Shown here one piece after another: positions 1-64,000 of a stretch of 64,000 nucleotides of DNA. The stretch is from contig JAHIRF010000009.1 in NCBI GenBank assembly GCA_018818785.1, positions 186,001-250,000 of the forward strand, read 5' to 3'. This DNA is from Thermoplasmatota archaeon. GTDB taxonomy: Archaea; Thermoplasmatota; Thermoplasmata; UBA10834. Each line of letters starts with the position of its first letter. Position 1 is the stretch's first letter. Made by a program: the position numbers and the translations under genes. The notes under the pieces are model-generated. The model saw nothing but the letters and a program-made list of their open reading frames with translations, searched no databases and had not been told where the DNA came from.

Positions 1-108
1 GAGACCATTCTGAAGAAAGGCATCGACCCTATCATCGATGAATACTTCAAGAAATGTGGCGCGGACGGCCGAGACGATAGATGGTCTTCTCAAATGGACA
101 GCTCCTGA
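1..108 (+). CDS. C-terminal end of an unrecognised protein (5' truncated)
   Basis: Frame 1 is open from the window edge to a TGA at 106-108, giving 35 residues that begin ETILKKGIDPIIDEYFKKCG. The stretch is amphipathic and protein-like, and the other two forward frames hit stops early. A GADG tetrapeptide near the end faintly recalls the tail of B12-binding corrinoid proteins, which would suit the MttB-family methyltransferase 80 bases downstream, but too little is visible to call it. Confidence 0.4.
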   Translation, partial: ETILKKGIDPIIDEYFKKCGADGRDDRWSSQMDSS

Positions 109-188
109 AACTGGAGCAGAAACCATTGAATGTCAGCGTGATCGGAGTCGTGCGATCAACGCACGACCAAGCGCAGGAGGTTCGTTCG

Positions 189-1634
189 ATGCCAGATTTC
201 GAGACGAGGTTCAAGGTTAGGAAATCATTCGCGTTGATGACTGATGATGAGAAGAAGAGGATACACGAGGCTGCGATCGAGATACTCGAGCACACGGGCG
301 TAAGGGTCCATAGCGAGACGGCTCGGATAGCACTCCAACATGCGGGAGCTCACGTGGATGATCGGACTCTGGACGTGAAGATGCCCGGTGACCTCATCGA
401 TTCGCTGATCTCCAAGGTGCCTTCAAAGATCACTCTCGCTGGTCGGACGAAGGAACATGATCTGCCAGTCGACGGAACGCACCTGTACTTCACTACTGAC
501 GGATGCGGTGTGGCCGTCTGGGACTATTCTACGAACACTAGGAGGAGATCTCTCCTCGATGATGTGCGCAGGACCGCTATCATCTCGGATTGGCTCCCAT
601 ATGTGAGCATCTACGAACCGATGGTAGTCGCCCATGATGTCCCCGAGGATGAACACGTAGTTCGTGGCATGAAGACTGCGATGGAGAACACAAGCAAACA
701 CATCTTGACGGAGTCGACCACCAACGTCGAAGAAGCACAGGTCCAGGTACAGATGGCCTCAGAGATTGTCGGGGGAGTGGAGGAACTGAGGAAGAGATAT
801 TATATGTCCGCCATGGTCTGCACGATCTCCCCACTTGTGCTGGACGAGAGTGCGACTGAAGCAGCGATGGTTTGGGCTGAGAACCATGTGCCGATACACA
901 TAACCAGCATGGCCGCTGCCGGCCTCAGCGGCCCCGCCACTCTCGCTGGTGATCTGGTCGTGTGTCATGCGGAGACACTAGCTCTGGCATGCGCTGCCGA
1001 AGCACACTCCCCGGGAGCTCCCGTGCTCTACGGGTCGGTCCTGTCCAGCATCGACCCTATGACTGGGTCTTATGTAAGTGGATCACCCGAAAGCCTGTTG
1101 CTTTGTGCCGGTTCTGTAGAGATGGGCAAGTACTGCGGCTTCCCGATATCTACGGGTGGGTTCGGTGCGGGTGCCAAGTTCCCGGGGTCTCAGGCATCGA
1201 TTGAGAATGCGATGTCATCTTGTACATGCGGTTTGGTCGGAGGTGAGGTCGTGAATGGTCTTGGTGTAGTCGATTTCTCAGCCCTGCTGTCGTATGAGCA
1301 GCTGATGATCGATCACGAGATCGCAGGCATGACTGTCCGTACATACCAGGGCATCGATGTCTCGGATGAATCCTTGGCGGTGGATGTGATAAAGAATGTG
1401 GGGATCGGTGGATCGTTCCTTGCTCAAAGGCATACCCTGAAACATCTGGGAGAGCTGTATCGATCCCTGCTATGGAAAGACTACATCCCTGGCCCGAATC
1501 AGACCATCAGTGATGTGATGGATCTCGCTAAGAAGAAGTATCAATGGATACTGGATAACCATATGCCCGAGCCATTGGAATCGGGACTCAAATCCGAGCT
1601 GGATAGACTGGTCCATGAGCACTCTATCGGATGA
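189..1634 (+). CDS. MttB-family (trimethylamine methyltransferase superfamily) corrinoid methyltransferase, non-pyrrolysine type
   Basis: This is a 481-residue protein of the MttB superfamily, whose members move a methyl group from methylamines or betaines to the cobalt of a partner corrinoid protein. The start is ATG 189, where AGGAGG at 175-180 sits 8 bases upstream; the open frame extends to 81 but that part looks non-coding. Family features visible are the N-terminal helical segment (DDEKKRIHEAAIEILEHTGV), a glycine- and alanine-rich barrel core and the C-terminal ILDNHMPEPLE tail typical of the family. The frame contains no internal TAG, so no pyrrolysine is used, as in MtgB-like glycine-betaine methyltransferases. 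Substrate is unknown. No corrinoid protein or reductive activator is visible downstream; a partner could lie left of the window. Confidence 0.85.
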   Translation: MPDFETRFKVRKSFALMTDDEKKRIHEAAIEILEHTGVRVHSETARIALQHAGAHVDDRTLDVKMPGDLIDSLISKVPSKITLAGRTKEHDLPVDGTHLYFTTDGCGVAVWDYSTNTRRRSLLDDVRRTAIISDWLPYVSIYEPMVVAHDVPEDEHVVRGMKTAMENTSKHILTESTTNVEEAQVQVQMASEIVGGVEELRKRYYMSAMVCTISPLVLDESATEAAMVWAENHVPIHITSMAAAGLSGPATLAGDLVVCHAETLALACAAEAHSPGAPVLYGSVLSSIDPMTGSYVSGSPESLLLCAGSVEMGKYCGFPISTGGFGAGAKFPGSQASIENAMSSCTCGLVGGEVVNGLGVVDFSALLSYEQLMIDHEIAGMTVRTYQGIDVSDESLAVDVIKNVGIGGSFLAQRHTLKHLGELYRSLLWKDYIPGPNQTISDVMDLAKKKYQWILDNHMPEPLESGLKSELDRLVHEHSIG

Positions 1635-1763
1635 GGTGTGCGCCACCCTTGGTCCGCGTATTGCATATTCGACCGAGGATAATAATGCCATCGGATCTGC
1701 ACAAGAAGATGGACAAAGAGTCTGGAATGGCCAGCAGAGAACGGATATGTTGGCATCACGATA

Positions 1764-1772
1764 GTTTTATTA
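1764..1772 (+). promoter_or_regulatory. TATA box of the tRNA-Lys gene
   Basis: An AT-rich GTTTTATTA element is centred about 31 bases before the mature 5' end of tRNA-Lys, the spacing expected for an archaeal TATA box serving a tRNA. A second AT-rich stretch (TTTATAC, 1781-1787) lies too close to the gene to serve it. Confidence 0.5.
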
Positions 1773-1798
1773 AGAGCAAGTTTATACTGCGAATCCGT

Positions 1799-1899
1799 GG
1801 GCCTGTAGCTCAGCTAGGTAGAGCAATCGGCTCTTACTTCGATTCTTCAGAATCGAGGGAGATACCGATTGGCCAAGGGTTCGAATCCCTTCAGGCCCG
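1799..1899 (+). tRNA. tRNA-Lys(CTT) with a 27-nt intron (1837-1863)
   Basis: The acceptor stem GGGCCTG (1799-1805) pairs with CAGGCCC (1892-1898), followed by discriminator G1899. The T arm is AAGGG-TTCGAAT-CCCTT (1875-1891). The anticodon stem ATCGG (1826-1830) pairs with CCGAT (1865-1869). After splicing the loop reads CT-CTT-AA, so the anticodon is CTT. The intron lies at the canonical 37/38 site. CTCT (1831-1834) pairs with GGAG (1858-1861) to make the 4-bp central helix, with 3-nt bulges TAC and ATA and a CGATTC/GAATCG intron hairpin: a full bulge-helix-bulge substrate for the splicing endonuclease. CCA is not encoded. Confidence 0.93.
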
Positions 1900-2029
1900 C
1901 TCTTACTATCATCGGATACTCGTCGATATCAGATCATTAGGCTGTCCCGGAGTTATGGGGCAAGCGTTTATAGGCTCTATAGCTCTGCACTCTCAGCTAC
2001 TCAGATAGTTCATGGATGGAGGCTCTAGT

Positions 2030-2794
2030 TTGGCACCAAAGAATTTACTCTTCATCGGTACGGCAGGCAGTGGCAAGAGCACGCTGACATACGCCTTTCA
2101 ACTGTGGATGCAGAACCAGGGGTACGATTCGATCACAGTCAACCTTGACCCAGGGGTGGAGGAGTTGATGTACTCCCCTGACGTCGACGTCAGGGATTGG
2201 ATCGAACTCTCGGAGATAATGGAATCCCATGGCCTCGGCCCGAACGGTGCGCAGATCGCTGCCGCGGACCTGATGGCTCTGAACATCAAGGAAATCACAG
2301 ATGTCATTGACGGTTTCGACACTGATTATGTGTTGATCGATACGCCTGGTCAGCTCGAACTCTTCGCTTTCAGGGCGAGCAGTAGGTTGCTCGTTGAGGC
2401 ACTCGGGATTGAGAATTCCGCTCTAGCGTTCCTGTTCGATCCCGCGCTCGCGAAGACACCGAACGGGTATGTCTCGTCGCTAATGCTCTCAGCCACCGTT
2501 CATTTCAGACTACCGGTTCCCATGATGTCCCTCATGTCCAAGAGCGACCTGCTCGGAGATGCTGACAGGGAGAGACTGGAATCATGGAGCCGTGACTACT
2601 ATTCATTATTCACTTCCTTGATGGATGAATCTAATGATACACAGACCGTAGTGAGCATCGAATTCCTTCAGGCACTCGAATCCATCGGCTTGGGAAGAGG
2701 GGTCATACCCGTCAGTGCAGACTCGGGCGAGGGACTGGACGATATCTACTCAATGGCCCAGCAGATGCTCGAGGGCGGGGAAGACATTGGCTGA
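2030..2794 (+). CDS. GPN-loop GTPase (ATP/GTP-binding protein)
   Basis: This is a 254-residue GPN-family GTPase, a dimeric SIMIBI-class enzyme; eukaryotic homologues help assemble RNA polymerase II, while the archaeal role is less clear. Visible motifs are Walker A GTAGSGKST (residues 10-18), the family-defining Gly-Pro-Asn triplet (70-72), G3 DTPGQ (104-108) and SKSD (170-173) as the base-specificity motif. I place the start at TTG 2030 because GGAGG at 2018-2022 sits 7 bases upstream and the first residues then match the usual short N-terminus; ATG 2012 in the same frame is the alternative and would add six residues. It stands alone between tRNA-Lys and the nuclease gene on the same strand. 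Confidence 0.92.
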   Translation: MAPKNLLFIGTAGSGKSTLTYAFQLWMQNQGYDSITVNLDPGVEELMYSPDVDVRDWIELSEIMESHGLGPNGAQIAAADLMALNIKEITDVIDGFDTDYVLIDTPGQLELFAFRASSRLLVEALGIENSALAFLFDPALAKTPNGYVSSLMLSATVHFRLPVPMMSLMSKSDLLGDADRERLESWSRDYYSLFTSLMDESNDTQTVVSIEFLQALESIGLGRGVIPVSADSGEGLDDIYSMAQQMLEGGEDIG

Positions 2795-2933
2795 GAAGGT
2801 CATTGTCCTAGGTCCGATAGCATTCTGTCAAACCCCAAATCCGATCATATTCGGAACCGCCATGATTCGACCGAAAGGTTGATTGCCATCCCTGTTGCTT
2901 GACCATTGGTTCTAGTCTGAAAAAGGCAGGTTG

Positions 2934-4301
2934 ATGATGGTTTCTATCACGCTATTCGGCGGCGTAGGGCAGATTGGAGGGAACAAGGTCCTGCTCGAGG
3001 ATGGGGATACCAGGATCTTCTTCGATTTCGGGGAACCCTTCGGGATGAAGGACAAGTACTTCGTGGACTTCCTAATGCCACGGGAGCGTTTCGGCCTTCG
3101 AGACTATTTTCACTTCGACATGTTGCCGAGAATATCCGGATTGTACGATCAAAAATGGCTGGAGGAGACCGATCTCAAGCATACAGATCCCGGATTCAAT
3201 GCGATATTCGTCTCACACATGCATTATGACCATGTCATGCATATGCGGTTCGTCGATGAGGGCATTCCTGCGTATCTCGGATTCGCCGCTGACATTATCA
3301 GACGATCATGGGCCGAAACCAGTCTGGGCAAGATGAACTTCGGGGATAGGGAGTATCACACTTTCAGGACAGGCGACAAGATCAAGGTCGGGTCAATCGA
3401 GGTGCACCCCATACATGTCGACCATTCCACACCGGGAGCCTATGGTTTCTTGATACACACATCCGAGGGATGTGTGGTATACACGGGGGATTTCAGGATG
3501 CATGGCCCAAGGAGCGACATGACCGTTGACTTCATGAAGGCGGCTGCTGAGGCCAAACCAGTCGCAATGATATGCGAAGGCACAAGGGTGATGCAGGAAG
3601 ACCTGAGGGAGAACCTCTCGGAGGACGGAGTCAAGGAGAAGGTGTTAGGTCTGGCCAATAAGGCAAAGGACCTGGCGATTGTCTCATTCTATCCCAAGGA
3701 TCTCGACCGCATGCGCACCTTCAGAGACATTGCGACCGAGACGGGCCGCAAGTTCGTGGTATCCGCCAAGGTCGCTAATCTTCTGGAGATGTTCCAGTCG
3801 GACCCGGGCATAGATGCCCCTGACCCCATGAATGATCCCAACATGCTCGTATACGTGCGCAAGATGGCGAGGCCGGACAAGGTGAGATACGAGAAGAAGT
3901 ACGTCGATATGCTCGGATCATCAGATCATGTGGTCGATTCGGAGTATGTGCGAAACAACCAGTCGAAGCTCTTGTTCCACACGGACTTCTTCCAGCTTAC
4001 AGAGCTAATCGATATCAAGCCGAAGGGCGAGAGCCTGTTCATACGGTCGAAGAGCGAGCCATTCGAGGAGGACGATGTGCAGGAGGAAGTGCTGCAGAAC
4101 TGGATAAGCTGGTACAAGCTGGACTTCCGCCAAGCGCATGCATCCGGCCATGCGGACATGAATGAGGTGTTAGCAGCGATAGACGAGATTTCGCCCGAAG
4201 CGGTCATCCCCATCCATACCGAGCACCCGAGCCTATTCAAAAGATCAAAAGTCAAGGTGATCATCCCAGAAGCGGGGAAGCCGCTTTCAATTTCTGAATG
4301 A
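2934..4301 (+). CDS. Metallo-beta-lactamase/beta-CASP family hydrolase (RNase J-like)
   Basis: This is a 455-residue metallo-beta-lactamase-fold protein with a beta-CASP insertion, the architecture of RNase J and related nucleases. The zinc-binding signature is HMHYDH at residues 95-100; further metal ligands are probably the His of HVDHSTPGAYG, the Asp of YTGDFRMHG, and the C-terminal SGHAD and PIHTEHP motifs (beta-CASP B and C region). The N-terminal FGGVGQIGGN matches the RNase J opening. Length is normal for archaeal beta-CASP RNases without a KH extension. TTG 2931, ATG 2934 and ATG 2937 are consecutive in-frame starts and cannot be separated by eye. A role in RNA decay or processing is inferred from family; an N-acyl or esterase-type hydrolase is less likely. 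Confidence 0.82.
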   Translation: MMVSITLFGGVGQIGGNKVLLEDGDTRIFFDFGEPFGMKDKYFVDFLMPRERFGLRDYFHFDMLPRISGLYDQKWLEETDLKHTDPGFNAIFVSHMHYDHVMHMRFVDEGIPAYLGFAADIIRRSWAETSLGKMNFGDREYHTFRTGDKIKVGSIEVHPIHVDHSTPGAYGFLIHTSEGCVVYTGDFRMHGPRSDMTVDFMKAAAEAKPVAMICEGTRVMQEDLRENLSEDGVKEKVLGLANKAKDLAIVSFYPKDLDRMRTFRDIATETGRKFVVSAKVANLLEMFQSDPGIDAPDPMNDPNMLVYVRKMARPDKVRYEKKYVDMLGSSDHVVDSEYVRNNQSKLLFHTDFFQLTELIDIKPKGESLFIRSKSEPFEEDDVQEEVLQNWISWYKLDFRQAHASGHADMNEVLAAIDEISPEAVIPIHTEHPSLFKRSKVKVIIPEAGKPLSISE

Positions 4302-4427
4302 ATCCTTCGTACACGCGAGACACGTATGTAATATGTTGATGCCATCGGAAGCGATTGATTGTATATTCAAATCGCTTAAGAAGTATAATCCTGGTGTCTA
4401 TGCCCAAAAAGGAGCAGTGACCGTCTG

Positions 4428-5495
4428 ATGCATGCGGTGGTTAAGAGGATGAGAGAGCCCGGTGCGGGATTCGAGACCGTGGACAAGCCCTCAGTTGGCA
4501 AAGGGGATGTCCTGGTCGAGATGAAGAGGACCTCCATTTGTGGCACTGATGTACACATATGGGATTGGAATCACTGGGCTCAGAAGCGCGTCAAGACTCT
4601 TCCTATCATCTTCGGTCACGAATTCTGCGGCGAGGTAATTGAAATCGGCGAAGGAGTGACGAAAGTATCCGTGGGTGATCTCGTTTCGGCAGAGACACAC
4701 ATCGTCGATGGCACATGCTATCAGTGCAGGAACGACCGCATGCATATATGCAAGAACATGAAGATACTGGGCGTCGACACTGATGGCGTATTTGCTGAAT
4801 ATGTTCGTCTGCCAGAGATGAATGCGATGAAGCTACCGGACGGTGTCGATATCAGCCTCGGTTCTGTGCTAGAACCCCTGGGGAACGCCACCTTCACGGT
4901 TTTCGGAAGCGAATGCGAGGACGATATCAAGGGAAAAAATGTGGTCGTCGCAGGATGCGGACCTATCGGATTGATGGCGATTGCCGTGCTGAAGGTCCTG
5001 GGAGCGGGCAGGGTCATTGCGACGGAGCTGGGCAGCGAAGAGGTGCGCCTCTCCTTGGCCAGGAGTCTTGGAGCAGATGTGGTACTCGACGCATCCATGG
5101 GCACTGACAGGCTCGTCAAATCTGTCATGGATCACACCGATGGGAACGGTGCGGATGTGGCTCTAGAGATGTCCGGTGCTGCTCCTGCGCTGAAGCAAGT
5201 ATTCCAGATGCTGACTCCTGGAGGCAGGGTGTCGATCCTCGGTCTGTATAACGACCCCGTCTCACTGGATATCAATAATGCTATCACTTTCAAGTCAGCA
5301 ACGGTCTACGGAATAACCGGCAGAAGGATGTTCAAGACCTGGGACCAGATGCGCGAGATACTCAAGAACGACGATTTCAAGGCTAAGCTTACATCTATCA
5401 TAACGCATACCCTGCCCATAAGGGATATCGAGGAGGGCATGGAACTCATACGCACCAAGCAGGCCGCCAAGGTGTCCCTCGAACCTGAATGGTGA
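4428..5495 (+). CDS. tdh: L-threonine 3-dehydrogenase
   Basis: This zinc-dependent medium-chain dehydrogenase oxidises L-threonine to 2-amino-3-oxobutyrate with NAD+. At 355 residues it has normal length and the segment GVDTDGVFAEY typical of archaeal Tdh. Catalytic-zinc residues are in ICGTDVH and GHEFCGE; the Rossmann motif is AGCGPIGLMA. The structural-zinc lobe reads DGTCYQCRNDRMHIC, so the first of the four usual cysteines is Asp. The next gene, kbl, starts 4 bases after this stop and encodes the enzyme for the following step, so the pair is a threonine-to-glycine operon. The start is ATG 4428; no strong Shine-Dalgarno site precedes it. Confidence 0.95.
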   Translation: MHAVVKRMREPGAGFETVDKPSVGKGDVLVEMKRTSICGTDVHIWDWNHWAQKRVKTLPIIFGHEFCGEVIEIGEGVTKVSVGDLVSAETHIVDGTCYQCRNDRMHICKNMKILGVDTDGVFAEYVRLPEMNAMKLPDGVDISLGSVLEPLGNATFTVFGSECEDDIKGKNVVVAGCGPIGLMAIAVLKVLGAGRVIATELGSEEVRLSLARSLGADVVLDASMGTDRLVKSVMDHTDGNGADVALEMSGAAPALKQVFQMLTPGGRVSILGLYNDPVSLDINNAITFKSATVYGITGRRMFKTWDQMREILKNDDFKAKLTSIITHTLPIRDIEEGMELIRTKQAAKVSLEPEW

Positions 5496-5499
5496 GGAG

Positions 5500-6699
5500 A
5501 TGGTGAACCGGAATCCAGTATCTTTCCTTGGGGCAGAGTACGACAAGCTTGTCACGAACGAACTTGATTGGAGGTTGCGAGTCCTTCAGGGTCCAAGCAC
5601 ACCGAAGTGTGTGGTTGATGGGAGCAACGTGACGATGCTATGCTCTAACAATTATCTAAATCTCAGCAATCATCCAAAGGTGAAAGATGCCGCAATCGAG
5701 GCTGTAAGATCACATGGTGCAGGCTCCGGATCCGTCAGGCCGATAGCAGGCAATATGGATCTTCATATCGAGCTTGAGCGAAGGCTTGCGGCCTTTAAGG
5801 ATGCAGAGGCTTCGTTAGTCTATCAGACCGGATTCGCAGCGAATTCAGGACTCATCCCCCAGCTCGTCGACGAGGGCGATCTGATGATTAGCGACGAGCT
5901 GAATCACGGTAGCATAATAGACGGCGTTCGTCTGTCCAAAGCAGACCGAGCGGTCTATAAGCATTGCGATATGGATGATCTCAGAGAAGTCCTCGAGAAT
6001 GCAGAGATGCACAAACCTTCGTACCGCAGAATCCTCATCATCACAGATGGCGTTTTCAGCATGGACGGAGACGTTGCGCCTCTGGACAAGATCGCGGCTC
6101 TCGCACACGACCATGGCGCGATGGTCTATGTCGATGATGCACACGGAGAGGGTGTGCTAGGCGATGGAGGGAGAGGCATCGTCTCTCATTTCAACCTATC
6201 AAGGGATGATGTGCATGTCGAGATGGGCACTTTCTCAAAGGCGTTCGGAGTGGTTGGAGGTCATGTCTCAGGTAGCCGTGACCTCGTGAACTTCGCGTAC
6301 AACAAGTCCAGAACATGGCTGTTGAGCGGATCCCATCCACCTGCAGTGGCTGCGGCATGCATAGCTGCCATTGATGTGCTGGAAACCGAGCCAAAGCACG
6401 TCAAGAACCTCTGGAGAAACACGGAGCGCTTCAGAGAGCAGATGCAGTCTTTGGGGTTTGATACGGGCAAGAGCATGACGCCGATAATCCCGATAATGGT
6501 CGGCGACAGCGGGACGGCGAACCGGTTCAGCGCGAGACTGTACGAACTCGGAGTGTTCGCCCTGCCGATAGTGTTCCCGATGGTGTCCAAGGATGGAGCC
6601 AGGATAAGGACCATCATGAATTCAGGATTGACGGTTCATGACCTTGACCAGGCGATAGCTGCTTTCGAGAAGGTCGGCCGAGAATTGGACATGATCTAG
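5500..6699 (+). CDS. kbl: Glycine C-acetyltransferase (2-amino-3-ketobutyrate CoA ligase)
   Basis: This is a 399-residue alpha-oxoamine synthase of fold-type I PLP enzymes. It splits 2-amino-3-oxobutyrate with CoA into glycine and acetyl-CoA, completing threonine degradation begun by Tdh. The PLP lysine lies in TFSKAFGVVGGHV; the cofactor-contacting YVDDAHGEGVLG and the substrate-side SNNYLNLSNHP are present. ATG 5500 is preceded by GAGGAG that overlaps the tdh stop, so translation is probably coupled. The 3' end overlaps the convergent zinc-ribbon gene by 4 bases. A biotin-pathway KAPA synthase (BioF) is a sequence alternative, but the tdh neighbour decides for Kbl. Confidence 0.94.
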   Translation: MVNRNPVSFLGAEYDKLVTNELDWRLRVLQGPSTPKCVVDGSNVTMLCSNNYLNLSNHPKVKDAAIEAVRSHGAGSGSVRPIAGNMDLHIELERRLAAFKDAEASLVYQTGFAANSGLIPQLVDEGDLMISDELNHGSIIDGVRLSKADRAVYKHCDMDDLREVLENAEMHKPSYRRILIITDGVFSMDGDVAPLDKIAALAHDHGAMVYVDDAHGEGVLGDGGRGIVSHFNLSRDDVHVEMGTFSKAFGVVGGHVSGSRDLVNFAYNKSRTWLLSGSHPPAVAAACIAAIDVLETEPKHVKNLWRNTERFREQMQSLGFDTGKSMTPIIPIMVGDSGTANRFSARLYELGVFALPIVFPMVSKDGARIRTIMNSGLTVHDLDQAIAAFEKVGRELDMI

Positions 6700-7181
6700 T
6701 CTGAGCTGTACTCATCGGATTCATGCTTCTCCACAACGGTCACCTTGAATTCTTCCTTGGGCGTCACGACCTCGAATACGAGAGTGTCCACGATGCCCTT
6801 CTCCTTCAGTGATTGCTGTGGCGGCAGGAGATGGTGTTTCTCAAAGAATATGATGAGCTCATCCTTTCCGTTGTCTCCGAAAGCCTTCTTCATCACTGCG
6901 GGCTTTTTCCAGAAGCTGGAGCCAAGCTTGACGACGGCTCTTCTGCCATCGATGTAGATGATTATCTCTCCGCTTCGTTTCGAGAAGTATTTGTCCCTGG
7001 TGCTGACCGGCACCTCGATCCCTCTGCTGCGGTTCGGTCCTTGCCATATCGTGCACTCGAACGAATCGCCCGCTGCCGAGGTCGGAGCGGCCTCAGGAGG
7101 TCCCTCGGGATGTGTCAGTACCCGACAAGTAGGGCAGAACATCTGGTTCGTCTCTTGTCTGCATCTGTTGCATGTTCTCAT
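6696..7181 (-). CDS. Small zinc-ribbon protein of unknown function
   Basis: This 161-residue protein starts with a CxxC-x10-CxxC zinc ribbon (CNRCRQETNQMFCPTC, about residues 4-19), followed by a Pro/Ala-rich linker and a roughly 120-residue beta-rich domain with many charged residues. ATG 7181 is preferred over GTG 7193 because AGGTGG sits 8 bases upstream of the ATG and overlaps the GTG. The C-terminal domain was not recognised. The gene is convergent with kbl and divergent from the flavodoxin gene. Confidence 0.7.
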   Translation of the reverse strand: MRTCNRCRQETNQMFCPTCRVLTHPEGPPEAAPTSAAGDSFECTIWQGPNRSRGIEVPVSTRDKYFSKRSGEIIIYIDGRRAVVKLGSSFWKKPAVMKKAFGDNGKDELIIFFEKHHLLPPQQSLKEKGIVDTLVFEVVTPKEEFKVTVVEKHESDEYSSD

Positions 7182-7299
7182 TCTCCGGCCCACCTATAGT
7201 TTGGGTGAATCATTACATGGTCATCAATCTTTGCACCGGTCCTACGCAAGGGGAATCAAATTATTCTCCAATGACATACCCTCACCGAAGGGTTGCAAG

Positions 7300-7776
7300 A
7301 TGGCTCGCATATTGATCTGCTATTACTCTAGAAGCGGCAACACGAAGAAGATGGCCTATTTGATACAGAAGGGTGCCATGGAGGAAGGGGTCGATGTCGA
7401 TACGCTCGATGTCAAGGATGTCAAGATCGACAGTCTACTGGGATATGACGGCATCATACTGGGCTCACCGACATACTATGGTCTTCCGAGTTATCAGATA
7501 AAGGAGCTGATCGATAAGAGCAACAAGCTCCACGGCAAGCTCGAGGGGAAGGTCGGAGGCGCTTTCTCATCCAGCACGAACATAGGCGGTGGCAACGAGA
7601 CCACCGTGCTATCGATCCTGGAATCTTTGTTGATACACGGGATGGTTGTTTGCGGAGACTCGTCAGGCGACCATTACGGGCCCGTATCGATAGAAGAGCC
7701 GGACTCGAGAGTGGAGATAGTGTGCATACGATACGGTAGGCGGGTAGCCACCCTTACGAAGAGACTCCACGGGTGA
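7300..7776 (+). CDS. Flavodoxin / WrbA-like FMN protein
   Basis: This is a 158-residue flavodoxin-fold protein. The FMN-phosphate loop SRSGNTKKMA follows strand 1 (ARILICYY). GSPTYYGLPSYQIKELID corresponds to the loop over the flavin in the WrbA/flavodoxin_2 group, and FSSSTNIGGGNETTVLSIL matches the third flavin-contacting segment. It may act as an electron carrier or a quinone/iron reductase; the partner is unknown. ATG 7300 is chosen because homologous sequence begins there; the frame stays open upstream to 6958 but only as antisense of the neighbouring gene. Its stop lies 4 bases from the stop of the convergent membrane-protein gene. Confidence 0.88.
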   Translation: MARILICYYSRSGNTKKMAYLIQKGAMEEGVDVDTLDVKDVKIDSLLGYDGIILGSPTYYGLPSYQIKELIDKSNKLHGKLEGKVGGAFSSSTNIGGGNETTVLSILESLLIHGMVVCGDSSGDHYGPVSIEEPDSRVEIVCIRYGRRVATLTKRLHG

Positions 7777-7780
7777 TCGT

Positions 7781-8605
7781 TCAGGCCGAGAACGGGCTGG
7801 AGAATCCAACCCCTTCGAACCCAGATGGGATCTCTCCCGTATTGGCATACTTGTAAAGTGCGGCGACCAGGACTGACTGGGCCGCGGCCTGTATCATTGC
7901 GAGTATCAGCCAGTACACGATTGCGATGACCAATCCCGCGACTGCTCCTGTGAACCCTCCGACGGCAGCACCGATGATTATGAACAGCACTCCGGGAAGC
8001 GCCAGCAACAGGAAGATGATCCCGAGCCCGAGGGTTCCGACGACCGTCTCTCCCCAGCTCTTCCTTATCATGCCCGCGCTCCTCTTCATCGCCGCCCATG
8101 GGCCGACCTTCTCGTATATGATGACGGGCACGACGAAGTATGTCACGAGAGTCCATGTGATCCCGAGCGCGCCCATGATCAATTTCCCGATGAACCCCAC
8201 CCTCTGCTGGAGCGACCTGATGATAACGCCGACGGTGGCAGCGATGACGGCCCAGAGGAATATCCTGCCTATGTTGTCCATAGCGATCCTCAGACCGTCC
8301 TTCACGGTTGGGTCGCCTCCCTCAAGCCTTATCGTCGCGCATCCGATAATGGCTGCATTGAAGAATATCGACACGAAGTAACTCATCAGATAGAACATCG
8401 CGAGCCCAGCTAAGAAGAGTATTGTCCCTCCTCCTTCCGCTACGGCGTCGAACCCGATCGAGATGAAGACGCCTCCGATGAAAGATGCTAGCAAGAGTAT
8501 TGTCACTATTCCTGATATGAGTGGGAGCAGCAGGATCTCCTTGTCCTTCTTTATGACCTTGAGACTCAGCTTGGTCAATTTCCATCCGCGCGATATCTTG
8601 CCCAT
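7781..8605 (-). CDS. Polytopic integral membrane protein (DUF6159-like)
   Basis: This 274-residue protein has about six hydrophobic segments, for example LLPLISGIVTILLLASFIGG, a second around ILFLAGLAMFYLMSYFVSIF, and Gly/Ala-rich helices near the C-terminus. Between them lies a cytoplasmic-looking loop (GGDPTVKDGLRIAMDNIGRI) typical of DUF6159-type proteins. ATG 8605 has AGGTGAC about 6 bases upstream; the longer open frame to 8803 is a shadow of the TPR gene. It begins 19 bases after the stop of the giant TPR gene on the same strand, so the two are probably co-transcribed. No biochemical function is known. Confidence 0.75.
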   Translation of the reverse strand: MGKISRGWKLTKLSLKVIKKDKEILLLPLISGIVTILLLASFIGGVFISIGFDAVAEGGGTILFLAGLAMFYLMSYFVSIFFNAAIIGCATIRLEGGDPTVKDGLRIAMDNIGRIFLWAVIAATVGVIIRSLQQRVGFIGKLIMGALGITWTLVTYFVVPVIIYEKVGPWAAMKRSAGMIRKSWGETVVGTLGLGIIFLLLALPGVLFIIIGAAVGGFTGAVAGLVIAIVYWLILAMIQAAAQSVLVAALYKYANTGEIPSGFEGVGFSSPFSA

Positions 8606-8624
8606 CAAGTCACCTGCATGATCT

Positions 8625-11600
8625 TCACAACCTGAAGAAGTCCGGACCCTTATCCTCCTTCTTCTTCGCCTTCTTCCGAAGTGGAGGGTCCTCCTCTGAT
8701 TCCTCTTCGACATCCGGCTCCTCTTCGTCGATTTCCTCCTCCAACTCCTCGATCTGCTGGCGTGGTTTATGCCTGGGTTTCTTCTCGGCCACGTCCTCCT
8801 CACCGCTCAGGAGCGCATTGCACCTCGGACATCTGTCCGAATTCCTGATGCACTCCCTGCACAGGACCGCCTTGCATTTCTTGCATCTCGTGACCGCAAC
8901 TCCTCCGTGGAAGAGACATCTCCTGCCAACCAGGTCGGATTGCACATCCTCCTCAGACTCCTCCTCGTCCGCCTTCCTGCTCTTTGGCTTCTTCGGGGTG
9001 GGTCTTTCCTCGTGCTCTTCATCGCGCCTTGGAGCGCGTCTGGCGGCCTGTCGCCGAGGTCTCTCCTGCTCCTCTGCAACTTCATCTTCCCTTCCATGCG
9101 TGGCTCGGTCTTCCTGTCGTCCCTGCGGTCTGGCCTGCGCCGCAGATTCGTCATAAGGAACGTATTCCCCGTACCCTTCGTTGACTATGGAACCTATCCT
9201 GATTGACGGGGTCTCGAAACCCGCTCCTTGGAATGTCTGCAATATCATGACGAGCTGCCTAGCTTGATAGACTCCGATGCCCAGATTCCTGATCAATCCG
9301 AGGACATTCTTCTGGTCGTTGGATAGGTCCATCGCCTGTCTGAGCAGCGGGTCGATGCGTGGGTCAGTGACCTTCGCGCTGAAATCGTTCTCCTCGACCG
9401 CTTGGATGTAGCTGAGCACCCTCTTCGCGCTTGCAATCCTCAGCTCCGGGAAGTTGACCGATATGTCACACAATCGCAATCCGTAGTTGGCAAGGTCCCT
9501 CTTCTCCATCGTGTTGACCAGGATCTCCCTGGATATCCTCTCGAACTTCTCGAAGTCCTCCTTGCTCATCGCGGAAAGGCTGACGGCCTCGCGGCCGCTC
9601 AGGTAGTCCATTACCTCTCCGAGGAAGACGTATGGTACGCCACATACCCTGAACGCTTCCTCCTTGGTGACGGGTCGTCCATGCGTATACTCGAAGTCCA
9701 GGATCGACCTGCAGTAATCCTCGATCTTGGTGCGCCTGATCTCCTCCTCAGCTCGCTTCCTCCCCTCGATCGCCTCTTCGAAGTAGGGGTCTATGCTGAG
9801 TGAATGCTCGAACGCCCTGAGAGCCTGTTCCGGTCTGATAAGCATAAGCAGCGCAGAACCTTTCCTCTTCCACGCTTCCTTGTCGTTGGAGTTCAGGGCG
9901 ATTGCGCGGTCGTACGCTCCTATGGCGTCGTCCAGCATCTCCTGCTTCTCAAGCGTGAGTCCCTTGCTCATCCATATCGCGGGATTTGTGCCATCGATGT
10001 CCAGAGCCCGATCGAAGCAATTGTCGGCTTCAGTGTACCTCTCCAGTTCGAGATATAGCTGGCCGAGACGATACCACGCATTCTTGTCCGTGACGTCCTG
10101 GTCGAGTGCCGTGGAATATGATCGGACCGCCTCCTCCTTCTTGCCCATGGCCTCGCATGCCTTAGCTCTCCCGATATGGACGTCCTTGTCGTTGAGACCA
10201 AGCTTGATTGCCTCATCGAACGACCCGAGCGATTCGGGCAGCCTGTTGAGCTTCAGGAGGGCCATGCCCATGTACTTGAGGGCGGAGGCATCGCCGGGCG
10301 CCTGACGCCTAGCCTCGTTGAACGAGTCTATGCTCTCATCGAAGCTTCCCAGGCTCGCGAGCGCCCTACCCTTGTTGATGTGGAACTCAGGCACATTAGG
10401 CAGGATTGCAATCGCTTTGTTGAAGTCCTCCAGCGACTCTTTGAATCGTCGGAGTTCGAGATATGCCTTGCCCCTGTTGTTCAGGACATAAGGCTGGCTT
10501 GCGTCAATCTTGACTGCCTGCTCGAAGGCCTCAGCGGCCTGTGCCGGGTTTCCGCAATTGAGAAAAGCCAACCCTTTCTTGTTCCACAGGAAGACGTCGG
10601 TCGGGTCCAGATCCAAGGCCTTTTCGTAGTATGCGATCGCCTTCTCAACCTTCTCGAGATTCTCGAGGGAGCTGGCGCAGTCCGCCATCGCATATTTGTT
10701 CTTCGGGCTCAGGTCCAGTATCCTCATGCATGTCGCAATGATTCCCTCGTCATCCTTGAGTTCCTTGAGCGAGGTCTTCTTGAGTTCCAAAGCTTCGAGG
10801 TCGTCTTTGTCGAGGCCGAGAGCCAGATTGAAGCACGTGAGTGCATCCATCGGTCTCTTCAGCAGTAGCAATGCGCTGCCCTTGCCTATCTGGGTCTCCT
10901 TATCCTTATCGGATATTGCGAGTATCTCATTGCTTGTGTTAACGACTTCCTCATGTCGCTTGAGGGATTTCAGAATGCCGTTCTTCGCCTTGAGTGCCTC
11001 TATGTTCTTGGGTGAGTTGGCAAGTGCCCCATTGTATGCCTCAAGTGCTTCATCGAGGCGTCCCAGTTTGGTGAGGAGCGCCCCCATTTTGAGAGTGAAA
11101 TCTGGCTGATATGGATTCCAATGAACCGCTTCCTTCGCGGCCTTCAATGCCTCTTCGGTCCTGTCGAGCCATTCGAGCGCGACCGCTTTGAGGAACAGGA
11201 TGTCTGCATCTCTCGGGTCTAGTGTGAGTGCATGATCGTAAGCTGCCAATGCTTGCTCATGGTTCTTCAGCTCGACCAGTGATTGTCCCAGAAACCTGTA
11301 AGCGTTCTTGTCGTGTTGGTCTATGCAAACGCACTTTTGGAGTGATTCGACGGACGATTCGAAATCCTTTGAAAAGTATGCCGATTCGCCTCGGATCCTC
11401 AAGAGCTGAGTGTTGCCAGGATCGAGCGACAAGCCCTGCTTGGCATAATCCATCGCATCCTTATGCTTCTCCGCCCGCTTCAGCATGGAAGTGGCATTCA
11501 GGAATATGTCTATGTTCTTACGATCGTGTTCAAGGGCGATCATATACGCAGCGAGCGCATCGTCTATCTTGTCCTTCTTATCCAGCGCCAGTGCCTTCTC

Positions 11601-13067
11601 GAGGTAGGCCCGTTTATTCTTCGGGTCTGCTCCGATTATCCTGTCGCATGTGCCGATCACGTCGTCCTGTCTGTTCAGGACACTGTAAGCATCTCGGAGA
11701 CTCTCCAGGATGTCGAGCTTGTGCGGTGAAGATTTCAGTGCCTTCTCATAGGTCTTGACGGCGTCCTGAGGTTTACCCATCTTCATCTGGCCGATGCCCT
11801 TGTCGTGCATCGCGTCGTAATCTGATGGATCTGCGGAAAGCATCTTGTTGCACCATAAGACGACCTCGGAATACCTGTTGAGCTTCATGAGGCAGTCCTT
11901 CTTGAGATTCATGGCTTCTCTGACCTTGGGCGCAATGGCCAATGATGCCTCTGCGAAGTCGAGGGATTCTGAATATCTGTTGAGCGAGCTCAACGCCTTC
12001 GCTTTGTCCAGCAAAGCTCCGGAATCCTTCGGGTTGAGCACTATGATCCTATCACAGGTCTCGAGTACTTCGACCATATGGTCGCCTTTGAGCAGGGTCT
12101 TTTTCTTGTTGTTGAGGACATTGATGTCGTTCGGATCTATGGCCAGGGCGTTATCGAATGACTTGATGGCCTCGTCGAACATCTTGAGCTCTTCCTGGAC
12201 CACTCCCAATTCGTTCCATATCACCTTGTTCCCGCTGTCTATCTGGATCGCCTTGGAGAAGCTCTTGAGTGCATCATTCTGTCTTCCGATCTTGTGCTGG
12301 ACCCTTCCCAGATTGTCCAGGATGAACGCATCGTTCGGGGCCAGCTGGAGCGCCTTCTCGAGCGATTCTATGGCCTGCTCGCTCTTTCCAGCATAATTGA
12401 GTGCTGCAGCAATCCCGATCCAAAGTTCCTTGTCCTTGGGATACACATCGATGGCTGCTCTGTAAGTCCGAGCAGCATCGTCGTACTTGCGCAAGCGCGT
12501 CTGTGCCTGCGCCTTCTTCTTCATCAGTTCGGTTTCCTTGGGTAGGTGCGCGAGTATCTTGTCGTAATTACGTATGATATCTGGTGTAATCTCGATGACT
12601 TTCCTGTAGCTGGCAATCGCTCCTTCGACATCGTCAGTCGTTTCTTGAGCGTCGCCGAGCATCGACCAGAGATCTGCTGAGTTGGGTGCGGCAGTGACAG
12701 CCTTCTTCAGCCACTCGATTGCCTCCTCTTTCCTCCCCATCCTAAGTGCGGCTCTCCCTGCGATCCCCATAGCCACTGGGTTCTTGGCGTCCAGCTGTAA
12801 TGATACGGTAGCAGCATCGTGTGCTATCTGTGCGTTGTCAAGAATAAGGTACCTCTCGCCAAGCTTTGCGAATGTCACTGAGAAATCGCCGTGCAGCTTC
12901 TCGACGAACACGAGGTTCTCTCTCAGCATGGCGCCTGTCTGATCAAGGATCCCCTTCGCCTCATCCTTGCGGCCACTCTTCTCCAGCGCATCTGCTTTCT
13001 CTATCCCTTTCTCTGCCTTAGAGAGGGTTTTCTTCTCTTTGCTGAGGAACGAATCCAGTAGACCCAA
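8625..13067 (-). CDS. Giant tetratricopeptide-repeat protein with C-terminal zinc finger
   Basis: This 1480-residue protein consists of a short charged N-terminus and then about 30 consecutive 34-residue TPR units (roughly residues 50-1110; typical units carry AIASYRKVIEITPD or EAIKSFDNALAIDPND). Next comes a non-TPR helical region (about 1110-1310), a highly charged Arg/Glu/Lys/Pro-rich linker, a treble-cleft or B-box-like zinc finger near 1380-1415 (CLFHGG, CKKCKAVLCREC, CPRC) and an acidic tail ending DFFRL. No signal peptide or membrane helix is seen, so it is probably a cytoplasmic scaffold for protein complexes; partners are unknown. The start is TTG 13067 with a GGATGG stretch upstream. 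The membrane-protein gene follows 19 bases downstream. Confidence 0.88.
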   Translation of the reverse strand: MGLLDSFLSKEKKTLSKAEKGIEKADALEKSGRKDEAKGILDQTGAMLRENLVFVEKLHGDFSVTFAKLGERYLILDNAQIAHDAATVSLQLDAKNPVAMGIAGRAALRMGRKEEAIEWLKKAVTAAPNSADLWSMLGDAQETTDDVEGAIASYRKVIEITPDIIRNYDKILAHLPKETELMKKKAQAQTRLRKYDDAARTYRAAIDVYPKDKELWIGIAAALNYAGKSEQAIESLEKALQLAPNDAFILDNLGRVQHKIGRQNDALKSFSKAIQIDSGNKVIWNELGVVQEELKMFDEAIKSFDNALAIDPNDINVLNNKKKTLLKGDHMVEVLETCDRIIVLNPKDSGALLDKAKALSSLNRYSESLDFAEASLAIAPKVREAMNLKKDCLMKLNRYSEVVLWCNKMLSADPSDYDAMHDKGIGQMKMGKPQDAVKTYEKALKSSPHKLDILESLRDAYSVLNRQDDVIGTCDRIIGADPKNKRAYLEKALALDKKDKIDDALAAYMIALEHDRKNIDIFLNATSMLKRAEKHKDAMDYAKQGLSLDPGNTQLLRIRGESAYFSKDFESSVESLQKCVCIDQHDKNAYRFLGQSLVELKNHEQALAAYDHALTLDPRDADILFLKAVALEWLDRTEEALKAAKEAVHWNPYQPDFTLKMGALLTKLGRLDEALEAYNGALANSPKNIEALKAKNGILKSLKRHEEVVNTSNEILAISDKDKETQIGKGSALLLLKRPMDALTCFNLALGLDKDDLEALELKKTSLKELKDDEGIIATCMRILDLSPKNKYAMADCASSLENLEKVEKAIAYYEKALDLDPTDVFLWNKKGLAFLNCGNPAQAAEAFEQAVKIDASQPYVLNNRGKAYLELRRFKESLEDFNKAIAILPNVPEFHINKGRALASLGSFDESIDSFNEARRQAPGDASALKYMGMALLKLNRLPESLGSFDEAIKLGLNDKDVHIGRAKACEAMGKKEEAVRSYSTALDQDVTDKNAWYRLGQLYLELERYTEADNCFDRALDIDGTNPAIWMSKGLTLEKQEMLDDAIGAYDRAIALNSNDKEAWKRKGSALLMLIRPEQALRAFEHSLSIDPYFEEAIEGRKRAEEEIRRTKIEDYCRSILDFEYTHGRPVTKEEAFRVCGVPYVFLGEVMDYLSGREAVSLSAMSKEDFEKFERISREILVNTMEKRDLANYGLRLCDISVNFPELRIASAKRVLSYIQAVEENDFSAKVTDPRIDPLLRQAMDLSNDQKNVLGLIRNLGIGVYQARQLVMILQTFQGAGFETPSIRIGSIVNEGYGEYVPYDESAAQARPQGRQEDRATHGREDEVAEEQERPRRQAARRAPRRDEEHEERPTPKKPKSRKADEEESEEDVQSDLVGRRCLFHGGVAVTRCKKCKAVLCRECIRNSDRCPRCNALLSGEEDVAEKKPRHKPRQQIEELEEEIDEEEPDVEEESEEDPPLRKKAKKKEDKGPDFFRL

Positions 13068-13392
13068 GTGCCATCCATCCTGGCTTTCTTTGCTTAATGG
13101 TGTGTTTCGTTAAAAGCGTTTCCAGAACGTTCCAACGGTGGCAGGAGATGCATGTATGTTGATTTTATTCTTTTCGTCTGACACAAGCGACGCCATCGAC
13201 ATCCGAGCAAAGGTGTTAGTTGTCTGGTCCAGCATCATAAATCTCTAGGTGATTTCATGTGTCGATGCCAAGTGGTGGTCAGACGAATTACACCAGCAGA
13301 ATGCGACATACTAGCAAATGCTAAATAGTGGGAATTGATATATGGGAATTCAGCTGACAAATCGTCAGACAAACCACTTGGGATGGGATACA
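13068..13392. other. Intergenic region with no recognised gene
   Basis: About 325 bases separate the divergent giant TPR gene and the small gene at 13393. I see no open frame with a convincing start, no tRNA-like fold and no long repeat. It presumably holds promoters for both directions; GATATATGG near 13336-13344 is a possible TATA element for the rightward gene, which argues against using the GTG/ATG-like starts inside it. Confidence 0.4.
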
Positions 13393-13623
13393 ATGAGACG
13401 CAGGAATGCGGCACAGGCGGTAGTAAACGCCCAGGCGATCGAATGGGTGAAGACCCACACGCTTCAGGACCTTGAGACTCTCGTCAACGAGATGTCTGGT
13501 CTGGGAGAAGATGTCAGGGACATCGTCGAACTGCTGGATGATTTGAAGGCGATCGACCAAGGCCTCCATCCGGAAACGGAGCCAGTTCCTGAGATATGTG
13601 AGTTCGCGGAAATCGCGGGATAG
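13393..13623 (+). CDS. Small hypothetical protein
   Basis: This is 76 residues from ATG 13393 (93 if ATG 13342 is used). It is mostly helical and acidic: an Arg-rich N-terminus (MRRRNAAQAV) is followed by a probable coiled segment LQDLETLVNEMSGLGEDV and a Glu/Pro-rich tail. No family was recognised. I prefer 13393 because a TATA-like sequence overlaps the upstream start; codon usage by eye resembles neighbouring genes. The next small gene starts 10 bases after its stop, so the two probably form an operon. Confidence 0.5.
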   Translation: MRRRNAAQAVVNAQAIEWVKTHTLQDLETLVNEMSGLGEDVRDIVELLDDLKAIDQGLHPETEPVPEICEFAEIAG

Positions 13624-13632
13624 GTGGACACA

Positions 13633-13824
13633 ATGTTCAGAACCAGGAAACTAAAGCAACAGAGTAACGAGTTCGCAGAATCATGCGATCCAATGGAACA
13701 ACACAGAAGAACGCTAGAGTTTCATCCACATTGCTTGGTGCCGCAATTGGCATTGGCAGAGGCTCGGAGATTCGACGACGCCTACGCCCTTGCCCGCACA
13801 CCTATCTATGGAGACGGCGAGTAA
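13633..13824 (+). CDS. Small hypothetical protein
   Basis: This is 63 residues from ATG 13633, which has AGGTGG 5 bases upstream; GTG 13624 in the same frame directly follows the previous stop and is less well placed. The N-terminus is basic (MFRTRKLKQQ) and the rest is helical with a TPR-like segment (HCLVPQLALAEARRFDDAYA) that could be a single repeat unit. No known family was recognised. It is coupled to the 76-residue gene before it. Confidence 0.45.
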   Translation: MFRTRKLKQQSNEFAESCDPMEQHRRTLEFHPHCLVPQLALAEARRFDDAYALARTPIYGDGE

Positions 13825-13883
13825 AGTCTAGTGGTGCACGCTCATACGCTGTACGATCAGACGGAAACCCACAGGGTCGAGAG

Positions 13884-13996
13884 TGCAGGTGCCGGGATTC
13901 GAACCCGGGCCGTTGGCTTTCGTCCCTCTCCAATTTTGTTTTCTTCATTGGAGCAGTTGGAAGGCCAAAATCCTAACCAGACTAGATTACACCTGC
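13884..13996 (-). tRNA. tRNA-Gly(TCC) with a 39-nt intron
   Basis: Read on the minus strand, acceptor GCAGGTG (13996-13990) pairs with CACCTGC (13891-13885), followed by discriminator A13884. The T arm contains GGTTCGAATCC. The anticodon stem is TTGGC/GCCAA, and after removal of the intron the loop reads CT-TCC-AA, the usual tRNA-Gly(TCC) loop. The intron (about 13957-13919) contains a perfect 7-bp hairpin, CTCCAAT/ATTGGAG. The bulge-helix-bulge is less regular than in tRNA-Lys: the anticodon bases TTCC can pair with GGGA, but the two bulges are then of unequal size. An AT-rich TATA-like stretch lies about 30-40 bases upstream (14025-14038). Confidence 0.9.
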
Positions 13997-14141
13997 TTGA
14001 GTCGAGGAAACACATTCTTTGATAAATACGTTTATATCCCAACACGTGGCCCTTCTCGGATGCGCTCACCCCTCTTTTTTGTCGAGATTCATCCGATCAA
14101 GGGTCCGTATGTCTTGCTTTCATGCGCAAAGCTAATAACGC

Positions 14142-17012
14142 TTGGCGCGAGTCAGATATCTGGTCAGGTGGAGCTTGTCTAGACTTGGTACATCGAATTT
14201 CAGGATACCTGCACTTGCGCTCTGCGCCCTGGTCCTTACAGCTGCAATATTGGTTGGGAGTGCACAACCTTCATCGGAATCCACGATTTCATCAGTAGGG
14301 GATGCGCTGAATTCCGCATACGTCGCCATAGGTGATTCGGGAATCCCGTTGCGTTTCGCCGAAGATGATGATGTCGCAAAACTAAGAGCCGCAGCCGAGA
14401 TGATGCCATCCTCTTCAGGCACGGTTGCCGTGATCGATGGTCATGGCACTGGCCTCGTAGCTCCATCAGCTGAATATCTGGAGAGCCTGGAAGGACGCCT
14501 GGTGGTCTTGGATGAGTCTGCATATTCTCTCGAGGTTCTTCCGACATCCATCGACCTTTCGGCCAGATCGACCTTCCCAATCGTCGGGGATCAGGCGGCA
14601 CAGGGTTCTTGCTCAGCTTGGGCAGGGACGTATTACGCCTATGGTTTCTTGGAGGCGGAGGACAACGGTTGGACCGATGCAAGTCTGGGGAACCCGGAAC
14701 ATCTGATCTCACCTGCGTGGACATACAATATGGTCAACGGCGGTCGTGATTCTGGATCATGGGTCGATCTGAACATGGATGTTATACGCGATTGGGGTGT
14801 CGCTACCATGGCTACGATGCCCTATGATGATTCCGACTACGCGAGCTGGGGGTCCGAGGATGCATTCCGGGAAGCTCCTTTGCACAGAGCGTTTGAGGTC
14901 GGATACATCAGTTATGCTGGATCGTCGACCATCGATGCGATAAAGCAGATGGTGAATGACGGTGTTCCCGTGACATTTGGTTTTGATGCAAACCAATTCA
15001 TTCCTGCATTCTCTGATGGCAACTTCATCATATCTTCGGCTGAATACTCGTCCCTAAGTCTGAATCATGCACAGACGATCGTCGGTTACGATGAGAGCAT
15101 CTCCGATGATGGTGACAATGGTGCATTCAGGGTGGTCAATTCCTGGGGTGCCGGATGGGGTGATGATGGATACTATTGGATGACATTCGATGCGATCGAG
15201 GAGTTGGGCACACTCGGCATTCTGGATGCGAACTTCATAGTCGATATCGCAGATTATTCACCGACCCTCCTGGCAGTCTGGCAATTCGATGAGTCTCCAT
15301 CGAGAGTTGCTACAACCAGCCTCTCCATCGGGGATGTGACCGTTCTTGATACTAAGGTCCCCTATTTCGAGCCAGACATGAGCAATGAATATCCGACTTT
15401 CATGTGTATGGACATCTCGGAGTTCGAAGACTTCTATCCGGATACTTCCGATAGCTTCGGACTCTCCATCGGATCCTCACCAGGCAAGTCGGCCGTATCA
15501 TCATTCAAGGTCGAGCGTTACGAATCATCATATGTCCCAGGCATTGCTTCGCAGTCCTCGGGACAGTCGCCAGGCGTACCTTGTGCGACACCTGCCTCTG
15601 TGGTCGTCGAGTTTCCATATTATTCGCCGATTGCCACCAACGATGCGCTGGATATCTATGATGTGACTGCGACAGGGAGCGGTTCCGCAGAATGGGTTGC
15701 CATCAATCATGAATTTAATGTCGACGGAGATTCGCTCCAGAGTGGGAATGTTGGTGATTCTAGCAGTTCCTCGTTCGCGATCACGGTCATCGGTCCTGCA
15801 GACATATCTTTTGACTGGAAGGTGTCCTCTCAATCCAATTTGGACTGGCTCAGTTTCGAGATCGAGGGGATGGGCGTGACTGACAGGATAAGCGGATCTG
15901 TCGATTGGGCCACGGAGGAATACTCTCTCGGTTCAGGTGAATTCGACATCCGATGGACCTACTCGAAAGACGGGTCTGGTAGCGGCCTCGATGACTGTGG
16001 ATGGATAGACGATCTGGTGATCTCATCCGTCGCTCCATCGCCCCCGTCAATATCCCTGGAAGCGTCCTATTCGGCTCTATACAACGAGCCATTCTCGATA
16101 ACACCACTTGAGGTCCAGCACGCGATCGGTACGGATGTGCTCGTATGGTATGACTGGGGAGACGGATTCCCGTTGACGATGGGAGATCCACTGTCTGATT
16201 TCTCCGCGTCACATGTGTATCTGTCCGTTAGATCATTCGAGCTAATGGCGTTTATCGATGACGCCGAGGGTAATAATGTCAGCGCGAGTGCGACAGTCTC
16301 AGTGGACGAATCCAACATGAAACCGCAGGTACTGTCGATTGAGCACACGCCTGCGAGCGCGTATTACGAACCGGACTCTACTGTATGGTTCAATGTCACG
16401 GCCTCCGATGCGGAGGGTGATGAGATGATCCTCTCCGTCGATTTCGCAGATGGCACTTCCATCGAGGCGTTCTCAGTGGATGTGGACCCCGGTATCTCAG
16501 CTCGGATAGGGTTCTCACATGTCTTCTCAATCGCTTCTGATGAGCCCTATGTGGTTGAAGTGACGGTCTCTGACGCGTCCGAACACTACGACGATGACTG
16601 GGACTCTGCGACGACCCCCGTGCTCATAAACAGTGCGCCCGAAGCACAACTGGAAATAGTATCTGTCGATTTGCAGACGGGCATCGAGATAGAGTTCGAC
16701 GCTTCGTCGTCGACGGATGCAGAGACCCCAGTTGGCGAACTGCTCGTCCGCTGGGATTGGGAGGGCGACGGCATATGGGACACCGAGAAATCATCAGAGC
16801 TGACCGTCATACACTCCTACTCATATCCTGGGACATACACGATCAAAATCGAGATAACTGATGGTGCGGGTCTGTGCAGCATCGTCACGAATGATATCAC
16901 AATAACAGGAGATCCAATACCTGAATTCTCGAGCATGCTGATGCCTGTCATCGCAATTCTCGCCATCGTCATCATGGTTGCTTGGAACGGCCGCAGAACG
17001 CGAAAGAATTGA
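14142..17012 (+). CDS. Secreted papain-like (C1 family) cysteine protease with PKD-type domains and C-terminal IPEFS anchor
   Basis: This 956-residue exported protein has an N-terminal hydrophobic signal segment (about residues 20-42, PALALCALVLTAAILVG), a papain-type catalytic domain, beta-sandwich and PKD-like domains, and a C-terminal anchor. The catalytic Cys is in QGSCSAWAGTYYAYGF, the His in LNHAQTIVGYDE and the Asn in VVNSWGAGWGDDGYYW, so the protease is expected to be active. PKD-like modules show YDWGDG and RWDWEGDG motifs. The tail IPEFSS, then a hydrophobic helix, then RRTRKN, resembles PEF-CTERM-type sorting signals and matches the M14 carboxypeptidase at 48557. The start codon is uncertain: TTG 14142 lacks a ribosome site, and TTG 14175 with a nearby AGGTGG is an alternative. 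Confidence 0.9.
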   Translation: MARVRYLVRWSLSRLGTSNFRIPALALCALVLTAAILVGSAQPSSESTISSVGDALNSAYVAIGDSGIPLRFAEDDDVAKLRAAAEMMPSSSGTVAVIDGHGTGLVAPSAEYLESLEGRLVVLDESAYSLEVLPTSIDLSARSTFPIVGDQAAQGSCSAWAGTYYAYGFLEAEDNGWTDASLGNPEHLISPAWTYNMVNGGRDSGSWVDLNMDVIRDWGVATMATMPYDDSDYASWGSEDAFREAPLHRAFEVGYISYAGSSTIDAIKQMVNDGVPVTFGFDANQFIPAFSDGNFIISSAEYSSLSLNHAQTIVGYDESISDDGDNGAFRVVNSWGAGWGDDGYYWMTFDAIEELGTLGILDANFIVDIADYSPTLLAVWQFDESPSRVATTSLSIGDVTVLDTKVPYFEPDMSNEYPTFMCMDISEFEDFYPDTSDSFGLSIGSSPGKSAVSSFKVERYESSYVPGIASQSSGQSPGVPCATPASVVVEFPYYSPIATNDALDIYDVTATGSGSAEWVAINHEFNVDGDSLQSGNVGDSSSSSFAITVIGPADISFDWKVSSQSNLDWLSFEIEGMGVTDRISGSVDWATEEYSLGSGEFDIRWTYSKDGSGSGLDDCGWIDDLVISSVAPSPPSISLEASYSALYNEPFSITPLEVQHAIGTDVLVWYDWGDGFPLTMGDPLSDFSASHVYLSVRSFELMAFIDDAEGNNVSASATVSVDESNMKPQVLSIEHTPASAYYEPDSTVWFNVTASDAEGDEMILSVDFADGTSIEAFSVDVDPGISARIGFSHVFSIASDEPYVVEVTVSDASEHYDDDWDSATTPVLINSAPEAQLEIVSVDLQTGIEIEFDASSSTDAETPVGELLVRWDWEGDGIWDTEKSSELTVIHSYSYPGTYTIKIEITDGAGLCSIVTNDITITGDPIPEFSSMLMPVIAILAIVIMVAWNGRRTRKN

Positions 17013-17013
17013 A

Positions 17014-17033
17014 CCCCCTCAGTACAGGAGGGG
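17014..17033. terminator. Hairpin between the protease gene and tRNA-Pro
   Basis: CCCCTC (17015-17020) pairs with GAGGGG (17028-17033) around a 7-base loop directly after the protease stop and before the 3' end of the convergent tRNA-Pro. It lacks a T tract, so a terminator role is a guess; it could stabilise the mRNA 3' end. Confidence 0.3.
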
Positions 17034-17065
17034 ATACGTTCATGGATATCGACTTAGAATTGGAG

Positions 17066-17139
17066 TGGGGTAGGTCGGATTTGAACCGACGGTCACGTGG
17101 TCCCGAACCACGGATCATACCAAGCTAGACCACTACCCC
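17066..17139 (-). tRNA. tRNA-Pro(CGG)
   Basis: On the minus strand the acceptor GGGGTAG (17139-17133) pairs with CTACCCC (17073-17067), with discriminator A17066. The anticodon stem CGTGG/CCACG closes a loop TT-CGG-GA, giving anticodon CGG. The T arm is GTCGG-TTCAAAT-CCGAC. There is no intron and no encoded CCA. A TATA-like ATATATCTATAAT element lies upstream at 17178-17190. Confidence 0.95.
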
Positions 17140-17336
17140 GGTACATGGTGGACGGTCTGGGGATAACAGAAGGGCCCTTATATATCTATAATGCGGAACC
17201 CGAATTCTGTTCTCTACACGCGCAAATGAGGGGGCCATTGCAATGATTCATCAGTACGTCGGGTACAGGCCTCCTGCGTTCTGTTAATCTTCCAGTCACC
17301 GCGCGGGGCGCTCCTTGCACAGGATAATCGTCTATT

Positions 17337-17369
17337 GCCGTTAAGTAGGTACGGCAAACTATAAGTACC
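17337..17369 (+). promoter_or_regulatory. Promoter with inverted repeats, candidate autoregulatory operator of the XRE regulator gene
   Basis: A TATA box ACTATAAG (17358-17365) lies about 28 bases before ATG 17390, so the transcript is probably leaderless. Two short inverted repeats overlap it: GCCGT (17337-17341) with ACGGC (17351-17355), and GGTAC (17348-17352) with GTACC (17365-17369), the latter bracketing the TATA box. This is where a repressor would block TBP binding; regulation by the downstream HTH protein is inference. Confidence 0.4.
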
Positions 17370-17389
17370 GACATTCAGCTCCATGGATT

Positions 17390-18073
17390 ATGCGGGACCA
17401 AGTGAGGGAGAAGATCGCAGGAGAAATCTGCCTCTCTGAGGAGCCTGGCAGAACGATACGCAAGTGGCGCGAACAATTCAATATTTCTCAGCAGGACCTA
17501 TCCAAGCACCTAGGGGTTTCACCTTCCGTGATAAGCGATTACGAGGCCGGAAGAAGGAAATCGCCAGGGATTGCGACCATCAGAAAGATCGTCGACGCCT
17601 TCCTGGGGATCGACGAGAAGACTGGCGGGTCGATCCTCAAGCAGTACTCGCTCGCCGCTAAAACCGAATCGATAATCGCGATAAAGGAGTTCTCCGTCGA
17701 GGTCCTCGCATCGGAACTGGTCGACAAGTTGAAGGGCGAGAACCTCACGCCGGCCATATCCCTGAACAAGCACATCCACGGGTTCACTATCATCGATAGC
17801 ATAAGAGCCATCACGACTCTCAGCTCGTTCGATTACCTCAAGATCTATGGCTGGAGCAGTCAGAGGGCGCTCGTGTTCACGGGCGTCAGGTTCGGCCGGT
17901 CACCGATGATCGCCATCAGGGCCCATCCGCTCAAGCCTGCGCTGGTCGTTTATCAGAAGCCGGAGCAGGTTGACGAGCTTGCGGTGAGGCTTGCGGAGCT
18001 GGAGGGCATTCCTCTCGTGAGGACGGAACTGCCAGCTAGTGAACTGGTCGAGATACTCCAATCGCTAGGATGA
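17390..18073 (+). CDS. XRE-family HTH transcriptional regulator
   Basis: This 227-residue protein has a Cro/C1-type helix-turn-helix at about residues 22-75 ([28 protein letters not shown] shows the pattern) and a C-terminal alpha/beta domain of about 140 residues seen in archaeal HTH regulators, possibly ligand-binding. It lies 16 bases upstream of HMG-CoA synthase on the same strand and is probably co-transcribed with the mevalonate genes, so a role in controlling isoprenoid-precursor synthesis is reasonable inference. ATG 17390 appears leaderless. Confidence 0.85.
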
Positions 18074-18089
18074 TGGAGGCTGGATTCAG

Positions 18090-19142
18090 ATGGAAGTAGG
18101 AATCGTGAGTTATGGAGCATACGTCCCACGCTACAGGATCAAGCCGGAAGAGATTGGTAGAGTTTGGGGCACAGATGGTATTGCGATGGGAAAGGGCCTG
18201 ATGATATTCAGCAAATCGGTCCCTGGGCCGGATGAAGACACCATCACGATCTCCGTGGAAGCCGCCAGGAACATGATGAGACGTGTGGACGTCGACCCTA
18301 AGGACATAGGGGCCATCTATGTCGGTTCGGAATCCCATCCATACGCTGTGAAACCCTCAGGAACGATTGTCGCTGAAGCGATCGAAGCGTCCCCAGAGCT
18401 GACGGTGGCGGACTTTGAGTTCGCGTGCAAGGCGGGTACGGCCGCCATTCAGACCTGTATGGGTCTGGTTGGCTCAGGCATGATGAAGTACGGCGTGGCC
18501 ATCGGTGCGGATACCTCTCAGGGAGCGCCCGGCGACGCGCTCGAGTACTCTGCATCCGCTGGCGGCGCGGCGCACATGATCGGAGCTGAAAAGATCATCG
18601 CGAGGATAGATCACACATATTCTTACACGACCGATACGCCTGATTTCTGGAGGCGTGAGGGTCAGATGTACCCGAGCCATGGTGGAAGGTTCACAGGGGA
18701 GCCTGCTTACTTCAAGCATATAGTGAGCTGTGCTAGGGGCCTGATGAAGAAGGCTGGTACGACCCCGGACGACTATGCTCATGCCGTGTTCCACCAGCCG
18801 AACGGCAAGTTCCCCACAAGGGTGGCGAAGCAGATGGGCTTCACCGAGGCGCAAGGCAAACTCGGCCTGATTGTCCCTCATATCGGGAACACCTACTCTG
18901 GGGCGGTGCCGCTAGGATTGGCTGCTATCTTGGATGAGGCGAAGCCGGGAGACCGCATCTTCGCCATAGCATACGGCTCTGGCGCTGGCTCCGATGGTTT
19001 CGATATGACAGTCACTGACGAGATATCGACTTTCAAACGGGATCGCGCGCCCACGGTGAAGGAGCAGATCGCCAATCCGAAGTACCTCGATTACGCCACC
19101 TATGCGAAATTCAGAGGCAAGATAACTCTCGGGAGGGGATGA
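18090..19142 (+). CDS. Hydroxymethylglutaryl-CoA synthase
   Basis: This is a 350-residue archaeal-type HMG-CoA synthase that condenses acetoacetyl-CoA with acetyl-CoA at the entry to the mevalonate pathway for archaeal membrane isoprenoids. The nucleophile Cys113 is in [11 protein letters not shown], the general-base Glu lies in [10 protein letters not shown] (about residue 81) and the catalytic His is in FHQPNGKFP, so all three expected residues are present. In archaea this enzyme forms a complex with a thiolase and a DUF35 protein, and those two genes follow immediately. The stop overlaps an ATG (19139) of the thiolase frame. GGAGG lies about 11 bases before the start. Confidence 0.95.
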
Positions 19143-19144
19143 AC

Positions 19145-20311
19145 ATGAGAAGGGTCGCAGTCATCGGTGTTGGGGACACGAAGTTCGGGGAACTATGGGA
19201 CGCTTCCTTCAGGGACATAGGTATACGGGCAGGTCTAGCCGCAGTCGAGGATGCGAAGATATCCGCGGAGATGATAGATGCGGTGTTCGTCGGAAACATG
19301 TCTGCTGGCAGATTCATCGAGCAGGAGCACATAGGCGCGTTGATCGCAGACTATGCGGGACTTGCAAGAGATCATATCCCTGCTACCAGGGTGGAGGCAG
19401 CTGGAGCATCCGGTGGACTCGCCCTCAGGCAAGGCTTCATGGCGGTTGCGTCCGGGCTTCATGATATCGTCGTAGTCGGTGGTGCCGAGAAGATGATGGA
19501 TGTCAGCGACATCGCATCCTCGATGATCCAATCCTCCGCATCGGACCAGGAATGGGAGACGGAGCTGGGTGCCACTTTCGCGAGCCTTCACGCCCTGATA
19601 GCGAGAAGACACATGCATGAGTACGGCACGACCAGGGAGCAGCTCGCGGATGTCGCGGTGAAAAACCACAAGAACGGTTCGCTCAATCCGAAGGCTCAGT
19701 TCCAGAGGGAGATCAACAGGGATGTAGTCCTCAGGTCGCCGCTAGTGGCGGACCCGTTGCGCGTATTCGACTGCTCTCCCAGCTCAGATGGCGCGGCAGC
19801 GGTCGTACTATGTCCGTTGGACGATGCGAAGAAGTATGTGGAGACCCCGGTCGAGATCATAGGTTCGGGACAGGCGAGCGACACTCTAGCCCTCCATCAC
19901 AGGCGTGACATACTCACCATGGACGCCACGAGGATAGCCGCGAAGAAGGCGTTCAAGAGAGCAGGTCTTGAGCAGAAGGATGTCCAATTGGCAGAAGTCC
20001 ATGACAACTTCACGATAAGCGAGATACTCGCGATAGAGGATCTCGGGTTCTTCAAGAAAGGCGAGGGTGGAAAGGCGACCGAGGATGGCAGGACCGCACT
20101 CGATGGAGAGATCGCCATCAACACCTCAGGAGGTCTGAAGGCCAGGGGCGACCCGATTGGCGCCACGGGTCTTGCGCAGGCAGTCGAGGTCGTGACCCAG
20201 CTGAGAGGAGTGGCTGGGAAGCGACAGGTCAAGGATGCGTCGGTCGGTCTGACCCACAACGTCGGAGGGACTGGCGCGACTGTGATAGTACACATTTTCA
20301 GGAGGTCTTGA
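19145..20311 (+). CDS. Thiolase homologue of the HMG-CoA synthase complex, apparently lacking catalytic residues
   Basis: This 388-residue SCP-x/archaeal-type thiolase-fold protein in its usual place should make acetoacetyl-CoA and hand it to HMG-CoA synthase. Fold and family hallmarks are present: [28 protein letters not shown] and [11 protein letters not shown]. However, the nucleophile segment reads VEAAGASGG, with Gly87 where the catalytic Cys of the usual CASG motif is expected, and the GHPxGATG motif reads GDPIGATG, with Asp for His. It may be structural only, or use another mechanism. ATG 19145 is preferred over ATG 19139 because a GGAGGGG site sits at good distance. The DUF35 gene follows by a few bases. 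Confidence 0.88.
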
Positions 20312-20313
20312 GG

Positions 20314-20730
20314 ATGGCGACAGCACCCAGATTCTGGAGGCAGAACCCTAGCCGGTACAATCTGATCGGGATAAAGTGCAACAGCTGCGGCAAGAACTAC
20401 TTCCCGCCCAGGGCTATCTGTCCGGTCTGCCACAGGAAGAGCGTTGGCAAGATCGAGCCGTTGAAGTTCAAGGGCGAAGGTGCCATATTCTCGTTCTCCG
20501 AGGTGCACGAAGGGATCGATGAGAAGGCTACGCTGAAGCCGTACCTCGTGGCCATGGTGGAACTCGACGAGGGTCCGAAGATCACCGGCCAGGTGATCGA
20601 CTGTGACGCCTGCGACCTCAAGATAGGGGCCAGGGTCCGCACCGTGCTCAGAAAGCTCAGTGAGGAAGGGTCCGCGGGCGTCATCCATTATGGATACAAG
20701 TTCGTGCCCGTGCGCGATAAGAAGGAATGA
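20314..20730 (+). CDS. DUF35 OB-fold zinc-ribbon protein (HMG-CoA synthase/thiolase bridging subunit)
   Basis: This 138-residue DUF35 protein has an N-terminal rubredoxin-like zinc ribbon (CNSCGKNYFPPRAICPVC, about residues 18-35) and a C-terminal OB fold with the sequence TGQVIDCDACDLKIGARVR. In archaea this small protein bridges thiolase and HMG-CoA synthase so that acetoacetyl-CoA is channelled between them. ATG 20314 has AGGAGG (20299-20304) 9 bases upstream; TTG 20308 would be too close. Gene order HMGS-thiolase-DUF35 is the classical archaeal arrangement, supporting all three calls. Confidence 0.92.
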   Translation: MATAPRFWRQNPSRYNLIGIKCNSCGKNYFPPRAICPVCHRKSVGKIEPLKFKGEGAIFSFSEVHEGIDEKATLKPYLVAMVELDEGPKITGQVIDCDACDLKIGARVRTVLRKLSEEGSAGVIHYGYKFVPVRDKKE

Positions 20731-20790
20731 GCCGTTAGTTTAAGGTGCACACATGCTCATCACTGCAGCACATCACCTGGCGGTCTTGAG

Positions 20791-22344
20791 ATGATAAAAA
20801 ACGCGAATGAGGGCACTGGCTCTGTGGTCATCGATGGTAACAGTCTTACCATCGAGAAAGTCGTGAGGGTAGCTAGAGGGTTCACTCCTGTTCAAATCGG
20901 GGAAGAATCCCGGAACAGGATGATCTCCAGCAGGAAAGCGCTCGAGAAACTCGTCGAGACGGGAGCGACGATATATGCCGTGAATACGGGCGTCGGGGAC
21001 CTGGTCAACGCCAGGATATCCAAGAAGGACCTGAAATCGCTCCAGCTCAATCTCCTCCGCAGTCATGCCTGTGGTGTGGGCGAGAGATACCCGGTCGAGG
21101 TCTCCCGTGCGATAATGTTGCTTCGGGCCAATGCGCTGTCCAAAGGTTTCTCAGGCATAAGGCCTGACCTGCCAGAGATGCTGTCCAAGATGCTGAACGC
21201 CAAGGTGCATCCATTGATACCACGTCAAGGCTCGGTGGGAGCGAGCGGGGATCTCACGATACTCGCACACCTGGGACTGGTCATGGTTGGCGAGGGCGAG
21301 GCTGATGCCGGGAACGGCCCGGAACCTGGGATCGATGCTCTTGGCAGACGGGGTTTGGAGCCTATCTCTCTCGAGCCTAAAGAGGCGATATCCATAATCA
21401 ACGGGACGCAAGCGATGGGTGGCATCGGCGCGCTCGCCGTCAATGACGCATCCACTCTCGTCGACAATTCGCAGATAGCCGCTGCTATGTCCCTAGAGGC
21501 TCTCAAGGGCACATCGATGGCGTTCGATCCTCGTATATCCAAGGTGAGGCCTCATCCCGGCCAGGTGCGGGTCTCTGGGAACATGGTGTCGATGCTGCAA
21601 GGTAGCGAGATCATGCTGTCCCACAAGCATTGTTCGAAGGTCCAGGACGCGTACACGCTCAGATGCATCCCGCAGGTGATAGGGGCCAGTCTCGAAGCGA
21701 TCTGGTATGCTGACGATGTGATAAGCGTGGAGCTGAATTCCGCTACTGACAACCCGTTGTTCTTCCCGGAGGACGGATCGGTCATCTCTGGCGGCAACTT
21801 CCATGGGCAACCATTGGCCTTGGCCATGGATTTCCTGGGTCTTGCGGTGCATGAGCTGGGAAGCTATTCCGAGAGACGTGTGGCACGTCTGGTCGATCAC
21901 AAACTGAGCGGCCTTCCTCCATTCCTGACTAAGCACGGTGGGGTCAGCTCCGGCATGATGGTGCCGCAGTATGTCGCAGCATCCATTGTATCCGAGAACA
22001 AAGTCCTGGTGCATCCGGCGTCCGCGAGCTCCATCCCTACCAGTGCCAACCAGGAGGACTTCAACAGCATGGGTACGATCGCTGCATGGAAGGCAAGGAC
22101 GATCGTGGAGAACGTCAGCAGGGTGGTCGCAATCGAGATGATTGCTGCTGCGCAGGCGCTCGATTTCATCTCCGCATCTCCCAGTGCACCCGTACAGGAG
22201 GTCCGGTCATTGCTCAGATCCAAGGTGTCCAGGCTGGACAAGGACCGATCACTATCGGAAGACATCGAATCTGTCGCCCGCATGATATTGGATGGTGTGT
22301 TCGTCGATACGGTCGAACACACATGCGGATTTCAGAGGGCATGA
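20791..22344 (+). CDS. hutH: Histidine ammonia-lyase
   Basis: This 517-residue MIO-dependent lyase deaminates histidine to urocanate, the first step of histidine degradation. The residues that cyclise to the MIO prosthetic group are Ala151-Ser152-Gly153 in GSVGASGDLTILAH; the catalytic Tyr lies in YAVNTGVGD (near residue 62). Length matches HutH. The glutamate formiminotransferase and cyclodeaminase genes 8-10 kb away act later in the same route; urocanase and imidazolonepropionase are not in the window. Other MIO enzymes (phenylalanine or tyrosine lyase) are possible, but overall similarity and context favour HutH. It starts 60 bases after the DUF35 stop. Confidence 0.9.
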   Translation: MIKNANEGTGSVVIDGNSLTIEKVVRVARGFTPVQIGEESRNRMISSRKALEKLVETGATIYAVNTGVGDLVNARISKKDLKSLQLNLLRSHACGVGERYPVEVSRAIMLLRANALSKGFSGIRPDLPEMLSKMLNAKVHPLIPRQGSVGASGDLTILAHLGLVMVGEGEADAGNGPEPGIDALGRRGLEPISLEPKEAISIINGTQAMGGIGALAVNDASTLVDNSQIAAAMSLEALKGTSMAFDPRISKVRPHPGQVRVSGNMVSMLQGSEIMLSHKHCSKVQDAYTLRCIPQVIGASLEAIWYADDVISVELNSATDNPLFFPEDGSVISGGNFHGQPLALAMDFLGLAVHELGSYSERRVARLVDHKLSGLPPFLTKHGGVSSGMMVPQYVAASIVSENKVLVHPASASSIPTSANQEDFNSMGTIAAWKARTIVENVSRVVAIEMIAAAQALDFISASPSAPVQEVRSLLRSKVSRLDKDRSLSEDIESVARMILDGVFVDTVEHTCGFQRA

Positions 22345-22403
22345 TGCGGCGATAGGTTGAATTCCGAGGAAGTATTACGCAGCCATCTCGAAGGGGGTAT
22401 GAC

Positions 22404-23798
22404 ATGGAGGATCTCGCACAGAAGACGATCGAGCACGCCACAGGTCTGGGAGCCCAGTTCGCAGATCTTCGAATTGAGGATTCCCAAGGAACGAACATCG
22501 TCGTCATGGACGGCAAGACGAAGACCGTGACTGCTCGTCTTTCGAAGGGATGTGGCGTACGTGCATTCGTGGGTGGAGCTTGGGGATTTTCTGTCACCAA
22601 CGACCTCTCATTGAAATCTCTGCGGCTGGCTGCCGAATCGGCGGTCAGAATGGCGAAGGTCGCCGAGAGTCGTGCCAAGATCAAGTTCGAGATCGAATGC
22701 GGAAAGGCCGAACACGCTACCGAGGTCTATCGATGCGACGAGAGACCTGGTGAGATCTCAGTCGAGGAGAAAGTAGGATTCGTAATGGATCTGGACAAGT
22801 CGATGAAATCCATCAATCCCAAGATCACGAGTACCAATGCTAGATACGACGACTTCGAGGGGATTCGTATCGTTGCGAACTCGTTCGGGACACTTCTCCG
22901 GACGGAGGACACCTGGACTCTGGGTGCGTGTTCTGCCTGGGCTAAGGATGGCGAGGTGATCCAGAGAGGGCATCATTCAGTCGGCTCCGTGGGTGGTTAT
23001 GAACTGATGCGCCAGGAGGACTCGATCGCCATCGGGAGGACCGCAGCTGAACAGGCTCTGCGTCTTTTGGACTCCAAGCCGGCGCCGGCGGGTAAATTCA
23101 CTTGCATACTTGATAATGTGATGACTGGCCTACTCGCACACGAAGCCTTCGGTCATGCATGCGAGGCCGATGCCATACTGCAGGGCGCTTCCGTGCTCGA
23201 AGGACGGATCGGGGAGAAGGTGGCGAGTGATGAGATATCTCTGATTGATGATCCTCGGGTCGAGGGTTCGTTCGGATATTTCTCGTATGACTGGGAAGGG
23301 GTGCCGTCATCGAAGCATGTGCTCATCGAGAACGGTATCCTGAAAGGATTCTTGCACAACCTCGAGACTAGTAGCAGAATGGGCATCCCCCCGAATGGAT
23401 CGGCTAGATCTGAGAATTATGGCAGCCCTCCGATCATACGGATGAGCAACACATACATCGCGGGCGGCGATTGGGACAGGGAGGAGCTGATCAGGGACAC
23501 TCCAGACGGCCTGCTGATCAAGGGTGCACAATATGGCTACGTCGAGCCATCCAAAGGACAGTTCATGTTCAAGTGCGACGAGGCATATGAGATCGTGAAG
23601 GGTGAGTTGGGGCAGAGATACAGGGACGCATCCCTCTCCGGCGTGATCTTGGAGGTCTTGGGGCATGTGTCTGGTCTGGCCAATGATTTCAAGATGACCG
23701 ATCCTGGATATTGCGGGAAGCACGGCCAATCCGCGCGGACCACCGATGGTGGGCCGCACATGAGGATAGACGAGGTCGTTGTCGGAGGACTTACTTAG
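22404..23798 (+). CDS. tldD: TldD-family metalloprotease subunit
   Basis: This 464-residue TldD protein is the catalytic half of the TldD-TldE heterodimeric zinc protease that degrades unfolded peptides in its inner chamber. The HExxxH zinc motif is in LLAHEAFGHACEADA (about residue 245), and the C-terminal Gly/Pro-rich region ending ARTTDGGPHMRI is also typical. GAAGGGGG lies just upstream of ATG 22404. tldE follows 11 bases after the stop, so the two subunits are co-translated. In bacteria the pair matures peptides such as microcins; the natural archaeal substrate is not known. Confidence 0.94.
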   Translation: MEDLAQKTIEHATGLGAQFADLRIEDSQGTNIVVMDGKTKTVTARLSKGCGVRAFVGGAWGFSVTNDLSLKSLRLAAESAVRMAKVAESRAKIKFEIECGKAEHATEVYRCDERPGEISVEEKVGFVMDLDKSMKSINPKITSTNARYDDFEGIRIVANSFGTLLRTEDTWTLGACSAWAKDGEVIQRGHHSVGSVGGYELMRQEDSIAIGRTAAEQALRLLDSKPAPAGKFTCILDNVMTGLLAHEAFGHACEADAILQGASVLEGRIGEKVASDEISLIDDPRVEGSFGYFSYDWEGVPSSKHVLIENGILKGFLHNLETSSRMGIPPNGSARSENYGSPPIIRMSNTYIAGGDWDREELIRDTPDGLLIKGAQYGYVEPSKGQFMFKCDEAYEIVKGELGQRYRDASLSGVILEVLGHVSGLANDFKMTDPGYCGKHGQSARTTDGGPHMRIDEVVVGGLT

Positions 23799-23809
23799 GA
23801 GGCGATGAT

Positions 23810-25159
23810 ATGACTTTGGCATATCTATCTGAGGAGACGGTCAAGGCAGTCATGAGGCTAGGCGCTGACGAATGCGATGTTATTGTCGCTCAGACCAATT
23901 CCATATCCGTCGAGATCGAAAGGGGTTCCGTGAAGCAGGCGAGCTCGTCAATCGACCCTGGTGTTGGCATCCGCGCGATCAGCGGCGGCTCCTCTGGATT
24001 CGCCTTCTGCACCGACCATGAACCAGCATCGATCAAGAAGACCGCCGAACTGGCAGTCTCCCTCGCAAAGTCTGGCACTGCAGACACCGACTTCAGAGGT
24101 CTGCCACACCCATCCAAACCAAAGACCATATCTGGGCTGTTCGACCCCAAGGTCGCGGATATGACGCCCGATGCAGGTGTAGAGATGATCTCGCGAGTCG
24201 CGGATGTGACCGGAGACGACAAGAGGATCACATCCGTCATGGCGGGTCTAGGGATGTCCGTTTGCCGAGTCTCCCTTGCGAATAGCCATGGGCTGGTGGC
24301 CGAACAGGAGCTGTCTTCGTTCGATGTATTCGCTGAGGCAGTGGCTCACTCAAATTCGACCATGTTCTCAGGGTTCGATGGTTCTTCTTCACGCCGTCTG
24401 GATCTCAGCCAGTTGGACAGCGCCGGCCTTAGTGCCAGAGAGCATGCGATAAACGGCCTCCGACAGACCAAGATCGAGACAGGTGATTACGCAATCGTGG
24501 TCGATCCGCTCGCTGCCGGAATGATACTGGCTGACGCGATTGGTGGAGGGACGAACGCCGAAGCTGTTCAGCGCAAACGGAGCTATCTCACGGGAAAGAT
24601 GGGTCAGATGATCGGGTCCGAATCTATCACGATAGTGGATGATCCACTGCTGCAATGGGCGGTGGGGAGCACATCGTTCGACGGAGAGGGTACAGCCGCG
24701 AGGCCGACGACTCTGGTTGATTCCGGTCGCCTATCCTCGTACCTATATGATTCGTATACTGCTGGAAAAGACTCGGTCGAGAGCACAGGCAATTCATCCC
24801 GAGGCGGTGCAGTGTGGAGTTACAGACACCCGCCATCGATATCCACATCCAACCTGGTTGTCAAGAATGGTAGCTCGAGCATGGACGAGATGATCAAGGA
24901 GAGCGACGGGGGCGTCTACCTGAGGGTCACCTTCGACCACCCGAACCTTGCCACAGGCGAGTTCTCTGGATTGATGATGGAGAGCTATGTCATAGAGGAT
25001 GGCGCGCTGGGGCCATCGATTCGGCAATCAACCGTCGGAATAGGTCTGATAGAACTGCTCTCGCGGATCGACATGATCGGCCGGGAGAGCAAGGACTACT
25101 TCGGGGTAAGGACGCCGGCGTTCAGAATATCCAATGCCAGGGTTGCAGGTTCGGCCTAG
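23810..25159 (+). CDS. tldE: TldE/PmbA-family protein, non-catalytic partner of TldD
   Basis: This 449-residue PmbA/TldE protein lacks an HExxxH motif, as expected for the partner that forms the closed proteolytic chamber with TldD. Family features include the N-terminal IEVERG-like repeat element (ISVEIERGSVKQASSS), the GIRAISGGSSGFAF motif and the C-terminal SGLMMESYVIEDG segment. ATG 23810 is preceded by AGGAGGCGAT, a strong ribosome site; the longer open frame to 23711 only overlaps tldD. The 3' end overlaps the convergent giant repeat protein by 4 bases. Confidence 0.93.
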   Translation: MTLAYLSEETVKAVMRLGADECDVIVAQTNSISVEIERGSVKQASSSIDPGVGIRAISGGSSGFAFCTDHEPASIKKTAELAVSLAKSGTADTDFRGLPHPSKPKTISGLFDPKVADMTPDAGVEMISRVADVTGDDKRITSVMAGLGMSVCRVSLANSHGLVAEQELSSFDVFAEAVAHSNSTMFSGFDGSSSRRLDLSQLDSAGLSAREHAINGLRQTKIETGDYAIVVDPLAAGMILADAIGGGTNAEAVQRKRSYLTGKMGQMIGSESITIVDDPLLQWAVGSTSFDGEGTAARPTTLVDSGRLSSYLYDSYTAGKDSVESTGNSSRGGAVWSYRHPPSISTSNLVVKNGSSSMDEMIKESDGGVYLRVTFDHPNLATGEFSGLMMESYVIEDGALGPSIRQSTVGIGLIELLSRIDMIGRESKDYFGVRTPAFRISNARVAGSA

Positions 25160-28100
25160 AATGAGAACTTCTGTGAACAGACGGGGCATTGTCCAGTTCG
25201 CTTGGCGCAGGTGAGATGCAGGCTGCTCCCGCATCTGCATGTGACGATCTCGAATCCTGACTTGACCCTGCCCTGACAATGAGCGCACTTGGTCGTTTGA
25301 GTTGCGTGGCCAACTGTGTATGGAGGACCGGCAGAGAAGACGCTCACCTTTCCATCTAACTCGAAGTTCAGGAGGCTACCGTCGAAGTGCCGCTTGCAGG
25401 TGATGTTCACCCTTATCGGCAACTCTCCTGACGCATGAGGGACTATCCTGGCCCTGACCAATATGTCTGTATCGGGGTTCAGGCTTCCGATCCTGGGGGC
25501 GTCCACAGCTTCGAACTGTCCCGATAACTGCATCGTGACCTCCTTTGCCAGGACATTACCGATGTTCTTGAGTGTGATGTCGACTTCCCCCTCAGCATCC
25601 TCCTGAAGCCCGGACGAGTCTATAGTCCCAGTGATATCCGGGGAATGTGATTCTATGGTACTCTTCGCTGAATCGAGGGCTTCTGCGACGAACTCGATTG
25701 CAGAATCGTAGTCCTTGTCCCTCTCCAAGTCCGCGAGTGCGAGCAATCTCGCCGATTCGCCTGTCGATGCTCCGATTCTCTTCAATATCTCTATGGCGCT
25801 TTCCGCGGCTATCGATATGTCTATGAATTTCTTGTGCGAGTCCTCGACTCCGAGGATCCTCTGGTCTGCTTCCATGAGGAGTTGGAACGCCTCCGAGGTG
25901 TTGTTCTCGCTCGTAACTTGCTGTGCCTGGTCCAGGAGTTCCTCGATCGAACGCACGGAGGCTCCTGAATCCCTCAAAGGCTGGAGTCTCTCGCGGACGT
26001 CTGACACAAGGTTAGCGAGCTTCTTCTCGATGAGTCCTTCAGCAGTGGTCCTGCATGAGATCGCCTGCTGAAACGCGAAGTCCCACAATTTCTCTGAGAA
26101 CGATGTTCTGGCGACTTCCATCAAATCCTCGCAAGACTTGACGTTGAGGCCCATCGACTTCGCCTTGAATATCAAATCGTTGTTCTCTTCCATTATGTTG
26201 TTTATTGAGCCCTCGAATAATTGCAGAGCCATTTCTGAGCATCTCGTCAAGGCTCCCATGCATCTCCTGAAATCGTGCGCGGCCAGATATCCCTGCGCTT
26301 CGGTGAGGATTCTTTCGCACGCACCTGTGTCGATGCCGACCTTCTTCAGTCGGTCGACCTGTTCTCTGACCGAGCTCAGTTCGATCCTCGAACTGTCCAT
26401 GTTCTCCCTGATCAGATGGATCTCGTCGCCGCTCTCGATCGACTTCGCTAGAGCGTCGACATACTTGCCCTCAGAGAGCAGCATCTCCGCCTCATTCACA
26501 AGTTGCTCTATCTCGGGGGCGCTTATCCCGTCTTCGGCCGCCTCCAAAAGCTTCATGCGTGCCATTTCGACTGCCCTGGTGCTGATCTCCTTCTGCAGCT
26601 CAGCCTTCTCCATCTCGGCCTCGCAATTCATCGCAAGTTTCAGCGCATCCTGGAACCGGTCCTCGTTGAAAGCGTGGATTCCATCGGCGACACATCGTTC
26701 TGCCATCCCGACAGAGACGCCCTCGTTCGCAGCCTTTTCCACACGGTCCTTGAACTTCTCGAGGGTGTTCCAGATCGTGTTCCTAGTGACTTCGGTCGAC
26801 GATTCAGATGATTTCTTTGAGAGCTCGAGAGCAATCGCGTATTGATGACGGGTCAATGCCTCGACGGCCTGATCCAGGAGTTCCCTGGCCTGGCCTACAT
26901 CCATGTCGAGTGTCTCGGCGTTCTTGAGGTTGCCTCGCGCAACCTTGATCTCGACCGCTGCCTTGGAGCTCAAGTTCTTTATCTGGTCAATGTCGTTCGT
27001 GGCCGAATCGATGCATCTGAGTGCCTCGGCATAATCTCCTGTCTTCCATAGGACGACCGCCTTCTCCGCGAGAGTCTCTGGATCCTTAGTATCCACTCCG
27101 ACATTCTTGGCATCAGTCAGCAACCTCTGGAGTTCCTTGATCATCTCTGATACGCCATCTGCCGTCTTCTGGCGGACAATGTCTTCACACCGTTTCGCGA
27201 CGGCGAGTGCTTGATCATATTCCTTCTTCTTCATCAGATCCTTGGCTTGCCCCAGCATCTCTCGGCTTTCAGACATGTCGATCTCGTATGACTGGGCGAG
27301 TTCGATGCTCTCCTTGGAGGTGAGTATGAACTTGGCGGCTAGATACATGGCCAGCTTCTTCTCGGCCTCCTCGGTCAGCGAATCAAGCAGCCTCTCTGAT
27401 TCGTCGAAATCGCTGTCCTGGAAGTATCTCTTCGCGAGTCCGAGTTCCTTGGCTTGATCGGTGACATCGGCCTTGCTCCTCTGCGCCTCCTCGACGAGGT
27501 CCTCGGCTCCTCGTATCTTCTCCTTTATTCCGTCATATCTCCTGATCTTATCCTCCAGGGACGACCTGGTCTCTGAAATCAGGGAATTGGCTCCATCATA
27601 ATCCTTCTCTTCGAACTTGGCACGAGCATCTTTTATTGCGGTTTTCGCTTCGTTGACGCTGATTCCTATCGACTTTGCCTCTTCGAGGAAGTCTTTGATG
27701 CCCGAGAATTTTGCCTGCAGCAGTCTAGTGATCATCTCATCCGCATTCGAGATGACTCCCCTCGTGGTCGCAGAAGCGTCCTCGTACACTTTCTTCTCGA
27801 TGGATCCCTTGGCCCTCGTGATGAGAATCTCCAGGTCCGAGGGGTCTCCTCCGAACTGTCTGACCTTGTTCATCTTCTCATCCGCAACCGCTATCAGTCT
27901 GTCACACACATCTTTCCCCACAGTCTCTATCCTCTGCTGTGCCTCTTTGAGGAGTTCGTATGATCTTTCGAATGATTGCTCCGATAGTCTGAGGCGTGAA
28001 TCGGAGATTGTCTCTACGACATCCGCGACCGCCTCTCTGTCTGAGAAGCTCTTGACGAATTCGTCGATGTTGTGTAACCTGTCACTCAATACCCTCGTGA

Positions 28101-29667
28101 TTGCGGCGCTGGCAGCTTCGATGCTCAAGTTGGAGAGTCTCACGCTCTCTGGGATTGCCTCGTTGGCCATGGAGGACAACGCCCTCTGGAGCAACCCCTC
28201 AGCCTCCGTGATATCCGCGCCCATCTGCTTTCCCAGCTTGACCGTCTTGTCCGTCTTATCGATCGTGTCCAGGGTCCTGTCGTAAGCCGCTTTCCTGGCC
28301 TCGGTCAATCCTCGCTTGGCGAGTTCCAATGTCTTTTCGAAGTCTCTTGACTCGAATGATCTCTTTGTTTCGGCGAGGACCTCTTTGACCGACAAGATTT
28401 CCGAACCTATGTCCTCTGCGAATTTGATCTCCTTTGTCAGCTCGACCAATTCGTCTCTGGCGTTGGTGAATACCTCGAGAGCAGTGTCGATCTCCTTCTC
28501 ACTCTGCTGCGCGTATTTCATCGCATCCTCGAATTTGCGCTGTCTCAGGTTGTCCCTGGCCGTGTTGAGGAGCGTGAATGGCTTGCTCATGTCCACGCCG
28601 ATCTTTTTAGCGAGGACGAATCGGTCCTTGGCCTTGGCTATGACCTCGAGGACTGACTTGAACTGCATGTCCCGGACCTTTTCATTTGCCGAGGTCAAGG
28701 CGTTGAGCGCCTCGATGTACTTCTTGTCCTTCATCGCAATGTGAGCCTGATCGAGGATGTCCTGAGGGACTTCGACGTCTTCGCCCACACCCTTGAGCGT
28801 CTTGATGCCTTCCCTGACTTCTTTGATGATGTCCTGGAACTTGGCGCTTATAGCATTCTCGCCCTCGGACTCCGCCCTCTTGGCGTATGATAGTGAATCT
28901 TTGAACCGCAGCGATCCTAAGGCGGTTTTCGATTTCTCAATGTGGCTGGTGACCCTGGACATGTCCGCCTGCAGTTCCTCCCCAGCGGTGACCAGCTCCT
29001 CGCCTCTCGCTATCGTCGCGTTGATCTGTGCCCTGATGTTATCTCCAGCTCCCTCAAGTGCCTCGCGGACGTTCGTCAATCCCTGTTCGTAATCCTGCTT
29101 CTCGAGAGCGCTCTTCCCCTGGGCGAGAAGATCTTCGAACAGACTGACATCGTCGCCCATCTCTTTGGATTGGATTATGATCTCCTGTGCCTGTGAGAGT
29201 AACTCTGAGAAATGCTCATGTAGCGACCTTTCAGCGGCATCATATGCGCTCTTGGCGCTCTTCATCGCGTTTTCAAGGTCGTCCTTCATAACGAACTTCT
29301 TGCTCTCCTCGAGCATCTCCAAAGCGCCCTTCGCTTCGGCTACTGGTATCTGGCCAGCGGTGACAAGCGATTCTGCTGAATCTGCCACCTCACCTATCCG
29401 TTTAATAAAAGCGGTCTTGGACTCCTCAGTTGCCTTCTGTATGTATCCGAGTGCTGATTCGTATTCCTTGGAATCCATCGCGGCATTGTACTGTGCCAGT
29501 ACCTTGTTGGCTTCTGATAGATCTGTGTCGTTCTCCTGGCAGAGTTCTAAGAATGATTGGAGCTTCTCGAAATCCTTTTCAGCTCTCCCTCGATTTCGGG
29601 TCGCCTCCTTTGCTCGTTCCTCCAGTTGCTTTGCTAGCTGGAGGCTCTTGAGATAGTTACCTGCCAC
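25156..29667 (-). CDS. Giant helical-repeat (coiled-coil) protein with Ig-like domain and C-terminal zinc finger
   Basis: This 1503-residue protein is almost entirely helical to about residue 1340. A degenerate unit of about 80-90 residues recurs, in which a short 'G-hydrophobic-D' turn (YEIDMSESREMLGQAKDLM) is followed by an 'x-K-x-Y/F-D-x-A-L' helix (KKKEYDQALAVAKRCEDIV). Next comes a beta-sandwich of CARDB/NEW3 type (about 1344-1443, containing EVDITLKNIGNVLAKEVTMQ), and the last 45 residues form a RING-like zinc site (KCAHCQGRV, TCRCGSSLHLTC, CPVC). There is no signal peptide or membrane helix, so it is probably cytoplasmic or peripheral. The start is GTG 29667. Function is unknown; a scaffold role is inference. 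It parallels the TPR giant at 8625. Confidence 0.85.
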   Translation of the reverse strand: MAGNYLKSLQLAKQLEERAKEATRNRGRAEKDFEKLQSFLELCQENDTDLSEANKVLAQYNAAMDSKEYESALGYIQKATEESKTAFIKRIGEVADSAESLVTAGQIPVAEAKGALEMLEESKKFVMKDDLENAMKSAKSAYDAAERSLHEHFSELLSQAQEIIIQSKEMGDDVSLFEDLLAQGKSALEKQDYEQGLTNVREALEGAGDNIRAQINATIARGEELVTAGEELQADMSRVTSHIEKSKTALGSLRFKDSLSYAKRAESEGENAISAKFQDIIKEVREGIKTLKGVGEDVEVPQDILDQAHIAMKDKKYIEALNALTSANEKVRDMQFKSVLEVIAKAKDRFVLAKKIGVDMSKPFTLLNTARDNLRQRKFEDAMKYAQQSEKEIDTALEVFTNARDELVELTKEIKFAEDIGSEILSVKEVLAETKRSFESRDFEKTLELAKRGLTEARKAAYDRTLDTIDKTDKTVKLGKQMGADITEAEGLLQRALSSMANEAIPESVRLSNLSIEAASAAITRVLSDRLHNIDEFVKSFSDREAVADVVETISDSRLRLSEQSFERSYELLKEAQQRIETVGKDVCDRLIAVADEKMNKVRQFGGDPSDLEILITRAKGSIEKKVYEDASATTRGVISNADEMITRLLQAKFSGIKDFLEEAKSIGISVNEAKTAIKDARAKFEEKDYDGANSLISETRSSLEDKIRRYDGIKEKIRGAEDLVEEAQRSKADVTDQAKELGLAKRYFQDSDFDESERLLDSLTEEAEKKLAMYLAAKFILTSKESIELAQSYEIDMSESREMLGQAKDLMKKKEYDQALAVAKRCEDIVRQKTADGVSEMIKELQRLLTDAKNVGVDTKDPETLAEKAVVLWKTGDYAEALRCIDSATNDIDQIKNLSSKAAVEIKVARGNLKNAETLDMDVGQARELLDQAVEALTRHQYAIALELSKKSSESSTEVTRNTIWNTLEKFKDRVEKAANEGVSVGMAERCVADGIHAFNEDRFQDALKLAMNCEAEMEKAELQKEISTRAVEMARMKLLEAAEDGISAPEIEQLVNEAEMLLSEGKYVDALAKSIESGDEIHLIRENMDSSRIELSSVREQVDRLKKVGIDTGACERILTEAQGYLAAHDFRRCMGALTRCSEMALQLFEGSINNIMEENNDLIFKAKSMGLNVKSCEDLMEVARTSFSEKLWDFAFQQAISCRTTAEGLIEKKLANLVSDVRERLQPLRDSGASVRSIEELLDQAQQVTSENNTSEAFQLLMEADQRILGVEDSHKKFIDISIAAESAIEILKRIGASTGESARLLALADLERDKDYDSAIEFVAEALDSAKSTIESHSPDITGTIDSSGLQEDAEGEVDITLKNIGNVLAKEVTMQLSGQFEAVDAPRIGSLNPDTDILVRARIVPHASGELPIRVNITCKRHFDGSLLNFELDGKVSVFSAGPPYTVGHATQTTKCAHCQGRVKSGFEIVTCRCGSSLHLTCAKRTGQCPVCSQKFSF

Positions 29668-29815
29668 GATGAACCGGGCTCCTCGTACCTAGCATGGGCG
29701 GGGGGTTTGCTGGCACAGCCTATATGACATGTTACCATTTTATTTGACGGTCTTAAAGGTATCGCTGTCTCTATCAATAATGATACGTCCGTACGGATTT
29801 CTAAGACCAGCAAGC

Positions 29816-30439
29816 TTAAAGGCTCTGAGGTCGGAGTCTCTTGAGGGCGCTCTCACGCATGTCCTCGGCGGCTCTCAGGAGTGACGAGACCTCGGCCTCC
29901 CTCCGTGATCTGTACTCGCCGTCCTCGCATGATGCCAGGTTGATCCGGACATTGGCTGCCGCGCCTCTCAGACCGGCTTCCGCGAGCTCTATGGCGACCT
30001 CCACATCTGAGGACGCGCTCCTGATCCCTCTCTGGGCGACTATCTTCGATATCCTCAGGAGCTGGAGGCAGTTCCTAGCAGTTTCCATGGGTATGTCGGT
30101 GGCATTCCTGACGGCAGGATCGCGGGCCGCAAGGACTTCTTTCTCATCCGTCATCTCCCTCGTTCGTCTGAAGACGGCCGCCAGTTCAGAATATGCCTCT
30201 GAATCCTTGACAGAGAGATCCAAGAGCTTGTCTCTGAGGTGTTCCGCATTGGTCTTCTCCTCCAGCAGCGCTGGCCAGTGGTCCTCCAGCTTCCGACTCT
30301 TAAGACTGATCCCACAGACCATGACCAGCAGGGAGGCGCTCATGGATCCCGCCGCGGCGGATGCGGTGCCACCTCCTGGCGCCGGCCGATCCGAGGATAG
30401 GTCGTTGCAGAACGCCCTCAGCTCTTCCAGAGTATTCAA
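29816..30439 (-). CDS. Formimidoyltetrahydrofolate cyclodeaminase
   Basis: This 207-residue helical protein of the FTCD cyclodeaminase family releases ammonia from formimino-tetrahydrofolate to give methenyl-tetrahydrofolate. The signature SDRPAPGGGTASAAAGSMSA is near the N-terminus. TTG 30439 overlaps the ftcD stop (TTGA) and has AGGAGG 9 bases upstream inside that gene, so the two are translationally coupled. In mammals both activities are one polypeptide; here they are separate genes. Together they take formiminoglutamate from histidine breakdown into the folate pool. A related methenyltetrahydrofolate cyclohydrolase activity (FchA) cannot be excluded. Confidence 0.9.
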   Translation of the reverse strand: MNTLEELRAFCNDLSSDRPAPGGGTASAAAGSMSASLLVMVCGISLKSRKLEDHWPALLEEKTNAEHLRDKLLDLSVKDSEAYSELAAVFRRTREMTDEKEVLAARDPAVRNATDIPMETARNCLQLLRISKIVAQRGIRSASSDVEVAIELAEAGLRGAAANVRINLASCEDGEYRSRREAEVSSLLRAAEDMRESALKRLRPQSL

Positions 30440-31335
30440 CCCCAGATCCTCCTTTCAAGAACCTGGTTGCTGGCGAAATTGCCCATCTTCAGGAACCTTG
30501 CGGCAAGGTCGCAGACGGCATCGAGCGGTATCAGGCCGATTATCTCACTCTCTTCCACCTCGACGCCATGCGCTTCCGCTTCCTTCTTGACTTCCATGAA
30601 CACCTTCGATATCGGGGTGACAGTATAGTCTGTGAGGTTCATGGATACCTGCACCATCTTCTTCTCCTTGAGCATGAATCCGAGTGCCTTGACATGGGGT
30701 ATGCCCCCGCTGCTGGCCCTGATCTTCTTCGCGATGGCCTTCGCGACTTCTATGTCCTCCGTCTTGAGGTTCACATTGAACGCTATGAGGGGCATGCGCG
30801 CCCCTACTGCCGTCGCACCTGCCGTCGGATGCACCTTTCTGGGGCCGTAATCTGGATACCTTGAATCGTCCGTGAGTATGGCCTCCTTCAAGCCCTCGAA
30901 CTGTCCTCTCCGGACATTCTCCAGGTTGGTTCTCTCAGGGCGTTTGGCCGCGGCCTCGTACATGTATACCGGTATCTGCAGGTCCTTGCCGATGCGCGCG
31001 CCCACAATGTTCGCCACCTCAACGCAGTCCGCGATAGTGGCTCCTGAGATCGGGACGAACGGAAGCACATCCAATGCACCCATCCTCGGGTGCTCTCCCT
31101 TGTGCTTGGTGAGGTCTATATGCTCGGATGCGGCCCTAGCCGCCCTGAATGAGCTCTCCTGGACACTCTCCTTGTTGCCCGTGAATGTGACTACGCTCCT
31201 ATTGTGGTCAGCGTCCATCTCCACATCGAGAACCTTGGTCCCTGGAACAGAACGGATCGAATGGACTATGTTGTCAATGACTCTCTTCCTGCGTCCTTCG
31301 CTGAAGTTAGGAACGCATTCTATGATGGATGCCAT
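30436..31335 (-). CDS. ftcD: Glutamate formiminotransferase
   Basis: This 299-residue protein transfers the formimino group of N-formimino-glutamate to tetrahydrofolate, yielding glutamate. The opening IIECVPNFSEGRRK and the segment DADHNRSVVTFTG are hallmarks of the family. ATG 31335 gives the standard N-terminus; a TATA box (minus strand, 31371-31380) about 40 bases upstream implies a very short leader, and GTG 31353 is the alternative. It lies first in the ftcD-cyclodeaminase pair and acts downstream of hutH in histidine catabolism. Confidence 0.93.
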   Translation of the reverse strand: MASIIECVPNFSEGRRKRVIDNIVHSIRSVPGTKVLDVEMDADHNRSVVTFTGNKESVQESSFRAARAASEHIDLTKHKGEHPRMGALDVLPFVPISGATIADCVEVANIVGARIGKDLQIPVYMYEAAAKRPERTNLENVRRGQFEGLKEAILTDDSRYPDYGPRKVHPTAGATAVGARMPLIAFNVNLKTEDIEVAKAIAKKIRASSGGIPHVKALGFMLKEKKMVQVSMNLTDYTVTPISKVFMEVKKEAEAHGVEVEESEIIGLIPLDAVCDLAARFLKMGNFASNQVLERRIWG

Positions 31336-31370
31336 GTCAATCGGACCGTTCACGTGAATTGACTAGGTAG

Positions 31371-31380
31371 CTTTTATAAT
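31371..31380 (-). promoter_or_regulatory. TATA box of the ftcD operon
   Basis: ATTATAAAAG on the minus strand is about 22-30 bases upstream of a predicted transcript start near 31349, leaving roughly 14 bases of leader before ATG 31335. It separates ftcD from cgi121, indicating a new transcription unit. Confidence 0.5.
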
Positions 31381-31406
31381 ACACCATCGTTCGTTTCAGA
31401 CGGCTT

Positions 31407-31910
31407 TCACTTTTTCAGAATGTCCACTGCAGCGACCTTCTCGAGTATGATCTCCGATGGGTTCCTGCTGCCTATGGTTGCCTGCTCCCGCTCGGAGACC
31501 CCATACTTGGCGAGCCTTTCTGATGAGACGTCCTCCGCGAGAGGTTCCATTGGTTCCCAGCCCTTTTCGGATATGATCTCTGGTCCTGATAGTTGCGCGA
31601 TCACGATTCTTGTCGTATCCTCAGTCACCGACATCTTGTCAATCGCACCGCTTAGCTGTCTCTGGCCAGAAGCATATAGCAATGTCTCCATGGCGAGCGA
31701 ATCCGCGGAGTTCCTTTTCTCATCGATAGCCTTCCGGGCATGATATGCAGCGCTACTCATGTGATCCTTTCCGAAGACCATGTCCGCATCTAAGACGAGT
31801 ACCTCAGCCCCTATCGATCTGGCCTTCTCGAGAATCATTCCCATATCCTCCTTGGCCCGTCCTAGCTCGGTCCTGGCGACCCAAACGGAGGTATCCATGG
31901 TCTTGCGCAT
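31407..31910 (-). CDS. cgi121: KEOPS complex subunit Cgi121
   Basis: This 167-residue Cgi121/TPRKB homologue is the KEOPS subunit that binds the tRNA 3' CCA end during N6-threonylcarbamoyladenosine (t6A37) synthesis. The family pattern is clear: EVLVLDADMVFGKDH followed by SSAAYHARKAI, then the SLAMETLLYASGQRQLSGAI helix. ATG 31910 has GAGGAGGGG a few bases upstream, whereas ATG 31928 would directly abut the hel308 stop with no site. It follows hel308 in the same operon. Confidence 0.9.
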   Translation of the reverse strand: MRKTMDTSVWVARTELGRAKEDMGMILEKARSIGAEVLVLDADMVFGKDHMSSAAYHARKAIDEKRNSADSLAMETLLYASGQRQLSGAIDKMSVTEDTTRIVIAQLSGPEIISEKGWEPMEPLAEDVSSERLAKYGVSEREQATIGSRNPSEIILEKVAAVDILKK

Positions 31911-31928
31911 AATTCCCCTCCTCATCAT

Positions 31929-34103
31929 CTATCTGAAATCCACGAGGGAGCGCTGTCCGTCCTCGGTCAGCGCGGGCATGGTGGGATCCGTCTGTCCCAG
32001 CTGATCCTTGATCGCCCTCGCGACAGCTTCCCCAATCGTCGGTATCTGCTTAAGCCTGTCGTAGCTCGTGTTCCTAATATCCTCGATCGATTTGATACCT
32101 CGTGCGTGGAGAGCGCGGGCGCGTACCCGCCCCAACCCTCTGAGATGGACGAGGTCCAGCAGTTCAGGGAGGATGCCGTACTTGATCCTCACGACGATCT
32201 CCTCGCATTGATTCCGCGCGTCCTTGTTGAACAGTTCTGATAATCTTCTCATGGAGTGAGCGAGCCATTCAGCCATCTCGACCTTGTTCCTTATGTCCCC
32301 GGGTCCGATCCCGAACTTGTCCGCTATCTCGTTCTCGTGGACCTCGGATGACCAGTCGAGGATGAGTTTCGCGGTCTTGAGCTCCGAGAGGAATCCCTCG
32401 TACAGAGAGAGGTCGGTGGGCGGATCGAATATCAGCTGGTCCTGGACCTCGTTTAGTAACTCCTCCGTCCATTCATAATCGGATTTCCTGAGATACAGTA
32501 GAGGCATGTCTGGAACAGAGCATATGGCGTGCAGGAGTCCGAAGGTTGGTCCCCCCTTGTACTTCTCCAATGCATCCCGCATTATTATCGCCGACTTCGG
32601 GTCTATATAGAGGTCGCTGACCCTCTTACCGAACTGGGTCGCTCTGAGGACCCCGTCCTCGTCCGCGACCATTCCCTCCTCCTTCAGGAACTCGAGGATT
32701 AGTTCGATGGTCTCGCTCAAGTACGGCGTATCCATCTGGTGTGAGAGGAATGTTCTGCCGAAGAACGACTCCAGCTCTTCGAGCGTCCTCACATCGCTGG
32801 TAGCGATGAGTGCGAGCAGATGGGACCGCATTGCGGGCTCGGTCCCGAGCTTCGAGAATATGCTCTCGCTCTCGCCCAGGAGGTAATTGTCCATGAGCAA
32901 GTATCGTTCTTCCTCGTCCCTTGCGATGAGGATGGCCTCACCATAAGGGTCGAACCTGGGCCGCCCGGCCCTTCCGCACATCTGTCTGACCTCGAGGACT
33001 GGGAGCGAGGCATATCCCACATTGGCATCGAACCTACGCAGGTCCCTCACAACGACGGTCCTTGCGGGCAGATTGATGCCTGCGGCGAGTGTCGGGGTGG
33101 CGACTATGCATCCTAGCAGACCTTCCCTGAATGCTGATTCGACGATCCGTCTCTGGGATGAAGTCAGCCCTGCATGATGGAACGAACATCCGTTACGTAT
33201 GCACCTTCCGAGCCTCGCTCCCATCGTGGTGGGCTCTTCTTGTTCCCCCACCATCCTCCTGGATATCTGCAATAGCCCGTCAGCGACCCGTGGTCTGAGT
33301 GCCTTGGTGAGCTTGCCCAGCTCCAGCGCGAGCGACTCGCATGACCTCCTGGTGTTGACGAACACCAGGCATTGTCCTCCGCCTTTGATCGCGTTCTTGA
33401 CTATCTCTCTGACAGGGGACTCATCCTTTTCGAGCTTCCTCTTGGAATTGTCCGTGAAGAAGATCTCACCGTCGACGTAGACTCCCTCTCTGAGAGGCAC
33501 AGGTCTCCAATCGCTGGTCACTAGCTTGGCATCGAGCCAATCTGAGAGTTCATCGGCGTTCTTTATGGTCGCGGATAGAGCAATCAGCTGGGCCCTTGAG
33601 TTGAATGTCCTGAACTTTGCGAGGATGACTTCCAATGTCGGCCCTCTCTCAGGGTCGTTCAGTAGATGTACCTCGTCTGCCACGACCACCGACAACTGGT
33701 CGATCCACTTCGTCCTGTGCCTGAGCAAGGAGTCAGCCTTCTCCGAGGTTGCGATCACTATGTCATACCTCTGGAGCTTGGGGTCGACCTCATCATAATC
33801 GCCGGTCGATTCAGCCACGGTTATTCCAAGGTCAGAGAACTTCGACAGGTCGTCGTACTTCTCGGAAGCGAGCGCCTTGAGCGGCACCACGTACAATGCC
33901 TTGCCTCCTTTCAGAACGGCCTGCAGTATGGCCAGGTACGCGACGAGGCTCTTCCCAGATGCAGTCGGCACGGCAAGTACTAGATTGTCTCCTCTGAGAG
34001 CCGGGACCATGGCCTCTTCTTGTGGCGGATACAGCTCTGTGATCCCCTGCTCTTGGAGTTTCTTTGTTATCCTCGGGTCCAAACCCAGCTCTTCTATCAT
34101 CAT
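31929..34103 (-). CDS. hel308: Hel308 (HelQ-like) superfamily 2 DNA helicase
   Basis: This 724-residue ATP-dependent 3'-to-5' DNA helicase acts at stalled replication forks. Visible are the Q-motif region YPPQEEAM, Walker A PTASGKS (about residues 46-52), DEVH box ADEVHLL, motif III SATIKN, motif VI QMCGRAGRP, the winged-helix and ratchet region, and a C-terminal helix-hairpin-helix RGLGRVRARALHARGI plus IPTIGEAVARAI. Length is standard. ATG 34103 is followed in frame by ATG 34100. A TATA box at 34151-34164 lies upstream. It is the first gene of an operon with cgi121. Confidence 0.95.
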   Translation of the reverse strand: MMIEELGLDPRITKKLQEQGITELYPPQEEAMVPALRGDNLVLAVPTASGKSLVAYLAILQAVLKGGKALYVVPLKALASEKYDDLSKFSDLGITVAESTGDYDEVDPKLQRYDIVIATSEKADSLLRHRTKWIDQLSVVVADEVHLLNDPERGPTLEVILAKFRTFNSRAQLIALSATIKNADELSDWLDAKLVTSDWRPVPLREGVYVDGEIFFTDNSKRKLEKDESPVREIVKNAIKGGGQCLVFVNTRRSCESLALELGKLTKALRPRVADGLLQISRRMVGEQEEPTTMGARLGRCIRNGCSFHHAGLTSSQRRIVESAFREGLLGCIVATPTLAAGINLPARTVVVRDLRRFDANVGYASLPVLEVRQMCGRAGRPRFDPYGEAILIARDEEERYLLMDNYLLGESESIFSKLGTEPAMRSHLLALIATSDVRTLEELESFFGRTFLSHQMDTPYLSETIELILEFLKEEGMVADEDGVLRATQFGKRVSDLYIDPKSAIIMRDALEKYKGGPTFGLLHAICSVPDMPLLYLRKSDYEWTEELLNEVQDQLIFDPPTDLSLYEGFLSELKTAKLILDWSSEVHENEIADKFGIGPGDIRNKVEMAEWLAHSMRRLSELFNKDARNQCEEIVVRIKYGILPELLDLVHLRGLGRVRARALHARGIKSIEDIRNTSYDRLKQIPTIGEAVARAIKDQLGQTDPTMPALTEDGQRSLVDFR

Positions 34104-34150
34104 TCTATGTTGCCTTCCAGGTCCCAGATCCGGACCCCCTTGATTCCAGG

Positions 34151-34164
34151 TTTTATATACTTAT
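34151..34164 (-). promoter_or_regulatory. TATA box of the hel308-cgi121 operon
   Basis: On the minus strand the sequence reads AGTATATAAAAC, a near-consensus archaeal TATA box about 50 bases upstream of ATG 34103, which predicts a 5' leader of about 25 bases. Confidence 0.55.
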
Positions 34165-34305
34165 GGCACGCCCTACAGTAAGTGCGTGCGGTCTTCAGCA
34201 CTGCTAATGGTTCCGATGTACTGGCTTGCGCAACAACCTCAGGACTCACGGCGCAACGCTTATTTAGCACCGACCTAATAGCTTCGACTGATACTGGTGC
34301 GGCCG

Positions 34306-36285
34306 ATGGCAGACCGAAATTCTAAGGGCTCAGACTTGGGCCTTCCTGACATTGAAGATTGGGTCAAATCTCAGACCTTCGAGACCACAGCCGATATAAA
34401 GATACCTCCGAAGCTCGTGGATCAGGTACTCGGACAAGAGGATGCGGTTAAGATAATCCGAAAGGCCGCTGAGCAGAAGCGGCATGTTATCCTGATCGGC
34501 GATCCCGGCACGGGCAAATCCATGCTCGCGCGTTCGATGGTCGATTTCCTTCCCAATGGGGAACTGCAGGACGTCATAGGGTATCACAACCCCGAAGACC
34601 CCAACGAACCGAAGATACGACTGGTGCCCGCTGGGAAGGGCAGAGAGATCGTCCAGGCACAGAAACTCGAGGCGGAACAGAAGAAGGCGCAGAAGAGTTC
34701 ATGGATATTCGGCTTGATGTTCATGTTCGTGGCGATGTCCGCGGTCATGTGGCTCTGGACCAAGGACGCGACGCTCCTGTTGATCGGTATAATCGGCGCT
34801 TTCCTGCTCTTCATGATATTCAGATACACTGGTCAGCGAAAGGAAATGCTGATGGTTCCTAAACTCCTGATATCTCATCGGCCAGATGAACCGCCGCCGT
34901 TCATAGATGCGACGGGTGCACATGCAGGTTCGCTGCTTGGAGACGTGAAACACGATCCGTTCCAGAGTGGCGGACTCGAGACCCCTGCGCACGAAAGACT
35001 TGAGCCGGGCGCCATCCACAAGGCGAGCAAAGGTGTCCTGTTCATTGACGAGATAAACCTGTTGAGGATAGAGAGCCAGCAGAGCCTTCTGACCGCCCTG
35101 CAAGAGGGCGAGTTCAGCATACTCGGACAGAGCGAGAGGAGCTCAGGCGCGATGGTCAAGAGCGAGCCTGCCCCTTGCGATTTCATTCTGGTGGCAGCAG
35201 GGAACCTCGACGCAGTGTCTGGAATGCATCCAGCTCTCCGGTCGAGGATACGAGGTTATGGTTATGAGGTTTTCATGCGCAGCACCATGTCCGATACTGA
35301 GGCGAACCGCGATAATCTTCTCAGGTTCGTTGCGCAGGAGGTCACCAAGGACAAGAAGATACCTCACTTCAGCAAAGGGGCCGTCGCGGAGATCATTCGC
35401 GAGGCGCAGAGGCGTGCAGGCAGAAGAGGCATGCTGACATTGAGGTTGAGGGAGCTAGGGGGTCTCGTCAGAGTTGCAGGTGACATCGCGACTGAGCGCG
35501 GAGACAGCGTAGTCGAGGCACTCCACGTGTCCGAAGCGAAGAACATCGCACGCTCCCTGGAGCAGCAGGTCACCGACAGGGCTGTCGAACGCAGAAAGGA
35601 CTACAAGACCTCTCTCACGGAGGGGTCGGTGATCGGAATAGTCAATGGATTGGCCGTATTGAACTCGGATTCCTCCTTGGCGGAGTATTCCGGCATCGTC
35701 ACTCCGATCGTGGCCGAGGTGACGCCCGCCCAGAACAGGGAGGGTGGCAAGATCATAGCGACAGGAAAGCTCGGCGAGATAGCCCGGGAATCGGTACAGA
35801 ACGTTTCCGCCCTCATCAAGAAGTACACTGGCGAGGACATCAGCAATCATGACATCCATGTCCAGTTCATAGGCACATATGACGGCATAGAGGGCGATAG
35901 CGCGTCGATAGCCGTGGCTACCGCAGTGATATCCGCGTTCGAGGAGATCGAGGTCGACCAGACTGTGGCCATGACCGGGAGCCTGAGCGTAAGAGGTCAG
36001 GTCCTTCCAGTCGGTGGGGTCACTGCGAAGATAGAGGCAGCTGCCGAGATGGGTCTGAAGAAGGTCCTGATACCTGAGCAGAACATGCGAGATGTGCTGC
36101 TCGAGGACAGATACATCGACAAGATCGAGGTCATCCCTGTACGCGTCCTGAACGATGTATTGGTTCATGCGTTGGTGGGCGCAAGGAAGGAAGGCTTGCT
36201 CAAGAAGCTAGCATTGCTGGTCGCAGGAAAACACGGCCCGAAAACCGCTAGCGTGGCCGCCTCCGATCGGCCAGTAGTCAATTGA
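34306..36285 (+). CDS. lonB: Archaeal LonB membrane-anchored ATP-dependent protease
   Basis: This 659-residue LonB is the main membrane-bound AAA+ protease of euryarchaea. The N-terminal AAA+ module has Walker A GDPGTGKS (about residues 66-73), split by an insertion carrying two adjacent transmembrane helices ([20 protein letters not shown] and [15 protein letters not shown]). Walker B is [11 protein letters not shown]. The C-terminal S16 protease domain holds the catalytic Ser in [10 protein letters not shown] and Lys in [15 protein letters not shown] element (CTTATTTAG, 34259-34267) suggests a short-leader transcript; GTG 34297 is an in-frame alternative. The NMN adenylyltransferase gene follows 15 bases later. 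Confidence 0.96.
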
Positions 36286-36300
36286 TGGGGGTTCTTTATT

Positions 36301-36840
36301 GTGCGGGGGCTTGTGATCGGGCGATTTCAGCCGTTTCACAAGGGCCATCAGGCAGCGATTCGCGAAGCGTTGACCAAGTGTGACGACCTCATTGTCGTGA
36401 TTGGCAGCGCGGAATTGTCACACACATCCGAGAATCCGTTCACGGCGGGAGAAAGATATCAGATGCTCCTATCCTCTTTCACCGAGGACGAACGTCCCCG
36501 AATCCATATCATACCTGTTCGGGATGTGAATAGGTATGCAGCATGGGTCAACCATGTGGAATCATATGTTCCTCCGTTCGACTTCGTGTTCTCCAACAGT
36601 GAACTCACAAGGTCTCTGTTCTCGGCGGCGGGGTATGAGTCGAGAAAGACCAAGAGTTACAACTCGAAGCACTATTCTGGGACGGAGATACGCCGGAGGA
36701 TCGCCGCAGGTGAGAAATGGAACCATCTGGTCCCATCGACCGTGGCCCAGATGATCGAGGGACTCGACGGTCACCAGAGGTTGCTGGATGCCGGAATGTG
36801 CACGCGTAAGAGGCCCCGGGACGGTAGGAATGCTCGCTGA
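36301..36840 (+). CDS. nadM: Nicotinamide-nucleotide adenylyltransferase
   Basis: This 179-residue archaeal NMN adenylyltransferase makes NAD+ from NMN and ATP. The nucleotidyltransferase motif GRFQPFHKGH (residues 7-16, with the HxGH core) and the C-terminal YSGTEIRRRI (ISGTxxR type) are intact. GTG 36301 is preceded by a GATGGGGG stretch. Its last 11 bases overlap the start of pncC, which recycles nicotinamide nucleotides, so this is a small NAD-metabolism unit placed behind lonB. Confidence 0.93.
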   Translation: MRGLVIGRFQPFHKGHQAAIREALTKCDDLIVVIGSAELSHTSENPFTAGERYQMLLSSFTEDERPRIHIIPVRDVNRYAAWVNHVESYVPPFDFVFSNSELTRSLFSAAGYESRKTKSYNSKHYSGTEIRRRIAAGEKWNHLVPSTVAQMIEGLDGHQRLLDAGMCTRKRPRDGRNAR

Positions 36841-37303
36841 AGAACTTGGACAAGTGCTGAGATCAAAGGGGCTCACGTTGTCCACTGCTGAATCGTGCAC
36901 TGGCGGGAAGATGGGTGACATGATAACCGCTGTACCTGGAAGTAGCGATTACTACCTCGGTGGCGTCATATCATACAGCGACGATGCGAAGGCGAGCATC
37001 CTGTCTGTCGATCCGGAATTGATCGTTTCGAGGGGCGCTGTCAGCGATGAGGTCGCCGTACAGATGGCTCGAGGCTGCATGGAGAGATTCTCCTCGGATG
37101 TGGCAATATCGACGACTGGGATCGCTGGTCCGACAGGCGGGACGCCGACGAAGCCCGTGGGTCTGGTATTCATATGCGTGTGCTCGGACAAGGCATCGGT
37201 GTGCACTCGCAACTTATTCATCGGAGATCGCGAAGATGTACGGGTCCAGTCCACAGAGGCCGCTCTCAGGATGACCCTCGAGTTCGTGTGCGCGCACCAC
37301 TAG
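36830..37303 (+). CDS. pncC: CinA C-terminal domain / nicotinamide-nucleotide amidase
   Basis: This stand-alone 157-residue CinA C-terminal domain protein deamidates NMN to nicotinate mononucleotide in characterised bacteria. The signature LSTAESCTGGKMGD, the TTGIAGPTGGT segment and the KPVGLVFI strand are present. ATG 36830 gives the usual N-terminus and has GTAGG just upstream; the frame open to 36788 is only overlap with nadM. The overlap with the NMN adenylyltransferase gene supports the NMN-related role. Confidence 0.9.
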   Translation: MLAEELGQVLRSKGLTLSTAESCTGGKMGDMITAVPGSSDYYLGGVISYSDDAKASILSVDPELIVSRGAVSDEVAVQMARGCMERFSSDVAISTTGIAGPTGGTPTKPVGLVFICVCSDKASVCTRNLFIGDREDVRVQSTEAALRMTLEFVCAHH

Positions 37304-37410
37304 ACTGCATGTACACGCGCGGTGGAGTGTATGGCTCTAGAGTCTACTGGCATATGTCGACATCTCCAAAAGCTTCATTATCGCAAACATGCATGCGATG
37401 ATTCGTTCTC

Positions 37411-38256
37411 ATGTCAGAAGGGGATGTGCAGAGGATACCTACGGGTGTTGCCGATTTCGACTCGATACTCGGCGGCGGTCTTCCAGCAGGCTCAGTAGTA
37501 CTGTTGCTGAGCGATGTTGGCGGTGGCGGTCATGAATTCGCGCTCACATCCGCCGCAAAGATCGGGATCGTGAAGGAGTTTCCCGAGACGCGGTCGTTCA
37601 TGCTTGGGCACGCTGGAAAGGCAGGCGTACTTCCGGAGAAGTTGAACTACATAACATTCTCTCGGTCCAAGGAAGACATCCTGCGGGAGGTCAAACTATC
37701 ATTCAACAGGGATTTCTTCGAGTCTCTGTCATCGGGCCTGATGTTCAAGGATTTTTCAAAGGGCTATTTCATGAGGACCGTCGTTCCCACAGCATGGACC
37801 GGCTCCGAGGACGGCGACCTCTTCTCTGAGCTGAAGGTCGACAACTTGCTGGAATCGTTGGTCAACTTCCTGGACTCCAACGCCCCCAATAGCCTCATCA
37901 TCATAGATTCTTTGACAGACCTGATTGTTTCAGAGACGATCAAGTTCGAAGATGTCGTGTCATTGTTGAAAGGGATACAGAGGATGGCGAAGAAGTGGGA
38001 GGCCGTCTTCTACATCATCCTCACGGATGAGATACTCGACAAACGCCGCCAGCAGATGGTGGTCGACAGCGTCGATGGTGTACTCAAGTTCGAATGGTCG
38101 AAGTACCATCATACGTCCAAGCGACAGAGGTACTTGTATGTGGAGAAATTCACGAGTGTGCTGGCGCACCTGGACCAGGAGAGGATTGCCAGGTTTGCGA
38201 CGCTCATAACTTCGCAGAGTGGCTTCGTCGTGATAAATACTGAACGAGTCGGGTGA
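37411..38256 (+). CDS. KaiC/RadA-like RecA-fold protein with degenerate Walker A
   Basis: This 281-residue RecA-superfamily protein begins with the KaiC-type opening (IPTGVADFDSILGGGLPAGS). The nucleotide loop reads LLLSDVGGGGHEFAL, where His and Glu replace the Lys-Ser/Thr of Walker A, so normal ATP hydrolysis is doubtful. Walker B is kept (SLIIIDSLTDL). There is no DNA-binding or recombinase loop obvious by eye. The next gene, starting 5 bases after this stop, encodes a KaiC-like protein with an intact Walker A, suggesting an active/inactive heteromeric pair in signalling or regulation (inference). Confidence 0.8.
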   Translation: MSEGDVQRIPTGVADFDSILGGGLPAGSVVLLLSDVGGGGHEFALTSAAKIGIVKEFPETRSFMLGHAGKAGVLPEKLNYITFSRSKEDILREVKLSFNRDFFESLSSGLMFKDFSKGYFMRTVVPTAWTGSEDGDLFSELKVDNLLESLVNFLDSNAPNSLIIIDSLTDLIVSETIKFEDVVSLLKGIQRMAKKWEAVFYIILTDEILDKRRQQMVVDSVDGVLKFEWSKYHHTSKRQRYLYVEKFTSVLAHLDQERIARFATLITSQSGFVVINTERVG

Positions 38257-38261
38257 TCTGG

Positions 38262-38963
38262 ATGTCTGATAACAGGGTTAAGACCGGTGTGGATGGGCTC
38301 GATGAGATGTTGCAGGGTGGCTTCCCAGAGAATCACATAGTCGTACTCATGGGTTCCTTCGGGACCGGGAAGACCACATTCGGTCTCCAGTACCTGATTG
38401 AGGGCCTCAAGAACGGTGAGTCCTGCATGTTCATCTCACTCGAGGAGGACCGAGAATCCATAACAAAGAACGCGGCATCGTATGGTTGGAACTTGGAGAA
38501 GGCCATCGAGACGAAGAAGTTGGGCCTGTTCAAGCTCGAGCCTTCGGATGCCAAGACGACGGTAACACGGATCAAGAGCGACCTCCCGAAGTTCATCAAG
38601 ACCTTCGGCGCGAAGAGGGTCGTGATTGATTCCGTCTCACTGCTCAACATGATGTTCACAGACGATACGGAGCGTCGCTCCAACCTCTTCAACCTATGCC
38701 AGCTCCTCAGGAGCACGGGCGCGACCGCCCTATTGACCGCCGAGGTCCGGGACGACAACCCTCGCTCATCGAGGGACGGTCTCGCGGAGTACACAGCGGA
38801 CGGCGTGGTCCTGCTGCAATCGGACGAGAACAGAGACGGCGGAGAGGTGCAGCTCACGATCAGGGTGCTCAAGATGCGCCGGACGAGCCATTCCCGACGT
38901 GTGAAGCCCTATTCGATATCTGACAAGGGCATAACCGTGCACGCCGGAGCGGACGTGTTCTAG
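38262..38963 (+). CDS. KaiC-like RecA-superfamily ATPase
   Basis: This 233-residue single-domain KaiC/RadA-like ATPase has Walker A GSFGTGKTT and Walker B RVVIDSVSLL, with an ISLEEDRESI segment matching the KaiC catalytic-Glu region. ATG 38262 has GGTGATC 4-8 bases upstream. It forms an operon with the Walker-A-defective paralogue before it; overall identity between the two looks low. Function is unknown. Archaeal proteins of this type have been linked to motility or signal-dependent regulation, but nothing here proves that. Confidence 0.85.
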   Translation: MSDNRVKTGVDGLDEMLQGGFPENHIVVLMGSFGTGKTTFGLQYLIEGLKNGESCMFISLEEDRESITKNAASYGWNLEKAIETKKLGLFKLEPSDAKTTVTRIKSDLPKFIKTFGAKRVVIDSVSLLNMMFTDDTERRSNLFNLCQLLRSTGATALLTAEVRDDNPRSSRDGLAEYTADGVVLLQSDENRDGGEVQLTIRVLKMRRTSHSRRVKPYSISDKGITVHAGADVF

Positions 38964-38973
38964 ATTCAGCTCA

Positions 38974-40185
38974 TCAATGACCCAGCTCGCCGTGTATGAC
39001 TTCGCCCAGCCGTCGTATTCCTTCGGTTATCTTTTCGTTCGACGGGTACGTGAAGTTCAGCCTCATCGTGCTGAATCCGTCGCTGGGGTTCGGGAAGAAC
39101 GCCTTCCCGGAAACGAACGCGACCTTCCTTTTCAGGGCTTTTTCCAAGAGATCGGGTGATTGCATGCCGTCAGGAAGTGTGGCCCACAGGAACATGCCGC
39201 CTTCAGGCTCCGTCCACCTGACGCTGTCGGGCACGGACTCGTGCATGGCGTCAAGCATCAATCGCAGCTTCTCTCCATAGACCTTCTTTATGTGCTCGAT
39301 TTGTCTGTCCATGTGTTTGCGGACCATATACTCATGAGCTATGGCTTGGCCCAGGACGCTCGTGCACACATCGGTCGATTGCTTGGCTATGATCATCTTT
39401 TTGAGTATGCCTGGATCAGCCACGGCCCAGCCGACCCTCAGCCCAGGTGCGAGGACCTTGGAGAAAGTGCTCGTGAATATGACTCTGCCCTCATCGTCGA
39501 AGGTCTTCAGAGCCGGTAGATGGTCACCGACGTACCTCAGCTCGCCATATGGGTCGTCCTCCAATATCACGAAATCGTATTCGGAAGCCATGTCTACGAG
39601 CCTCTTCCTGTTCTTCGTGGGCATCGTGACCCCTGACGGGTTCTGGAAGTTCGGGAGGACGTAGACCAGTTTTGGGTGATTGCCCTCTCCCGCCAACTTC
39701 TTCATCCTTTCCTCGAAGATGTCCATGCGCATGTTCTGATCATCGATCGGTATTGCCTCATACGATGCCTGGTAGGTGTTGAACCCCGTAAGTGCAGCAA
39801 GGTAGGTCGGTGCAGAGACGACGATCGTATCCTTGGGATTGACGAACACCTTGCCGGATAGATCGATCACCTGCTGGGATCCGCTGACAACCAGGATATT
39901 GTCCGTGGTCACATCCATCCCCTTGGAGGCCATTCTGCTGGCGATGGATTCTCTCAAGGGCGCGTATCCTTCGGTTATTCCATATTGGAGGATCTGGTCA
40001 CCGTTCATTTCCAGAACGTCTTTGACGATATCCTTGATTATCTCCACAGGGAATGTCTCAGCGCTCGGAAGACCCCCGGCAAATGAGATCATATCCGGCA
40101 TCTGGAGTAGTTTCAGCAGTTCCCTCACATCGGATGCCTTCATCTGTTTAGCTCGCTCGGAGAAGTGGTGTGAGAAATCCGCCAT
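38974..40185 (-). CDS. Fold-type I PLP-dependent aminotransferase (LysN/2-aminoadipate type)
   Basis: This 403-residue class I/II aminotransferase of the MocR/LysN-like subgroup has N-terminal ISFAGGLPSAETFP, the PLP lysine in TSTFSKVLAPGLRVGW and the aspartate and tyrosine of EDDPYGELRY. The family includes 2-aminoadipate and branched-chain or aromatic transaminases, so the substrate cannot be fixed from sequence alone. It is convergent with the KaiC-like gene (11 bases between stops) and divergent from purC. Confidence 0.88.
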   Translation of the reverse strand: MADFSHHFSERAKQMKASDVRELLKLLQMPDMISFAGGLPSAETFPVEIIKDIVKDVLEMNGDQILQYGITEGYAPLRESIASRMASKGMDVTTDNILVVSGSQQVIDLSGKVFVNPKDTIVVSAPTYLAALTGFNTYQASYEAIPIDDQNMRMDIFEERMKKLAGEGNHPKLVYVLPNFQNPSGVTMPTKNRKRLVDMASEYDFVILEDDPYGELRYVGDHLPALKTFDDEGRVIFTSTFSKVLAPGLRVGWAVADPGILKKMIIAKQSTDVCTSVLGQAIAHEYMVRKHMDRQIEHIKKVYGEKLRLMLDAMHESVPDSVRWTEPEGGMFLWATLPDGMQSPDLLEKALKRKVAFVSGKAFFPNPSDGFSTMRLNFTYPSNEKITEGIRRLGEVIHGELGH

Positions 40186-40265
40186 TTCAATTGCCTCGTT
40201 GATCCACTAATCGATGCGTCACCCTTTAATAATTTTGAAATTACAGTCACGTTTAGCTTCAGCAG

Positions 40266-40319
40266 ACAACCGGTACAACCGTTGTCAGTGTCGCAGACCA
40301 GCACCACAAGCATTAAAAA
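40266..40319. promoter_or_regulatory. Divergent promoter region with imperfect palindrome upstream of purC
   Basis: ACAACCGGT (40266-40274) and ACCGTTGT (40278-40285) form an imperfect palindrome between the divergent aminotransferase and purC genes. CATTAAAAAC (40311-40320) is a probable TATA box placing the purC transcript start near 40341-40345, so the mRNA is leaderless or nearly so. Operator function for the palindrome is inference. Confidence 0.35.
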
Positions 40320-40349
40320 CAACTATTCCCTACAACGCACTTGGCCAAC

Positions 40350-41252
40350 ATGAAGCTGATACGTCAAGGAAAGGTGAAAGATGTCTACGAAGTCGATGCG
40401 CATACGCTCGAGTTCGTATTCTCAGACAAGATCAGCGTGTTCGATAAGATCATTCCATCTCTTATACCTCAAAAGGGTGAGACACTCTGCAGGACGAGCG
40501 CCTTCTGGTTCCAGATAGCACGTTCGTGCGGGGTCAAGACCCATTTCAGAGAGCTCATACCGCCCAATAGGATGCGTGTTCAGCAGGTTCGGGTCCTTCA
40601 GCCATCGAAGCTCACCAGGAAGACGACTAACTGTCTGATACCTCTCGAGGTGATCTGCAGATACTACGTGGCTGGATCCATGTGGGACAGGATCCGCAAT
40701 GGCGAGATCAAGCCTAGCAAGCTCGGGTTCAAAGGCAACAAGGAGATCAAGTACGGCGACAAGTTGCCAGAACCATATGTGGAAGTCACCACGAAGCTCG
40801 AGAAGGTCGATAGGCTGCTAACGAAGAATGATGCGATGAAGATCGCGAGCATATCGACCGGGGAATACGCACGGATCGTCGAATCCGCCCTGTTGCTGGA
40901 TGAGCGGATAGCGGAAGAGGTCGAGAAGAGGGACCTCATACATGTGGATGGCAAGAAGGAGTACGCATTCGACGAGAATCGCGAACTCATGGTCATAGAT
41001 TCATACGGCACCGCCGATGAGGACCGTTGGTGGGATTGGAACGATTACTCAAAAGGCGAGTTCATCGAACTCAGCAAGGAGAACGTCCGTCAATACTATC
41101 GCGAGAAGGGGTATTATCCGAAGCTCGTCGAAGCGAGGAAACACGGCAAACCCGAGCCGAAGATGCCTTCGCTGCCCGCAGAGAAGATAAAGGAGATATC
41201 TGAGCTCTACATCGATATGTTTGAGAGGATTACCGGCGAGAGCTACAGGTAG
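40350..41252 (+). CDS. purC: Phosphoribosylaminoimidazole-succinocarboxamide synthase
   Basis: This 300-residue SAICAR synthetase joins CAIR and aspartate with ATP in purine synthesis. The family opening LIRQGKVKDVYEV, SDKISVFDKIIPSLIPQKG, the substrate-site PLEVICRYYVAGSMWDR and the IDSYGTADEDRWW segment are all present. Length is at the long end of the family. ATG 40350 is likely; TTG 40341 in frame is closer to the predicted transcript start and could be used if leaderless. Confidence 0.95.
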   Translation: MKLIRQGKVKDVYEVDAHTLEFVFSDKISVFDKIIPSLIPQKGETLCRTSAFWFQIARSCGVKTHFRELIPPNRMRVQQVRVLQPSKLTRKTTNCLIPLEVICRYYVAGSMWDRIRNGEIKPSKLGFKGNKEIKYGDKLPEPYVEVTTKLEKVDRLLTKNDAMKIASISTGEYARIVESALLLDERIAEEVEKRDLIHVDGKKEYAFDENRELMVIDSYGTADEDRWWDWNDYSKGEFIELSKENVRQYYREKGYYPKLVEARKHGKPEPKMPSLPAEKIKEISELYIDMFERITGESYR

Positions 41253-41311
41253 TGGTCGCATGTATGTGACAGGCGACTTATTAGTTGTCTGACATTTCGA
41301 GGTGCTCTGAG

Positions 41312-41797
41312 ATGGATGTCCAAGGCATAGATGAGTTCATGCGTTATCTGAAGGCAAAATATGACGATAGCGAACGCAAGGATGAGTGGCGTGCGCTCAG
41401 TGGCCGGGACCATGTTTCATCCAATTACGACACTTTCATCCTGACTGACCAGAAGATCTTCCAGATAAAATCGAAGGAGATATCCTCCAAGGACACGGTC
41501 GCGATCGCGCGCGAGGTCGGCGGAGCATCCCCAGACATGGTCGAGATGATCCAAGGTGGTGCACCCGTGCCTCTCAATGTCATATCGAGGGCGCAGAACG
41601 CCTCTGCAGTGATCATGTTCGGGATGCAACAGTACTCTTCGGACATAACCGACGTCTTCCGTCGTGAGTATTATGGGTCAAAGCAGGACGATTTGAAGGC
41701 GGAGCTGGACCACAACGTCAAGAACCTGTTGCAGCGTCCCGAGTACAAATCCGTGTACCGGAGCATGCGCCGCGATCGGGATTCCTATTTTGCCTAG
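41312..41797 (+). CDS. Hypothetical protein
   Basis: This 161-residue soluble protein has no signal peptide, cysteine motif or membrane helix. It opens with a helical MDVQGIDEFMRYLKAKYDD, has a central strand-rich region (YDTFILTDQKIFQIKSKEI) and ends in a charged helical tail. GAGGTG lies about 7 bases before ATG 41312, and coding character is convincing, but I recognise no family. It is followed by a hairpin and T tract that probably end transcription of purC and this gene. Confidence 0.6.
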   Translation: MDVQGIDEFMRYLKAKYDDSERKDEWRALSGRDHVSSNYDTFILTDQKIFQIKSKEISSKDTVAIAREVGGASPDMVEMIQGGAPVPLNVISRAQNASAVIMFGMQQYSSDITDVFRREYYGSKQDDLKAELDHNVKNLLQRPEYKSVYRSMRRDRDSYFA

Positions 41798-41855
41798 GTG
41801 TGGTAAATCCAGCTATCTCATCAACTCTGATTGAAAATAGTAAAATGGAGTTTAA

Positions 41856-41882
41856 CCGCTCGTTTGAGCGGCATAGGTTTTT
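41856..41882 (+). terminator. Hairpin plus T-tract terminator
   Basis: CCGCTC (41856-41861) and GAGCGG (41866-41871) form a 6-bp stem with a GTTT loop, followed by a five-T tract at 41878-41882. It lies between two convergent genes and suits termination of the rightward transcript. In archaea the T tract itself is the main signal. Confidence 0.55.
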
Positions 41883-41885
41883 GAT

Positions 41886-43187
41886 TTACGTCATCTTCCC
41901 ATCGAGGTATTGCTGGTATCCGCCCAGATCCATTAGGCCGTGGCCTGACAGATTGAACGCTATTACCTTCTCCTCGTTGTTCTTCTTCGCCTCGAGGGCA
42001 AGGTCGATGGCCGCCTTGATGGCGTGACTTGCCTCGGGCGCGGGTATGATGCCTTCTGCCCTAGCAAACATGGCCGCTGCATCGAACACTTCCTTCTGTT
42101 GGTAGGCGACTGGTTTCACCACCTTCGATTTCACCAGCGCGCTCACTGTGGGTGCCGCACCATGGTATCTCAATCCTCCCGCATGGATGGGCGATGGCAC
42201 GAAATCGTGACCCAGCGTGTACATCAGGAGAAGCGGCGTCATTCCAGCGGTGTCGCCGAAATCGTATTCGAACTTGCCGTTGGTGAGTGTCGGTACGACC
42301 GTCGGTTCCACTGCGATGAATTCGGTGTCCATCTTCCCTTTCAGTTTCTGTGCGATGAACGGGAATGTGAACCCTGCGAAGTTCGATCCTCCTCCAACGC
42401 ACCCGATGAGGTAGTCCGGTTTCTCTCCGAGCTTCTGGAACTGAAGAATCGCTTCCTGTCCGATTATAGTCTGGTGAAGCATCACGTGGTTCAGGACGCT
42501 TCCAAGGCTGTACTTCGCCTTTCCGTCCTTCACACATGTCTCGAGCGCCTCGCTGATAGCTATCCCGAGGGATCCTGGATGATTCGGATCCTGGCCGAGG
42601 AGCTTTTTACCGAACTCAGTCAAGTTGCTGGGCGATGGATGCACATCCGCACCAAACAACCGTATCATCTCTCGCCTGTATGGCTTCTGATCGTAACTGG
42701 CCCTGACCATGAAGACTTCGCACTCGAGTCCGAAATAGTTGGTGGCCATCGCAAGCGCGGTACCCCATTGGCCAGCGCCAGTCTCGGTAGTGAGTTTCGT
42801 TACACCTTCCTTCATGTTGTAGTAGACCTGCGCGAGGGCGGTATTGGTCTTATGACTGCCTGCAGGGCTTAGATCCTCTCTCTTGAAGTATATCTTGGCC
42901 GGAGTCTTCAGTGCCTCCTCCAGTCTGATAGCTCTCTGGAGTGGACTCGGCCGGTTTATGTGCATGTACGATTGCAGCACCTCATCGGGGATGTCGATGT
43001 ATCTCTCGGACGACATCTCCTGCGTTATGAGCGCTTTCGGGAAGATCGGTTCTAGATCCGATGGCTTGATCGGCTGCTTGGTGGCAGGGTTCAATGGCGG
43101 AGCTAGCGGCTCAGGCAGGTCTGGCAATATGTTGTACCATTTCTTCGGCATCTCTTCGGGTGTTAATTCAGTCCTCACAGGTCTCAA
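41886..43187 (-). CDS. trpB2: TrpB2-type tryptophan synthase beta chain
   Basis: This 433-residue PLP enzyme of the TrpB2 group makes tryptophan from indole and serine, or salvages indole; it does not need the usual TrpA contacts. The long N-terminal extension ([18 protein letters not shown]), the PLP lysine in [10 protein letters not shown], the phosphate-binding [11 protein letters not shown] and the C-terminal [10 protein letters not shown] are diagnostic. TTG 43187 is preceded by GGAGGGG 4 bases away. No other trp gene is in the window, which fits the common finding of stand-alone trpB2. Confidence 0.94.
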
Positions 43188-43283
43188 GGTACCCCTCCGT
43201 ACATGGAATTGGAGTGCCCGTACACTATATATCTTTTGCGCGCATCAATGTACAGATATGCACTCGAGTTGTATTACTGGCGG

Positions 43284-44258
43284 TCACTTGAGATAAACCA
43301 ATCTCGCGAGCCTGTGGTCCCATATCCAATCGTCCTCCGTCTGAGCGTCGCGCCGTCTGGATATCATATAATCTATCTTGGCATCGGTATCGTCAGCTTC
43401 ATGGACCACCAACGCCTCTGGCATCATCGGATCTACGGGCGAACCCCACTCCTTCTTCCCGTGGTGGGATAGCAGGACATGTCGCAGTTTCATGCGGAGA
43501 TCATTTGGGAACCCATCTATCTTCGATATGTGCGAAACCAGCTCTTCGTCGCCGATGGCGATATGTCCGAGCAGGTTGCCTTCGTGGGTCTGGTTGATAT
43601 GGGTCGTGGTCTTGAAACTCCTGACCTTTCCGATGTCGTGGAGCAGAGCGCCTGTTATGACAAGGTCCTTGTCCAGCTCAGGGTGTTGCCGCGCGAGATG
43701 AATGCAGGTCTCGGTGACATTCAGAGTGTGATGGAGCAGTCCTCCGAACGCCGCCGAGTGAAGCTGGATAGATGCGGGACATGCGGAGAATTCCTTCATG
43801 AACGCGGGCTCCTGAAAGAATGATTGCAGCAACTCCCTCATGTGCGGTTCCTCGACCTGTAGGACGATGGTGAACAATCTGGTATTCAACTCTTCGATTC
43901 CGTCGATGGTCGGTATTAGGGACGATATCTCATACTTGTCCTCTGCCAGAACAGCTATGCTCCCTCCGTTCTTCTTGCTAACCGATATCTCGACCTGACC
44001 CCTGTAATCCGAGACATCGCCGGATATGCTGACCACATCGTCTCTGTCAAAGGATTCGTGCAGCTTCTGCACAGAACCTTTGTCATCGTCCCCCCAATAC
44101 TTGATCGTTATCTGGCCCGTCCTGTCCGCTGCCCTGAACTCGAACATGTTGCCATACCTGTACTCGGTGACTGGTTTCTTGTACGCCACAGAAAAGTAAC
44201 TCTCGACCTTCTCGCCCGGCTTAAGCTCCTTGATCATCCTCTTGCTCTGCTTATCCAT
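43284..44258 (-). CDS. OB-fold/HD-domain 3'-5' exoribonuclease (YhaM-like)
   Basis: This 324-residue protein has an N-terminal OB-fold (about residues 12-105, with FEFRAADRTGQITIKYWGDDD) and a C-terminal HD domain in which H and HD ligands appear as LHHTLNVTETCIHLA and ITGALLHDIGKV, with a later HHGKKEWGSP. This is the YhaM architecture, a manganese-dependent 3'-5' exonuclease. ATG 44258 gives the usual length; the open frame continues to 44426 but a TATA-like GGTATACAC lies within it. It sits between the ribonucleotide reductase and trpB2 genes on the same strand. Confidence 0.85.
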   Translation of the reverse strand: MDKQSKRMIKELKPGEKVESYFSVAYKKPVTEYRYGNMFEFRAADRTGQITIKYWGDDDKGSVQKLHESFDRDDVVSISGDVSDYRGQVEISVSKKNGGSIAVLAEDKYEISSLIPTIDGIEELNTRLFTIVLQVEEPHMRELLQSFFQEPAFMKEFSACPASIQLHSAAFGGLLHHTLNVTETCIHLARQHPELDKDLVITGALLHDIGKVRSFKTTTHINQTHEGNLLGHIAIGDEELVSHISKIDGFPNDLRMKLRHVLLSHHGKKEWGSPVDPMMPEALVVHEADDTDAKIDYMISRRRDAQTEDDWIWDHRLARLVYLK

Positions 44259-44579
44259 GGTTTCCCGCTTCCTTCGGTCTTCGTGGGCTATGGGCATCGG
44301 AGTGTATACCTTTTTCATGAATGATGGGCCGAAAGCCCTGCCCCCGAGCTGACAGACTGCAGTATGCTCAATCGCCGTCCCCGCATCCATCATGCCCGTT
44401 ACAGGGCAGAGCTGTCGACGCCACACACTCTATGCAATCATTGCGTGGTTCACCACGGTTGGCACTACCTGTAAGGTACCATGCAGAATTGTGTTCCTCG
44501 GATCGGAAAAAATTGATGCGCACTGGCCCCTCACCCCCAGAGACCTAGTGCAAGATGTTTCTGTTCCCTCTTTCTGTAC
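44259..44579. other. Intergenic region between ribonucleotide reductase and the exoribonuclease gene
   Basis: About 320 bases lie between two same-strand genes. The upper part encodes an in-frame but unconvincing extension of the exoribonuclease frame. No tRNA or recognised non-coding RNA was found; short self-complementary stretches occur (CTGCCC with GGGCAG near 44385-44410) without a clear overall fold. A promoter for the downstream gene is probably near 44290-44310. Confidence 0.35.
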
Positions 44580-47500
44580 TCACCAGCATCGGGAATAGCC
44601 GCAGGTCCTGCATACGACGCATCCCTCGACATATTCCACCATGCTCCCGCACTCAGGGCATTCAGGACAGACATCACCCTTGTCCACATGATTCTGCTTG
44701 CCCGTTTCAGGTTGTTGTGCCAAGGCAATCTGCTGGTCGACCTTCGACACCTCGAGGTCCTTGACGAACCTCTCAAGTGATTTAGCGACCGCATCGCTAC
44801 ACGACAGCACCATCCCTCCTGGCTGCCATAGCGGGGAAGGGCACCTTATCCCCCTGAGCTGCTTTATTATCGACTCCGGGTCTATGCCCGAGCGGAGAGC
44901 AAGGGAGATCAACCTCCCTATCGCCTCCGATTGGGATGCGGTACAACCTCCAGATTTGCCCATCTGTGTGAATACCTCACATAATCCATTCTCGTCGACA
45001 TTGATCGTGATGTATAGGTGGCCACAGCCAGTCTCCATCCTCTGGGTGGTCCCCCGGGTCACAGATGGTCTGGCCCGCGGCACCTTCGATTGGTCATCGT
45101 CTCCGAGTCCATCGTTCTCGATCGTGTCCGTGGTCCCATCGCCGCCCACGCTCAGAACCTGGTCTTCTCTGCTGCCATACCTGTATACGGTGACGCCTTT
45201 GCATCCGAGCTCGTAGGCTCGCATATAGACGTTCTCGACGTCCTTGGGCGTTGCCTCGGCTGGGAAGTTGACTGTCTTGGATACTGCGTTGTCGGTGTGG
45301 TCCTGGAACGCGCCCTGCATCTTGATGTGCCATTCAGGGGAGATATCCAATGCGGTCACGAACACCCTCTGAACATCCTCGGGCACGCCACGCACGTCCT
45401 TCAGAGACCCTTTCGCGGCGATCTCTTTCATGAGATCTTCGGAGTAGAATCCTCTTCCCTGGGCCATCGCTTCGAATATCGGGTTCACTTCCGGCAGTAT
45501 GTCTCTGTCCATCACATTGCGCACATATGCCACGGCGAAGATGGGCTCGACACCGCTCGATGCTCCTGATATGATGCTTATCGTGCCCGTCGGAGCGATG
45601 GTCGTCACCGTCGCGTTCCTGATCCTTTCATATCTCTGCTTCAATGTGCTCCCTGGGAAGTTCGGGAAGCTTCCCCTTTCGACGGCGAGGGCGACTGAAG
45701 CCTTGTGTCCTTCATCATTGATGAATTTCATTATCTTTCGCCCTAGATCGAGTGCCTCATTCGAGTCGTAGGGTATGCCCATTATCAGGAGCATGTCCGC
45801 GAATCCCATGACTCCCAGGCCGATCTTCCTGTTCCCTTTCGTCATATCTGCTATCTGTGGGAGTGGATACTTGTTCACATCTATGACATCGTCGAGGAAT
45901 CGGGCTGACCAGTGGACCAGGTCTCTGAGTTTCTCGAAATCAACCACCTGCTTTCCATCCTTGGTGGCGATGATCCTGGCAAGGTTGATCGACCCGAGAT
46001 TGCACGATTCGTAGGGCAGCAGTGGCTGTTCCCCGCACGGGTTCGTGCTCTCTATCTCCCCAATGTCAGGTGTGGGATTATCCCTGTTCATCCTGTCTAT
46101 GAACACGATGCCTGGTTCCCCATTCCTCCAGGCCATGTTGACTATCATATCGAATATCTTCCTCGCTCTGATCCTTGAAACGACCTCTTTTGTCCTAGGG
46201 TTCAGGAGATCGTAGTCGGTGTCCTTCACCACCGCATCCATGAACTTGTCTGTCAGGGCGACCGAGATGTTGAAGTTCGTGAGTTTGGTACTGTCTTTCT
46301 TGCTGGTTATGAACGAGAGTATGTCTGGGTGGTCTACGCGGAGAATCCCCATGTTGGCTCCGCGTCGGGTGCCTCCCTGCTTTATGGTCTCGGTAGCGGC
46401 ATTGAACACTTCCATGAACGATATCGGGCCGCTGGAGACACCCGCGGTGCTCTTGACCGAGTCACTGGCGGGTCTCAACCTCGAGAAACTGAATCCTGTT
46501 CCTCCACCGCTGTTATGTGAGACGAACCCATTGGCAAGATATGAGTGTCTTCCTGGGACTGTCAGATCGACGACTCCCCTCTTCCCGGCAGGAACGATGT
46601 CCTTCACCTTCACGAGGAAGTATCCTTGGTCGTCCGGCTCCTCGTGGCCGCAATTCATGCTGCCGAGCTCTTTCTCCATGCTTTCCGGATCAATCTCGTT
46701 GAGCCTCTTCGTCAAAACCATGGAATCGAAGCCAATCTTCTCCTTGAAAACCTCAAGGCCCGATTTGGTGCATATCGTCAATCGCTCTTTCTTCCCTATC
46801 GTAGGGACGCCTATGTAGAACAGAATGACCTGGATCTGTGATGCGAGCTTATGTGATATGAGATCGACACTGATCACACCGTTGGGTGATATCCATCCAC
46901 GTTCGCTGAAAGTGCGGCTGAGGAACTCGCACATCGCAGCCTCATCTGCCTTGACTGCCTGTTCATCAACACCGAATTTTGCAAGCTGCAGGATGTCCTG
47001 TGGTACTTCGACCTCGATTCCACCGAGCCATCCACCCAGCTTCATAACTGCGTTGGTCCCTTCTGATATCTGGCCGATCTTTCGCCAGTGGAAATCCCCT
47101 TCGTCGGTTTTCACCATGATCTTATGAAGTGCAGTGCCTGTTATGCAGTAACCCTCTTCAGTTTCTAATGTGAATGTCTCCTGAACGCCATTGGAATGCT
47201 TGGATTCTACAAGGTCCATGCCCTCGTGCGTCTCAATCCAGGTGCCAGGCTCTATGGTTCCGAGCATCCTGCACCCTGCGTCTGTCATGACGAGCGTTTC
47301 GGGAACGAGGCATTTGTGGATTAAGGCGGTGTATTTGATCGCATCGAAGATCTCCTCCATCGAATCTCCTATCGGGAGGACGAAGCACGCAGATAATTGG
47401 CCGAGATCCCTTCCTGCGTTCATGAGTGTCGGGCTGTTGGGTACGAACTCTAGCCTGGCCATCATCTCGTAGAATTTGGATGCTATCTTGTCGACATCTG

Positions 47501-47741
47501 CATCGCTCTTGCCGTAATTCTTCTCTGCTGAGGCGATGGCTCTAGCAACTCTCTCGAACAATCCTCTGGGAGTCTCTGTTGTATTACCCTTGTCATCCTT
47601 GCGCAGATATCTCCTCTCGAGAACAGTTTTTGCATTGGAGGTTATCTGTGGTTCGAGATCCCATCCTGAGTCTGTCGACAGTCGTCTGTTCATGGACGAT
47701 GCGGCAGAATCTCCTTGTTGATGCGTGGGTGTACTTGACAT
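44580..47741 (-). CDS. nrdJ: Adenosylcobalamin-dependent (class II) ribonucleotide reductase with intein
   Basis: This is a 1053-residue precursor; removal of the 267-residue intein leaves 786 residues. Class II RNR makes deoxynucleotides with a B12-derived radical and needs no oxygen. Conserved parts are LEFVPNSPTLMNAG, SGGGTGFSFSRLRP, the active-site segment NPCGEQPLLPYESCNLGSIN, and a C-terminal redox/zinc tail with CPECPECGSM and CVVCRTCGYSRCW. ATG 47741 has AGAGAGGG upstream; GTG 47765 is an alternative. The gene is preceded by an AT-rich region with a hairpin that may hold its control signals. Confidence 0.95.
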   Translation of the reverse strand: MSSTPTHQQGDSAASSMNRRLSTDSGWDLEPQITSNAKTVLERRYLRKDDKGNTTETPRGLFERVARAIASAEKNYGKSDADVDKIASKFYEMMARLEFVPNSPTLMNAGRDLGQLSACFVLPIGDSMEEIFDAIKYTALIHKCLVPETLVMTDAGCRMLGTIEPGTWIETHEGMDLVESKHSNGVQETFTLETEEGYCITGTALHKIMVKTDEGDFHWRKIGQISEGTNAVMKLGGWLGGIEVEVPQDILQLAKFGVDEQAVKADEAAMCEFLSRTFSERGWISPNGVISVDLISHKLASQIQVILFYIGVPTIGKKERLTICTKSGLEVFKEKIGFDSMVLTKRLNEIDPESMEKELGSMNCGHEEPDDQGYFLVKVKDIVPAGKRGVVDLTVPGRHSYLANGFVSHNSGGGTGFSFSRLRPASDSVKSTAGVSSGPISFMEVFNAATETIKQGGTRRGANMGILRVDHPDILSFITSKKDSTKLTNFNISVALTDKFMDAVVKDTDYDLLNPRTKEVVSRIRARKIFDMIVNMAWRNGEPGIVFIDRMNRDNPTPDIGEIESTNPCGEQPLLPYESCNLGSINLARIIATKDGKQVVDFEKLRDLVHWSARFLDDVIDVNKYPLPQIADMTKGNRKIGLGVMGFADMLLIMGIPYDSNEALDLGRKIMKFINDEGHKASVALAVERGSFPNFPGSTLKQRYERIRNATVTTIAPTGTISIISGASSGVEPIFAVAYVRNVMDRDILPEVNPIFEAMAQGRGFYSEDLMKEIAAKGSLKDVRGVPEDVQRVFVTALDISPEWHIKMQGAFQDHTDNAVSKTVNFPAEATPKDVENVYMRAYELGCKGVTVYRYGSREDQVLSVGGDGTTDTIENDGLGDDDQSKVPRARPSVTRGTTQRMETGCGHLYITINVDENGLCEVFTQMGKSGGCTASQSEAIGRLISLALRSGIDPESIIKQLRGIRCPSPLWQPGGMVLSCSDAVAKSLERFVKDLEVSKVDQQIALAQQPETGKQNHVDKGDVCPECPECGSMVEYVEGCVVCRTCGYSRCW
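46512..47312 (-). mobile_element. Intein in the ribonucleotide reductase with degenerate LAGLIDADG domain
   Basis: The intein interrupts the host motif IHK/SGGGTGF. It begins with Cys (CLVPETLVMTDAG, block A), has the block B pattern TGTALH, a block F-like VDLTVPGRHSYLANG and ends FVSHN before Ser, the normal nucleophiles and His-Asn end for self-splicing. Between blocks B and F lies a single LAGLIDADG-like stretch (FLSRTFSERGWI, about intein residues 130-141, followed by ISHKLASQIQVILFYIGVP). The acidic catalytic position is Arg, and the first LAGLIDADG helix is not seen, so homing endonuclease activity is probably lost. Length is 267 residues, between a mini-intein and a full intein. Confidence 0.93.
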
Positions 47742-48203
47742 CCGGTCCCTCTCTTGAATTACCACTCTCTGTCTGCTGTGGAATGCACCGCTTGATAGCC
47801 TTGCCCCTCACTATACGGAGAGAAGGCGATGCCTTTCTCCTCAATGATTATTTACGAGAGGCGAAAAGCCTTGCTGCTGCGTGCAGACTAGGCAATCTGC
47901 TAACATGATTTAAAGAAGTTTTCAAACACGACCTGATAACATATTTCCCACTTGTTCCACTCCAGACTATGCATATAATTATCGGATTTGTTACCAGGTG
48001 TATTATCAATGAGCTGCACCAGTTGTCTTTGAATCACTGAATCATTACGGAAACTTCTCCATAATTGTAATAACAGGGTGAATCCGTGATTTCCAGTGAA
48101 CTGCTCATTATGCTCTCTCATGTACATTCGTGCGATTCGGATGGTTTGAATATGAATATCTCGTTTACGTCGCTTGCGTCGGCAAATATCCGAGGTTGAC
48201 TCA
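47742..48203. other. AT-rich intergenic region upstream of ribonucleotide reductase and moaD
   Basis: About 460 bases between divergent genes are clearly more AT-rich than the surroundings. A near-perfect hairpin GAGAAGGC-GAT-GCCTTTCTC (about 47819-47839) lies about 80-100 bases upstream of the reductase start, next to TATA-like sequences. No convincing gene or known riboswitch was recognised; the antisense open frame 47900-48295 overlaps moaD and looks non-coding. Confidence 0.4.
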
Positions 48204-48449
48204 ATGAAGATCAAGGTGAAGTTATTTGCATCCTTCAGGGAGATTGTCGGATCTAAGGATGAGGACATCGAAGTTCCTGAGGGGGCAACTGTCAAGGACC
48301 TCCTCGATACTTATATCGCTAGATTCCCTAAACTTGAGCGCTACAGGGAGCATATCATCCTCTCAGTGAACAAAGAATATGGCGCCCCTGCAAAGATCCT
48401 GAGTGACGGAGATGAAGTCTCATTCCTTCCGCCCGTAAGTGGGGGCTAG
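48204..48449 (+). CDS. MoaD/ThiS-family ubiquitin-like sulfur carrier
   Basis: This 81-residue beta-grasp protein ends in the Gly-Gly needed for thiocarboxylation or conjugation (FLPPVSGG). The body shows the MoaD pattern: KVKLFASFREIVGS at the start and LSDGDEVSFLPP near the end. In archaea such proteins serve molybdopterin synthesis, tRNA thiolation or protein modification as SAMPs; the role cannot be decided as no E1-like or MoaE gene is adjacent. ATG 48204 has GAGGT 8 bases upstream. Confidence 0.92.
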   Translation: MKIKVKLFASFREIVGSKDEDIEVPEGATVKDLLDTYIARFPKLERYREHIILSVNKEYGAPAKILSDGDEVSFLPPVSGG

Positions 48450-48478
48450 TCAGTAGTCGTTTTATTTGAGGGAATCAG

Positions 48479-48488
48479 CATATATACC
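48479..48488 (+). promoter_or_regulatory. TATA box of the M14 carboxypeptidase gene
   Basis: CATATATACC is a good archaeal TATA box about 75 bases before the coding start at 48557, predicting a leader of about 45 bases. Confidence 0.5.
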
Positions 48489-48556
48489 ATTCCGTAATCA
48501 TGTCCTAGCAACTCGAATACATCGTACTAGCGAACTCTCTATGAGGAGATATCTGC

Positions 48557-50284
48557 ATGGCACTGAAAGGAGGATCGGCCCTATCCATATCGTTGCTGTC
48601 AATTTCATTCATGATCGCGGGTGCATTCATCACACTCGTACCCGGACCGGTCGAAGCTTCAATCAACGACTCATTGGCTGCTGGACCGCCCTTGTACTAT
48701 GATTATAGGAATTACGCTGAAGTCAAAGCGATCCTCGAAGGCACGGAATCGGACCATTCTGAGATTGCAATGGTTGTCGATATCGGTGATTCGTGGGAGA
48801 CGATGGAGGGTATCGCTGATAGAGACATACTCGCAATCAAGATCTCAGACAACGTAGCGATCGATGAGGATGAACCAGAAGTCTTGATAATGTCGCTTCA
48901 CCACGCCAGAGAATGGTCGACACATGAGACCACGTTGGCGATAATCGAGAACCTCACAGATGAGTACGGTTCAGACACTCGCATCAGCTGGCTCGTGGAC
49001 AACAGGGAGATATGGATTATTCCTGTCGTGAACCCTGATGGACTGGACTACTCCCTCCTGAACGATGACATGTGGCGGAAGAACCGTCGAAATAACCTCG
49101 ATGGCACTTACGGAGTCGACCTGAACAGGAATTATCCTGGTTCCGAGAACGGCGATCCTCTAGGTGCCTGGGGTGGCGTAGGAACCTCGTCCGACACCTC
49201 AAGCGACCTATATTGCGGCGAATATGCTTTCTCCGAGCCGGAGACGCAGGCGATACGAGATCTAGTGCTCTCTCATGATTTCCAGATCGCATTCGATTTC
49301 CACTCCTATGGCGATGATGTGGCGTGGCCATGGGGTTATACCCTGGATCCCGCTGAGGATGATGACGACCTTGAGCGGATAGGAATCGAGCTAGCAGCCC
49401 TCAATGGGTATGATGCGGTTCAATCCTCTGAGATATACCCTACTACTGGCGACTCGCTTGATTGGCTGTATGGCGGCGCGGACGTCTATTCATTCCTATT
49501 CGAAATAGGTCATCAATTCAACCCTGACTTGGAGAGCGATGTTCTGGGCATACTAAGCGAGAATGTGCCACCTGCCCTATTGGGCATTGAGATTGCAGGC
49601 GATCGGGAGGAGCGGGCGTTCAGTATCATCCATTCATCTCTCACGGATTCAGTATCCGATCCCTATGGTTTTGTCGTGACTGCTGAAATCACTGCAGACA
49701 GAGGACTCGGTTCGGATGCGGTAGAATTGGTCTACAGGGTGGACGGTGGAGCATGGACTGGCATTCCGATGGCCAGTTCGGACCCGACCTACAGGTATCT
49801 TGGCAACATCCCATCTCAGACCTCCGGAAGCGAAGTCGAATATTACATATTGGCGTCCGACCTCAGTGGTGTGGAGTTGATGAGTCCTCGATACTCTCCA
49901 TATGATGTGTATTCATTCAGCGTGCTTCCATCATCTGATCCTCCAGTGGCGGATGCGGGCACTGACCAGATGGTCTCCGTCGGCGCGATGGTTACATTCG
50001 ACGCCTCTGGCACCATCAGCGATGAGCCGATCGCGAGCTACACGTGGACTTTCACATACAATGGCTCGGAAGTCGTACTTACCGGAGAGTCACCCACATT
50101 CCGCTTCTGGTCTGAAGGGGCATATATCGTCGTGCTGAACGTGACAGACGAGTCCGGCAGCTATGATTTGGATTCGGCCACGATTACCGTATCGACGGAA
50201 GCAATCCCTGAATTCTCAACGATTCTCGTGCCCGTGCTTGCGATCGTCGCTCTATTCGTGATCATTCGAGCGAGACGGCCTTGA
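48557..50284 (+). CDS. Secreted M14-family zinc carboxypeptidase with PKD domain and C-terminal IPEFS anchor
   Basis: This 575-residue exported carboxypeptidase removes C-terminal residues from extracellular peptides. It has a signal peptide (residues about 8-34, LSISLLSISFMIAGAFITLV), then an M14 domain with zinc ligands in SLHHAREWSTHE and DFHSYG, substrate-site NPDG and DLNRNYPG, and the catalytic Glu in FLFEIGHQF. Later residues form a beta domain and a PKD-like module (ADAGTDQMVSVGAMVTFDAS). The tail is IPEFS, a hydrophobic helix, then RARRP, nearly the same as in the papain-like protease at 14142. The 3' end overlaps the convergent UPF0179 gene by 23 bases. Confidence 0.94.
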   Translation: MALKGGSALSISLLSISFMIAGAFITLVPGPVEASINDSLAAGPPLYYDYRNYAEVKAILEGTESDHSEIAMVVDIGDSWETMEGIADRDILAIKISDNVAIDEDEPEVLIMSLHHAREWSTHETTLAIIENLTDEYGSDTRISWLVDNREIWIIPVVNPDGLDYSLLNDDMWRKNRRNNLDGTYGVDLNRNYPGSENGDPLGAWGGVGTSSDTSSDLYCGEYAFSEPETQAIRDLVLSHDFQIAFDFHSYGDDVAWPWGYTLDPAEDDDDLERIGIELAALNGYDAVQSSEIYPTTGDSLDWLYGGADVYSFLFEIGHQFNPDLESDVLGILSENVPPALLGIEIAGDREERAFSIIHSSLTDSVSDPYGFVVTAEITADRGLGSDAVELVYRVDGGAWTGIPMASSDPTYRYLGNIPSQTSGSEVEYYILASDLSGVELMSPRYSPYDVYSFSVLPSSDPPVADAGTDQMVSVGAMVTFDASGTISDEPIASYTWTFTYNGSEVVLTGESPTFRFWSEGAYIVVLNVTDESGSYDLDSATITVSTEAIPEFSTILVPVLAIVALFVIIRARRP

Positions 50285-50687
50285 GGCTCTTCCCCAAGGG
50301 GCATTTGAGGTCATTGTCGATCGAGATTATCTTGAACCTTGTGCCATCCACTGTACCTGGTGGTCTGCACATCCTATAGTTGGGGCATCCGACCTGGCCG
50401 CAATCGACCGCTTCGTAGGTCACCGTAGACCCTTGCAGCGCAGCTCTTGATGGTATCGCAGCTCTTGATGGTATCCTCTCGACTTCGACAACACGGACGC
50501 CTCCCTCGTGGACCTTGCACTCATGGCGGACATTCCTGATGTCCGTTATCCTATACCATCTGTTTTCATCGAGGTGGAAACAGACATTCTTCACTTTGCA
50601 ATCCCTGCATTCGGCAAGGGGACCACCGAAGACGAATTCGAAACCTCTCTTGCATTGAAGCTCTCCGACAACTGTGACCAGTACCAT
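50262..50687 (-). CDS. UPF0179 family protein
   Basis: This 141-residue archaeal UPF0179 protein of unknown function has conserved cysteine pairs (CRDCKVKNVC, CGQVGCPNYRMC) that look like a metal or iron-sulfur site. ATG 50687 gives the family N-terminus (MVLVTVVGELQCKRGFEFVF); GTG 50696 is in frame but too close to its GGAAGG site. An 18-base perfect tandem duplication inside the gene (50440-50475) repeats the residues IPSRAA. It follows egsA by 16 bases on the same strand and is probably co-transcribed. Confidence 0.9.
   Translation of the reverse strand: MVLVTVVGELQCKRGFEFVFGGPLAECRDCKVKNVCFHLDENRWYRITDIRNVRHECKVHEGGVRVVEVERIPSRAAIPSRAALQGSTVTYEAVDCGQVGCPNYRMCRPPGTVDGTRFKIISIDNDLKCPLGKSLKAVSLE
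50440..50475. repeat. Perfect 18-bp tandem duplication inside the UPF0179 gene
   Basis: The unit GCAGCTCTTGATGGTATC occurs twice head to tail with no mismatch. It keeps the reading frame and duplicates six residues (IPSRAA). The lack of any difference between copies points to a recent event. Confidence 0.95.
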
Positions 50688-50703
50688 ATCCGACACCCTT
50701 CCA

Positions 50704-51768
50704 TCATATCACTTTAGTTATTGACGCGAGGCGTTCCGCCGCGTCGGGTGTCAATCCCCTATCTCCGAGAATGGTGTACCTGTCCTTCCTTATTTCGTGC
50801 GCGTGCACGAGAGCTTCTATTATCTGCTCGCTGGTTACCCCCAGATCCTTGGCGTTGGTGGGAGCACCTATGCTCAGGAGGGCGTCTCGTGTTCTCTGCC
50901 AATTCCCTCCATGAAGGTACATCATCATGATTGACCCGACACCGCACTGCTCCCCATGGAGAGCCTTGCCCGGCGCGATTTTATCGAGAACGTGTGAGAA
51001 CATGTGCTCTGACCCGCTGGTGGGTCTGGACGAACCCGCTACGGACATCGAAACGCCAGAGATTATGATTGGCCTGATGGCAATCCACACGCTCTCTTCG
51101 AGGTTGGGTTTGATCATTGCCGCGTTCTCGATGATTGATTCTGCAGCGTATTTGGCGAGATTGGCCGCGCTTGAGCTGAAGCTCTCGCTTCTGAGCCTTT
51201 GCGCGAGCTCCCAGTCCAGGATAGCAGCGGTGTTCGATATGACATCCGCACATCCGGATGCCAAGAGCCTGTAGGGCGCTCTGAATATCAATGAAGTGTC
51301 TGCAACGACTCCCATAGGGACGCTGGCGTTCAATGATAGCGAATTCCCGTCGTCCTTGATCGACGCTCTAGGACTTGCGATGCCGTCGTGGGAAGCAGAC
51401 GTCGGAACACTGAGGAACGGCACTTTGAGGTTGAAGGATGCGATCTTCGCTAGGTCGATCTTGCTCCCGCCACCGACTCCGAGTAGGAAGCCTGCTTTGA
51501 CATCCTTGGCTACTTCCTCGACCTTCACGATGTTCGTCCGGCTTGCCTCACCTGTGACGATCCTGTGCACTTCATACTTAGCAGATGACAGGATGTCCTC
51601 GACCTGCTTGGCTGCTATGGCGCCCGTGGTCTGACCCGTGACTATGAGGGCAGTGTCTTTCAGCTCGAACCCTTCGCACATGGTACCTATCTCTTCCACT
51701 ACGCCGTGGCCCGCGAGCACCTGCCGGGGAAAGTTCATTGCCCTTGCCTTGGTAAAGCTTTCCAACAT
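50704..51768 (-). CDS. egsA: sn-Glycerol-1-phosphate dehydrogenase
   Basis: This 354-residue archaeal NAD(P)-dependent enzyme converts dihydroxyacetone phosphate to sn-glycerol-1-phosphate, setting the stereochemistry of archaeal lipids. Typical segments are LLGVGGGSKIDLAKIA (cofactor), VPTSASHDGIASPRASI (metal/substrate site), the conserved GCADVISN, and the later His ligands in SGSEHMFSHVLD and ALHGEQCGVG. ATG 51768 is preferred to TTG 51780; an AGGAGAAGG site lies upstream of both. It is a clear archaeal marker and is followed by UPF0179. Confidence 0.95.
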   Translation of the reverse strand: MLESFTKARAMNFPRQVLAGHGVVEEIGTMCEGFELKDTALIVTGQTTGAIAAKQVEDILSSAKYEVHRIVTGEASRTNIVKVEEVAKDVKAGFLLGVGGGSKIDLAKIASFNLKVPFLSVPTSASHDGIASPRASIKDDGNSLSLNASVPMGVVADTSLIFRAPYRLLASGCADVISNTAAILDWELAQRLRSESFSSSAANLAKYAAESIIENAAMIKPNLEESVWIAIRPIIISGVSMSVAGSSRPTSGSEHMFSHVLDKIAPGKALHGEQCGVGSIMMMYLHGGNWQRTRDALLSIGAPTNAKDLGVTSEQIIEALVHAHEIRKDRYTILGDRGLTPDAAERLASITKVI

Positions 51769-51875
51769 CCTTGCGCACAACCTTCTCCTAATATGTCGGT
51801 CCTGTTCTTCAACTTATCGGTTTGTATATGTGTCCTAGAATATTTATGCCAGTAAGCGCGCACCTGTCGGGTAGT

Positions 51876-52238
51876 TCATGGGGGAGATAATCTTTCCATC
51901 TTCTCGATCAGGTCATCCATCCTGAATGGTTTGGGCAGGAACTCTGCTGCTCCTGCGTCCCGCGCCTCCGCCTCAACCATCACATCCGCGCTCACAAAGA
52001 CGATCTTCTGCTTGGGATTCTCCCTCATTATCTCCTTTGTGGCCTCGACGCCGTTCATCACTGGCATCCTATGATCCATTATTATCACATCCGGCTTCTC
52101 TGGCGCCGAGCTATATTTTCTGACGCCCTCCTCGCCGTCGAATGCAGTTATCATGACCTTGTATCCTCTGAGCTGAAGTATGTCCCTGTACAGCTCGACG
52201 ATGAATAGCTCATCGTCAACGATCATGACGCTAGTCAT
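51876..52238 (-). CDS. Single-domain response regulator (CheY-like receiver)
   Basis: This 120-residue receiver has Asp8-Asp9 as the acidic pocket, the phosphorylation site Asp55 in VIIMDHRMPVMNG and the conserved Lys in FLPKPF. No output domain is present. ATG 52238 lies inside the end of the kinase gene (8-base overlap), so kinase and regulator are coupled and should be cognate. The target of the phosphorylated receiver is not visible in the window. Confidence 0.92.
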   Translation of the reverse strand: MTSVMIVDDELFIVELYRDILQLRGYKVMITAFDGEEGVRKYSSAPEKPDVIIMDHRMPVMNGVEATKEIMRENPKQKIVFVSADVMVEAEARDAGAAEFLPKPFRMDDLIEKMERLSPP

Positions 52239-52950
52239 GAGTATCACTCATCCTCAGGATCAATGTGAAAGTGCATCCTGATCCATTCTCGGCCACAGTC
52301 ATCTCGAGTCGACCTCCGAGTGCCTTTGCCATGGTTCCAGCGAAATAGATGCCTGATATGCGCACGATCTTGGACAAGTCCTCAGATGAGGATATGTCCG
52401 TGAGATCCTTCACGATCATCGTCGGCATGTTCATATCCGACGCTCTAATGCATATACGCCAGCATGGCATATCCGCCACGACATCCTTCTGTGAATCAAT
52501 CTTGATCGATATCTCTTCATTCTTGCTCAGATGCACGATGTTCATGAGTAGGCTGTCGAACAGTTCGTCCGCGTATGTCCCTGCAGGGACAGTGGTGTCC
52601 TCAGCAATGTCTGAAGAATCGACATTGATCCGTCTGTCCAAGAACAATCCCTGGAGCTTGGCTGCGGATTGCTCTATCATCTGCTTCAAATCCACATCCG
52701 GTAGTTTGCGCTCGCTGATGTCCCTGATCGACATGAGCGTCTTCATGTTGTCGACAAGAATCGATGAGGTCCTTATCTGAGATGCCGCCCTCATCGCGTA
52801 TTTCTTTGTCTTCTCGCCAGCAGCAGGGGATGATAAGATGAGTTCAAGATAACTCAGGACTGCCTGGTTGCTGTTCTGAATATCGTGACCGAGCAGGTCC
52901 ATGAAAATCGAAAGACCGCTCGAACTCTTCTCAATATCCTCTCTGATCAA
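52231..52950 (-). CDS. Soluble histidine kinase-like protein with degenerate ATPase domain
   Basis: This 239-residue protein has no sensor or membrane segment. The N-terminal dimerisation helix contains an H-box His22 (LLGHDIQNSNQAVLSYLELI), so phosphorylation is plausible. The C-terminal half resembles an HATPase fold: a weak N box (LLMNIVHLSKNEE) and a last strand CTFTLILRMSD are visible, but the usual G1 DxGxG motif is missing; the corresponding part reads CIRASDMNMPTMIV. TTG 52950 has GAGAGG about 8 bases upstream. It overlaps the response regulator that follows. Confidence 0.82.
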   Translation of the reverse strand: MIREDIEKSSSGLSIFMDLLGHDIQNSNQAVLSYLELILSSPAAGEKTKKYAMRAASQIRTSSILVDNMKTLMSIRDISERKLPDVDLKQMIEQSAAKLQGLFLDRRINVDSSDIAEDTTVPAGTYADELFDSLLMNIVHLSKNEEISIKIDSQKDVVADMPCWRICIRASDMNMPTMIVKDLTDISSSEDLSKIVRISGIYFAGTMAKALGGRLEMTVAENGSGCTFTLILRMSDTHD

Positions 52951-53049
52951 GGTTGAACCTCTCCAACGGGCTCCTGGGCACGGTAAAAAGGGTGTTGCAC
53001 CTTATGAAGGTTTGTGAGTTGCTACGATTGGTGAGAATGAGGTGACAAT

Positions 53050-53865
53050 TTACGATTCATTTGATTGTGGGCCATTCCCATGGTCGAAATCGTCCAAAGT
53101 GACCTTTGGAGGTCTCTCGGCCTCCTGCGCTCCCTCGGACACCCATTTCCAATAATTCCTCGGGAGTCGGTCGACCAGATATCGTGGATCCCTCTTAGAT
53201 TCCACATTCTTGGGGTTGAGAATGATTGTCCAGTACCTTCTTGCATCCTTCCTTGTCTGTTTCTCAGGGAATCTGTTCCTCGAATCGATAACTATGTCGT
53301 CATGTACGAGGATGTGGACATCCTCCTTTCCCACGATCGCAATCTTGTATCCCGGTCTTCTCATCGCTTGATACCTCAACACAAGATCCGTTATCTCATG
53401 TTCGAAACTGCCCCGACCGATCAGGGTCTTGGCCTTTTCATCCTCTTCGAACGATATGACTCCCCTCGCTCTCCTGAACTCGCCTGAGACCCGCCGGATG
53501 CGGTCCTTCATCTCCTTTGCTTCGGGTGAGCTCTGAGATAGGTATGCCCTAGTCCCGGACGATTCTATCTGGGATAGGATATTGAATATCAGGAAATACC
53601 TATCTGGCGTGTTGAACCGAGTTGCCCAGAAGATCTCGTCCTCGATGATTTCATACAGCTTAACATCCTCTAGGAAATCCATGCCTCCGAACTTCTCCTT
53701 GAATTCGGTGTAGATGCCGTCATAGTCGATCGTGTCTGCATCCAGAGTCTCCTCGAAGAAGAACTGTTTCCTGGAATCGTCTAGGACAGGTTTGGCGTTG
53801 TGGACCCTGCTCGCAAGATGGGCGGTTATGACTGATCTGGGCGACTGTCGGAACAAGACTAGCAT
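53050..53865 (-). CDS. DUF4130-like protein (putative nucleic-acid metabolism)
   Basis: This 271-residue protein resembles the DUF4130/TIGR03915 family: RRVSGEFRRARGVISFEED corresponds to the conserved 'HRMkgFvRF' region, and the C-terminal RDPRYLVDRLPRNYWKWVSE matches the family's 'NPkl..qhlPrrYWk' ending. Known family members pair with a radical-SAM protein of predicted DNA-modification function; no such partner is next to it here. ATG 53865 is chosen since TATA-like GCATATAATTC and GCTTATATC lie just upstream; the open frame to 53931 runs through these. The assignment is from motif memory and is moderate. Confidence 0.55.
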   Translation of the reverse strand: MLVLFRQSPRSVITAHLASRVHNAKPVLDDSRKQFFFEETLDADTIDYDGIYTEFKEKFGGMDFLEDVKLYEIIEDEIFWATRFNTPDRYFLIFNILSQIESSGTRAYLSQSSPEAKEMKDRIRRVSGEFRRARGVISFEEDEKAKTLIGRGSFEHEITDLVLRYQAMRRPGYKIAIVGKEDVHILVHDDIVIDSRNRFPEKQTRKDARRYWTIILNPKNVESKRDPRYLVDRLPRNYWKWVSEGAQEAERPPKVTLDDFDHGNGPQSNES

Positions 53866-54425
53866 GGACTCTGGACCCAGGCGAATTATATGCAATTCCT
53901 GATATAAGCTTTGGCCATGCTGTCCTCTCATCGATTGATACCGTGTAGAACGGACAAAATATCCACGTACCGATGTTGTATGTAATGATGAAGGATGGTC
54001 TCTTGGGATTGAACACTACGAATCGCTCTCATGAGGGTGCTATTCCTGATGGAGTTAGAGAATCTTCCTGGCGAGGTCATGAGACCGGATGGAAAAGTCA
54101 CCGAACCCCTATGCCTGGATTCCTTCAGAGATGAAGGCGCATCGCGGACACATTGGCCATGGTTCTCGATGATGACGTGGATGTAGTGATGTGCACGCGG
54201 GAATGAGGTGGAAGCAGTTGCCATGAGTGCAACTAGGGGCAATCCATTTTGCATGGGGACCGTCTGAAGCTCACAGGCGATATGTATTGCGAGGATGAGC
54301 GACGGAAGAACAGTCCCGTAATCAACCATGATGCTGATGTCCCGCTCCAAGCCTGATTAGTGGGGAACCCTTTTTAATCCGGATGTCAAAAAGGCTATCT
54401 AGCAAGTACGTAATCGGAAGAATGC
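53866..54425. other. Long intergenic region without a convincing gene
   Basis: About 560 bases lie between the divergent DUF4130-like and TPR genes. Both strands carry short frames (for example 51 codons at 54031-54186 on the plus strand and 140 codons at 53928-54350 on the minus strand) without ribosome sites or recognisable protein character. It may be gene remains. CTTTTTAATCC (54369-54379) is a probable TATA box for the TPR gene, and two TATA-like elements for the leftward gene lie at 53888-53910. Confidence 0.4.
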
Positions 54426-56543
54426 TTGAGACAGGAGATACAGAGGACGCTGGAGCCCACCAGAAGGCTTTCCGCCTCCTACATGTTCGAACAGGCCAAT
54501 GTCGCATACGATGCAGGCGAGTACTCTCGGGCTCTGATGCTCTTCGAGCAAGCGCGTTCGTCGGGCCTCGAGACCGAGGTGGTTTACAACAATAGAGGGG
54601 CTGCCCTCGATGCGATCGGTCGCTGTGAGGACGCTGCTCGTAGCTACAGATATGCCATTCACCTGGCGCCGGAATACGAGCTTGCATGGCACAACCTGGG
54701 GAACTGTTTCTATTCGAGGAGTCTATATCGCGAAGCAGCAAAATGCTATGAGCGGGCCTCATCTCTTGATAAGTCTAGGTGGCAGAACGTCTATGGTCTG
54801 GCGAGCTCGCACATACGGCTCGGACGCAAACGACGTGCGAGGGCTATCTCAGCGCGCCTCGTCTCCCTCGCAGATGACAACGTGGATGCTCTGTTGGCCG
54901 CAGCCGAACTCTATGTGGATATGGAGAATTACGATGAAGCCATCGCATTGTGCGAGAGATGTCTGCAGATCCAGCCGGGGTCATCAAAGGCGATGACAAT
55001 CATCGGCTCCGCATACCACGAAGGGGGCGAGTACTTGAAGGCCATCGGGGCCTTTGAGACCGCTCTGAAGGGCACACCCAATGACAAGGAACTGCTGAAC
55101 AATCTTGGATACACATACTTCTGTTCCGGTCAATTGGCCCGGGCGATGGAATGCTTTGATAAAGCGATCGAGATCGATCCCACTTACAAGCCTGCTTGGT
55201 ACAACAAGGGTTACGCCCTTCACGGCGCGGATAGGTTGTCCCAAGCGGTCGAATGCTATGCCCGGGCGATCGAGATAGATGCAAACGACCGGGTGCTGTG
55301 GAACAATCTCGGAAATGCCCTATACAACCTTGGACGGTTCTCGGAGTCCATACCGAAGTTCGTAGAGGCGATACGGGTGGACCCAGGATACGAGATCGCG
55401 TGGAACAACATCGGGAACGCGTTCGAGAAGGTCGGCCTATGGGAGAAAGCGATCCACTTCCATGACAGGGCACTCGAACTGAGGCCAGGTTTCGATTATG
55501 CGCTCTATGCCAAGGGCGTGTGCAAATCGATGATTGGCCACCCCGAGGAAGGATTCGATTTGATAACCGCGTCATTGGAGATAAATCCAGACTACGACGA
55601 AGCGTGGAAAGCGCTCTCGAAAGTAGCTCAGGACCTTGGACGATTGGATGAGGCGATCGAGGCGATCGATGAATCCCTATCAGTCAATCCTGGCTTCGGG
55701 GATGGATGGGCCGAAAAGGGCGACCTTCTCTCAGCCATGGGCGAACTTGAAGGCGCCAATATAGCATATGTGAACGCTCTGAGGAGCCTGCCGATGAGAT
55801 CGATGGAATCTCAGAACGAGATCACCTCGATCATCACCCGCGTCAAGGTGCTCAATCGTCTGGGGATGTATCAGGAAGCCTTGTCCGTCCTGGAGGATGC
55901 CGTTCTGATGGGGATCAGGGACCCCTCCGTGCTTAGAAGATTGCTCGATGTGCGTTGTATCCTCGATGACTTCGTGCTGCCTGCAGAGGTGGACGCTGCA
56001 ATCCGGTCAGTGGACGACGTCTTTGTACAAACGGCGCTGTGCAGCTACTTCATACATGGAGGGCGGTTGGGAGTCGCCAGAGAAGTGATGACTCGGCTTG
56101 AAATGATGGATGTGCCTCATCATGACCATATCCTATTGAGTGCGAGGCTACTCGATGCGGAGGGCGATTCGACGGATGCGATCTCGCTGTTGTCCCGTGA
56201 GAGCGAACTCTCGCCTGACATGCATAAGCTGCTCGGGGAGATCGCGGAACGCTCTGGGAAGCTGCAGATGGCCATGAAGTCCTATTCGAAGGCATTGGAT
56301 GCGATTCCATCTGATTATGTGACCGCGGTATCCCTGGCCCGTGTATCGTCTCTCCTCAAGGATCATGACTCCGCCATTGATGCTTCTCTCATTGCGTCGG
56401 GTATCGACGGGGACGAGCCAGAACCTTACAGGATACGGGCTGAAGCCTATGCCGCCCTTGGGAAGACGGGCAAAGCGGCGGTCGCCTTGGTGGAGGCGGA
56501 ATCCCGCATACGGGACGACGACCGAGGGAGGTCGAATCGATGA
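54426..56543 (+). CDS. Tetratricopeptide-repeat protein
   Basis: This 705-residue soluble protein is built of about 18-20 TPR units, clear from residue 20 to about 450 (for example RAMECFDKAIEIDPTYKPAWYNKGYALHG and its neighbours) and more degenerate toward the C-terminus. It has no zinc finger, signal peptide or membrane helix. TTG 54426 follows GGAAGAA; ATG 54483 is a possible internal start. Its stop overlaps the ATG of the PUA-domain gene (ATGA), so the two proteins are made together, perhaps as partners in translation-related work (inference). Confidence 0.85.
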   Translation: MRQEIQRTLEPTRRLSASYMFEQANVAYDAGEYSRALMLFEQARSSGLETEVVYNNRGAALDAIGRCEDAARSYRYAIHLAPEYELAWHNLGNCFYSRSLYREAAKCYERASSLDKSRWQNVYGLASSHIRLGRKRRARAISARLVSLADDNVDALLAAAELYVDMENYDEAIALCERCLQIQPGSSKAMTIIGSAYHEGGEYLKAIGAFETALKGTPNDKELLNNLGYTYFCSGQLARAMECFDKAIEIDPTYKPAWYNKGYALHGADRLSQAVECYARAIEIDANDRVLWNNLGNALYNLGRFSESIPKFVEAIRVDPGYEIAWNNIGNAFEKVGLWEKAIHFHDRALELRPGFDYALYAKGVCKSMIGHPEEGFDLITASLEINPDYDEAWKALSKVAQDLGRLDEAIEAIDESLSVNPGFGDGWAEKGDLLSAMGELEGANIAYVNALRSLPMRSMESQNEITSIITRVKVLNRLGMYQEALSVLEDAVLMGIRDPSVLRRLLDVRCILDDFVLPAEVDAAIRSVDDVFVQTALCSYFIHGGRLGVAREVMTRLEMMDVPHHDHILLSARLLDAEGDSTDAISLLSRESELSPDMHKLLGEIAERSGKLQMAMKSYSKALDAIPSDYVTAVSLARVSSLLKDHDSAIDASLIASGIDGDEPEPYRIRAEAYAALGKTGKAAVALVEAESRIRDDDRGRSNR

Positions 56544-57073
56544 CCGAGCTTCGCTTCAGGAAGAGGCACAGGATGAGGCTAAAGGAGATCGAGTCCTTGG
56601 CCACTCGACTGAAAGAGATTCTGGGCACAGAGGTTTTCGGTCCACTGGACACCGTTGACATGGCCGAATGCCCGGAATACGATGTGGTGTTAGTGGACGG
56701 CAAGATCTTATCGATCGTTTCGCAGGGCGAGCCATTTCTCACGGTGAGGGGATTACTGGTCTACCCCGCGACAAAGCGATACATAACGGTTGATATGGGC
56801 GCTGTCAAATTCGTGGCGAACGGTGCGGATGTAATGGGCCCAGGGGTCGTGGAGGTCGACCCTGGTATAGTTGAAGGGGATTTCGTTTGGATACGCGACA
56901 TCCGAAACAAGCGACCCCTCGCGATCGGCAAGGCGTTGGTCTCTGCAGAAACCATCATGCGCAAGGAGAAGGGGAAGGTGGCATCCTCACTGCATTACGT
57001 GGGTGACAAGCTATGGGCGTTGGATGAGCCGAAGGAAGAGACTGCTGATATGCCCGAGGACGAGCCTGCTTAA
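56540..57073 (+). CDS. PUA-domain RNA-binding protein (MCT-1/Tma20-like)
   Basis: This 177-residue protein has an N-terminal pre-PUA domain (LKEIESLATRLKEILGT) and a C-terminal PUA domain (about residues 78-155: RYITVDMGAVKFVANGADVMGPGVV, then the GDFVWIRD strand and IGKALVSAETIM). This is the MCT-1/DENR-partner layout, in eukaryotes tied to translation re-initiation and ribosome recycling. The tail is acidic. ATG 56540 overlaps the TPR gene stop. Confidence 0.88.
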   Translation: MTELRFRKRHRMRLKEIESLATRLKEILGTEVFGPLDTVDMAECPEYDVVLVDGKILSIVSQGEPFLTVRGLLVYPATKRYITVDMGAVKFVANGADVMGPGVVEVDPGIVEGDFVWIRDIRNKRPLAIGKALVSAETIMRKEKGKVASSLHYVGDKLWALDEPKEETADMPEDEPA

Positions 57074-57153
57074 TAGTCCTATGAAGATGTCATGAACGCG
57101 GTCAATCCCTTTAGGATTGACATCAAAGACTCGGTGTCTGGCCATGCCTGGCA

Positions 57154-57163
57154 AGCTTTATAT
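57154..57163 (+). promoter_or_regulatory. TATA box of sepF
   Basis: GCTTTATATCC lies about 40 bases upstream of TTG 57199, predicting a leader of about 15 bases that holds the AGAGGGA ribosome site. It implies sepF is transcribed separately from the TPR-PUA genes. Confidence 0.5.
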
Positions 57164-57198
57164 CCGAACAAGGTGATTACTCGCTAGAGGGATGCATC

Positions 57199-57594
57199 TT
57201 GACGATTTTGAAGAAGAAGCCATTCTCCGGCGCTCCGGACTCGGAGCAGAAGGAGATGATTGGAGCAGAACAATATATTGATCTCACTGAGATGGTGTTC
57301 GAGGACGAGGGATTGATGGATTCTGATGGTGCCAAGACACTTGTCAAGGTGGGAGAGATGTTCCGATATGAGGATTTGTCAAGCCTGACGAGTCAGGTCT
57401 ATGCCGGGCACATAGTCATCATAGACTACACCTCGATTGCCAATGACGACCTGACAATGAAACGCCTCACAGCCGAGCTGAAGAACGTCTCTCGAGACGT
57501 CGGTGGGGATGTGGCTGGTGTCGGTAAGAACCTGCTCATGGCGACTCCGCGCGGAGTCAAGATCGACCGGAATAAGATTCGTGGCGGCTTCTGA
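57199..57594 (+). CDS. sepF: Archaeal SepF cell-division protein
   Basis: This 131-residue SepF homologue is the membrane anchor of FtsZ in archaea. The N-terminal MTILKKKPF is a short amphipathic membrane-targeting stretch; an acidic linker follows, and the C-terminal alpha/beta domain includes VKVGEMFRYEDLSSLTSQVYAGHIVIIDY and GKNLLMATPRGVKI. TTG 57199 has AGAGGGA upstream, and CTTTATATCC (57154-57163) is a well-placed TATA box. ftsZ is not in the window. A KaiC-like gene lies convergently downstream. Confidence 0.93.
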   Translation: MTILKKKPFSGAPDSEQKEMIGAEQYIDLTEMVFEDEGLMDSDGAKTLVKVGEMFRYEDLSSLTSQVYAGHIVIIDYTSIANDDLTMKRLTAELKNVSRDVGGDVAGVGKNLLMATPRGVKIDRNKIRGGF

Positions 57595-57693
57595 ACCGGA
57601 CCTGCAGTCTCAATAAACATGATGGGATGCTCAATGGACCCGTCGTGGTGCTGGAGCTGATGCACAGTCTCATCAAGTTGTTCGCTGCCGACA

Positions 57694-58419
57694 TCATTCG
57701 CTGATGGGTGGTGTAGCCGAGAACCTTCCATCCTTGTACAGCAACGTCAGATAGCCGTGATGGATCTTGGAATGTCTCAGCTTGACCGCTCTCATCCTGA
57801 GCTGAACATCGGTCTCACCAACATCCACAAACTTCAGAAGGAATGCCCCATCTGCGAGGAAGTCCTCGTTGTACGGTCCGAATGAAAGACCGTTCTGCTG
57901 CGTCTCTGATATCAGGATGGTCGTGACTCCCAACCTCTTCAGGAAGCCAAAGAAGTGGAACAGCTCTTGTCTTGGATTCGGTATCGCTGCGAGGGAGTAT
58001 ATCGCGGTGAGTGAGTCGATCACCACGATCTCGACGCCCTCGTTCTCGACCTTCTTCTTCAGGTACTCCTTCAGTATCTTGAACCAATCTCGGCCGACAT
58101 CCGCATCGGTGTGTTCCAGTCTGAGCTTGCCGATGTCAACTATAAAGAACTTGTTCTCATCGACGGTTCCGAGGCCGAGCATCTCCATCGCGCTCAGGAG
58201 ACTCTCCTTGCTCTCTTCGATGCTGATATAGAGTACATTGACGCCCTTCTTGCGAACATTGCTGTATAGCAGATTCACTGCGATCGATGATTTCATCGTT
58301 CCCGGCGTGCCCGCCAGCAGAACCACATGGCCCTTCTTGATGCCGCCACCTATCTTGCTGTCGAAGCCATCTATGTATGTCTGAACCCTGTCATCACTAA
58401 CGTTGGCGCCGAACTCCAT
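57694..58419 (-). CDS. KaiC/RadA-like ATPase
   Basis: This 241-residue single RecA-fold protein of the KaiC-like archaeal group opens with VQTYIDGFDSKIGGGIKKGH. Its Walker A variant GTPGTMKSS has Met in place of the Gly before Lys; the key Lys and Ser are kept. Walker B is IVVIDSLTAIYSL, and YISIEESKESL matches the KaiC catalytic-Glu region. ATG 58419 is the start. It converges on sepF (100 bases between stops), and is divergent from the HD gene. Function is unknown. Confidence 0.82.
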   Translation of the reverse strand: MEFGANVSDDRVQTYIDGFDSKIGGGIKKGHVVLLAGTPGTMKSSIAVNLLYSNVRKKGVNVLYISIEESKESLLSAMEMLGLGTVDENKFFIVDIGKLRLEHTDADVGRDWFKILKEYLKKKVENEGVEIVVIDSLTAIYSLAAIPNPRQELFHFFGFLKRLGVTTILISETQQNGLSFGPYNEDFLADGAFLLKFVDVGETDVQLRMRAVKLRHSKIHHGYLTLLYKDGRFSATPPISE

Positions 58420-58616
58420 ATGCGATGCCTCCTTGCGGCGAAAAGCCCATGTTAAAAATGTGTGTCCCTCTTAAAAGAGTTTGGCCCTCAATATCATTTT
58501 TAATAATGGTGCATCGGTTGACAAACCGTGAGATATCTGATTTCCTTGTGAATTGGTTTGATAGCATTGTTGCTATCTACTCAACCATTATATCTCATGA
58601 AGATGTGTTAGCGACA

Positions 58617-59927
58617 GTGGTCGAATACAAGATAATCCGGGATTCGGTACATGGTAGCATCAAGGTCGACGGTTGTTTCTTGCCGCTAGCGTCGACACCA
58701 GAGCTTCAGAGATTGCACAATATCCACCAGCTCGGCCTAGCATACCTCGTCTATCCTGGTGCCAATCACACGCGTTTCGAGCACTCGCTGGGAACATTCC
58801 ATGTGGCTGGACGGATATGTTCGTCCCTCAACCTGGACCGTATCGAATCGCTCATGGTCCAAGCTGCAGCGCTTCTGCATGACATTGGTCATCTTCCCTA
58901 TTCACATACATTCGAGATGGTCCTCCACGAACAGTTCGGTGTTGACCACGCCGAGATATCCCGGCGGCTCATTCGTGGGGAGGATTCCGTCCTTTCCGAT
59001 GAGGAGCGGTCCATCCTCGGCAAGCATGCGTCAGTTCCTGAAGCGTTGGAGGCGATGTCGCTCAACCCAAAGGATGTGGCAGGTCTGTTGGATGGCCAGC
59101 ACGCATTGAAGCAATCTTCGCGCACTCTCGAGAAACACGAATCACAGGCTCACTTCAATACAAAGCGTTACCTTTCACAGATTGTCAGTGGAACAGTAGA
59201 TTCCGACCAGCTCGACTACCTCGTACGAGATGCACATTACACCGGGGTAGCTTACGGCGTGATAGACATCGACCGGCTCGTCGAGACCTTCGACATATAC
59301 AATGGCGATCTGGTGATCGATAAGAGCGGCCTGAGCGCGGTCGAGGGCATGCTGGTCGCGCGAGCTCTCATGTTTTCGTCTGTCTACTACCACAAGACCG
59401 TGAGGATACCGGAGCTCATGCTCGCGAAAGCGGTGGAACTCTTGGGTAAGGACGCAATCGATCATATACATCGGATGACGGATGCTGGATTGCTCGCATA
59501 TCTGGAGTCGCAGGGTGGATATTCACGCGAGATAGCGACCTGTCTCAAGTATCGGAAACTGTACAAGCGCGCCTATGCGATGGCTGTCACGGACGTGTGT
59601 GATGAGGATTGGTTGAAGATAGATGAACTGGGCAACGTTGGACGACGCAGAGCTGTCGAGGCGGAGATAGCTCGAAGGGCTGGGATCCCATCTGGCAATG
59701 TGATAATGGATGTTCCTTCAACCGAACTCCCCCTCACAGAGCCGCGGATATCCCTAATGGATGTCCGCATCCTTGACGGCAAGCGTGTGCGACTCCTGCC
59801 CAGGATGAGTTCGATCTCCTCCTCGCTGCAATTCCGAAGGGCTCATGACTGGGCAGTCATGGTGGCGTGTCCTGAGAAGGACAAGGCGAAAGTGTCCAAA
59901 GCTGCGCAGAAAGTGCTCGGCCTCTAA
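58617..59927 (+). CDS. HD-domain phosphohydrolase (dNTPase/SAMHD1-like)
   Basis: This 436-residue HD hydrolase of the dGTPase/SAMHD1-like superfamily opens [14 protein letters not shown], and the metal-binding HD motif includes [32 protein letters not shown] and later [16 protein letters not shown], all intact. Such proteins hydrolyse nucleotide phosphates; the precise substrate is unknown. The frame is open from 58425, but a TATA box (CATTATATC, 58587-58595) about 27 bases before GTG 58617 indicates a leaderless transcript starting with that GTG (GTG 58605 is another option). The stop overlaps the convergent rtcB by 4 bases. Confidence 0.88.
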
Positions 59928-61378
59928 CCCTTCATCACGCCGATCGGTCGAAGACGGGCTACCAGCCTCGATATGCCCGCACCATCGGCCACGCGGACCA
60001 CGTCGTCCACATTCTTATAGGCTCCAGGCGCTTCCTCGATGATGCCTTCCTTCGAGGCGGCTCTGATGTACACCCCTCGGTCCTCGAGCTCTTGGATCAC
60101 TCCTTTCGATGTGAACTTCCTTGTCGCAGCGCTCCTGGACATCAACCTACCAGCCCCGTGGCATGTCGACCCGAATGTCTCGGCCATAGCCTGTGCCGTG
60201 CCCGCGAGGACATAGCTCGAGCTTCCCATGTCTCCTGGAATAAGAACTGGCTGCCCGAATGACCTGTACTTCGCAGGCACTTCGTCTCTACTGCTATCGA
60301 AAGCCCTGGTAGCTCCCTTGCGGTGGACATATACCATTTTTCGCAGTCCATCGATCTGATGCTCCTCCAGCTTGCATATGTTGTGGGCGACATCATAGAC
60401 GCATCTCATCCCCATATCCTCCGCGCTCCTGCCCAGGGATGTCTCGAACGATTCCCTGAGCCAGTGGAGTATGAGCTGCCGGTTCGCCCAAGCGTAGTTC
60501 GCGGCTGCACTCATGGCCGCGAAGCAATCCCGTCCCTCCTGCGAGTTCACGGGGGCACATGCTAGCTGCCTATCTGGAACCACGATTTTGTATTTCCTGA
60601 TCGCATTCTCCATCACTCGGATGTAATCGCTTGCGATCTGGTGCCCGCATCCTCTGGAGCCTGAGTGTATGCTGATCATGATCTGGTCAATGGAATCGAT
60701 TCCGAAGCATCTGGCTGCCTGTTCATCGAAGATCTGGTCGACCCTCTGTATCTCGAGGAAGTGGTTGCCTCCCCCCAGCGTCCCCAGTTGGGGCGCACCC
60801 CTCTGTTTCGCCTTCTGATCGACCTTCGATGAGTCGGCGGTCTTCATGCAGCCGTTCTCTTCGCTGGTCTCGATATCCTCTTGCCATCCGTAACCCTGAG
60901 ACACCGCCCATTTTGCACCATTGTCTAGGACGTCATCTATCTGACTGCCCGTCAGTCGCAGCTTCCCCTTCTCGCCGACGCCTGATGGGACATTGTCGAA
61001 GATAGTGTCTATGAGGTTCTTCCTCTTGTCTCGGATTTCCTCGAACCTTAGATCCGTTCTGACGAGCTTGACACCACAATTGATATCGTATCCTATGCCT
61101 CCAGGTGATATCACGCCCGTCTCAGAATCGAATGCCGCGACCCCGCCGATAGGGAACCCATACCCCCAATGAATATCCGGCATGGCGAGGGAATTGCCTA
61201 CGATCCCTGGTAGACAGGCCACATTCGCAGCCTGCTCCAGTGCATTGTCAGCGGTCACGGATTTTATCAGCTTATCATCCGAGAATATGATCGCGGAGGT
61301 TGACATGCACTGCTTGAAAGTCTTGGGGATTTCGTACCTGAACTCATCTATCTTGATTATTGGTCCCGTCCAGGGCAT
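59924..61378 (-). CDS. rtcB: RtcB RNA-splicing ligase
   Basis: This 484-residue RtcB is the GTP- and manganese-dependent ligase that joins tRNA exon halves after intron removal in archaea. Conserved parts include [17 protein letters not shown], the metal Cys in [20 protein letters not shown], the [11 protein letters not shown] loop, HRKGATRAF and the C-terminal guanylated His in [18 protein letters not shown] lies 6 bases before ATG 61378, with TTAATATAC (61412-61420) as TATA box. No internal intein is present, although RtcB often carries one. Confidence 0.96.
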
Positions 61379-61531
61379 TCAGATTCACCTTGGTCTTTCA
61401 CAAGGACCGCCGTATATTAACGTTGCGAGTTCAGTCTGCAGATCGATCATGGATCGTTTGTCATGTCGATCAAGGTACACATGTACATCCCGTGTCGGGT
61501 TTTTTGGGGACTGGAACGTGTATCAGACGAT

Positions 61532-61545
61532 TGCTATATATATGC
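61532..61545 (+). promoter_or_regulatory. TATA box of the zinc-ribbon membrane protein gene
   Basis: GCTATATATATGC is a strong TATA element about 110 bases before TTG 61652, predicting a leader of about 85 bases that ends with the GAGGTGAT ribosome site. Confidence 0.5.
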
Positions 61546-61651
61546 TGGACCGCACTTACAGCCATATTGATTCCAGTTCAGACTGGCATGCATCGACCTC
61601 CCGTTCCAAGGGGGGTACTTTGAAGATTACAATTGATCGAGGTGATGGGGA

Positions 61652-64000
61652 TTGTCCGAAGAACAAGAGATACATTGTCCGTTGTGCGGTAAGAAAGTGC
61701 CTTCTGATGCGGACAAGTGCCCCTCCTGTTCCACGCAGATTGAGACCATAATGGCCAAACGTAATCTGGAACGGGTCATAGAGCGAAGGGTGATGCGTAG
61801 GGTCAAGAAAGCTCAGAAGGATGAGCTCATGACTCCAGAAGTCCCGAATGCGCCGATCCCTGAGGTCAAGGTATCCTGTCCTGGATGTGGTATGGATCTT
61901 GTTGGTTCTGAGGTGAAGTGTCCTCGATGTGGAGTACCTCTTGGGACTGGAGGAGAGATGATCGAGTGCCCTGAATGCGGTGCTCAGATGGCTGTCGGGA
62001 TTTCATCGTGTCCCAGCTGTGGGGTCGGGTTCGAAGAGCCCGTGGGAGAATCCGCGGCAGCACCTGATGTCGGAGCCGAGGCGGTTGTCGCACCGGTCGA
62101 AGGGCCGGAAGCCATCTCGACGGACGAGCCCGAACCTGTTGTTGCCGAGGCGGCGCCAGGCGCAGTCACCGCGGTGCCATACGAGACATCGTCGGGTGGC
62201 CGAGGATTGACGAACGGTCGGGGTGCGATAAACGGGACGGGTCTCGTCAATGGGACGGGAATGATAAACGGGACAGGCCTGGTCAATGGAACGGGGATGA
62301 TAAACGGCAACAAGACCGAACCGCACCCACCATCATCATCCCGACGGCGGCCTAGAGGCATCGCGAGATGGCAGTTCCTTGCAGTACTAGTCGCCCTCGT
62401 TATCATCATCCCGACATTCATCTACATATCATACGCGAAGGACTCGGGACCTTATGAGATAGACGGTGATTTCGGAGACTGGGACGATTCGAATCTGTAC
62501 TCCATGACCACTCTCACATCCACACCTCTCACATCCATAGACGGCTGGTCCGTAGGGGTCGATGGCACCCGCATTTTCTTCTATGTCTCCGCATCAAATG
62601 ACATCATGTCCACCACTGCGGTGGAGAGCATATTCCTATTCGTGGACTCCGACGGGAACGATGATACTGGATATTCGGTCGAAGGAATTGGCGCAGACTA
62701 CTTCCTCGAAGTCGATGGCTGGAATGACAGTGTCCAATCGTCATCCTTGTCGCACTACGACATCAACGGGGACCAATACGATTGGAGTTCCTGGGTGAAC
62801 CACGGCGGGGTGGCTCATCGGCTCAATGGTCATGAGCTGGAAGCGGGAGCCGATCTGCAGATTGCGCTATCGGAGAGCGCTTCCTTCGTGCTCTACTCGC
62901 AGGATCAGCTTGAGAGGTCTGCCGTCAGCAATCAGGTGCCGATATCCGGAGGCGTTCTCATCGTGACTCAGGAATTGTCATCCTCTGTTTCGCTATCGGG
63001 CATACTGCCCCAGTCATCTTCGGCTGCTCTATTGACGCTTACATTCGAGTGCGAGGGTGCAGATGGCGTGGTCGAGCAGGTGACACCCGTGTATACGGGT
63101 ATCTCTGCACCTTCAGCATCGATCGCGTCATTCTCTCTATCCGCCGGTGAGACACATGTGGAGCACATATATGTGAACGCGACCGCGCTGTCTGACGGAC
63201 ATTTCGTGTCCGCGATGGTGACAGACGATGCCATATCGAGCTCGTTCTCCAAGGTGATAGTGAACGGATATGCTGCGAGGGCATACGTGGGATCTGCGCC
63301 ATCAGTTGTGTACATCGACGGTGCGTTCGGGGACTGGTACCTGAGGACCGCATCCGATGTGGACACAATCCCGATCGTGAACCCCAATATCGATGTGACT
63401 GAAGTCGGGGTCTTCAACACGACGTCTTCTTCATCATTTTACATTAAAGTCGATGGCGAGATGTGCGCAGGGGCATACGTGCCTGCGCTGCGTGGTAAGC
63501 CTGTCCCCGGAAGTGGTTCGGTCGTTCCATCTGAAAGAAGGACTGCCGAGGACATCCTCCGGATATACATCGACAGTGATCTGTCCGCCTCCACTGGATA
63601 CCTCATGTCTGTCGAATCTAAGGTGATCGGCGCGGATTACATGATCGAGATCCGAGGGCTCTTCGGCGAGATAAACTCCAAGTCGGTCTTCCGTTACATG
63701 TCTAACAGCTGGTCGACAGTCAGTGCGACCGTGAATGCTGCGATGGATTCCCAACGACTTGAGGTCGGTGTGCTCGCATCCGTCATCAATGGTGGCGAAG
63801 GACTCGATTTCATCATCGAGACGACCGATTGGAACCATAGACAGGATATCGTAGGTCTCGACTCCGCGACGATGCTCGCGTTGACGGGTGGTATCGCACT
63901 CACTGCAGGCACGAAGAGCTGGGTAGTCCAATCGTCAATTGGCTCTGCTGCGACGGCCATGTCCTATCAACGCAAGCTGTTCTACGACGGCACCAACTTC
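61652..64000 (+). CDS. Membrane protein with three zinc ribbons, Asn-Gly repeat linker and large external domain (3' truncated)
   Basis: The frame is open from TTG 61652 (GAGGTGAT 6 bases upstream) to the window end, giving 783 residues. Three CxxC-CxxC zinc ribbons lie at residues 9-26, 76-93 and 106-123, followed by an acidic Pro/Ala-rich linker, then a hexapeptide-type repeat of Asn-Gly-Thr-Gly character (about 185-220), an Arg-rich stop-transfer RRRPRG and one transmembrane helix (about 241-261). The outside part is beta-rich and has two copies of an IDGxFGDW motif (near 267 and 551), like CBM9/DOMON-type sandwich domains. The topology has the zinc ribbons inside and the large domain outside. 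Function is unknown. Confidence 0.85.
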   Translation, partial: MSEEQEIHCPLCGKKVPSDADKCPSCSTQIETIMAKRNLERVIERRVMRRVKKAQKDELMTPEVPNAPIPEVKVSCPGCGMDLVGSEVKCPRCGVPLGTGGEMIECPECGAQMAVGISSCPSCGVGFEEPVGESAAAPDVGAEAVVAPVEGPEAISTDEPEPVVAEAAPGAVTAVPYETSSGGRGLTNGRGAINGTGLVNGTGMINGTGLVNGTGMINGNKTEPHPPSSSRRRPRGIARWQFLAVLVALVIIIPTFIYISYAKDSGPYEIDGDFGDWDDSNLYSMTTLTSTPLTSIDGWSVGVDGTRIFFYVSASNDIMSTTAVESIFLFVDSDGNDDTGYSVEGIGADYFLEVDGWNDSVQSSSLSHYDINGDQYDWSSWVNHGGVAHRLNGHELEAGADLQIALSESASFVLYSQDQLERSAVSNQVPISGGVLIVTQELSSSVSLSGILPQSSSAALLTLTFECEGADGVVEQVTPVYTGISAPSASIASFSLSAGETHVEHIYVNATALSDGHFVSAMVTDDAISSSFSKVIVNGYAARAYVGSAPSVVYIDGAFGDWYLRTASDVDTIPIVNPNIDVTEVGVFNTTSSSSFYIKVDGEMCAGAYVPALRGKPVPGSGSVVPSERRTAEDILRIYIDSDLSASTGYLMSVESKVIGADYMIEIRGLFGEINSKSVFRYMSNSWSTVSATVNAAMDSQRLEVGVLASVINGGEGLDFIIETTDWNHRQDIVGLDSATMLALTGGIALTAGTKSWVVQSSIGSAATAMSYQRKLFYDGTNF
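62204..62311 (+). repeat. In-frame tandem repeat encoding the Asn-Gly linker
   Basis: A 36-base unit (encoding GLVNGTGMINGT) is present about twice, preceded by partial and diverged copies; at the protein level the period is six residues with Asn-Gly at fixed positions. Third-position differences between copies (GGG/GGA, GTC/GTC, ACG/ACA) show that the copies have been kept by selection on protein rather than being freshly duplicated. Confidence 0.85.

Follow-up and report, generated by a model that had tools for sequence, protein, structure and literature searches.

At the downstream end of the analyzed DNA (a 64,000-nucleotide stretch of a Thermoplasmatota genome, hereafter the window) lies a gene whose product pairs a conserved Asn-Gly repeat, predicted to be cytoplasmic, with a PEF-type sorting signal at the opposite end. 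Proteins with a cytoplasmic repeat at one end and a C-terminal sorting signal at the other form a widespread Thermoplasmatota class that is apparently undescribed; the component parts are of known kinds, and it is the repeat and the two-ended pairing that appear undescribed. The architecture, the topology bias, the conservation, the two-ended pairing, and the co-distribution reported below were computed directly. We give an even chance to the reading that the protein is a double-anchored, probably sugar-binding member of this class, whose repeat acts from the cytoplasm as a tail for placement or clustering, in combination with anchoring by an archaeosortase; for the job of the repeat taken alone, a placement or clustering tail is a tentative proposal.

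Domain layout and orientation of the protein

The window corresponds to positions 186001 to 250000 of contig C5 in a genome of 1.97 Mb assembled in 12 contigs. It cuts the main gene (Table 1), which is why the earlier note missed the operon partners, the sorting signal of PEF type at the C terminus, and the propeller. Contig C5 continues beyond the stop codon of this gene to position 253098. Orthologs hold a GAGGTG-type site and a TTG codon at the equivalent place, ahead of the first zinc ribbon. Because this placement is kept, a start lying 3' of the ribbons, which the earlier note had named as incompatible with its reading, is very unlikely. A signal peptide placing the ribbons outside, named there as well, was also looked for, and none was found ahead of the zinc ribbons in the main protein.

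Table 1. Features of the main gene, its product, and two neighboring genes. Positions refer to the window; domain folds and the membrane helix are predictions.
Feature	Residues	Window position	Strand	Remarks
SepF		57199..57594	+	Kept in gene neighborhood
RtcB, divergent neighbor		59924..61378	-	Conserved
Ribosome-binding site GAGGTGAT		61639..61646	+	5 nt upstream of TTG; GAGGTG-type site before TTG in orthologs too
Main gene, cut at window end		61652..64000	+	TTG start at 61652; full ORF 1168 aa, stop at G000:C5:251158
Zinc ribbon 1	9-26	61676..61729	+	CxxC...CxxC; four Cys invariant in 12 orthologs
Zinc ribbon 2	76-93	61877..61930	+	DZR 34 bits, cut-off 27.3
Zinc ribbon 3	106-123	61967..62020	+	CxxC...CxxC; Cys invariant in 12 orthologs
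Acidic Pro/Ala-rich linker	125-183	62024..62200	+	Fast-evolving
Asn-Gly repeat GLTNGRGAINGTGLVNGTGMINGTGLVNGTGMINGN	185-220	62204..62311	+	Units G-x-[TVI]-N-G-x
Basic pre-membrane stretch RRRPRG...AR		62312..62365	+	N side of helix more positive (75/75 proteins)
Transmembrane signal-anchor helix	239-261	62366..62434	+	Then ~900 external residues
External domain 1, CBM9-type fold	265-432	62444..62947	+	7nwn Z 11.7, rmsd 3.2, 144 aligned
External domain 2, Ig/Fn3-like	433-551	62948..63304	+	Z 7-9
External domain 3, CBM9/CBM74-like	551-746	63302..63889	+	7uww Z 11.3, rmsd 3.0, 159 aligned
Beta-propeller start	about 748-1136	63893..64000	+	Continues past window; then IPEFS motif, TM helix, basic tail

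The elements that the earlier note had listed, namely, three ribbons, an acidic linker, an NG repeat, an arginine stretch (RRRPR), one helix, and two IDGxFGDW motifs, are all present in the sequence. They are not there by chance: across 12 orthologs (43-54% identity), the cysteines of the three ribbons (12/12) never vary, nor do three of the NG pairs or the majority of positions in the two IDGxFGDW motifs. These motifs read IDGDFGDW (residues 270 to 277, within external domain 1) and IDGAFGDW (residues 555 to 562, within external domain 3). The ribbon match in Table 1 is to the double zinc ribbon family (PF12773), and its cut-off is the Pfam gathering threshold.

Around the helix, the mean charge is +4.0 on the N side and -3.6 on the C side, with N above C in 75/75 repeat proteins. 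Because the flanking charges are more positive on the N side, the repeat is predicted to be cytoplasmic, and the sequence supports an N-in protein with ribbons and repeat inside and the large part outside. Together with the lack of a signal peptide before the ribbons, this charge bias upholds the transmembrane layout proposed earlier. A comparable layout occurs in the TcaA/YvbJ-type membrane proteins of Firmicutes, which also combine a cytoplasmic zinc ribbon, one helix, and a large outside part. However, these proteins have no NG repeat and their outside domains differ, and the TcaA model (NF053815) scores the main protein at 10.4 bits, far under its cut-off of 550.

The folds assigned to the outside part come from structure models with a pLDDT of 89 for the window part and 88 for the C-terminal part, the latter, and with it the propeller fold, being taken from a same-genus ortholog (L044) and not from the source protein. 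Domain calls in the window part rest on a second structural aligner, plain Foldseek whole-chain matches being weak. External domains 1 and 3 share their fold with CBM9 modules (7nwn, 1i82) and with the CBM74 region of Sas6 (7uww), although at only 11-13% identity. The propeller resembles in fold the CylK propeller (Z 31), PLL/PHL lectins (Z 27-28 for PLL), and GH33-type sialidases, with Z 26-31 for the best matches overall, but identity to these proteins is 9-14% and there is no evidence of catalysis here. Among sequence profiles, the CBM9 family (PF06452) gave weak matches in 4/35 members (best E value, 0.006) and none in the main protein, and the BNR Asp-box profile reached 13.1 bits in the main protein against a cut-off of 27. 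The modeled CBM9-like and lectin/sialidase-type folds agree with the binding-type module that had been suspected outside, and they suggest that the outside domains probably bind a sugar-coated surface.

Conservation and spread of the repeat

The earlier note had suggested that the repeat may be a flexible spacer. According to this reading, it would be a mere hydrophilic stretch that keeps the ribbons off the membrane and whose sequence drifts by repeat slippage, and it would benefit from the low complexity of the sequence, from the variation in copy number between orthologs (about 3 to 8), and from the fact that NG favors turns. What argues against it is that the repeat is much more conserved than the true linker alongside. 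Between congeners (ortholog L044), the alignable NG repeat differs at 7%/7%/63% of codon positions 1/2/3, whereas the linker differs at 37/47/74% and the ectodomain at 35/28/62%; relative to ortholog L045 the repeat differs at 22/11/61%. A caveat on these figures is that aligning repeats favors matching units. Synonymous diversity and codon choice inside the repeats are close to those elsewhere in the gene, and since the repeat codons are nearly as varied as those outside, the units are not products of recent DNA copying. The substitution pattern indicates that the repeat is maintained at the protein level and that the neighboring linker is not. Likewise, the unit G-x-[TVI]-N stays constant across families although the codons differ, and no upstream zinc ribbon was detected in 29/75 proteins, which may therefore lack anything for a spacer to keep at a distance; in many ribbon-less relatives the repeat makes up the bulk of the cytoplasmic part. 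We therefore consider a mere spacer unlikely, and the earlier suggestion is not supported on this point.

The earlier note also mentioned such repeats in further Thermoplasmata proteins, and this was borne out on a large scale. A homology search yielded matches in 55/60 relatives, many of which begin at the first repeat unit, without zinc ribbons. To avoid homology bias, the survey of distribution used DNA patterns alone: a strict hexad pattern occurred in 11/155 genomes across the phylum and a looser one in 78/150 relatives, while a reversed-pattern control gave almost zero. Of 118 repeat clusters, 114 have a membrane helix no more than 80 residues further on, compared with 6.7% for random positions in window ORFs, and in two single-contig genomes 24/24 canonical clusters found by DNA pattern precede a helix. 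Of the four clusters without one, two are cut off at contig ends, one lies in a short spurious frame, and one is an early block of a multi-block repeat. In viral contigs (IMG/VR) used as a control, NG-rich hexads were never canonical, and 3/96 lay near a hydrophobic stretch; outside Thermoplasmatota, the repeat was absent from the two sets examined, viruses and plasmids. No Pfam family, PDB sequence, plasmid, or open-access publication matching or naming the repeat was found.

Across 75 distinct proteins, the unit is G-[LMR...]-[TVI]-N, sometimes extended by G-x, at a spacing of 4 or 6. We defined the class by the repeat, a transmembrane helix within 80 amino acids, N-in charge, and a PEF-type C terminus, and the main protein shows each of these features. 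The source genome encodes a second repeat protein (G000:C3:76320-78086), with the unit GLTN and without zinc ribbons. In the single-contig genomes G044 and G034, (GLTN)n blocks are separated by KRKRRG-type basic spacers (G044:C1, G034:C1; L324-L352), in about 10 and about 15 proteins, respectively.

The C-terminal sorting signal and archaeosortase

The recovered remainder of the gene ends in an anchor, as the earlier note had thought worth checking: the C terminus (IPEFS...RHRSR) consists of a PEF motif, a transmembrane helix, and a basic tail, and PEF is invariant in 12 orthologs. The same combination ends 58/69 repeat proteins with a readable C terminus versus 19/468 other ORFs, in loci that were fetched by homology or via the repeat. 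Most of the remaining 11/69 repeat proteins look truncated, frame-shifted, or masked, and where an ORF from these loci ends in PEF but has no counted repeat, it is mostly a fragment of a repeat protein.

An archaeosortase-like gene is present in the source genome at C12:351534, with 39.6 bits for TIGR04178 (cut-off, 23). Its score for archaeosortase C (TIGR03762) was 41.4 bits and did not reach the cut-off of 100; the PEF-CTERM model (TIGR03024) gave no match in the main protein and 19.9 bits in one ortholog (cut-off, 23). The exosortase/archaeosortase family (PF09721) was found in 34/60 genomes. Scoring the repeat as present in a genome with two or more pattern matches, we found that the genomes at least 90% complete divide into 14 with both, 0 with the repeat only, 2 with the archaeosortase only, and 15 with neither (Fisher P = 5e-7, not tree-corrected). 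Counted by family, the sole way in which kinship was handled in this comparison, the figures are 12/1/2/5 (P = 0.007). The 10 repeat-bearing genomes without an archaeosortase-family match are all less than 90% complete. Near-complete genomes of families f6, f9, f10, f18, and f20, which belong to the same class of archaea, have neither the archaeosortase family nor the repeat, single stray matches aside.

The main protein thus resembles PEF-CTERM/archaeosortase C proteins in its C-terminal PEF motif, transmembrane helix, and basic tail and in the archaeosortase-like gene of its genome. It differs from them in having a long cytoplasmic domain with a repeat and an uncleaved-looking signal anchor, and in HMM scores that lie under the curated cut-offs. 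Judged from these sequence features, it is most likely a substrate of an ArtC-like archaeosortase.

Such a pairing of ends invites another explanation, in which the repeat lengthens the n-region of an export signal and acts during translocation only, by slowing or routing it, with no further task once the protein is exported; the helix might even be cleaved. The repeat always lies directly ahead of the first helix, together with basic residues, and SYA after the helix of the main protein could be a signal-peptidase site. Moreover, in Gram-positive surface proteins, YSIRK-type signal peptides pair with a C-terminal LPXTG sorting signal, so that there, too, an N-terminal element and a sorting signal share one surface protein; the sequences are unrelated, though, and the present case is archaeal, with a long cytoplasmic repeat and another sorting enzyme. 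However, the SYA site is not kept in orthologs, the helix is long, aromatic-flanked, and anchor-like, and the conserved upstream zinc-ribbon domains would be wasted, all of which makes a pure export signal doubtful.

Under the preferred reading of a placement or clustering tail, the protein would work as follows, where the binding of sugars, the archaeosortase step, the docking of partners, and what the repeat does are inferred. The N terminus would remain inside, with the zinc ribbons leading into the G-x-[TVI]-N-(G-x) repeat next to the membrane; the signal-anchor helix would span the membrane and expose the CBM9-like, Ig-like, CBM9/CBM74-like, and propeller domains; and the PEF-type signal would lead to archaeosortase processing and anchoring. 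As a multivalent tail, the repeat might, by self-contact or through a shared adaptor, gather or position proteins for export and archaeosortase processing. Nucleoporins carry FG/GLFG repeats, which offer an analogy only: both are short G-L-x repeats forming a probably disordered multivalent tail, but the archaeal repeat has no Phe, is non-homologous, and is membrane-proximal.

It is tempting to speculate further that archaeosortase-anchored surface proteins carry in the repeat a dedicated cytoplasmic code for placement and clustering. The repeat would then be the undescribed N-terminal half of an archaeal sorting pathway, comparable to YSIRK with LPXTG in Gram-positive bacteria, and across Thermoplasmatota a single genome would use it for as many as a dozen or more large surface proteins; this is possible, and we hold it with some reserve. 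The odd repeat of one gene leads to a rule for the phylum, in which a conserved repeat in the cytoplasm goes with a signal of archaeosortase type at the opposite end. Should the repeat steer or cluster surface proteins, it would offer a way into the surface organization of these mostly uncultured archaea and a sorting system with two ends that can be tested; mechanism aside, the class is recognizable for annotation. A statement in PMC12448462 describes the order Thermoplasmatales as being without an S-layer.

Neighboring genes and readings of lower probability

In the family, the gene order is SepF, a KaiC-like ATPase, an HD hydrolase, RtcB, the main gene, a zinc-ribbon/Lys-tail gene, and a second zinc-ribbon gene. 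SepF is the FtsZ anchor in cell division. Both zinc-ribbon genes lie downstream of the main gene in 12/12 ortholog loci holding that stretch. In most of these loci the ribbons of the zinc-ribbon/Lys-tail protein are 73-87% identical, its basic tail carries a net charge of +2 to +28, and its gene is single copy per genome and limited to two families. Across the taxonomic order, the ribbons of this protein (L002:9225-10046, with a long Lys-rich tail) are 60-87% identical, and it is far better conserved than its neighbor. Paralogs elsewhere carry ribbons related to both downstream proteins, fused N-terminally to their own repeat and helix, and these fusions hint at a Rosetta-stone link between the main protein and the two zinc-ribbon proteins. 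We propose that the zinc ribbons offer soluble partners a docking platform that is optional in the class, candidates here being the co-encoded zinc-ribbon/Lys-tail protein and the second zinc-ribbon protein. In a sister family, the zinc-ribbon/Lys-tail gene adjoins RtcB and the main gene is absent. The partnership is therefore not obligatory, and a strict dependence on the Lys-tail protein is less likely.

The same genes bear on the idea of a signaling receptor, in which ligand binding outside would alter how the internal zinc ribbons contact the Lys-tail protein or nucleic acid. Lectin-like outside folds, a co-encoded Lys-rich zinc-ribbon protein, and the fusion of related ribbons in paralogs would all suit a receptor, but there is no catalytic or known signaling domain, a single helix with a flexible repeat is poor at transmitting conformational change, and the sister family has the Lys-tail gene without the main gene; we rate this reading as quite improbable. 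An external N-glycosylated stalk in reversed topology, to which the NGT sequons in most units of the main-protein family might point, is highly improbable, given that the charge bias places the repeat inside in all 75 proteins, that no signal peptide precedes the ribbons, that 12 conserved zinc cysteines suit the cytosol, and that units outside this family are mostly NGL, NGN, or NGR. N-glycosylation of the repeat was rejected, since families other than that of the main protein do not retain NG[ST].

Two further observations concern the main gene in other genomes. In G006 (L012/L054) and G013 (L017/L071), it contains a single in-frame TAG, which may reflect read-through, a pseudogene, or a sequencing error; pyrrolysine is known in Thermoplasmatota. 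Finally, ORFs of 6300-6800 amino acids (G041:C27, G058:C35) hold stretches homologous to the N-terminal half and the ectodomain of the main protein.
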